Below, in pieces: positions 1 to 15,044 of a DNA stretch of 15,044 bases. The DNA is from Sulfurimonas sp. (GTDB lineage: Bacteria; Campylobacterota; Campylobacteria; Campylobacterales; Sulfurimonadaceae). A program made the position numbers and the translations under genes. The stretch is taken from assembly GCA_026987995.1 (NCBI GenBank), contig JALSMC010000175.1, positions 1 to 15,044 of the forward strand, given 5' to 3'. The notes under the pieces were generated by a model. It was not told the DNA's origin. It made no database searches and saw nothing but the letters and a program-made list of their open reading frames with translations. Every line of letters begins with the position of its first letter. Position 1 is the first letter of the stretch.

Positions 1-978
1 CACCCACCACTCACTAAAAAAACTGCCATCATGTAGAGCAAGTAGTAACGAGTAGAGGGTTATATCTTGAAACTTTGGTAAGTTCCACTCTCCTTTCATT
101 GTCGAGAAGTATCTTACTGTATCTTTTTGTACGACTACATCCTTATACATATGTGGTGTTCTTGCCAAAATAGTATATTTTTCATCTTTAAAGAGTCTAT
201 TTGGTGCACCCATACCACTTATATAAAGATTTTCATTTTTTCGTATCATCTTGTAGGCTAAACCTCTGTTTTCTAAACGCCACTCTTTGAGGTCATCACT
301 TTTATATATCCCGTATCTATTACCAACTCTATACACTTTCCCATCATAATCTATGGAAAAAATATCACTTTGTTAGGAATCATATACAGGAGGAAGTACT
401 GAATGTGAAATCTTGACAGACTTCATAAATTTTCCTAGTAGTGGTGGGTGGTCTAAAAATACTCCTGTAATTGCTAAGATGATTAAAGGAATGATAGCGA
501 TAATTGCAAAAATATTTGCATGAGTTTTGATGAGGCTTCGAGTAAATTTAGCATGTTTTTTTCTCTTTATAAGATAATAGACAAGATAACCACTCATGGC
601 TAGAAAAGTTAAAACTATTGCCCCGTAATCATTTATAAGCAGTGAAATATCTCCATCAAAAAGCCCTCGTCCATAGTGAAGGTCTCTCACGAAACGCGAG
701 AGTTTTATGTCTTCTTCGAGCTCGAACTTCTCTATTTTAACTATACTTCTGCTTATGGGTTTTAAATCATCTCTTCCCAGAGTGATGATTGTCTCTTTAT
801 CTTCTACGGCTACGATAAACTTATCTGAAATACTGAGCGAAGTGATGTACTCACCTTGTAAGCCAAGTGATTTAAACTTCTCACTATAAAGATAAACGCC
901 ATCAGAAGTAGCACAAGAAAAAGACTCTTTGATGCAAAAAACTTTACAGATAAAAGAGATAGTCCGTCCGACTGATGG
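1..978 (-). pseudogene. PepSY-associated TM protein, broken (in-frame stop, N-terminus missing, runs off the window)
   Basis: Read leftwards, the frame is open from 978 to 376, meets TAA at 373-375, and is then open again in the same frame to position 1. Both halves look like one PepSY-TM protein. The first half has a beta-rich domain (DGVYLYSEKF, DKFIVAVEDKETI), then RFVRDLHYGRGLFDG before a membrane helix, KRKK, and a second helix beginning LIKTHANIFAII. Past the stop come YDGKVYRVGNRYG and LYSLLLALHDGSFFSEWW, which repeats the pattern that leads into a helix. The N-terminus is also lost: TAG at 979-981 closes the frame, there is no ATG before it, and only about 28 nt separate it from the tonB stop, so the usual first membrane helix is absent. 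Members of the family are inner-membrane proteins often linked to ferric-chelate reduction next to TonB receptors. A GTG at 688-690 could start a 105-residue remnant. Sequencing error at 373 is the main alternative. Confidence 0.75.
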
Positions 979-1006
979 CTATGATCCTAGAAAGTGGATG
1001 GACTAA

Positions 1007-1735
1007 CTATCGCAATACATAATTAAGTGTAATTGCAAATTCTTTTGGAAATTGAAAAAGTGCATCTTTTACAGAAATAGGAAAACTCTTTTCTATCGCA
1101 CTTTTTACAGATTTTTTAAAAATAGAGTGCCCTTTTACAAAAGCTATTTTCTTTACACTTCCATTAGATAAAAGCAAAAATTTTACTGTAACTTCACCTT
1201 GAATATTTCTTCTTCTAGCAGTTCTAGGATAGTGTTTATTCTTGTTTATCGCTTCTCTTAATTTTGCGAAAAAAATATTTTGTTTTTTACGAAGTTCTTC
1301 CTCTTCCTCTCTTTGTTTCTGTCTATCTTGTTGAATCATTTTTTCTTTTAATAGCACATCTGTTTTAATTTTTTGCATACTTGCTATATGTAACTCTTGT
1401 GTTAGAGGCTTTGAATTTTCTTGTTTTTTGAAAACTTTTTTTGCAATCGGTTCTGTTTTTTTCTTGATTGCTTTTTTTATTTTTGTTTTAGTTACTGTTT
1501 TTTGAGATTTTTTCTTTTTTTGCACTTTTCGTGGCGATAATTTTTTTTCACTAAAGTCTTTAGGTATGCTTTTTTGTTTTGGCACACAGAGCAGAGAAAC
1601 TAGCATCCTTGATTCTTTTACAACTGGAGAGCATTTATTTGAAAACTCTATCTCCTCTAAAAAATAGACTAAAGTCCCAAATAAAGTGATATAAAGTACA
1701 ATACTAAGAACGAAAGAGTCAAAATATCTTTTCAT
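1007..1735 (-). CDS. tonB: TonB energy-transducing protein
   Basis: TonB links the inner-membrane proton motive force to outer-membrane receptors. This 242-residue protein has one N-terminal membrane helix (about residues 8-27). A very Lys-rich linker follows (about 53-110), in place of the usual Pro-rich one. Next is a charged, probably coiled segment (120-152) and a C-terminal TonB domain (about 155-242) with KHYPRTARRRNIQGEVTVKF followed by LSNGSVKKIAFVKG. The YP and G-x-V-x-V-x-F pattern is typical of the domain. Its ATG overlaps the TAA of the upstream ferredoxin-type gene by one base (TAATG at 1733-1737), implying translational coupling. No exbB or exbD is visible here, so it must use a set encoded elsewhere. 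The adjacent receptor is the obvious partner. Confidence 0.87.
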   Translation of the reverse strand: MKRYFDSFVLSIVLYITLFGTLVYFLEEIEFSNKCSPVVKESRMLVSLLCVPKQKSIPKDFSEKKLSPRKVQKKKKSQKTVTKTKIKKAIKKKTEPIAKKVFKKQENSKPLTQELHIASMQKIKTDVLLKEKMIQQDRQKQREEEEELRKKQNIFFAKLREAINKNKHYPRTARRRNIQGEVTVKFLLLSNGSVKKIAFVKGHSIFKKSVKSAIEKSFPISVKDALFQFPKEFAITLNYVLR

Positions 1736-3162
1736 TAGTTCTTCATATGCACTTTATGAGAATGGTGTGAACCACCATGAGATTTTCCATACACATGTGC
1801 AGTATAAATTCTAGAGAGGTTCAAAGTAAGATAAAAGATAATAAAAAGAGATGCAAAAGTAAACGCAATTACTTTAGACATTTTACTCGCTTGAAATAAA
1901 TTTACTCTTTTATACATAATATAGAATGCCCATAAAGATGCTAAATAAGGGAAAAATGAAAACACTCCAAGCCATGCATCTTTTCTTGAAGCTAAATTTA
2001 CAACATTTACGACATCTAAGTGGAACCCATATATAAAGCCATTCGCTATATCAGCATATGTATGTGTAAAAAAACTATGGATAAGATGCGACAAACCGCC
2101 TATTAAAAAAAGAGGAGCAAATGCATAACCTAGTGTATAGAAAGTCTTTTTATACTCTGCTTTTAAAGATAATGAAGCTGCCCACATTCCAAAAAAGACT
2201 AAAAACAGAGTAATAACATTTGCATACAAAAATGCAAAAAGTCCTACAGCATCTAAACTTCCAAAATCATAGATACCTTTAAAATATTCAGCTGTTTTTG
2301 TCCAAGGCATGTAAGAAGCTACTGGTGAACGACCAAGCCCATGATGAAATGACATTGTTATAGATATAGCAGCTGTAATTAAAATATATGTCCAAACTTC
2401 AATTTTGTCTATTTTTAGTTTTTCATAGAGTGATTTTCCTGGAGGTACGATACTAAAACTAATTGCATCACATGCACTACTACAGTCCATACAGAGGGTA
2501 CAATCTTCCATGGAATTTTTTTTGTTGAATGTAAAAGGTTTTAAGTTATAGTGACATGCCGTAGCACAATCAAAAGTTTTACACTCTGAGCAGTCGCTTT
2601 TGTATGAGCTTAGCCATGTAAACGAAACTCTCTGATAAGCCTTTGTTAAACTTCCTATCGGGCATACATATTTACAATAACTCATATCTTTATAAAGATA
2701 GTAGAGTAAAAAAGCCAAAGCGGTTATGACAGTAAATAAAATAGCAGTCACGAGTGGCATACGATAAAAACCTGGAAGAGTATAGCTTATAGCCCACCAA
2801 CCAATTACTATAAGTAAAAGACCCCACCAAGGATTTTTCAGCCATTTGGGCATCTCTTTTTTTAGACCATATTTTGTGATGTACTTCCCAAGAAATCCAT
2901 GAGGACAAATTCCACAAAAAATACGACCAAAAGTAGCAAGAGTTACAACCATAAAAAGAGACCAGAAAAGTCCCCAAAAAACCTCTTTTGTAAAAGTATT
3001 TTCTTTTGTAGGGCTTTCAAATCCAAGATAAACAGCATATATAAAGAGTGCCAGCACAAACAACCTAACCCCAAGTATAAATTTTTGGTTTTTAAAGATA
3101 AAACCTAAAATGGGCATTGAATATATATCATTTTTATTTCTATTTTTGTTGTGCTTTATCAT
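1735..3162 (-). CDS. NapH/CcoG-like polytopic membrane 4Fe-4S protein with His-rich tail
   Basis: A 475-residue integral membrane iron-sulfur protein. Visible in order are a first helix pair (about 27-80), CGICPHG at 83-89, two helices (112-155), and CKYVCPIG at 163-170. Then come two ferredoxin-like Cys sets (C191, C194, C199, C203 and C221, C224, C227, C231), and several more helices rich in His. The tail ends in a His cluster (about 456-472, with GGSHHSHKVH). The N-terminal half matches the NapH/CcoG/RdxA layout, where a quinol- or ferredoxin-linked protein moves electrons across the inner membrane. The C-terminal half, with further helices and His residues, could bind heme or metal; that is inference. 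It lies between receptor and tonB: the receptor stop is 12 nt upstream and forms part of the Shine-Dalgarno (TAAGGA). The context suggests reduction of an imported metal or chelate. Confidence 0.82.
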   Translation of the reverse strand: MIKHNKNRNKNDIYSMPILGFIFKNQKFILGVRLFVLALFIYAVYLGFESPTKENTFTKEVFWGLFWSLFMVVTLATFGRIFCGICPHGFLGKYITKYGLKKEMPKWLKNPWWGLLLIVIGWWAISYTLPGFYRMPLVTAILFTVITALAFLLYYLYKDMSYCKYVCPIGSLTKAYQRVSFTWLSSYKSDCSECKTFDCATACHYNLKPFTFNKKNSMEDCTLCMDCSSACDAISFSIVPPGKSLYEKLKIDKIEVWTYILITAAISITMSFHHGLGRSPVASYMPWTKTAEYFKGIYDFGSLDAVGLFAFLYANVITLFLVFFGMWAASLSLKAEYKKTFYTLGYAFAPLFLIGGLSHLIHSFFTHTYADIANGFIYGFHLDVVNVVNLASRKDAWLGVFSFFPYLASLWAFYIMYKRVNLFQASKMSKVIAFTFASLFIIFYLTLNLSRIYTAHVYGKSHGGSHHSHKVHMKN

Positions 3163-3174
3163 TTTTATATTTCC

Positions 3175-5382
3175 TTAAAATTTAGCAGACAATCCGGCAA
3201 GAAAAGTTCTACCAGGGTTTACAGTAAGACCCATATCTCTGATGTCATATAAACCATCGTCATTTCTATCTCCAGTAACACGCGGCATCATGTAGTACTG
3301 TTCATCAAATAGGTTTTCAACTTTTCCAAACACTTCTATATCAAAGCTTGATATTTTTGTATTGTACCTAGCTCTTAGATTTACTACTGCAAATCCATCT
3401 ACTTTTACTTCATTCAATTCATCTGCATACTGAGAAGACCTGTAGTTTACATCAGCTGTTAACAAGAGGCTTGATAAAATTCTATAATTTCCTTCTAAAT
3501 AGACTGTATGATTTGATGTTCTAGGTACAGTGTTACCGGCTAAATCATAAATTCCTTCAACATAATCTCCACCCCTTCCACCATTTAAGGTAGAATCAAA
3601 TAGAATTTTATTGTATTCATTATATTTAGTATACTTTGAATCTAGGTAAGTGTAATTAAAAACAAATGATAAATCTTTTGCCTTGTTGCTATTAATAGCA
3701 ATCTCTAAACCTCTATTTTGAACATCTGCCATATTGTCATAGTAAACATCTACGCCACTAGTGGACGCATAGTTACCACTACTTCTGCCAATAACACCCT
3801 TCCTGTCTAGTTGAAATATTGAGACCTCATAAGATAGTAAATCAGTACTTTGTCTTAAACCAATTTCATAGTTATATGTTTTCTCTGTATTGATATTTGT
3901 GTTATTAAAGTATGTACCACTATAAGTTGATGTAGACATATCTCCGGCAAATATTTGCGAAAGTGTTGGGACTCTAAAACCTGTCGATACACTTGTAAAT
4001 AGGACTTGTTTAGCATTAAGCTTATATGTTCCACCAATTCTATAAGAACCTTCATTGTAGTCAGTATTCCAATGAGTTGAAGTTAAATTATTTGTATAAT
4101 CATAATTCATATTATCATACCTAGCATTGAGTGTAGCAGTAAAATCTTTTGTAAAACTATACTTCACTTCACCATAAATGGCATTGATGTTTTCTTTAGA
4201 GCTTGTGTCACTTGTAACTTCTCCAATAGGGTGAAATATTGCATTACGATCTGTATAGTTAACTCTATATTTACTATTTTTATCCTCTTCATTTCTCGCT
4301 AAATCCACACCTAGCATTGAAGCTATTGTAGTCCCATTCATTCTATACTCAGATTTTAATCCTCTTTGGAGTGTATTTGCATAAGAAGCATAAAGGTGAT
4401 CATCTCTAACACCATCTCCAACACTATCATAAGCACTACTTCTATTTTCTGTAGTGTCATCATATTGATAAATCTGTGCCATTAAGTTGGAGTCATTATC
4501 AAAATCTTTAGAGTATGTTAAAAATAGCTTTGTTAAATCAATGTCATATTTAGTTGCATATCCAACTTCACCCTTACTTGTAGGGTTAGTATCAACATTA
4601 TTAGTATATATCCCGTTACCTACAGTAGTTCCATCAAAAGTTGAATAAGTTATAGAGCCAGTATCGTTCTCATATCTTAAAGTTTTATCTACACCAAAAG
4701 TAATATCACTGCTGTCATCTATGTAGTACTGAAACTTTCCATTGATTGATTTTGTGTAGTAGTCAGAATCTTCCCAGTATCCATCACTTTTTTTATAACT
4801 TGCCTGTATATTTGCTGCAAAGTTTTCTGCCCTCATATTGTATGAAGCTAAATATTTTTGGTAACCATAGCTACCTTGTTCGGTTGCGACAAGACCTTCA
4901 TTTTTGTTTTTAGGTCTTTTTGTTGTGATGATAATTGCACCGGCTAAAGCATCGTTACCATATAGATATGAAGCACCACCCTTTAAAACCTTAATAGATT
5001 CAATATTATCCATATCTATATTTATACTACCAGCTCTCTCTTGAACAGGTACCCCATCTATAACTATGGCAACACCAGGTTTTTCTCCCATATACATTTC
5101 GGTACCAATACCACGGATATGTATTTTATTAGAATCGCCTTCATTTTTTCTCACTGTAACACCAGGAAGAGTATTTAATACATCTGCAAGATTTCTAGCA
5201 TGAAACTCTTCGACTTCTTTTCCATTCATTATTGATGTACTTGAAATCTCTGTAGTTTTATTTGCAAACTTATCATCAATGGTAGATGACTCAACCTCTA
5301 TCATACCTATATCTTGTGCTTGAATACTCAGCACAAAGGTTGCTGTTGTAAGTAGAGATAAAAAAGTAAGGTTCTTTTTCAT
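3175..5382 (-). CDS. TonB-dependent outer-membrane receptor
   Basis: A 735-residue outer-membrane receptor. Residues 1-22 form a signal peptide (MKKNLTFLSLLTTATFVLSI, then a cleavage site around AQA). A probable TonB box, GMIEVESS, follows directly. The plug domain (about 40-165) contains LADVLNTLPGVTVR, IHIRGIG, VAIVIDGVPV and YGNDALAGAIIITTKRP, all classic for the family. The rest is a beta barrel ending in Phe (GLSAKF), as expected for outer-membrane assembly. It is the first gene of a minus-strand operon with the 4Fe-4S protein, TonB and PepSY-TM. The ligand cannot be read from sequence; a siderophore or other iron chelate is the usual partner of this neighbourhood, and copper or another metal is possible. 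The ATG is preceded by AAGG about 8 nt upstream. Confidence 0.93.
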   Translation of the reverse strand: MKKNLTFLSLLTTATFVLSIQAQDIGMIEVESSTIDDKFANKTTEISSTSIMNGKEVEEFHARNLADVLNTLPGVTVRKNEGDSNKIHIRGIGTEMYMGEKPGVAIVIDGVPVQERAGSINIDMDNIESIKVLKGGASYLYGNDALAGAIIITTKRPKNKNEGLVATEQGSYGYQKYLASYNMRAENFAANIQASYKKSDGYWEDSDYYTKSINGKFQYYIDDSSDITFGVDKTLRYENDTGSITYSTFDGTTVGNGIYTNNVDTNPTSKGEVGYATKYDIDLTKLFLTYSKDFDNDSNLMAQIYQYDDTTENRSSAYDSVGDGVRDDHLYASYANTLQRGLKSEYRMNGTTIASMLGVDLARNEEDKNSKYRVNYTDRNAIFHPIGEVTSDTSSKENINAIYGEVKYSFTKDFTATLNARYDNMNYDYTNNLTSTHWNTDYNEGSYRIGGTYKLNAKQVLFTSVSTGFRVPTLSQIFAGDMSTSTYSGTYFNNTNINTEKTYNYEIGLRQSTDLLSYEVSIFQLDRKGVIGRSSGNYASTSGVDVYYDNMADVQNRGLEIAINSNKAKDLSFVFNYTYLDSKYTKYNEYNKILFDSTLNGGRGGDYVEGIYDLAGNTVPRTSNHTVYLEGNYRILSSLLLTADVNYRSSQYADELNEVKVDGFAVVNLRARYNTKISSFDIEVFGKVENLFDEQYYMMPRVTGDRNDDGLYDIRDMGLTVNPGRTFLAGLSAKF

Positions 5383-5413
5383 TGTTTAGGCCTTATAATA
5401 TATTTTATGTGAA

Positions 5414-5433
5414 ATTATAGATAACAATTGTTA
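5414..5433 (-). promoter_or_regulatory. Receptor-operon promoter with palindromic operator candidate
   Basis: On the minus strand, a perfect 12-bp palindrome TAACAATTGTTA (5422-5433) sits 2 nt before a TATAAT hexamer (5419 to 5414), about 30 nt upstream of the receptor ATG. A repressor bound there would cover the promoter spacer. A metal-responsive repressor such as Fur would fit the operon, but the site is not a textbook Fur box, so the regulator is unassigned. Confidence 0.5.
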
Positions 5434-5493
5434 CAAAAGTGTTAAGTGTTAAGAGGTGTAAGGATTAGGTTTTATTGCAAAATGCCATATATT

Positions 5494-5522
5494 TTAACTT
5501 GTCTCAAAAGTTAGTGTAAAAT
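5494..5522 (+). promoter_or_regulatory. Promoter candidate for the 33-residue peptide mRNA
   Basis: TTAACT (5494-5499), a 17-nt spacer and TAAAAT (5517-5522), preceded directly by TG. Transcription would begin near 5528, at or near the first base of ATCAGTTGG, which is repeated in inverted form at 5733-5741. A second possible -10, TATGAT at 5541-5546, would start the RNA near 5553. Confidence 0.45.
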
Positions 5523-5585
5523 TATTTATCAGTTGGCGATTATGATTGTTAAAGCATTGTGAGGAGATAGGTGGGACAGGGTCAG

Positions 5586-5600
5586 CCTTTAATCTAAAGG
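5586..5600 (+). promoter_or_regulatory. Hairpin covering the Shine-Dalgarno of the 33-residue ORF
   Basis: CCTTTA (5586-5591), a 3-nt loop, then TAAAGG (5595-5600) form a perfect 6-bp hairpin. The right arm is most of the ribosome-binding site AAAGGAG (5596-5602), which lies 5 nt before the ATG at 5608. Folding would hide the site and reduce initiation. Confidence 0.55.
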
Positions 5601-5607
5601 AGTAACA

Positions 5608-5709
5608 ATGCGAGTCGCTCTCATTATTGTTATAATTTTAGTTCTCTTAGAATTAAGATTGTATTCAGAAATTTTGTTTAGAAATTTCACGTATAAAAAA
5701 AGCTTATGA
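5608..5709 (+). CDS. 33-residue hydrophobic peptide, candidate type I toxin
   Basis: The reading frame begins MRVALIIVIILVLLELR and ends in FTYKKSL. Residues 3-14 are almost all Val, Ile, Leu and Ala, enough for a short membrane helix. An amphipathic, net basic C-terminal part follows. A strong Shine-Dalgarno (AAAGGAG) is placed correctly but inside a hairpin. Short hydrophobic peptides with a basic tail, a folded leader and an antisense RNA are the hallmark of type I toxins (Fst, Ldr, Ibs, AapA), which damage the membrane when overproduced. No residue-level match to a named family is claimed. Alternatives are a leader peptide for the 111-residue gene downstream or a small membrane-protein subunit. 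The stop codon lies within the stem of the hairpin at 5706-5727. Confidence 0.6.
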   Translation: MRVALIIVIILVLLELRLYSEILFRNFTYKKSL

Positions 5710-5727
5710 GGAGTTCGCGCTCCTCAT
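5695..5727 (-). terminator. Intrinsic terminator of the antisense RNA, possibly bidirectional
   Basis: Arms ATGAGGAG and CTCCTCAT (5706-5713 and 5720-5727) form a perfect 8-bp stem with a 6-nt loop. On the minus strand AAGC and seven T follow (5701 to 5695). On the plus strand the stem is followed by only TTTG, so it would stop the peptide mRNA less efficiently. Confidence 0.65.
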
Positions 5728-5740
5728 TTGTCCCAACTGA
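5695..5740 (-). ncRNA. Short antisense RNA candidate (about 45 nt), convergent with the small-peptide mRNA
   Basis: On the minus strand a strong promoter (5773-5746) predicts a start at about 5741-5738. An 8-bp hairpin and a run of seven T end the RNA near 5695. The transcript would be fully complementary to the last codons and 3' region of the peptide mRNA. Its 5' part carries GTTGGGACA and ATGAGGAG, which resemble blocks in the 5' leader of that mRNA, in swapped order. It has no reading frame of note. The pairing logic recalls antitoxin RNAs of type I systems. Expression is predicted, not shown. Confidence 0.55.
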
Positions 5741-5745
5741 TTGCA

Positions 5746-5773
5746 ATTATATCATATAAATTATTTACATCAA
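5746..5773 (-). promoter_or_regulatory. Antisense RNA promoter
   Basis: Minus strand: TTGATG (5773 to 5768), 16-nt spacer, TATAAT (5751 to 5746), with TGA directly before the hexamer giving an extended -10. There is no gene to its left on this strand before the terminator, so a short untranslated RNA is the natural product. Confidence 0.6.
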
Positions 5774-5789
5774 AATATCAAGGGAAAAT

Positions 5790-6125
5790 ATGAAAGGGAC
5801 TATCGTGGTAACTTACAAAATACTATGCAAAGCGGACTTAAACAAAGAACTATCTCTTAATGAACTACTAGAGAATGAGAAAATAGCTAAAATCATCAAA
5901 AGCGAATATGCCAAAGGGTTTAGAAACTTGAGTCTAAACGCAGAGCCAAACGAGTCTGTCATCAAGATACAGACACAAAAAGAGTTACATTCATTTGAGG
6001 TAGACAAAGATGATTTTGCTGATATCTTAGACTTAGCAGAAGAAGATGCTCAAAATAAAAAGCTCTTAAAAAAAGAGTGTGAGAGAGTAGAACTTGTCGA
6101 TATCTCTACGAACACCACTCCTTAA
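5790..6125 (+). CDS. Hypothetical 111-residue soluble protein
   Basis: I do not recognise a family. The protein starts MKGTIVVTYKILCKADLNK, which looks like a beta strand followed by helix. It has a middle part with alternating polar and hydrophobic residues (SVIKIQTQKELHSFEVDKDD) and a charged helical end (DILDLAEEDAQNKKLLKKE). No signal peptide, membrane helix or metal-binding Cys/His pattern is seen. The start is supported by AAGGGA 4 nt upstream of the ATG; a TATAAA at 5754-5759 is a possible -10. Its last 20 nt overlap the end of the convergent metallopeptidase gene. It lies downstream of the 33-residue peptide on the same strand and could receive read-through from it. Confidence 0.7.
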   Translation: MKGTIVVTYKILCKADLNKELSLNELLENEKIAKIIKSEYAKGFRNLSLNAEPNESVIKIQTQKELHSFEVDKDDFADILDLAEEDAQNKKLLKKECERVELVDISTNTTP

Positions 6126-6618
6126 GCTTACCCTCTAGGTCTACATGAGTCAGATACAAACGCAGGTCAAACTCTACTTGATGATATGCTGGCTGCATAT
6201 GCTCACATAGTTTGTAAAAGGCTTTGTTATGCTCTTTTTCTTTAAAGTGAGCGAGTTCGTGAACTACTATCATCTCTAAAAATGCTTCTGGGACATTTTT
6301 AAACATAGAAGCGACTCTTATCTCATTTTTTGCCTTGAGTTTAGAGCCTTGCACACGAGAGATAAAGTGATGTGTTCCCAGAGCATTATGTATGACATTT
6401 ATCTTGCCATCGTAGAGAGTTTTAGAGAGTGGTGGCGATTTTTTTATATAGTCGTTTTTAATATCCATAGTGTATTTAAAAAGTGCTTTGTCATTTTTCA
6501 TCGTATGCGAAGCGGGATATTTTTCAAGAAGGTGTTTTGATAAATTTCCAGACTCTATGAGTTTTATAACCTGTGTTTGAGTCTGCTCTGGGTAATGGTT
6601 GAGATACTTTAGTTTCAT
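6106..6618 (-). CDS. YgjP-like zinc metallopeptidase (M48-related, DUF45 family)
   Basis: A 170-residue protein with the zinc-protease motif VVHELAHFKEKEHNKAFY. H120 and H124 with E121 form HExxH, and H130 in EHNKAFY is the extra conserved His of the YgjP/WLM-type group. It is a little shorter than typical YgjP proteins (about 170-230 residues), and no membrane helix or signal peptide is seen, so it is probably cytoplasmic. Substrates of this family are poorly defined. It is the last gene of the hemerythrin-peroxidase operon: its ATG (6616-6618) directly abuts the TAG of the peroxidase gene with no gap, so the two are almost certainly co-translated. Confidence 0.85.
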   Translation of the reverse strand: MKLKYLNHYPEQTQTQVIKLIESGNLSKHLLEKYPASHTMKNDKALFKYTMDIKNDYIKKSPPLSKTLYDGKINVIHNALGTHHFISRVQGSKLKAKNEIRVASMFKNVPEAFLEMIVVHELAHFKEKEHNKAFYKLCEHMQPAYHQVEFDLRLYLTHVDLEGKLKEWCS

Positions 6619-7167
6619 CTATTTTAGAAGTTTTTGTATATCTTCACTTATCTCGTGCGGTTTAGTCGAAGAGCCATAGCGTTTGATAACATTTCCTTCT
6701 CTATCTACAAGAAACTTTGTAAAGTTCCACTTGATAGCATCCATCCACATAAATCCACCCTGCTCTTTTTTAAGAAACTTATAAAGAGGGTCAGCATTAT
6801 CTCCGTTGACATCTACTTTTGCGAACATATCAAACTCTACATCATAAGTCTTTTGACAGAAGAACTTTATCTCTTCGTTCGAGCCAGGTTCTTGAGACAT
6901 AAACTGGTTTGAGGGAAAACCAAGAACCATAAAGTCCTCATCTTTATATGCATCATAAAGTTTTTCTAAACCCTCGTACTGAGGAGTAAAACCACACTTA
7001 CTCGCTACATTTACTATAAGAAGTACCTGACCCTTATACTGACTCATAGAGATAGTATTTGCATCTATAGTTTTTACATCAAAGTCATATATGCTCATCT
7101 CGTCGGCTCCTGCATTTAAAGAAAGAAACATCATCAAAACTACTAAATACTTACAGAATCCAAACAT
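6619..7167 (-). CDS. Glutathione peroxidase family protein (Cys type), exported
   Basis: A 182-residue thiol peroxidase that reduces peroxides. It has a hydrophobic N-terminus (residues 7-21, ending SLNAGADE) that looks like a signal peptide, so it likely acts in the periplasm. The core shows VNVASKCGFTPQY with peroxidatic Cys58, GFPSNQF (84-89, with Gln88) and KWNFTKFLVDREG (Trp147, Asn148), the catalytic tetrad of the family. Cys104 (FFCQKTY) is a candidate resolving Cys. Cys in place of selenocysteine suggests a thioredoxin-like reductant rather than glutathione. Its start is 5 nt from the hemerythrin stop, in one operon with hemerythrin and the metallopeptidase. Confidence 0.92.
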   Translation of the reverse strand: MFGFCKYLVVLMMFLSLNAGADEMSIYDFDVKTIDANTISMSQYKGQVLLIVNVASKCGFTPQYEGLEKLYDAYKDEDFMVLGFPSNQFMSQEPGSNEEIKFFCQKTYDVEFDMFAKVDVNGDNADPLYKFLKKEQGGFMWMDAIKWNFTKFLVDREGNVIKRYGSSTKPHEISEDIQKLLK

Positions 7168-7172
7168 ATTTT

Positions 7173-7595
7173 TTACGATTCTTTCATCTTTCTTTCAAGA
7201 AAGTTTGATGTTGGAGTATCAACAGTATTTACATGTAAGAGTAACCATTCTGGTACTTTATATATAAAATTAATCATTTTTTTAAGCTCACCATTTTTCC
7301 ACTGTTTTCTCGCATAATCAAGATCAGATAAAAAGGTATCATGTGCTGTTTTGTGCATAGTGTATGAAGGGAAATTATACTTCCGCATCAGTACCTCTTC
7401 ACTCTCAAAATGTTTCTTAACGTGCTCAACATACTCATCTAATTTTGCCTCAAGCTCAGCAGGGTCTGCTTTATGTATATGGTACATAGTTGCAAGTTTG
7501 TCAATCTCGTTTAAAATTTTAATTTCACTCTCATGAGTTGCTTGCATCTGCTCAAGACTCATCTCATCAACCTGTTCAATATATACTATAGCCAT
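7173..7595 (-). CDS. Bacteriohemerythrin
   Basis: A 140-residue four-helix di-iron oxygen-binding protein. All seven expected iron ligands are in place with correct spacing: H21, H62 and E66 (HFESEEVLM), H81 and H85 (MHKTAH), and H121 and D126 (LLLHVNTVD). The length is typical of a stand-alone bacteriohemerythrin. A good Shine-Dalgarno (AAGGAG) is 6 nt upstream of the ATG, and TATTAT near 7640 on the minus strand is a possible -10. It heads an operon with the peroxidase and metallopeptidase, consistent with oxygen delivery, oxygen sensing or detoxification in a microaerophile. Confidence 0.93.
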   Translation of the reverse strand: MAIVYIEQVDEMSLEQMQATHESEIKILNEIDKLATMYHIHKADPAELEAKLDEYVEHVKKHFESEEVLMRKYNFPSYTMHKTAHDTFLSDLDYARKQWKNGELKKMINFIYKVPEWLLLHVNTVDTPTSNFLERKMKES

Positions 7596-7699
7596 ATTTA
7601 CTCCTTTTTTATTGCCTAATTCAAGTTAATAGTGTAACATAATACTATCCCTATATAGATGATATATGTCAAGGTCTATCTTCTTATTGGCTCAATACA

Positions 7700-7958
7700 G
7701 TGAAACTTGAACTTGAAGATAGTATGGAACTAAAACTTAAAAACCTAGCTAAAGCGATACAAAGACCTAAAAAAATTTTGATGATAAAGTTTCAAAAGAT
7801 TTAAAAAATAGATAAACAATGCTAAAAAACTAGTCGGTGAGTTATCTTCATGCTATCCTTATAGAGTATCTGATTGTCGTGCTATTTATGAACTCTATGA
7901 AGATCAAATTGTATTAATTGTCATCAAAATCAAACATCGTAAAGATGTTTACATGTAG
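7700..7958 (+). pseudogene. Decayed RelBE-type toxin-antitoxin pair
   Basis: From GTG at 7700 a frame encodes VKLELEDSMELKLKNLAKAIQRPK, which resembles the start of ribbon-helix-helix RelB antitoxins; it ends at TAA 7802-7804 after only 34 codons. A second frame (from about 7777) gives FDDKVSKDLKN, like the start of a RelE toxin. A third frame (from 7815) gives KKLVGELSSCYPYRVSDCRA followed by IYELYEDQIVLIVIKIKHRKDVYM, the conserved RelE C-terminus, ending at TAG 7956-7958. The middle of the toxin and most of the antitoxin are deleted, with at least one frameshift. The end overlaps the convergent response-regulator gene by 10 nt. Confidence 0.75.
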
Positions 7959-8557
7959 ACTTTCAGCACATACCCCTCTTCCAAAACATTTGCAATCAAC
8001 TTCTTATCAAGTTTTGCTCTAACTCTTTTGACTAAAGCACGCAAACTATCCATACTTATAGTCCCTTCTCTGTATACACTCTCTTCAATCATTTCATAAG
8101 TAACAGTTTTACCAGAGTTACTCAACAAAAGTTGCAGTAATATTTTCTCTTTTTTTGTAAGAGAAAAACCCTCCTTAAGTGAAATATTTTGCAATAAGTC
8201 TTGCTCATTGGGTGCTAGTTGTGCTATCTTAATTCGTAATTCTTCAAGATGAAATGGTTTTTTAAGGTAATCCATACAGCCTAATTTATAAGCCTTTTGA
8301 AGTGAGTCAATATCTGTGTTTGCACTAATCATTAGAACTTTTGCACTTTTGTTCATCTCATAAATGATACGAAGGAGTTCTAATCCATTTACATTTGGGA
8401 CATTTATATCTAAAATATACAAATCAAAAACAGTATCTATCCAGTCAAGTACCTTTTGTCCATCAAAAAAGCTCTGCGTTATATGTCCGTCTAATTGTGT
8501 TACTTTTTTTATAGCTCTGTTTAGTGCTACGTCATCTTCTAAGAGTAATATTTTCAT
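7949..8557 (-). CDS. OmpR-type response regulator
   Basis: A 202-residue two-component regulator. The receiver domain (about 1-115) has the acidic pocket E7-D8-D9, phospho-acceptor D50 (YILDINVPN), MISAN with the switch Ser/Thr, and LKKPF with the conserved Lys. The C-terminal winged-helix domain (about 125-202) contains SLTKKEKILLQLLL and ISMDSLRALVKRVRAKL, matching the DNA-recognition helix region. It is slightly shorter than usual (about 220-240) but complete. It lies 17 nt after its kinase gene. It also has its own TATAAT (8568 to 8563) with palindrome at 8579-8596. That -10 ends only 5 nt before the ATG, which would give a leaderless mRNA. Confidence 0.92.
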   Translation of the reverse strand: MKILLLEDDVALNRAIKKVTQLDGHITQSFFDGQKVLDWIDTVFDLYILDINVPNVNGLELLRIIYEMNKSAKVLMISANTDIDSLQKAYKLGCMDYLKKPFHLEELRIKIAQLAPNEQDLLQNISLKEGFSLTKKEKILLQLLLSNSGKTVTYEMIEESVYREGTISMDSLRALVKRVRAKLDKKLIANVLEEGYVLKVYM

Positions 8558-8562
8558 ACTTA

Positions 8563-8598
8563 ATTATACCCTTCTCATATGTCACCTGCATGACATTT
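8563..8598 (-). promoter_or_regulatory. Response-regulator promoter with palindromic operator
   Basis: On the minus strand AAATGTCA, six bases, TGACATAT, then TATAAT starting exactly 10 nt after the core TGACAT. The palindrome overlaps the last codons of the broken kinase gene. The same arrangement occurs before the lipoprotein gene, so this is probably the regulator's own autoregulatory site. Confidence 0.6.
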
Positions 8599-10165
8599 AA
8601 AGCTATATGAAAACCTTGTACCATCTTCTATACTAGAAGTAAGTTCAATATCTATATCATAACTCTTGGCTATCTCTTTAACTATACTTAGTCCTAAACC
8701 ATGCCCACCAACAACACTGTTTTCTCTGACATATTTACCAAATATGCCTTTACGATCTTCTATTGGCTGACCCATGTTATGAAATGACAACTCACTAGCG
8801 TTTAACTCTACTGTGATGTTTGAGTTTTCACTAGAGTATTTTCACCTTACAAACACTATTTGTTGTGAGTACAATCGTTTTATTCTTTGAAGTCGCAACA
8901 GTTCCAAAGTAAGCAACTCTCTCTTTAAGAACATCGCTTAAGATGAGAGTTTCCACTGGGTATGAAAGCTCATCTTTAGTGATAGTAAAACTCATGTCCT
9001 CATAAGAGTTTTTAAGAGTCTTGATGGCACTATCTATTTCAAGTGAGTATTCATTATGACCAAACTCCAACTCTCGAAGCTCGTTGTTTAAAGTGATGAT
9101 GCTAAGTGGTGTTTTAATCTCATGCATAGAACTCTGAACAAACTTGTCTTGTTCTTTAAGTTTTATCTCTTTTTTACGAAGTCTATTTGTTATAATAATG
9201 GCAATAATACCAAGAAACATAACAAAAGACATAAAAATATTAAGTGTTTTTAGTTTAGCTTCTAAGTTAGAATTATCTAGTAAAATTGAATAAAGTAATT
9301 TTTTACTTTCAAAGATTGGACTCTGTGTCGCTATACTCATTTGAGTATAAGAGACACCCTTTTGATAAAAGTTATGTATGATAAGTTTTTTATGTAACAA
9401 TTTGTTATTAAGACTAAAACCATCTTTAGTTGTTTTCAAAATATCTTTTAAATTGGGTTTTAATAATAATACATTCTTTAAAATTATCTCAGTTGTAAGT
9501 TTGTCATTTATTATAATGTAAGCCTTTACATCTGCAATAGACTCATATTTTTCCAAGGTACTTTGAATTTCTTTTAATCTTTTTGTACTCTTTTTATAGG
9601 TATAACTTAGCTGCAAAACTCCCTGCTTTTTTCCTAAAGCATCTACTAAGTACTCATCTGTATAACTAAAAAACTCTTGTGAAAATATCTCAAATAGTGG
9701 AGTGCTAACTCCAGTAATCTTTTCTTCATAATGCTTATCAAATACATCTTGTGCAAAGCTTAAATCAAAACCTATATCCTTTACAAAAGTAGAATTTCTT
9801 ATCACTAAATCTTTATCGGTAATATAGATATTATAGAACTTGTTTTTATCGTTGATAGCATTGTAAATCTCGCTTAAATCTACTAAGAGAGGGTTAACTT
9901 TTTTTTCTTTGAGGTATTTCCTGGCTTTTACATGTGCTTTTAAAAGTAAATCTTTTTCTATACTGTGTCTGTACATAAGATTAGAGAGTAAAGCGCTTGT
10001 TTGAATCTGAATCTTGTAAAAGAGTATTTTAGTGTCTTTTTCGTAGTTTGTCACTATCTTATCTCGGAGTAATGCATAGGCTATGATACTAAGCAATACA
10101 AAGAGAATAATTATAAGGGTAATAAATGATGAGTTCTTAAAATCTTTAATGTCTTGCCTTAGCAT
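8575..10165 (-). pseudogene. Sensor histidine kinase, disrupted by N-box deletion and frameshift
   Basis: The 5' part (10165-8831, 444 codons) has a membrane helix at about 15-34, a periplasmic sensor region of about 275 residues, a second helix near 312-330 and the H box SSMHEIKTPL with H348. The frame then reads VCKVKIL and stops at TAG (8831-8833). In another frame, open from 8841, the protein continues KYSSENSNITVEL, then SFHNMGQPI, IFGKYVREN and GGHGLGLSIVKEIA (G2 box), ending at 8575. What is missing is the N box, normally about a dozen residues like DNLLSNAIKY, so bases are deleted and the frame is shifted near 8841. Without the N box ATP binding should fail. Two separate products could still be made, with a TTG at 8788-8790 for the second. 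Regulator and kinase are adjacent. Confidence 0.85.
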
Positions 10166-10207
10166 TTAATATTTCAAATTTTATCCATATTTAACTAAAA
10201 GAAATCC

Positions 10208-10243
10208 AAATGTCATACTATTGACATTTCAACTTAGTAATAT
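10208..10243 (+). promoter_or_regulatory. Lipoprotein promoter with palindromic operator
   Basis: AAATGTCA (10208-10215), TACTAT, TGACATTT (10222-10229): perfect 8-bp arms with a 6-nt spacer. TAATAT (10238-10243) begins 10 nt after the core TGACAT, placing the palindrome over the -35 region, as for an OmpR-type activator. A further TGTGACAG follows at 10243-10250. The kinase gene starts divergently at 10165, so the site may serve both sides. Confidence 0.6.
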
Positions 10244-10270
10244 GTGACAGATTAAAACTAAGGACAATAG

Positions 10271-11572
10271 ATGGAAATAAAAAAATCAATAAAAATAATA
10301 GCACTCTCAGTAGTAGCTAGTATGCTTTTTGTGGGGTGTGGAAGTAGTGATGACGGTACAGCGGCACCAGTTGCGGCTTCACTTACAGGTACATTTGTAG
10401 ATGCACCAGTACAGGGTCTTACATATAAAACAGCTTCTCAAAGTGGTTTTACTGATGCAAGCGGTCAGTTTAAGTACCTCTCAGGAGAAGAAGTAGAGTT
10501 TACACTTGGTAATCTTTCTTTAGGAAAAGGTACGGCAGGTGCACTGATAACTCCGTATACCATAGCTGAGAACAATGATACAGCAACAAACATCGCTCTT
10601 CTTTTACAGAATTTTGATGGGAACAGAAGTAATGGTGGTGTTCTTGACTTGTCAAAATTACAAGACTTTAATTTCACAGCAACTGATTTTAATTTAAGTG
10701 CTTTGCCTGCAACTATTAAAGGAAAAATAGATGTACTTTTTGCAGACAATAGTTTTACTGCATATAGAGATGATACAAACAATACTGTTTTAGATGAAAC
10801 TGCTGTTAAGTCTGCTATGGATACTTACATAGAAAGTAGTTCAATAGAATATGACAAAAAATTCACTCAAGCATATTTAGATAATCAAGATTTTTATGCC
10901 ATTGATGACCTTGGTCCTTTAATCATGAGGTTTAATGACGGGCAACTCTATTATGCTGGGGATAGTTACGAAGATAATAATAGTGTTCTTGTTGTAGGTG
11001 CAGGCTATGATGGAAACTTTACCATAGATGTGTCAGGAGTAGCGGCATATACTCTAGTGGATGGTACTATTTCTATTGGGTACAGTGGTGGTGCAGTCAC
11101 TATTTCTACAACTGTAACTGAATTAACTGATGATTATGTCAAAGTCTCTCAAACAGATGGAACTGAAATAAGAACTGCTACTTGGTATAAAGATAAAACA
11201 GCTGCTATATCAAATAGTATCACTTCTCAACATGGTTTTGGAGTCGAATGGATTAAGGGGAAAAGTTTCTTTCTTAATTTTGACGATGGGACTTATGAAA
11301 TGAAATTTGAAAATGGCTTTCGCAAGATATATGATCCTAGTGGAAATGTCGTTGCGAACAATACTCCATATACAATTGATGCAAATGGCCAAACTGTAGT
11401 AGATGAAAGTACTCTTGGTAATGGCGATCAAATTTCAAAAATTATTGCAGTAGAAGGTGACAAAATAACTGTTAAAACTTGGAATGCTCCTACTTATTCA
11501 ATTGACACAGCTACAACTCAGGTTAGATATCTCACAAAAGAGGCAGCTATAGCAGCACTAGCAGCCATCTAG
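10271..11572 (+). CDS. Surface lipoprotein of unknown function
   Basis: A 433-residue exported lipoprotein. The N-terminus MEIKKSIKIIALSVVASM leads to the lipobox LFVGC with the lipid-accepting Cys23, followed by a Ser/Asp/Gly linker. A repeat-like domain begins SLTGTFVDAPVQGLTYKT and continues GFTDASGQFKYLSGEEVEF and LGNLSLGKG. I recall this motif set from lipoproteins of marine bacteria, where the function is not established. The rest is beta-rich, with no catalytic motif that I can identify. Shine-Dalgarno AAGGA is 6 nt before the ATG. It is divergent from the kinase-regulator pair and shares an operator with the regulator promoter, so it is a predicted regulon member, possibly an envelope-stress or adhesion factor. 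Confidence 0.85.
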   Translation: MEIKKSIKIIALSVVASMLFVGCGSSDDGTAAPVAASLTGTFVDAPVQGLTYKTASQSGFTDASGQFKYLSGEEVEFTLGNLSLGKGTAGALITPYTIAENNDTATNIALLLQNFDGNRSNGGVLDLSKLQDFNFTATDFNLSALPATIKGKIDVLFADNSFTAYRDDTNNTVLDETAVKSAMDTYIESSSIEYDKKFTQAYLDNQDFYAIDDLGPLIMRFNDGQLYYAGDSYEDNNSVLVVGAGYDGNFTIDVSGVAAYTLVDGTISIGYSGGAVTISTTVTELTDDYVKVSQTDGTEIRTATWYKDKTAAISNSITSQHGFGVEWIKGKSFFLNFDDGTYEMKFENGFRKIYDPSGNVVANNTPYTIDANGQTVVDESTLGNGDQISKIIAVEGDKITVKTWNAPTYSIDTATTQVRYLTKEAAIAALAAI

Positions 11573-11610
11573 TACTTACATTGATATAATTTCCTTCACT
11601 CTTACCCTTT

Positions 11611-11632
11611 ACAAGGTGCTACAGCACCTTGT
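11611..11632 (+). terminator. Strong hairpin after the lipoprotein gene
   Basis: ACAAGGTGCT (11611-11620) and AGCACCTTGT (11623-11632) are perfect 10-nt arms; the effective loop is 4 nt. A smaller GGCT/AGCC hairpin follows (11638-11647). There is no T run on either strand, so this may be a 3'-end stabiliser or Rho-associated end rather than a classic terminator. The rest of 11573-11816 shows no gene. Confidence 0.4.
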
Positions 11633-11733
11633 GGTGAGGCTGAAGCCACACATCCTATTGGCTAATATAGTTCACCTATTAACTTATCACTTTTATCAGT
11701 CATGCTAACTCTATAAATATTTTCCATTGCAAA

Positions 11734-11769
11734 GTGTCATACTTTTAACCAAACTCATAAAAATATACT
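11734..11769 (+). promoter_or_regulatory. Weak promoter and degenerate operator before the 84-residue gene
   Basis: GTGTCATACTTTTAAC (11734-11749) resembles ATGTCATACTATTGAC of the lipoprotein operator, but its right arm is degenerate. TATACT (11764-11769) is a possible -10, starting 12 nt after the putative site. Confidence 0.25.
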
Positions 11770-11816
11770 AAGATTTTAAAATATAGAAAAACCTAAATGA
11801 AAATGGGGTATAATAA

Positions 11817-12071
11817 ATGAGTAAAAAAGATAGACTAAAAGAAGATATAGCAATTTTACGAGATGAGTATAAAAATTACTTTATAGTTATCATGACAATA
11901 TTAACGGGTAGTTTTACTACTTTTTATCAAGTAATGATGGGTGATGTCCCATTACTAGTTTTATTTATTGCTTGTAGTGGAGTGCTTTTAGCTACTTTTG
12001 TTACAATATTATTTAAAAGAAAAAGACTAAAAATTGATGAAAAATTAGCTCAATTAGAGGAGATAAAATAA
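11817..12071 (+). CDS. Small two-helix membrane protein (84 residues)
   Basis: I do not recognise a family. It has a charged N-terminal helix (MSKKDRLKEDIAILRDEYKN), membrane helices at about 21-41 and 44-66, then a basic and acidic helical tail (FKRKRLKIDEKLAQLEEIK) that could form a coiled coil with the N-terminal part. By the positive-inside rule both ends face the cytoplasm. Its TAA overlaps the ATG of a 31-residue gene (TAATG at 12069-12073), implying coupling. GGGTATAAT (11806-11814) sits immediately before the ATG and no clear Shine-Dalgarno is visible. Confidence 0.7.
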   Translation: MSKKDRLKEDIAILRDEYKNYFIVIMTILTGSFTTFYQVMMGDVPLLVLFIACSGVLLATFVTILFKRKRLKIDEKLAQLEEIK

Positions 12072-12166
12072 TGGAAACTTTAGGATTCTTAGGAATGCTT
12101 TCAACACTTGTTGTTGTAGCTTATTTAGTATATATTATGTCAAAACCACACAAGATGCATTCATAA
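12071..12166 (+). CDS. 31-residue single-helix membrane peptide, coupled to the preceding gene
   Basis: Starts METLGFLGMLSTLVVV and ends MSKPHKMHS. Residues 5-23 form one membrane helix, followed by a short basic, His-containing tail. The ATG shares a base with the stop of the 84-residue gene, the usual arrangement for translational coupling. The stop is 3 nt from the end of convergent dbpA. It could be an accessory subunit of the larger membrane protein. No named family recognised. Confidence 0.6.
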   Translation: METLGFLGMLSTLVVVAYLVYIMSKPHKMHS

Positions 12167-12169
12167 TAT

Positions 12170-13525
12170 TTACAAAACCCAAACACTAAACTTCTTTCCT
12201 TTGATTTTTCCGTTTTTGAGAGCTTTCTCAGCCTCATCTATAAAACGAGTCTCTATTGCTACATAAGCTTGTCTATCATAGATATCTATTTTCCCTATAC
12301 TACTACCTTTTAAACCAGCATCGCCAGTTAATGCACCGAGTAAATCGCCTGCACGGAGTTTGTCTTTTTTTCCACCTTCTATGACTAGTGTTACGAAAAG
12401 TGGTTTAAGTTGAAAATTTGTACTGCCCTTTAGGTCTGTGTCATCTAAAAAGCTGCGTTTACCATCTTGGTATTCATCTGCTTTTTCCTGCTCATAAGAA
12501 GTGTAGAGAGTTATAGCTGTTCCCTCAGCTCCAGCACGACCCGTTCGCCCTATACGGTGAGTATACGTCTCACGACCATGAGGGATGTCATAATTTACAA
12601 CCATGCTCAACTCTTTTATGTCAAGTCCACGAGCCGCTACATCAGTTGCTACTAAGATAGGGCAAGATTTGTTTGCAAACTGTACTAAAACATCATTTCT
12701 CTCGTACTGTTCTAAATCTCCGTGAATGGCAAGTGCATCTATCTTTCTCTTTTGTAAGTTCTCTGCTAAGTCTCGGGCTTCTGCTTTTGTGTTTGTAAAA
12801 ACGATGACATTATCAGGAGTAAACTGTGAGAGGATTTTTACAAAAGTATCTTCTTTAGAAGTTGTTGCATAAAACTCTTCTGTTATCTTGTTTGCAACTT
12901 CAACTGAAGTTGTTTTGACACTTACAGCATCATTTTGTATACGCTTACTTATGTTTAAGATCTCAGCATCATAAGTCGCAGAAAAGAGTAGTGTCTGTTT
13001 CTCCTTAGGAGTAAACGCCATCACCGCTTCAACCTCTTCTAAAAACCCCATATCTAACATTCTATCTGCTTCATCAAGGACTAATGTTTTAAGGTTAGAG
13101 AGTTCTAAACTCTCTTTGTTTAAGTGCTTTAAAACGCGACCAGGAGTACCAACGATGATATGTGCTTGATGTTCAAGCGAGCCTAACTGACGTCCAAAAC
13201 TCTCTCCACCTGTCAGCATCAAAATCTTGATGTTATGTTTAAACCTAGCAATACGGCGAAGTTCTTTTGCTACTTGGTCTGCCAGTTCTCGTGTTGGGCA
13301 TAAAAGAAGAGCCTGAACACGAAACCTTTTGACATCGAGTTTTTCGAGTAGCCCAATACCAAATGCTGCAGTCTTTCCACTTCCTGTTTTTGCCTCAGCG
13401 ATAACATCTTTGCCTTCTAGTATAAGAGGGAGAGTTTGTTCTTGTATGGCTGTGGCTTCTTTATATCCAAGGGAGTCTAGTGTTGTAAGCATTTCGGGTG
13501 AGAGAGTCAGGTCTTTAAATGTCAT
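12170..13525 (-). CDS. dbpA: ATP-dependent RNA helicase DbpA
   Basis: A 451-residue DEAD-box helicase. It shows the Q motif region (GYKEATAIQEQ), Walker A (AEAKTGSGKT, to Thr52), PTRELA (77-82), TPGR (127-130), DEAD (151-154), SAT (182-184), VATDVAARGLDI and HRIGRTGR (323-330). The C-terminal domain (about 375-451) contains LRAGDLLGALTGDAGLKGSS and IGKIDIYDRQAYVAIE. This is the DbpA RNA-binding domain, which in the characterised enzymes binds hairpin 92 of 23S rRNA during large-subunit assembly. A -10 (13550 to 13545) lies about 20 nt upstream, inside the end of the methyltransferase gene, so it can be transcribed alone or with the upstream genes (gap 12 nt). Confidence 0.93.
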   Translation of the reverse strand: MTFKDLTLSPEMLTTLDSLGYKEATAIQEQTLPLILEGKDVIAEAKTGSGKTAAFGIGLLEKLDVKRFRVQALLLCPTRELADQVAKELRRIARFKHNIKILMLTGGESFGRQLGSLEHQAHIIVGTPGRVLKHLNKESLELSNLKTLVLDEADRMLDMGFLEEVEAVMAFTPKEKQTLLFSATYDAEILNISKRIQNDAVSVKTTSVEVANKITEEFYATTSKEDTFVKILSQFTPDNVIVFTNTKAEARDLAENLQKRKIDALAIHGDLEQYERNDVLVQFANKSCPILVATDVAARGLDIKELSMVVNYDIPHGRETYTHRIGRTGRAGAEGTAITLYTSYEQEKADEYQDGKRSFLDDTDLKGSTNFQLKPLFVTLVIEGGKKDKLRAGDLLGALTGDAGLKGSSIGKIDIYDRQAYVAIETRFIDEAEKALKNGKIKGKKFSVWVL

Positions 13526-13537
13526 AGGATTATCTTT

Positions 13538-14323
13538 TTATGAAATTATACCCTTATTCTTAAACTGATACATCATAAGTGAAGCTGCAACACCAACATT
13601 AAAACTTTTTACACCCTCTTGCATCTCAATAGTAACTATTTCATCACAAAGAGAGAGTATGTCCTCTGCTATGCCTCGCCCCTCATGTCCCATGACAAGT
13701 ACCCATTTTTTTGGTGTTTTCACATTCCAAAGAGGAGTTGAATTTTGTGCCACTTCTGCTGCAAAAACTCTGTACCCTTTTGCTTGAAGTTCAATTATAC
13801 TTTTTTTTATATCTTTATGTATATGTGTTTTAATCATAGTAGAGTGTCCCATAGAAACACGAAGTGCTCTTCGGTTAAAAGGGTGTGGCGTTTCATTTGC
13901 AAAGACAAGCGAGTTTACACCAAGAGCCGCACAACTTCGTACAATTGAGCCAACATTTTCAGCCGAAGTTATGCCATCAAGCAACAAAACCTCATCTCCC
14001 AGCTCATCCATAGCAACATCACGAGGACGGATTCCGTGCATCATGCAGTTATGGTGTATCTTGTGCCCTACTATCTTTTTCATCTCTTCTTTTGTTGTGA
14101 GATATTTTAGAGGGATATTTTTATCTAAAAGGAAGTCAGAAAATTCATCATAGTACTCTTGAGTAGCGAGCATGCTTTTTACCTCTACACCTGACTCTAA
14201 AACAAGATTTACCACTTTTGGCGAATCTGCTATAAAACTGCCATCTTCTCTAAACGCAGACTCTCTGAGTGAAGAGTAGATTTCTAGCTCTTGTATTGCA
14301 ACATTATCTATTTTTAAAAGCAT
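13538..14323 (-). CDS. SpoU/TrmH-family RNA 2'-O-methyltransferase
   Basis: A 261-residue SPOUT methyltransferase with the three family motifs. Motif 1 is GITSAENVGSIVRSC (N123, R129), motif 2 is WVLVMGHEGRGI (207-218) and motif 3 is KSFNVGVAASLMMY (239-252). These form the trefoil-knot S-adenosylmethionine site and act as a dimer. The first 100 residues resemble a substrate-binding N-terminal domain, close to RlmB/TrmH-like proteins, but the target nucleotide cannot be assigned. The ATG overlaps the end of the EAL-HDOD gene by 10 nt and dbpA follows after 12 nt. The pairing with a ribosome-assembly helicase suggests rRNA as substrate. Confidence 0.9.
   Translation of the reverse strand: MLLKIDNVAIQELEIYSSLRESAFREDGSFIADSPKVVNLVLESGVEVKSMLATQEYYDEFSDFLLDKNIPLKYLTTKEEMKKIVGHKIHHNCMMHGIRPRDVAMDELGDEVLLLDGITSAENVGSIVRSCAALGVNSLVFANETPHPFNRRALRVSMGHSTMIKTHIHKDIKKSIIELQAKGYRVFAAEVAQNSTPLWNVKTPKKWVLVMGHEGRGIAEDILSLCDEIVTIEMQEGVKSFNVGVAASLMMYQFKNKGIIS
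13545..13553 (-). promoter_or_regulatory. dbpA internal promoter
   Basis: GGGTATAAT on the minus strand, 19 nt before the dbpA ATG and within the last codons of the methyltransferase gene. The same GGGTATAAT precedes the response regulator (8571 to 8563) and the 84-residue gene (11806-11814). Confidence 0.45.
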
Positions 14324-15044
14324 TTTTGTTGTGGCTTTTCAAAACTGTTTACATCCTGCATCGCTTGAAATACAATCGTCTCTAGCTCTATATTATGCTT
14401 TTTCTCAAAAGCATTAATCGCATCGCTATCACATGCTTCTATATCTCGTACAAGTTTAAATATTTCACCCAAAATGCCTTTATCCTCAAGTATGGCATCA
14501 CATACCTCTTGTGATACATTTATATCTTCAAGTATTGTTTCAAGAGATACAGAAAACACAGTATCAATCAGAGACAGAACTCCTACAAAGTAAGCTTCTC
14601 CAAGCATATTACTTCTAACATTTGGTTGCAATGCTTTTAAAATATTTTCCATAAGTTCTGTTCTATGTTTTACCATCAGCATAAGAGGGGATTTTTTGTT
14701 TGAAGTAACTGACTTCGAGTATATCATGAGCATTAGCCACTGTCCAAGAGGTATACGACCTACAAGTGTCAAGACATGATGAATAGATGCTATTTTGTTC
14801 CTAAAACTAAAAGAGCCTGAGTTAATAAACTGTAAAAGCTGTACTGTTATCTCATGGTTTAGCTCAAACTCTTTTGTGATTTCATCTATATTTACATCTT
14901 GCATTAAAAGGTTATAAAGCTTTAAAACTGCCACTTGGGATGGTTCGTACTCTGCATTTTCTAAAATCTTTGGTTTTGAAAAAAAGTAGCCTTGAAACCA
15001 GTCACATCCGAGTTCTTTTGCCTCTTCATATGCAAAGAAATCCG
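14314..15044 (-). CDS. EAL-HDOD signalling protein (YuxH-like), partial at the window edge
   Basis: The open frame enters from the right edge. Its first visible part, EEAKELGCDWFQGYFFSKP, is the classic C-terminal end of an EAL domain (QGYFFSKP). An HDOD domain follows, with VAVLKLYNLLMQDVNIDEI, INSGSFSFRNKIASIHHVLT and LVGRIPLGQWLMLMIYS. A helical tail ends at 14314. The GTG at 14932-14934 is not the real start because the frame continues upstream without a stop. Such fusions lack HD-type catalytic residues in the HDOD part and are thought to act in signalling or c-di-GMP-related regulation. The N-terminal EAL part lies outside the window, so whether its catalytic residues are intact is unknown. 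Confidence 0.88.
   Translation of the reverse strand, partial: DFFAYEEAKELGCDWFQGYFFSKPKILENAEYEPSQVAVLKLYNLLMQDVNIDEITKEFELNHEITVQLLQFINSGSFSFRNKIASIHHVLTLVGRIPLGQWLMLMIYSKSVTSNKKSPLMLMVKHRTELMENILKALQPNVRSNMLGEAYFVGVLSLIDTVFSVSLETILEDINVSQEVCDAILEDKGILGEIFKLVRDIEACDSDAINAFEKKHNIELETIVFQAMQDVNSFEKPQQKCF

Follow-up and report, generated by a model that had tools for sequence, protein, structure and literature searches.

An often multi-copy candidate type I toxin-antitoxin cassette in Sulfurimonas and Sulfurovum

Organization of the locus

The window, i.e., the whole stretch of 15,044 nts of Sulfurimonas sp. DNA analyzed here, contains genes that we guess by eye to encode a TonB-like protein (1007-1735) and a ferredoxin-like membrane protein (1735-3162), the latter adjoining a TonB-dependent receptor (3175-5382). 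Further on, positions 5790-6125 encode a protein of 111 aa that has no family assignment and occurs in 16 of the 41 genomes searched, all of the genus; the locus under study lies just upstream of it. Here, a sequence-only reading had proposed a type I toxin-antitoxin locus of about 280 bp, and the elements which it listed are all found (Table 1). The stretch contains an ORF with a good Shine-Dalgarno (SD), complementary ends and two promoter-like sites that face each other; a terminator-like hairpin on the minus strand and an unusually stable fold are also present. The convergent promoters correspond to one promoter-like site on the plus strand (TTAACT-17-TAAAAT, 5494-5522, 9 of 12 consensus matches) and one on the minus strand (10 of 12). 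However, promoter-like sites are weak evidence by themselves, because the scan found 6 of them against 3.3 ± 1.6 expected. The complementary ends are ATCAGTTGG (5528-5536) and CCAACTGAT (5733-5741), and a second complementary pair is formed by AGGTGGGACA (5569-5578) and TGTCCCAACT (5729-5738). The minus-strand hairpin (5727-5706) is followed by AAGCTTTTTT; the promoter-like and the terminator-like site of this strand delimit a predicted short antisense RNA of about 44 nts. The RNA spanning 5527-5757 has a predicted energy of -64.3 kcal/mol (z = -4.32), and none of 200 shuffles was equally stable. What places these elements beyond chance is their conservation at other loci. No tRNA or tmRNA was found, and a search of the window against Rfam returned no family, the best sub-threshold hits in the locus being snoRNA models at chance level (E 3.4-4.9).

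TABLE 1. Features of the cassette, numbered on the forward strand of the window.
Feature	Position	Strand	Evidence or remark
-10 of the toxin mRNA, TAAAAT	5517-5522	+	Promoter scan; predicted start near 5529
10-nt direct repeat AAATTATTTA, left copy	5519-5528	+	Right copy at 5758-5767; flanks the cassette; possible target-site duplication
5' UTR of the toxin mRNA	5529-5607	+	Near-invariant block GGTGGGACAGGGTCAGCC at 5570-5587; 52-copy alignment; pattern search with 0 reversed-control matches
Closing stem, 5' arm TCAGTTGG	5529-5536	+	Covariation score above all 100 simulated null maxima; 98.5% of cells paired
5' CGATTA, partner of coding sequence 5624-5629	5537-5542	+	One mismatch in the window; P = 0.03 against simulated null; 99.0% of cells paired in 52 copies
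GCATTG, start-codon mask via CAATGC 5606-5611	5554-5559	+	P = 0.02; 97.4% of cells paired
Shine-Dalgarno AAAGGAG	5596-5602	+	Sequence; SD-like at the same place in the family alignment
Toxin-like ORF, 33 codons in the window copy	5608-5709	+	Residues 1-19 (5608-5664, MRVALIIVIILVLLELRLY) correspond to the family peptide
Hairpin within the coding sequence	5635-5659	+	Covariation across the family
Insert, approximately 32 nt	5666-5697	+	Takes the place of the usual TAA stop and adds 14 residues to the ORF; seen against L083 and further copies
Predicted short antisense RNA, about 44 nt	5696-5739	-	Complementary to the mRNA 3' arm; deduced from where the promoter-like and terminator-like sites lie
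mRNA 3' hairpin; read on the minus strand, it resembles a terminator for the antisense	5706-5727	+	Covariation, terminator scan
Closing stem, 3' arm CCAACTGA	5733-5740	+	Covariation and pair counts
Antisense promoter TTGATG-16-TATAAT, extended -10 (TG)	5746-5773	-	10 of 12 consensus matches

A family of related cassettes

The locus belongs to a group of unnamed cassettes, often several per genome, whose members were found by nucleotide, pattern and covariance-model searches alike. The nucleotide search, covering 60 related genomes, identified clear relatives in G001 and G018, a second copy in the genome of the window itself (G000:C328) and a remnant in G016; at the loose threshold of E ≤ 10 all 60 genomes match, nearly all of these matches being noise. 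The remnant (L034/L132, G016:C59:21500-21660) keeps the 5' UTR block, which is followed by a T-run, and is without peptide ORF. Alignment of the relatives yielded the conserved block GAGGAGnnAGGTGGGACAGGGTYAGC, which, allowing up to 3 mismatches, matches 10 of 397 phylum genomes (reversed control, 0). A stricter pattern run across genome contigs gave 59 stretches, assigned to Sulfurimonas, Sulfurovum, Sulfurovaceae or broader groups (Helicobacteraceae, Campylobacterales, Epsilonproteobacteria). The one exception, L105, lies in a Ruminococcus MAG, is without ORF and was rejected as a chance match; L134 and L136 were likewise rejected on reading. Sulfurimonas indica NW8N (L077) carries the copy MRLTLVIVIILLLLEVRLY.

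A hydrophobic peptide of 18-20 residues is encoded at 65 of the 73 distinct motif places. The other eight are the window (33 aa), L109 (43 aa), L064 (35 aa), the broken ORFs of L056, L080 and L099, L034 with no ORF, and the non-member L105. Segmentation was passed by 63 of the 73 places; L034, one copy of L051, L056, L064, L068, L074, L075, L080, L099 and L105 were dropped, several of them solely because the 5' search pattern missed them. Leaving out also the window, L071 and L109 (long inserts), L120 (short upstream region) and L084 (no 5' part) gave 58 copies, reduced to 52 non-redundant ones after removal of near-identical copies. One of the 52, L058, has a wrong 3' boundary in the scored data, which is correct in alignment A2 except for three missing end columns.

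A covariance model built from the 52 copies matches, at the threshold of E ≤ 1e-5, 29 of the 135 Sulfurimonas genomes and, in the family that contains Sulfurovum (that of G328), 9 of 175 genomes, with up to 12 matches per genome and a single one in many positive genomes. Among the positives, G016, G446 and G516 have weak or partial matches only. In a phylum-wide draw, 15 of 397 genomes match at E ≤ 0.01, 11 of them at E < 1e-7 and 4 weakly. The plasmid and phage collections gave no match by blastn with one copy (L032), and the IMG/VR collection none to the block pattern. No named family is matched, and within the Campylobacterota, where the sequence-only reading envisaged a possible new family, the hosts found are the sulfur-oxidising Sulfurimonas and Sulfurovum.

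The encoded peptide

The peptide has 19 residues in 40 of the 52 copies, 20 in 11 and 18 in one. Its C-terminus is conserved and cationic. It ends with Y in 49 copies and with F in the remaining 3, and the residue at -3 is R or K without exception (52/52). Five different codons (AGA, AAA, CGA, AGG, and CGG) specify this R or K among the 41 members of 18-19 aa, and the reading frame is preserved across the three length variants. A rough count over 780 pairs gives a pN/pS of about 0.52, a value to be read considering that RNA pairing constrains the codons too. Selection on the ORF, a check attached to the original proposal, is therefore borne out by the frame kept through the length variants and by the constant -3 and terminal residues. 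The 33-residue hydrophobic ORF is present as described, but its length is atypical: the family peptide has 19-20 aa, and the 33 codons derive from a 32-nt insert placed after codon 19. Indeed, L083, which is the same locus in another genome, has a plain 19-aa ORF. The product appears to be a membrane peptide of 19 residues that probably acts as a self-toxin.

The window peptide belongs to no family of Pfam, NCBIfam or PADLOC, and six 20-aa relatives to none of NCBIfam and Pfam; since the protein-family search requires a minimum of 20 residues, the 19-aa peptides fall below it. Together with the lack of a match of the loci in Rfam (see below), this agrees with the initial statement that no named family is recognizable.

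A selected fold of the putative toxin mRNA

Covariation among the 52 copies shows that a predicted mRNA fold has been selected, which consists of a closing stem between the 5' and 3' ends, a hairpin inside the coding sequence, a mask of the start codon located ~50 nts upstream, and a 3' hairpin. As a null, helices were also scored in 100 alignments simulated along the inferred tree. Both hairpins and the closing stem each score above all 100 null maxima; the start-codon stem reaches P = 0.02, and the helix that joins the 5' end to the coding sequence P = 0.03. Over the whole structure, 97.3% of 1869 cells are paired, as compared to 31.6-53.4% when the structure is slid; double-change cells number 210 against 61.6 ± 7.9 in shuffles, and 16 of the 36 pairs show double changes. 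The all-pairs column test gives borderline signals: E is 0.01 at best and 0.12-0.75 for the remaining four structural pairs, and of the 11 column couples with E ≤ 1, 6 fall outside the structure. RNAalifold, unaided, recovers both hairpins as well as the closing stem; in its model the start codon lies opposite AUUGUUAU, a part of the ORF. At pairs with G-U in minority, G-U cells exceed A-C cells in all five helices (14:1, 19:0, 10:3, 44:7, and 8:2); it is therefore the toxin mRNA, and not the complementary strand, whose folding is under selection.

The earlier suggestion of a hairpin-buried SD was right for the window as far as the SD and a CCTTT..AAAGG hairpin can be read from its sequence. 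In the family, however, it is the masking of the start codon that covaries, and the SD is predicted to be mostly unpaired: across the 52 copies, the predicted mean unpaired probability is 0.74-0.75 for the SD and 0.16 for the AUG. Opening the region from the SD to codon 2 is predicted to cost 9.3 kcal/mol (51 copies) vs. 6.1 kcal/mol once the flanks are shuffled (8 shuffles for each of 25 copies). A putative second masking helix, formed within the ORF by AUUGUUAU with RUAACAAU, is paired in 98.8% of cells and nearly invariant. In silico removal of the last 15 nts, or of everything after the stop codon, does not open the AUG (unpaired 0.16, 0.14, and 0.13; 51 copies), so that the model lends no support here to the hok/AapA step in which 3' trimming activates the mRNA.

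Alternatively, the near-invariant GGUGGGACAGGGUYAGCC block could replace the 5' end as partner of the 3' arm. In such a state, GGUGGGACAG would pair with CUGUCCCAAC and AGCCUUUAA with UUAAAAGCU, with 86.7% of cells paired; the GGUGGGACAG/CUGUCCCAAC complementarity is conserved but invariant, 7 of 52 copies breaking one pair. Given that it displays 0 double changes and does no better than shuffles, this alternative state is kept as a possibility.

That the RNA fold is the strongest signal of all could suggest that the cassette is a structured non-coding RNA with a merely incidental ORF, and the remnant L034 in G016, where the 5' block is retained without ORF, points in the same direction. Nevertheless, we consider this explanation very improbable in view of a frame kept through 18, 19 and 20 aa, of the R/K at -3 and the final Y/F found in every one of the 52 copies, of the conserved start codon and SD, and of the pN/pS of about 0.52, which is rough and includes a contribution of the RNA constraint.

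Promoters and the predicted antisense RNA

Joint conservation of the peptide and of the antisense promoter had been proposed as a check, and the antisense -10 turned out to be the best conserved promoter element of the cassette. Its TATAAT is exact in 51 of 52 copies (1.7 expected from shuffles) and preceded by TG in 39; the sole exception is L058, whose 3' boundary is wrong in the data scored. On the minus strand, this hexamer is found 6-8 nts before AGTTGG, the motif at which the 3' arm of the mRNA ends. The toxin -10 is less strong: six of six positions match in 18 copies and five of six in 23, the shuffled expectations being 2.2 and 12.6.

A terminator-like site on the minus strand coincides with the cassette hairpin in 15 of 51 copies under a strict rule and in 47 of 51 under a relaxed one, the latter figure being without shuffled control; a further-on site exists in 2 of 51 copies only. 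For this reason, a short antisense RNA of about 45 nts is favored, which may possibly be longer through read-through. A point that weighs against the toxin-antitoxin reading is the shortness of its predicted T-tract (4-5 T, 7 in the window); the A-run at the stop codon counts 4 in 42 of 52 copies, 5 in 9, and is not scored in one. Such an RNA would overlap mainly the mRNA 3' arm, starting at the complement of the closing stem and including the 3' hairpin. On the plus strand, a terminator-like site is found nearby in 16 of 51 copies (shuffled fraction 0.00), the other 35 having none. The 11 copies collected from the G328 genome have 10 different hairpin loops; this diversity would suit copy-specific recognition, or it may be neutral.

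Insertion, flanking regions and distribution

Genome G010 has the downstream gene, whose upstream region can be aligned on both sides of the insertion point, and the cassette is absent. The cassette is flanked by a direct repeat of 10 nts in the window and of 12 nts in L083; over the 58 copies, however, repeats of 8 nts or more occur in 4 vs. 3.5% in the null, and therefore only the window locus, together with L083, which is the same locus, is suggestive of a target-site duplication. The window's toxin -10 may have come from the promoter region that the cassette invaded, as TAAAATT is present there in G010 too.

Part of the insert at the toxin stop recurs elsewhere. Its hairpin-capable core of 26 nts (CAGAAATTnTGnTTAnnAATTTCACG, up to 2 mismatches) is found in 3 of 135 genus genomes, once in each (window 5666-5691, L071 1066-1091, and L109 6614-6639), and always inside a cassette of the same family. 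In two of them it lies at the toxin stop codon and lengthens the peptide without changing the frame; in the third it lies within the 5' UTR. The insert was also considered as a dispersed repeat, an explanation rejected given the single copy in its own genome.

The flanking proteins, taken with a crude ORF pick, number 66 and fall into 46 clusters. Instead of a toxin, the cassette could encode a small regulatory membrane peptide whose level is tuned by the antisense RNA. The single match in many positive genomes, like the absence of matches in the plasmid, phage and IMG/VR collections, fits a housekeeping regulator as well as a toxin-antitoxin system. On the other hand, up to 12 copies per genome, a patchy presence (29/135), the diverse neighbours, the masking of the start in several layers and the likeness to the E. 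coli Ibs toxins (see below) speak against such a regulator, and we judge this explanation unlikely.

Comparison with known type I systems

The cassette peptides resemble the Ibs toxins of E. coli, whose IbsC reads MMRLVIILIVLLLISFSAY. When IbsA-E are compared with the family profile, the shuffle p ranges from 0.0002 to 0.0097; the likeness is weaker, with p from 0.0016 to 0.073, if the C-terminal residue is kept fixed. The features of Ibs/Sib, drawn from the available parts of PMC8309996 and PMC4147584, that find a counterpart here are a hydrophobic peptide of 18-19 aa with MMR/MMK start and Y end, several copies per genome, neighbouring pairs included, and an antisense RNA that begins, in the cassette by prediction, beyond the end of the ORF, a hairpin lying right after the stop codon. 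Unlike the peptides of the present family, Ibs peptides lack R/K at -3; furthermore, Sib covers the whole ORF plus the ribosome binding site (PMC4147584, available part), whereas here the hairpin with its short T-tract suggests an early end, read-through being possible. The Rfam model SIB_RNA (RF00113), with which E. coli SibC scores 133.8 bits, matches neither the window nor L031, L032, L033, L044 and L087. Between the two peptide groups there is a likeness, and common ancestry may or may not lie behind it.

In the AapA/IsoA system of H. pylori, the toxin mRNA is made inert by a 5'-3' interaction with masking of the start from upstream and from within the ORF (PMC6733600, available part), and covariation indicates a long-distance 5'-3' interaction of this type in the cassette mRNA. 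Such a fold, masked upstream and in the ORF as in aapA3, and hosts from the same wider bacterial group (PMC6733600, available part) would be accounted for if the cassette belonged to the Helicobacter family itself. Yet AapA3 has 30 aa and IsoA3 has 80 nts opposite the ORF (same source), as against peptides of 19-20 aa here; the two differ in peptide length, in antisense position and in masking, which concerns the SD in AapA and the AUG here. Instead of an antisense of ~80 nts opposite the ORF, the cassette has a conserved promoter beyond the 3' arm and a predicted RNA about half that size, and the SD is predicted to be free, not sequestered, with the AUG paired. Membership in the AapA/IsoA family is accordingly judged very improbable. 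We file the cassette as a variant of the type I toxin-antitoxin systems that stands outside both Ibs/Sib and AapA/IsoA, the latter being set apart by its published description.

The hok mRNA is also subject to 5'-3' pairing. With hok/Sok the cassette shares the metastable mRNA hairpins as a control layer (PMC6733600, available part); it differs in its peptide of about 19 aa and in that a possible GTG leader frame in the 5' UTR, seen by eye, is stopped in some copies. Of the designs originally invoked (fst/par and aapA/IsoA), the type I reading as such is supported, and the cassette is nearer to hok/AapA with a predicted 3'-overlapping antisense than to fst/par.

In TxpA/RatA and BsrG/SR4 of Bacillus subtilis, the antisense overlaps the 3' end of the toxin mRNA; their peptide and RNA are not known to be related to those of the cassette, and an end-to-end mRNA fold is not known from these systems. 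The point of likeness is an antitoxin that stimulates mRNA degradation (PMC4147584, available part). Our literature search, for which most subscription papers were outside the scope, found no title or abstract describing the cassette family in Sulfurimonas or Sulfurovum. For CjpT/CjrA, which may be a type I system of Campylobacter, the search found no paper with CjpT. In the available part of PMC11264685, the words 'ibs', 'Campylobacter' and 'Sulfurimonas' do not occur.

Taken together, the data point to a type I toxin-antitoxin cassette that is spreading or duplicating (probability of about 0.8), the best reading of the sequences being an Ibs-like peptide combined with an AapA/hok-like mRNA fold and a predicted 3'-end antisense. 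In this scheme, the full-length folded toxin mRNA would be translationally inert and its ends protected. The antisense RNA, of the predicted short size or longer upon read-through, would pair with the 3' arm, perhaps starting from the hairpin loop, and thereby open the end-to-end fold and expose the mRNA to RNase III decay. If the antisense supply falls, the surviving mRNA would be translated into peptide in amounts sufficient to enter the inner membrane and depolarise it. More tentatively, the cassette could represent an unnamed type I family, in which the start codon of an end-to-end closed mRNA is masked by two elements that compete for the AUG (AUUG upstream, AUUGUUA within the ORF) and the antitoxin is confined to the 3' arm and never at the translation start. 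With the Ibs-like peptides of L133, L193-L197, L201, L202, and L209, the 19-20 aa peptides ending in Y might then form one broad superfamily that has come under the control of no fewer than three unrelated RNA modules.

The very short peptides of type I toxin-antitoxins make these systems easy to overlook. The copies of this cassette that were searched gave no match in Pfam, NCBIfam, PADLOC, or Rfam, yet it is multi-copy in environmental Campylobacterota. Its 52 divergent natural copies constitute a covariation data set on the silencing of a toxin mRNA by folding, and the paralogs within one genome make antisense specificity testable. They also raise the question whether Ibs-like peptides are of repeated origin or of common ancestry.

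A second peptide family of 19-20 aa, ending in K/R/E-x-Y/H (e.g., MLFRIVVLILVCLVFATKLY and MQQLLLIVILLMFVITKLH), was observed in the middle of each of the loci listed above. It belongs to a different Campylobacterota family (f9), perhaps Arcobacteraceae. Ahead of the ORF, the sense strand of these loci carries a terminator-like hairpin and a T-run, and the peptide is possibly a toxin under leader-terminator type control. Such an ORF is present in 9 of the 16 loci read, one of them ending in K-C-Y, and blastn with one copy matches 29 of 104 genomes, many over a short stretch only.
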